NCBI GenBank assembly: GCA_002701785.1
Contig: NZXC01000035.1
Span: forward strand, 1 to 10,864
Source of the DNA: Fidelibacterota bacterium
GTDB lineage: Bacteria > Fidelibacterota > Marinisomatia > Marinisomatales > TCS55
DNA: 10,864 nt
Reading direction: 5' to 3'
Under the pieces are notes generated by a model that did no database searches, was not told the DNA's origin, and saw nothing but the letters and a program-made list of their open reading frames with translations. Of this stretch, positions 1 through 10,864 are shown one piece after another. The position numbers and the translations under genes were made by a program. The stretch's first letter is position 1. Each line of letters begins with the position of its first letter.

Positions 1-133
1 CTGTAAGGGTTTTTACTTCTTGGACAGAGATTCCCTGTCCTTCAAAATCTAATACGGCAACGGTAATCAGTTGACTTTGACCAGCAATCAAACTGTATAA
101 AATAAAAAATGCTAGTATGTTCTTCTTCATCAT
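1..133 (-). CDS. CsgG-like exported protein, N-terminal fragment (runs off the left edge)
   Basis: Reading leftward from an ATG at 133, the first 44 codons give a short basic n-region (MMKKN), a hydrophobic stretch of about 12 residues and a probable signal peptidase site near AGQSQ. The mature part begins ITVAVLDFEGQGISVQEV and the frame is still open at base 1. The VAVLDFEG-x-GIS-x-x-EV opening is typical of exported CsgG/FlgO-like proteins of FCB bacteria, in which an LDFEG strand followed by a helix is the first element of the nucleotide-binding-like fold. Those proteins act in or at the outer membrane in assembly or secretion, but the exact role here cannot be read from 44 residues. A second ATG lies at 130. 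It follows tRNA-Gly and that gene's terminator, so it probably has its own promoter in 134-324, which I could not place with confidence. Confidence 0.6.
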   Translation of the reverse strand, partial: MMKKNILAFFILYSLIAGQSQLITVAVLDFEGQGISVQEVKTLT

Positions 134-324
134 AATAACCAAGGTAAGGTTAATCCTTTGGTGCGATATATTTAATGAAGCGTTTTCAGTCAATATCAAT
201 ATAAGGATTAAAGATTCAATTACCCAAAAAATAGCATTAAAAGTATATCCCTTAAAAACGTATCCCTTTTTAGCATATATTTGACATAGGGTTGAATAGG
301 TGTGACTACTTAGAAGACTTCAAT

Positions 325-357
325 AAAAAGAAAACCCCCATTATAAAACAGGGGTTT
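325..357 (-). terminator. Intrinsic terminator after tRNA-Gly
   Basis: On the minus strand AAACCCC (357-351) pairs with GGGGTTT (338-332) across a 12-base loop, followed by TC and five Ts (329-325). The hairpin begins 9 bases after the tRNA-Gly 3' end, so it ends the tRNA transcript and separates it from the CsgG-like gene. Confidence 0.8.
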
Positions 358-365
358 CTTCTCTG

Positions 366-438
<73 letters not shown>

Positions 439-457
439 ATTTGTAAAAAGCGGTATG

Positions 458-486
458 AATTTATATAGTGCTGATTATCTAGTCAA
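458..486 (-). promoter_or_regulatory. Candidate promoter of tRNA-Gly
   Basis: The minus strand has TTGACT (486-481) as a -35 box, a 17-base spacer, and TAAATT (463-458) inside TATAAATTC as a -10 box, 19 bases before the tRNA 5' end. The -35 box starts directly at the stop codon of the MauE-like gene. The same TATAAATTC string occurs upstream of tRNA-Ala. This is pattern matching to a sigma-70-type consensus only. Confidence 0.45.
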
Positions 487-942
487 TCAAGTTTTAGGAT
501 ACAATTCCCACTTTCGTTTGCCACGATTCAGAATAAAAAGTGCCAGACCTAAAAATATAATATCTTCAACAATTCTTCTAAATCCTATATGGCTTCCACC
601 ATTCTCTACAGAAACTTTAAAACAACCACAATTAATATCGATTCCTCGAATCATCGCCTGTGATAAAGCGATAATAAATACACACATCATTCCAGCAGTG
701 ATTACTGCCGAACCATCAAGCATAACACCAAAAATAAGGCAACATCCGACAAATAACTCTAAGATCGGTAAAATAATAGCAACAATATTTTCCAGACCAA
801 AAGGTAATACATTATAATTCCCAATTATTTTTGCAAACGCTTCTGGGTGGAGAATTTTATCAATGCTCGCAGCAATAAGAACTACACCTAACACTATTCT
901 TGAAAATAATACAAGTACTGAACGCTGTTTTAAACTAATCAT
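487..942 (-). CDS. MauE/DoxX-like integral membrane protein with NCGC motif
   Basis: This 151-residue protein has four predicted membrane segments (about 8-28, 50-73, 78-98, 121-138). After the third it carries the motif IDINCGCF with Cys105 and Cys107, followed by ENGGSHIGF, the arrangement of MauE-type members of the DoxX-like superfamily. MauE is needed for maturation of methylamine dehydrogenase, and related proteins with this Cys-x-Cys motif are thought to act in thiol redox transfer across the membrane. Its start overlaps the rhodanese stop as ATGA (942-939), so the two are translationally coupled. It is the last gene of a three-gene operon led by a probable selenoprotein, and there is no methylamine dehydrogenase gene nearby. 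I infer that it passes electrons between a membrane donor and its two periplasmic partners. Family assignment is good; the function is inference. Confidence 0.8.
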   Translation of the reverse strand: MISLKQRSVLVLFSRIVLGVVLIAASIDKILHPEAFAKIIGNYNVLPFGLENIVAIILPILELFVGCCLIFGVMLDGSAVITAGMMCVFIIALSQAMIRGIDINCGCFKVSVENGGSHIGFRRIVEDIIFLGLALFILNRGKRKWELYPKT

Positions 943-1415
943 GGACCTATTGGGTGGCCATTTTCACTCCATTCAGTCCACCCTCCTTTGAAAACATATA
1001 AATTAGTAAAACCTTCTGCTTGTAATTCATAAGCTAAATCTTCACTTGAGCCACATTCGTCAGCACTGCAATAAAGCACTATAGGGCTATCTTTTCCTTG
1101 GAGACTATCAAGCTTAAATGTTAGCTCGAAAAAAAATGGAATATTCCAAGCACCCATTATATGACCATCAGTAAAATATTCTGGCTCTCTAGCATCTATA
1201 AATACTGTACCTTTCTTATATAAATCAATCGCTTGTTCTAATGTAATAGCTAAAAGCTGCGGTTCGTCAACTGTAATTTCAATATTATCTGCTACATCAA
1301 GCTCCTTAGCAAGTAAAGGAATACCATCAGTACGAACACCGTTGACAAATAAGCTAAATACTGATGAGAAGACTATTAATACAAAAACCTGAACCGATGG
1401 CAATCCTATGTTCAT
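939..1415 (-). CDS. Membrane-anchored rhodanese-domain protein
   Basis: This 158-residue protein begins with an uncleaved-looking hydrophobic helix (about 8-24) and a linker, then a single rhodanese domain (about 55-155). Visible family signatures are VFIDAREPEYFTDGHI and GAWNIPF (CH2A-like region, 71-93), the active-site loop after IVLYC with the presumed catalytic Cys116, and the C-terminal YVFKGGWTEW. The loop CSADECGSSED is acidic and has a second cysteine, Cys121, where typical single-domain rhodaneses have a basic CxxGxRS loop, so the substrate may differ. Rhodaneses carry sulfane sulfur (or selenium) as a persulfide on the catalytic cysteine. The domain probably faces the periplasm. 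It overlaps its upstream neighbour (ATGA, 1415-1412) and its downstream one (ATGA, 942-939), which argues for a shared function with the Sec-containing lipoprotein and the MauE-like protein. Confidence 0.88.
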   Translation of the reverse strand: MNIGLPSVQVFVLIVFSSVFSLFVNGVRTDGIPLLAKELDVADNIEITVDEPQLLAITLEQAIDLYKKGTVFIDAREPEYFTDGHIMGAWNIPFFFELTFKLDSLQGKDSPIVLYCSADECGSSEDLAYELQAEGFTNLYVFKGGWTEWSENGHPIGP

Positions 1416-2605
1416 CCAGATTTAATACCCTTTTTAAAATTCTTTTCAAATTCTGAAGAATTTTTCATGAGATTATTCTTATGTTTAAATTTTGTAAGCA
1501 CTTCACACTGTTGAAGTACATCTGTAACGTATGTTAGCATTACTTGATCATCATCTATCTTTCGCGATAATGAAACACTTTTATATAAAGAAGTATTTTT
1601 GGCTAGTTTAAGATTTTTCTCAAAAGATTCACGATTTTGTCTCAATTCACCGATTAATTTTATTATTCGAGGCTGATCAGCATAAATATCTTCCAATGAC
1701 TTTTTTGGATCTTTATTCTGAAACCTTTGCAAACGTTTATCAATATTATCCATTTGAGTGTGCAAACTTGAAACATCTACTAGTGGAGAATCTATCTCCG
1801 TTAAATTAATATCAATTTGTGCTAAATATTTTCCTTGAATATTACTTCCATATGTAAATGGCCCATTTAATGGTTGCTCTGTCCCAGATCTTGTTCTCAT
1901 CGGATTTCTACTAAGAAACACATAATCTGCATCAATAAATTCTTCATTCATCAATTTATTTTTATCTCTATTCACATTTGCTAATACAACAACAATATCA
2001 ACTTTCTTTCGCAGTTCGGCTATCTGTGCTTTTCCAACAGAGATAAAATCTTCAAGCTTTACTGTTCGAACATGTGATGGAATTAAATTTGTAAGACCGA
2101 TCACACCTATGGATATACCAGCATTTTCAATTATATGGTGTGGAGGAAATAGATGCTGCTTAGTCTTAGAATCTATAATATTCGCTGAAATAAATGGAAT
2201 CTCGGTGCTATCAACAATTAGTTGAAGATAGTCAATTCCAGCCGCCATATCAAAGCCTCCTACATTAACAACATCACACCCTATCTTTTCATAACCTTTA
2301 ATAACTGTTTGGGCACGCAATTTATCCGCTTCTGATTGAACATCTACTAATACAGAACTATTAAACAATAAATCACCTGCATCAAGAATAACTACATTCT
2401 TTCCTTCATTATTTAATTGTTTAACGTATGTTGACTTTCTAGACAGACCGCCTAGAGGATTCTTCTTTCATCCGCAGGGGTCAAGTTGACCCCGAACATT
2501 TGTAGAAACTAATAAAGTTATATCACCAACAACATCCTTCTCAGATTTTGTACAAGCAACTAAGAAGATTAAAACAGTCAATAAAGTATAATTAAATATT
2601 TTCAT
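1412..2605 (-). CDS. Probable selenoprotein: UshA-like metallophosphatase-family lipoprotein, in-frame UGA at codon 46
   Basis: Starting at ATG 2605, the frame encodes a lipoprotein signal peptide with lipobox LVAC (Cys18), then DITLLVSTNVRGQLDPCG, an in-frame TGA (2470-2468), then KKNPLGGLSRK and an uninterrupted frame to TGA at 1412: 397 residues with the UGA read as Sec46. The GQLxPCG[C]xxNPLGGLxR motif belongs to the UshA/5'-nucleotidase-like metallophosphatase superfamily, where I recall Cys at the UGA position, so C44-x-U46 is a likely redox pair. A SECIS-like hairpin follows at once. Metal ligands look degenerate: DxH became NxR (36-38), GNHE became NVGG (near 114-117), and GHTH is missing near SRNP (about 232), so phosphatase activity is doubtful. 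The C-terminal 120 residues are helical and charged. A caller that stops at UGA yields only a TTG-started piece from 2368 lacking the signal peptide and Cys motif. The gene overlaps the rhodanese by ATGA. It has a weak AAGG ribosome site. Confidence 0.88.
2438..2470 (-). promoter_or_regulatory. Bacterial SECIS element with its UGA (Sec) codon
   Basis: The UGA is at 2470-2468. After an 11-base spacer, UCUAGGC (2456-2450) pairs with GUCUAGA (2444-2438), seven pairs including one G-U, closing a GGUCU loop (2449-2445). The GGUCUG string falls at bases 19-24 after the UGA. As I recall the E. coli fdhF SECIS, its AGGUCU loop places GGUCUG at the same distance. The guanine and uracil of this loop are what SelB recognises. 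The hairpin lies in coding sequence, as bacterial SECIS elements do. Confidence 0.85.
2477..2493 (-). repeat. 17-base perfect palindrome just before the UGA codon
   Basis: GGGGTCAACTTGACCCC is an inverted repeat of 8-base arms around one central base, encoding the residues just before the Sec motif. Its 3' end is 6 bases before the UGA. In RNA it could form GGGGTC/GACCCC with a five-base loop. Whether it is functional or a by-product of coding is unknown. Confidence 0.5.
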
Positions 2606-2637
2606 GGCCTTAATTTATGGAATAGATTAGATATCAA

Positions 2638-2670
2638 GAAAAAATATTTCTAATAAACTAAAGAAATATT
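2638..2670 (-). terminator. Intrinsic terminator after the acyltransferase gene
   Basis: On the minus strand AATATTTCT (2670-2662) pairs perfectly with AGAAATATT (2651-2643) over a 10-base loop, followed by four Ts and C. It starts 8 bases after the acyltransferase stop codon. The stem is AT-rich and therefore weak, but its position is right. Only about 32 bases separate it from the selenoprotein start, so any promoter of that operon must overlap the hairpin or lie upstream of it. Confidence 0.6.
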
Positions 2671-2678
2671 CCATTTTG

Positions 2679-4046
2679 TTAATTATTATCTTTTTTATCT
2701 AACTGAGCAAAATAATCATCTTTTGCTCTATTTAATTCATTGATAATACTCAATCTTTTCTCAATTAATTCATATAATAAAATACGTTTCTGATAAAAAA
2801 TAGTTAAAAACCGAATATGTTGTTGATAATTCTTGGCTTTCCTAAAATAATATAAAGAGAAATTTCCTGCAGGAATAAAAGTCGCAAAAAAAAGTATAGT
2901 CCAAATCAAGTCAAAACTAGTAGAATGAAATAATAGAAGTAACAATGAATACCAAAAAACAAAAAAACCTAGACCAATGAGCATTTTTTTTGAACTTATA
3001 TCAGCAATATTCCCCTTTACTGCCCATACCGCAAGATGACCAGATATTTTGTACGGTAAATAATTAATTATTACACCATATACAAATATTGGAAATCCAA
3101 TAATTAAAAATAACCATGATTGAATACGACGGAAAAAAGTGATCTTTGATTGTCCTGTAGATAAAAAATCATCGCGAATATTAAGCCTATCTAACATACT
3201 AATATAGTTGTATATAGACTGTTTCATATCAAGTGTCCATTTAGGTTTATTTTTACTAAACCATTCCAACGCTTTTATAATACCTTTGGATATATTAAAG
3301 TCATCACTCTTAGATTTTTTATCCATTCCTAAATTTACAGTAAGCTCTTTTTTGTATATTGATTCTAATGACTTAAGAATGTCTTCATCTGCTTTATCAG
3401 AAACTGTTGTTGTAAGCTTTTCAAGAGCTTTACGTATTTGATTAGTAACTTCCTCTACTGCTAACCAATTATCTTTTTGATATTTCTCTTTATAGTCCAT
3501 TAATTTAATTGGCCTACCAAATCTACAATGAACATCACTGCGAAATTTTGTACTCGCCGAATAATTTATTCCTGCAGGAACAATTTGTACATTTAATAAA
3601 AAATCATTCTTTTCCTCAGCTCCTAGTCCAATTCTTGCTGCGCCAGTTTTAATTTTATGAATAATTCGTTCTGGGGTAGATGCTCCTTCAGGGAATATTA
3701 ATAAGCCGTGATTCCTCTCTAAATGCCGGTAGGTAGCTGAAAACATTTCTTCATTCTTATGCATATCATCTTTTGCATCACTTTTCCTGTAAACAGGTAT
3801 AATTCCAATCATGCTCAATAACCTGGAAACAATAGAGTTCAAAAATAACGTGCTTTTTGCTAAAAATGATACTCTACGTCCGCAACTTGCAGCTACTATA
3901 AGAGGATCCATCATTGTATTGGGATGATTTGCAGCAAAAATCACAGGACCTTTTTTTGGTACCCTATCCTGATTCTCCACAGAAATAGAATTATAAAATA
4001 AATTAATTCCTGTAATGGCAATCGGTCTTAGTAAATGATAGAGCAT
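2679..4046 (-). CDS. PlsC-type glycerolipid acyltransferase with C-terminal membrane domain
   Basis: The N-terminal half of this 455-residue protein is an LPLAT acyltransferase domain (about 5-215). Block I is NHPNTMMDP with His41 and Asp47, spaced HX5D as in many long FCB-group members. LAKSTLF (62-68) and IIPVYR (82-87) follow. Block III is FPEGAST (118-124) and block IV is IVPAGINY (155-162). Such enzymes transfer acyl chains to glycerol-3-phosphate or lysophosphatidate at the inner membrane; the exact acceptor is not readable here. The remainder contains a charged helical region, three or four membrane segments between about 313 and 400, and a charged helical tail. That makes it roughly twice the usual PlsC length but normal for the long Bacteroidetes-like form. 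The start codon overlaps the SUI1 stop as TAATG, with GGGGGA just upstream as ribosome site, so the two are coupled. Confidence 0.85.
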   Translation of the reverse strand: MLYHLLRPIAITGINLFYNSISVENQDRVPKKGPVIFAANHPNTMMDPLIVAASCGRRVSFLAKSTLFLNSIVSRLLSMIGIIPVYRKSDAKDDMHKNEEMFSATYRHLERNHGLLIFPEGASTPERIIHKIKTGAARIGLGAEEKNDFLLNVQIVPAGINYSASTKFRSDVHCRFGRPIKLMDYKEKYQKDNWLAVEEVTNQIRKALEKLTTTVSDKADEDILKSLESIYKKELTVNLGMDKKSKSDDFNISKGIIKALEWFSKNKPKWTLDMKQSIYNYISMLDRLNIRDDFLSTGQSKITFFRRIQSWLFLIIGFPIFVYGVIINYLPYKISGHLAVWAVKGNIADISSKKMLIGLGFFVFWYSLLLLLFHSTSFDLIWTILFFATFIPAGNFSLYYFRKAKNYQQHIRFLTIFYQKRILLYELIEKRLSIINELNRAKDDYFAQLDKKDNN

Positions 4047-4393
4047 TATCCCCCGCTAAATTTTGATTTATATCCTTTTTTAATCAGAAGATCTTTCACC
4101 TTTTTACGAAAATCTCCCTGTAATGCTATTTCATTTTGCTTGAAAGTGCCTCCAGTACTACAGGATGATTGCAAATATTTACCTAAAGTTTTTAAATCTT
4201 CTTTACTTCCTTTATACCCTCGAATTACAGTTACAATCTTCCCTCCACCTTTTCTAATCAAATGAATTCGCAAATCTTGCTTACCATCAGGATCCATATC
4301 CATTTCTTGCTCTTGATCTTTATCGAAATCAGGATTTGTTGAATAAACAATTGAAGAATTGTTATCTTTGCTAATAAGACCTCCAGATTGCAA
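4046..4393 (-). CDS. yciH: SUI1/eIF1-family translation factor (YciH-like), non-AUG start
   Basis: The C-terminal two thirds (about 40-115) is a SUI1 domain: RIHLIRKGGGKIVTVIRGY, then LGKYLQSSCSTGGTFKQ, EIALQGDF and KKVKDLLIKKGY, ending in a KFSGG tail. Bacterial SUI1 proteins such as E. coli YciH bind the 30S subunit and can influence start-site selection. The N-terminal IVYSTNPDF (15-23) is also conserved in the family, so translation must begin before it, yet the first ATG in frame is codon 31. The options are TTG at 4393, directly after the TAA of the upstream gene and without a visible ribosome site, or ATT at 4375, preceded at 3 bases by a perfect GGAGGT and giving MSKDNNSSIVYSTNPDF. 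I favour ATT on the ribosome site and the natural-looking N-terminus; the coordinates give the longest form. The stop overlaps the acyltransferase start (TAATG). Confidence 0.88.
   Translation of the reverse strand: MQSGGLISKDNNSSIVYSTNPDFDKDQEQEMDMDPDGKQDLRIHLIRKGGGKIVTVIRGYKGSKEDLKTLGKYLQSSCSTGGTFKQNEIALQGDFRKKVKDLLIKKGYKSKFSGG
4379..4384 (-). promoter_or_regulatory. Shine-Dalgarno GGAGGT that bears on the SUI1 start
   Basis: GGAGGT on the minus strand is a full anti-Shine-Dalgarno match, one of the strongest in the window. It lies 3 bases before ATT (4375-4373) and 6 bases inside the frame that opens with TTG at 4393. No AUG lies within reach downstream, so if it is used, the start is AUU. 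The spacing is a little short. Confidence 0.5.
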
Positions 4394-6106
4394 TTATTTT
4401 AATAAGATAATTTTCTGCGTTTGTACATCTTTATTCATTTGTAAGTGAACAAAATATATACCATTTGCAAATGAAGCTCCATCCCAATAAAATACTTTAT
4501 TCCCTGACGTAAAGACATCATCTGCTAAAGCGGTCACGTATCGTCCATGTATATCATAAATATTCAACTGTATATATGCTTTTCTATCCAAATATATTGG
4601 AATATTAACTCTTGGGTTGAATGGATTTGGATACGGTTCGTGTAAGGCAAAATTGTGGGCTATACTTGTTTCTTCAGAAACTTCAAGATCGTTTATTATA
4701 AAATCTGCTACTCTAGGCAAATGATCCGAAGCTTCATTCGTATCATCTGACTCTAATTCCCATTCAATTAATACGCTATCAGGCATGGATAAGGTATTTA
4801 GTACAAAATGTCTTGATATAGATATGTTACTATCGGTATAAATAATATAATCTAATTTCCCTGGATTATATGAGCTCCCATCATTTCGCCATGTATATCC
4901 CATTCTTTTATGCGTGTGTCTAGAGAAAAGATCAGTAGCTGAGCTACCATCCCAATCCAAAGGAAAATCATTACCATATGATGATTCATCGTATATATCC
5001 CCAAGAGTTACTGTGTTTATTTGTTGTTGATATCCGACAAAATTAAAGTCCCCAACATGAAAAATCGGTGTATTATCAGGTAGATCAAACGGACCATCGC
5101 CATATAAAATCCATTCTCTAAGAACTTGAACTAATTCATCAACCTGTTCCTGCCTATTATCATCGTTATCACAACAGGAAAAATGAGAATTTATAATTAA
5201 TACATAAGGTTGATTTGGATTATCAATTTCTAATAATGAACACATTGATCTCTCAGAACTAATCAAATTCGACTCTTCTAAAATAGGATATTTGCTTAAT
5301 ATTACAAGATCACGGAACGTATACCCTTGATACCAAGTGTCATTGGGAAACCAGCTTGATACAATATCACCTATTTCATCCCATTCACTGTGTTCCTGCA
5401 ACGCAATTATATCTGGATCTAATGCTTGAAATATTCTTTGAAAATATGGTTGGCGATCTGATTCAACAATACCTGTATTGTAGGTATTATAACTCACTAA
5501 ACGGATATCAGCCTTTTCTAATGATATGGGTTCTAATTCTTCTACTTCAGTAGAATCAATTTGATATATAATTCCTCCCCAATTATCTGGCATCAAATCA
5601 CCATAGTCATTATTACTATTGAAAATAATTGCAATAGAATCCGGATTATTTAACACAAAAGAATCAAGTGCAATAGCAATTTCAAATTCATTACTTGTCA
5701 CAGTAGGAGCCTGTCGTAGAGTAATATCATTCTGCCCTATATCAATCACTCCATCCTGAACAAAATATTGTCCGGAACGTTCACCAAAATGCCACTCTAA
5801 CTCAGCACCTACCCCACGAAATGGATGACCTGTTAATGAATCAAAGTCTGCATCAATGTATAAGTGAAAATTATTCCAATTTTGGAGTAAGGTTTCTTCA
5901 CTGTGTAATTGAATTTTTAAAAATAGAAACTCATTATCGTTAGATATCTTCAATTCCGCCCAATCATCTCCAGTATAGTCCCCTTCTTCATCTATAACAG
6001 CAATAGGGATTGAATCCCAATCATCCCAAAGACCATCAATAACAATAGGATCGGAAGCATTGAGAAAACCGATAAATAATAATAAACTGATAAAACACGC
6101 AATCAT
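4394..6106 (-). CDS. Secreted endonuclease/exonuclease/phosphatase-fold protein with CBM9/DOMON-like and C-terminal sorting domains
   Basis: This 570-residue exported protein has a signal peptide (about 1-18, ending in LNAS) lacking lysines in its n-region. It is followed by a CBM9/DOMON-like beta domain (20-185; IDGLWDDW, NFHLYIDADFDS), then an endonuclease/exonuclease/phosphatase domain (about 200-470). The catalytic set looks complete: Asn207 in SYNTYN, Glu238 in LQEH, His308 in INSHF, Asp353 and Asn355 in VGDFNF, Asp419 in KLDY, and Asp461-His462 in SDHLP. This fold hydrolyses phosphodiesters or phosphomonoesters (DNA, sphingolipids, phosphoinositides); the substrate is not deducible. The last 80 residues form an Ig-like sorting domain starting YPNPFNP and ending KIILLK, typical of type IX-like secretion in FCB bacteria. 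Its TAA is directly followed by the SUI1 frame. A terminator ends 17 bases before the start, so its promoter must lie upstream of or within that hairpin. Confidence 0.85.
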   Translation of the reverse strand: MIACFISLLLFIGFLNASDPIVIDGLWDDWDSIPIAVIDEEGDYTGDDWAELKISNDNEFLFLKIQLHSEETLLQNWNNFHLYIDADFDSLTGHPFRGVGAELEWHFGERSGQYFVQDGVIDIGQNDITLRQAPTVTSNEFEIAIALDSFVLNNPDSIAIIFNSNNDYGDLMPDNWGGIIYQIDSTEVEELEPISLEKADIRLVSYNTYNTGIVESDRQPYFQRIFQALDPDIIALQEHSEWDEIGDIVSSWFPNDTWYQGYTFRDLVILSKYPILEESNLISSERSMCSLLEIDNPNQPYVLIINSHFSCCDNDDNRQEQVDELVQVLREWILYGDGPFDLPDNTPIFHVGDFNFVGYQQQINTVTLGDIYDESSYGNDFPLDWDGSSATDLFSRHTHKRMGYTWRNDGSSYNPGKLDYIIYTDSNISISRHFVLNTLSMPDSVLIEWELESDDTNEASDHLPRVADFIINDLEVSEETSIAHNFALHEPYPNPFNPRVNIPIYLDRKAYIQLNIYDIHGRYVTALADDVFTSGNKVFYWDGASFANGIYFVHLQMNKDVQTQKIILLK

Positions 6107-6123
6107 ATGATATATACTAAAAC

Positions 6124-6157
6124 AAAAAAAGGCCCAAATCTAGTGATTCAAGGCCTT
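6124..6157 (-). terminator. Strong intrinsic terminator after the collagen-like gene
   Basis: On the minus strand AAGGCC (6157-6152) pairs with GGCCTT (6134-6129), with an inner AATC/GATT pairing in the loop, followed by a run of Ts to 6124. It begins 26 bases after the stop of the collagen-like lipoprotein gene and ends 17 bases before the ATG of the nuclease-like gene, so it could also act as an attenuator of that gene. Confidence 0.8.
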
Positions 6158-6183
6158 AAATATTTTTAATAAAAGCAGCCAGT

Positions 6184-6738
6184 TTAAAAGGAACTTTGAC
6201 CCTGAGGATTCCACTTTTTTAGATCTTCAGAATAATAATGATGCCCATCTGCAGTAATAGCGACATAGAATGTTCTTTCACCTTCTGTACCTTCAAGAAC
6301 ATTTAATGCAACAAAATCTGAACGATCAGCAATCTGTGTTTGAAATTTAAACTTGCTACCGATTGAAATTGGGCTCGGATTTTTCATAAATAATATTTTT
6401 CCATTTGTTGTTAATGCAGCAAAACCAAGAACTGGAGGTGCAATACCTTCTTTATAGGATATTAATGAACATATTTTTTCTTTTTTATCCATTGAAGCAT
6501 CAAGTAACTCTAATTTTTGTTTCAAATTATTAAGTACTTCTGAACTAACTGATTTCCCTGGTTCCCCTTTGGGTCCTGGAGGACCTTGCAAACCTGATTC
6601 ACCTTTAGACCCTTCAGTTCCTTCTTGACCCTTTGGACCAATAGGCCCCTGTAGGCCTTCAGGTCCAGGAATAGCCTTTGGGGTGCATCCAACAGCCACA
6701 ATTAATACACAAAAGAAAATCGAAAAATATCTATTCAT
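6184..6738 (-). CDS. Collagen-like repeat lipoprotein
   Basis: The 184-residue product starts with a lipoprotein signal (hydrophobic 5-17, lipobox AVGC, Cys18). Residues 25-63 are 13 uninterrupted Gly-X-Y triplets, including GPP, GPK (three times) and GEP, the classic composition of a collagen triple helix. A short helical segment (about 64-88) could register or trimerise the chains. The C-terminal 90 residues ([19 protein letters not shown] to the end) look like a small beta-rich globular domain that I do not recognise, ending in [18 protein letters not shown]. Bacterial collagen-like proteins form surface stalks or adhesive trimers; here the lipid anchor would place the stalk on a membrane. 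The start overlaps the upstream stop as TAATG, with GGTGG as ribosome site, so it is coupled to the PycTM-like gene, and a strong terminator follows. Confidence 0.85.
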
Positions 6739-7274
6739 TATCCACCAAATAGAAACGGTAAAGATCTTGTATACGCTACAGACATTACGATTAATAACTC
6801 AGATATAATAGCTACTGCAAAGAAACGTATTGCCGTTTGCATATGTCCATGTTTGTAATCATTGATGGAAGCAACTGAATACACTTGATTCGCAAACATC
6901 GTATAGGCCCTATTTTCGTCATCCATAATTTTTCGTAAATATTTCCCATATTTTGAGGCACTATTAAAACTTACAATCCCTTTAAAATAAGTAGGGTTTG
7001 TTTCAGGTAAATCATCCTGTTTCTCTCTTCGCTTAATTCTAGGATTTATCACCATAATTAATTGGATAAGCGCCACAAGCGCCGCAACTAGATAGAGTAT
7101 AAGCATGATAAAGTTAAACCAGTTTATTTGTATTTTAGGAAAATGCACTAAAAAGAAAACCATAAACACACCCATCAAGGAAAGCATGGTAAATGCTTTT
7201 TGATCTGTTCTCATAATAATTTGCTGCTCACTATCTAGTACTTTAAATAATGATAAATAATGGTCATCTTTCAT
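6738..7274 (-). CDS. DUF5706/PycTM-like membrane protein
   Basis: This 178-residue protein has two membrane segments near the N-terminus (about 27-45 and 54-76), a cytosolic middle part and a C-terminal membrane segment (about 149-170). [12 protein letters not shown] (24-35) and [21 protein letters not shown] (128-148), the second before the last helix, match the pattern I know for the Pycsar effector membrane domain (PycTM, DUF5706), in which a D-x-KA motif opens the first helix and a Q-x-Y..S....K motif precedes the last. In Pycsar phage defence, such proteins respond to cCMP or cUMP and damage the membrane. No cyclase gene lies in the window, and the coupled partner is a collagen-like lipoprotein, so a housekeeping or envelope role is at least as likely. 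Start: ATG at 7274, with a weak AGGA upstream. Confidence 0.7.
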
Positions 7275-7319
7275 ATTTTTTTGAATCCTGTATTTATTTT
7301 TTCCAAGTTATCTAATTGA

Positions 7320-7342
7320 AATGGCATATCCTAAATACCATT
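7320..7342 (-). other. Stem-loop at the end of the M1 peptidase gene
   Basis: AATGGTAT pairs with ATGCCATT (one G-U) across a 7-base loop, beginning within the stop codon of the peptidase gene. No proper T run follows directly, so it is at best a weak terminator or an mRNA 3' stabiliser between this gene and the PycTM-like gene. Confidence 0.35.
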
Positions 7343-9035
7343 AATTTATTTTTAATATATCATCTTCTTTTTTCATTATTAAATACTCCCAATCCATTAT
7401 TTGAACCGTTGCATAATCAGGAATATCTAATTCTTGCGTTACTATAGTCGGTTTTATACGTATTTCCTCTTTATTCACTAACACATTAATGGGCATCGTA
7501 AATCCATCTACAATACCACTATATCGATAAAACAATTTATTATCCGTAATATTATACTCTAAAACAGGCGGTCTGCGATCAAAAATGTATTGATTAAAAA
7601 ATGCATAAAAATCTTTTCCTGAAACACGATTAATATATTCTATAAGATCTTCCGTACAAACAATTTGCTTTGCAAACTCCTCTTGAAAACCAGAAAGAAT
7701 CCCAAAAAACATCGCATCATCATCTAATACATTCCGTAACGTATGTAAAATCCAGGCCCCTTTGTTATATGCATCCTCAAATCCCCAATAATATTCATCT
7801 CTTGGACCGACAATTGCCCGACGATTTGCAATCCCTTTTCTTTTTTCTAATAAATAATGGATACTCATTGGATACCCCAATCTATCCTCGACATATAAAA
7901 CCTCCGTATACATGCCAAAACCTTCATGTAACCATACATCAGCTCCATCACAAGCAGTTATATTATTCCCCCACCATTCGTGAGCAGTTTCATGAAGAGT
8001 TATGTAATCAATGTAGCCATAAATAGACCGAACTCCGCTATCATAGGTTTTAAAATCATTCCCATATGCAATCGCTGATTGATGCTCCATTCCTAAATAA
8101 GGGGTTTCCACTAATTTATACCCATCTTCCCACCATGGGAATGGACCAAAAAACTTTTCTAATGAACGCATCATATCTCGAGCTTCTTTAAAATGTTCTC
8201 TTGCTACATCTTCATTATAATCCAATACATAATATTGAGCAGGTTGTATACCAGTTATGGAATGTATTGTATCATTAATAACTGCATAATTAGCAATATT
8301 AACTGATACGTTGTAATTATTAATGGGGTTCGATACAAACCATTTATAGGTTGTTTTTACATCTGTTTTGATGGTTTCTCGTAACTGCCCATTTGCTACA
8401 CACATTATATCACTTGGTACGGTAACATTGATAGCCATACTATCGGGCTCTTCCGTGGGATGGTCTTTATTTGGCCACCATAAACTTGCGCCATCACCTT
8501 CGCATGCGACACCAATAAAATCTCTCCCAGCTTTATCTGTTTTCCATACAAAGCCTCCATCCCAAGGGGGTTTTTTTGCTTCCATTGGCTCCCCATGATA
8601 TGTCACTCGAAATTGAAAAGAATCACTTTTATTGATTTGAGGAAAGGTAACAAATATAGCATCCTCTTCTCGCGTGTAAGGTAAGCTTTTCCCTCGAAAA
8701 TTTACTTCATCAATAATCATATTCTTTGCCAGATCAAATTGTAACTTTACAAAGTTATCCATGGCAATAGAATGAAAATCCACATATCCAGCAATTTTTC
8801 TCGTATCAATGTCAATATCGATATTCATATCATAAAAGGTTACATCATAGCATGTACGCAGTGGCGTCAATTTTCCAAGCAACAATGATCGAGGAGTTGG
8901 CTCTGGATAAGGCTCCGCAGATTCAGGTATTACCATACCACGGCGATACCCTGACATTATTTGTCGAGTAGATGAACAGCTTGTAAATACAAACAGTCCA
9001 ATTATTACAAAGAAAGTATATTTATGTAACTTCAT
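7341..9035 (-). CDS. M1-family zinc metallopeptidase, lipoprotein
   Basis: Counting from ATG 9035, this is 564 residues with a lipoprotein signal (lipobox FTSC, Cys20). The N-terminal beta domain (about 60-255) is that of M1 aminopeptidases, with VDFHSIAM and LQFDLAKNMIIDEVNF. The thermolysin-like catalytic domain carries GMEHQSAIAYG (315-325), the exopeptidase-type GxMEN box in its common GMEH form. The zinc site is HETAHEWWG (348-356) with the third ligand Glu371 in LHEGFGMYTE, and the later AYNKGAWILHTLR holds the usual transition-state tyrosine. The active site is complete, so it probably cleaves N-terminal residues from peptides in the envelope. It lacks the large C-terminal helical domain of PepN. 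A TTG one codon upstream is a poorer start. The gene begins only 17 bases after tRNA-Ala, with no promoter between them. Confidence 0.92.
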   Translation of the reverse strand: MKLHKYTFFVIIGLFVFTSCSSTRQIMSGYRRGMVIPESAEPYPEPTPRSLLLGKLTPLRTCYDVTFYDMNIDIDIDTRKIAGYVDFHSIAMDNFVKLQFDLAKNMIIDEVNFRGKSLPYTREEDAIFVTFPQINKSDSFQFRVTYHGEPMEAKKPPWDGGFVWKTDKAGRDFIGVACEGDGASLWWPNKDHPTEEPDSMAINVTVPSDIMCVANGQLRETIKTDVKTTYKWFVSNPINNYNVSVNIANYAVINDTIHSITGIQPAQYYVLDYNEDVAREHFKEARDMMRSLEKFFGPFPWWEDGYKLVETPYLGMEHQSAIAYGNDFKTYDSGVRSIYGYIDYITLHETAHEWWGNNITACDGADVWLHEGFGMYTEVLYVEDRLGYPMSIHYLLEKRKGIANRRAIVGPRDEYYWGFEDAYNKGAWILHTLRNVLDDDAMFFGILSGFQEEFAKQIVCTEDLIEYINRVSGKDFYAFFNQYIFDRRPPVLEYNITDNKLFYRYSGIVDGFTMPINVLVNKEEIRIKPTIVTQELDIPDYATVQIMDWEYLIMKKEDDILKIN

Positions 9036-9052
9036 CAAAAAAAATCAACCTG

Positions 9053-9125
9053 TGGAGCCGGACGGGATCGAACCGACGACCTCCTGAATGCCATTCAGGC
9101 GCTCTCCCAACTGAGCTACGGCCCC
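9053..9125 (-). tRNA. tRNA-Ala (anticodon GGC)
   Basis: The minus strand gives a full cloverleaf. The acceptor stem is GGGGCCG/CGGCTCC with the G3-T70 pair that identifies alanine tRNAs, the D arm is GCTC..GAGC, and the anticodon stem CCTGA/TCAGG holds the loop ATGGCAT with anticodon GGC. The T arm contains GGTTCGATCC. Position 73 is A; CCA is not encoded (next bases CAG). No terminator separates it from the M1 peptidase gene downstream. Confidence 0.97.
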
Positions 9126-9165
9126 GAAACTCTATATTACTATCTATCTTCAATAAAAGCTCGGG

Positions 9166-9193
9166 AATTTATAATTATGCTAAATAAAAACAA
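9166..9193 (-). promoter_or_regulatory. Candidate promoter of tRNA-Ala
   Basis: TATAAATT (9173-9166) followed by CCCGAG makes a -10 box with a GC-rich discriminator, as expected for stable RNA genes. The best -35 is TTGTTT (9193-9188), 16 bases upstream, with only the TTG matching. The tRNA starts 40 bases after the -10. The same TATAAATTC string precedes tRNA-Gly. Confidence 0.35.
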
Positions 9194-9206
9194 TGGGATT
9201 TGAATA

Positions 9207-9653
9207 TTAATCAAATCCGCTATCACCATAAAAAGATGTTGGCAATATCTTCACACCTACTTTTTGACCTAGCTTCATTATTAAAGGAATGATAACAAAA
9301 CTAAATGGCATAATGATGGGGATGGATAATCCAGCTATTTTTAATAGATCAGAAAATTGTTCTTTCACTTTTTTCATTTCTTCTGATGATAAACTCCCCT
9401 CTTGCTCCACATATTTTTTTAATAGTTGAGCCAGTTCTTGCGTTTCTTCTTTTTCATTCTTGATCGCCATAAATATATTGGCAAGCTTATGCTCTAAACT
9501 TTTTCTCTCTATATCATCATCATTTGAAATATTTAAATTTTCAACTGGTACAGGAAACGTTTCTATAATATGTTCTAATGGAGCTTCATCAATATGATCA
9601 ATGAGATCTTTCTCTGAAAGGTTTTCATCCATATTTAATTTATTCTTATCCAT
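9207..9653 (-). CDS. Small acidic protein with C-terminal hydrophobic segment, possibly LETM1-related
   Basis: This 148-residue protein has no signal peptide. Residues 1-50 are very acidic and probably disordered. Residues 50-105 are a charged helical, coiled-coil-like region. Residues about 108-128 (IAGLSIPIIMPFSFVIIPLI) are hydrophobic, followed by KLGQKVGVKILPTSF. The stretch from EQFSDLLKIAG through a Pro-containing hydrophobic helix to LGQKVG-x-x-ILPTSF resembles the C-terminal part of LETM1-like proteins in FCB bacteria, but this is a weak, memory-based resemblance. No ribosome site is visible before the ATG. It sits 18 bases downstream of the exported-protein gene, so the two probably share a transcript. 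I cannot assign a function. Confidence 0.65.
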   Translation of the reverse strand: MDKNKLNMDENLSEKDLIDHIDEAPLEHIIETFPVPVENLNISNDDDIERKSLEHKLANIFMAIKNEKEETQELAQLLKKYVEQEGSLSSEEMKKVKEQFSDLLKIAGLSIPIIMPFSFVIIPLIMKLGQKVGVKILPTSFYGDSGFD

Positions 9654-9671
9654 AATTTTTATATAAAATAG

Positions 9672-10601
9672 TTAATCATTAATACTGGGTCTTTTAATTC
9701 CATATTTTGCATTATAATCACGGTAATATATATTTAAAGGCTCTGGGTATCTTCTCCCTTTCCACACATAACGCAACGAATCATTCATATGGGTATTTAT
9801 AATATCTGCAGGCTGCATTTGAATATGATAAAATACTTGCTTTCCAATTCGTTTTATCTGTTTATTTGTTGGCGAATAACCAAATGTTTCCGTCATCAAA
9901 TCCCAATGTTTTGATTTTATCTTTTCAAGCATCATTACTTCAATTTTACTTTCGAGACCAGGAATATATTTTGCTTTACTTGCTAAGGTAAGCACGCTGG
10001 AAAGTCTTGGATTGTTTTTCCCCTCTAACGCCATTCGTACCGCAATCAAATTTTCAAAATCAACATCCGCATTCATAATGCTAGATACTGATTTATCCGA
10101 ATAAGGGACAAATGATCCATCCATTGTTTCTTTCAGTGCAACAAGGAATCCCTCTGCCGTTATCACACCATTGGTAAATTGAATCACCTCTTTGCTATTT
10201 GCAGATGTGGAAAAATATGTATTATCTCTTCCTACTGGAACATGACATTGAACATTAATAATTGATGGTAAAATTAATAACTGTCCTTCATTTAACTTGC
10301 TATTAGGTACTGCGATCATCACTCGACCAATACATGCATAGGTTTTCACGAGCACTTCCTCAAAATTATTTCTTCTAGATTGTACCGTGGCAGAAAATAG
10401 GATATTATCGTTTTCTATTATGGAAAATGATAATTCTATATCTTCAGTTGAAATACGAAAATATCGTAAATACCGAAATACTTCATTTTTAAACGTGTTT
10501 TTTTGTTGCAATGTAATCGTGCGCTTCATAGGTGGATCGGCGTATATATACATAAATTGCAACACTATTAAGATAAAGGAAAAACGAATTACCTTACGCA
10601 T
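9672..10601 (-). CDS. Exported protein of unknown function
   Basis: This 309-residue protein has a clear signal peptide (MRKVIRF, hydrophobic 8-20, cleavage after IYA near residue 21). It is followed by a beta-rich part (about 55-165; SIIENDNILFSATVQ, GRVMIAVPNSK) and a helical C-terminal half with many basic residues. I recognise no domain or catalytic motif. The two cysteines that remain in the mature protein (in TYACIG and NVQCHV) lie about 30 residues apart and could form a disulfide. It starts 39 bases after the sorting-domain protein and lies 18 bases before the small acidic protein, so all three may be one transcript. Codon use looks like that of its neighbours. It is a real gene by length, signal peptide and context; its role is unknown. 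Confidence 0.8.
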   Translation of the reverse strand: MRKVIRFSFILIVLQFMYIYADPPMKRTITLQQKNTFKNEVFRYLRYFRISTEDIELSFSIIENDNILFSATVQSRRNNFEEVLVKTYACIGRVMIAVPNSKLNEGQLLILPSIINVQCHVPVGRDNTYFSTSANSKEVIQFTNGVITAEGFLVALKETMDGSFVPYSDKSVSSIMNADVDFENLIAVRMALEGKNNPRLSSVLTLASKAKYIPGLESKIEVMMLEKIKSKHWDLMTETFGYSPTNKQIKRIGKQVFYHIQMQPADIINTHMNDSLRYVWKGRRYPEPLNIYYRDYNAKYGIKRPSIND

Positions 10602-10640
10602 ATGTAGAATCTAAAATGATATGTATATCGGAAATAAAGG

Positions 10641-10864
10641 TTATTTCATCAATATCATCTTGCGTGTTGCAAGAAAACTGCCAGCCGTAAACTCTGCTAG
10701 ATATACTCCAGAAGCTACCACATTACCTTGATTATTAAGTCCATCCCACACCACATAACGATTACCATAAGGCTGCTCTTCATTTACTAATACAGCGACT
10801 TCCTGACCCAACATGTTATATAACCGAATACTAACATGAGATCGAACTGGCAAAGAATAATCCA
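10641..10864 (-). CDS. C-terminal sorting domain of a secreted protein (5' part beyond the right edge)
   Basis: The frame is open at the right edge (DYSLPVRSHVSIRLYN) and ends at TAA 10641. The visible 73 residues are a complete FlgD-like/Por-type Ig-like sorting domain: V-x-I-x-LYNMLGQEVAVLVN, then WDGLNNQGNVVASGVYLAEF, ending ATRKMILMK. Such domains direct type IX-like secretion and surface attachment in FCB bacteria. The passenger domain is outside the window, so the function of the whole protein is unknown. It is the second sorting-domain protein here, alongside the nuclease-like protein. Confidence 0.85.
   Translation of the reverse strand, partial: DYSLPVRSHVSIRLYNMLGQEVAVLVNEEQPYGNRYVVWDGLNNQGNVVASGVYLAEFTAGSFLATRKMILMK

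Follow-up and report, generated by a model that had tools for sequence, protein, structure and literature searches.

Organization of the locus

The window, which is the whole 10,864-nucleotide stretch that was analysed, forms contig 36 in a 1.82 Mb genome (92.8% complete) of a Candidatus Neomarinimicrobiota (SAR406) relative; a table in PMC5029168 names three SAR406 cluster genomes. It holds a three-gene operon (Table 1) in which the gene for an UshA-like protein is followed by genes for a rhodanese-domain protein and a MauE/DoxX-family membrane protein. The UshA-like frame (2605-1412, minus strand) begins with an ATG at 2605-2603 and has a single internal TGA, at codon 46, with 351 codons between this and the terminal TGA, just as the first-pass annotation of this DNA had given it. 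The same annotation held that all three genes of the operon end in TGA, and on checking their stop codons are indeed TGA, the terminal codon being TAA in the other 8 genes checked. Stop and start codons overlap as ATGA at 1415-1412 (UshA-like/rhodanese) and at 942-939 (rhodanese/MauE). The UshA-like protein has no match in Pfam, and its closest named record, among 6 found, is a 96% identical UshA-like protein of the Candidatus Neomarinimicrobiota MAG JAPYRG010000031.1. The column of Cys18, where the probable signal peptide ends, holds Cys in 29 of the 30 aligned rows of the protein alignment.

Table 1. Features of the operon on the window, and a paralogue in the same genome
Feature	Position	Strand	Remark
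Predicted UshA-like selenolipoprotein, 397 residues with Sec46	1412..2605	-	terminal TGA 1414-1412
Probable lipoprotein signal peptide	2552..2605	-	by eye; ends at lipobox-like Cys18
UGA codon 46, read as selenocysteine in PCGU	2468..2470	-	TGA in 34 genes; TGT in L040
SECIS-like hairpin UCUAGGC-GGUCU-GUCUAGA	2438..2456	-	nt 15-33, loop nt 22-26, counted from the U of UGA
Rhodanese-domain protein with YCSADECGSSE	939..1415	-	ATG overlaps UshA-like stop as ATGA
MauE/DoxX-family membrane protein with CGC motif	487..942	-	
L048	own genome, contig 9, 16818-17843		paralogue, motif YPKKMLRGSLGG

Among 24 distinct loci other than the window, the rhodanese gene lies downstream in 20 and the MauE gene in 19, the contig of one locus (L082) ending before MauE; neither partner is present within the stretch examined at one Cys form (L056) and at three UGA loci (L047, L080 and L083). 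Every one of the 19 MauE-like sequences read, among them that of the window, has the CGC motif. The rhodanese of the window is weakly related to the rhodanese (seleno)protein family NF041203 (50.4 bits, cut-off 115) and contains no in-frame UGA.

Elsewhere on the window, a SUI1/YciH-like translation initiation factor (4046-4393, minus strand) is encoded two genes upstream of the UshA-like gene and was matched in 19 of the 24 non-window loci. The protein at 4394-6106 (minus) carries a type IX secretion sorting tail and has an Exo_endo_phos match below the cut-off, a membrane protein at 6738-7274 (minus) matches Pfam PycTM (Pycsar effector) and is possibly defence-related, and genes for tRNA-Gly (GCC) and tRNA-Ala (GGC) lie at 365-438 and 9052-9125 (minus).

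Codon 46 in related genes

We have searched for the motif around codon 46 in 34 loci (the window; L012 to L041 except L015, which duplicates the window; L046, L047, L080 and L083), and recovered it in 33, 32 times with TGA and once, in L040, with TGT. L083 falls outside the search pattern, its translation showing NLCGU, and the partly masked L062 reads DPCGU. In total, 34 genes have TGA at this column, all as C-G-U and all with an open frame on both sides; they are spread, one each, over at least 31 of the 41 genomes; G011 has a further copy (L080), and the other two lie on the named contigs L046 and L047. Among the matches listed, the Cys codon form (TGT) was found in one of the 41 genomes, G038, and neither the UGA gene nor a Cys form of the PCGU type in nine (G002, G012, G015, G018, G020, G021, G022, G028 and G035; completeness 67 to 93%), the weaker matches having been read in part.

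The profile NF041198 matched in all 41 genomes as well as in 9 of the 14 control genomes, and among the matches listed its cut-off was exceeded in none of the 41. Since these matches include distant paralogues, a match alone says little, and the codon itself was therefore read. At the motif, two paralogues (L048 of the same genome and L054 of G001) show neither Cys nor Sec and count against the selenocysteine reading; they were set aside as paralogues that lack the Cys/Sec pair. The first-pass annotation had expected homologues to carry Cys or Sec at position 46, and this is borne out by the orthologues, which carry TGA or a Cys codon there, and departed from by these two paralogues.

A conserved SECIS-like hairpin downstream of the UGA

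From the sequence, a hairpin with a GGUCU loop can be drawn immediately behind the UGA, with the loop at what we take to be the same distance from the UGA as in E. coli fdhF. When folded alone, the hairpin is not striking (z of -0.85, -1.49 and -0.76 for three stretches). As a control, the 45 nt that begin at the terminal TGA were folded too; they are no more stable than shuffled versions (z 0.27) and contain no GGUCU loop. An Rfam search with E up to 5 gave no match at the hairpin. The case is carried by comparative evidence, for which we aligned 32 UGA sequences, leaving out L040, L062 and L083.

In all 32 genes counted, codons +6 to +8 are GGC GGT CTG and thereby form the GGUCU loop. The Cys gene L040 has GGA GGG CTT at these codons and no such loop, and L062, outside the 32 counted, has GGC GGT CTT and by our own reading would pair one base shifted. 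The pair 18-30, which joins the third positions of codons +5 and +9, occurs as GC, AU, CG, GU, UA and UG and is intact in all 31 distinct rows. Over the six-pair helix, 95.2% of the cells are paired, against 25-53% in slid versions. With shuffles that leave the relatedness of the sequences in place, the covariation score of 0.314 was matched by 0 of 500 and the further pair types were reached by 7 of 500; pairs in which both partners change number one of six, a count that 477 of the 500 shuffles attain and that is surpassed, with 2 pairs, in some slid versions. Two helix pairs are invariant, pairing is lost at 16-32 in 6 and at 17-31 in 3 of the 31 rows, and nt 15 and 33 are unpaired in 18 of the 32 genes. 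What speaks for a functional hairpin is thus a single pair with rich covariation, loop codons that stay the same where synonyms would serve, and the contrast with slid versions, all of it evidence from sequence comparison. Of the SECIS-like hairpin as first proposed, the loop and one strongly covarying pair hold up, but the fold of the single sequence is weak. The arrangement found, a UGA with a conserved hairpin immediately behind it, is that of bacterial selenoproteins.

Selenium machinery in the same genome

The genome of the window contains all four genes that the selenocysteine reading calls for, namely selA, selB, selD and tRNA-Sec, for which the first-pass annotation had proposed a search. 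The models for selB and selA were each above the cut-off in one of the 14 control genomes (for selB, E. coli) and that for selD in two. The tRNA-Sec model gave 65.4 bits here and passes its cut-off in 5 of the 14 controls as well, so the ARAGORN call of a tRNA-Sec with anticodon TCA is the better evidence. The selD gene (L010; contig 50, 16395-17321) is itself a selenoprotein gene, with an in-frame TGA in HGSGUACK.

Across the genomes, selA was above the cut-off in 35 of 41, that is, in 30 of the 31 with the UGA gene versus 5 of the 10 without it (Fisher p 0.0018, a value that ignores relatedness). The one genome with the UGA gene and no selA match, G001, is 67% complete, and the Cys genome G038, at 98% complete, has no selA above the cut-off.

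Relation to known selenoprotein families

The first-pass annotation knew of no described selenoprotein in this family. This has to be corrected: the 2008 Global Ocean Sampling survey (PMC2398784) lists a selenoprotein 'COG0737, UshA-like, CxU', with the values 76, 20 and 92, which are read here as counts of Sec sequences, of samples and of Cys sequences, and NCBIfam holds NF041198 (UshA_like_PCGU), an 'UshA-like (seleno)protein'. An UshA-like protein with CxU is also listed in PMC9312934 and, with NF041198, in a table of PMC13188914. The novelty is therefore much below what had been believed. By its table description, the survey's family is, like the window protein, a COG0737 relative with CxU from a marine source. 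The same survey reports conserved Cys-based redox motifs in all major families except SelD, FdhA and the UshA-like one, and in the portions of the literature on the UshA-like family that we consulted no description of its chemistry was found.

The window protein is homologous to NF041198 over profile positions 5-394 (E 3.7e-67) and shares its CxU motif as tabulated in PMC13188914, but its 227.1 bits lie below the curated cut-off of 275, and the match ends at profile position 394, with none to the C-terminal part (about 395-519). By our own mapping, this part overlies the cytochrome c554 domain (Pfam Cytochrome_C554) fused to the homologue L050, a CxC protein that carries a LysM domain as well; L051 to L053 are related CxC-motif proteins, with CxxCH motifs seen by eye. 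Homology to NF049981, UshA-like (seleno)protein family 2, is weak (E 1.8e-7, 30.9 bits, cut-off 140), and that family has CxxU in the PMC13188914 table in place of CxU. Judged by its sequence, the window gene is a divergent stand-alone branch of a kind already known. Modestly new are this stand-alone branch without the C-terminal heme part, its score below the NF041198 cut-off, the changed ligand columns described below, and the operon with a rhodanese and a MauE-like protein. With a score under the NCBI cut-off, the branch has perhaps been overlooked by automatic annotation.

Fold and metal-ligand columns

The UshA-like protein has the N-terminal domain fold of the 5'-nucleotidases and SoxB, that is, of the UshA/SoxB metallophosphoesterases, and the conserved loop that follows its first strand, D-P-C-G-U-K-x-N-P-L-G-G, carries Cys44 and Sec46. 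To our knowledge, a CxU loop is absent from both UshA and SoxB. In the predicted structure, loop 44-51 has pLDDT below 50, and where it lies with respect to the former metal site is therefore not certain. We have compared five UshA ligand columns, which we take to be metal ligands, in 30 of 33 sequences (L013, L017 and L038 left out); columns 78, 117 and 210 were placed via the 3jyf alignment and 36 and 38 by eye, the other ligands lying outside the comparison. Compared with the UshA 5'-nucleotidase and the SoxB thiosulfohydrolase, four of the five differ (Asn36 in 29/30, Arg at residue 38 in 18/30, residue 117 variable, Asn210 in 29/30), and the complete two-metal ligand set is not present. 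Asp78 is kept in 27 of the 30 rows, so that the protein may still bind metal.

Alternative explanations

The internal UGA could also be a premature stop, whether through a pseudogene, a sequencing error or a short regulatory peptide, or UGA could be reassigned throughout the genome and stand for a different amino acid, for example Gly or Trp. A premature stop would fit the weak single-sequence fold of the hairpin, but is hard to reconcile with 34 genes that share this TGA in an open frame and with a loop that is identical in all 32 counted, and its probability is accordingly minute. Reassignment draws on the open frame, with nothing further found for it, and is just as hard to credit, given that TGA ends all three operon genes, that SelA, SelB and a tRNA-Sec with a TCA anticodon are present, and that the one TGT form read, L040, lacks the GGUCU loop. 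In view of conservation and the selenium machinery, we reject a pseudogene, a sequencing error and genome-wide reassignment. The selenocysteine reading of the first-pass annotation is thus strongly supported by orthologue codons, the covarying hairpin and the selenium genes of the genome, and selenocysteine is almost certainly inserted at codon 46.

A further alternative accepts the selenoprotein and keeps it a metal-dependent phosphoesterase or nucleotidase, with Sec46 tuning the metal site. The retained Asp78 leaves room for this, but the changes at columns 36, 38, 117 and 210, in the 30-row alignment, make it improbable. With four of the five ligand columns changed, the protein is probably no phosphoesterase, and we consider a selenoprotein without that activity very likely.

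Proposed function

Comparison supports the Sec codon, the hairpin, the machinery, the fold, the ligand changes and the operon. On this evidence, SelB and tRNA-Sec would decode UGA codon 46 as selenocysteine by way of the following hairpin, a step strongly supported by the comparison. We infer that Cys44 and Sec46 form a redox pair, which may act in the cell envelope as a thiol/selenol (selenenylsulfide) redox or a sulfane-sulfur site and would be served by the operon partners, the rhodanese and the MauE-like membrane protein, which has a CGC motif itself; the latter may carry electrons or sulfur through the membrane. The heme-fused relative suggests electron transfer as a shared theme. The relay would sit on a dead phosphoesterase fold, and we know of no characterised CxU site on a UshA/SoxB-type fold. 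A relay function of either sort, redox or sulfane-sulfur, has a little under an even chance of being right.

Taken together, a tentative picture can be drawn in which a former two-metal phosphoesterase has become, in SAR406, a stand-alone selenium-dependent redox or sulfur-transfer lipoprotein that has lost the metal site and has no heme domain, the Cys-Sec pair, the rhodanese and the CGC membrane protein possibly making up a dedicated envelope relay. The analysis adds a well supported branch to the selenoprotein family, and the conserved three-gene operon, together with the changed ligand columns, turns the label 'UshA-like' into a testable idea of a redox or sulfur relay in a marine phylum.
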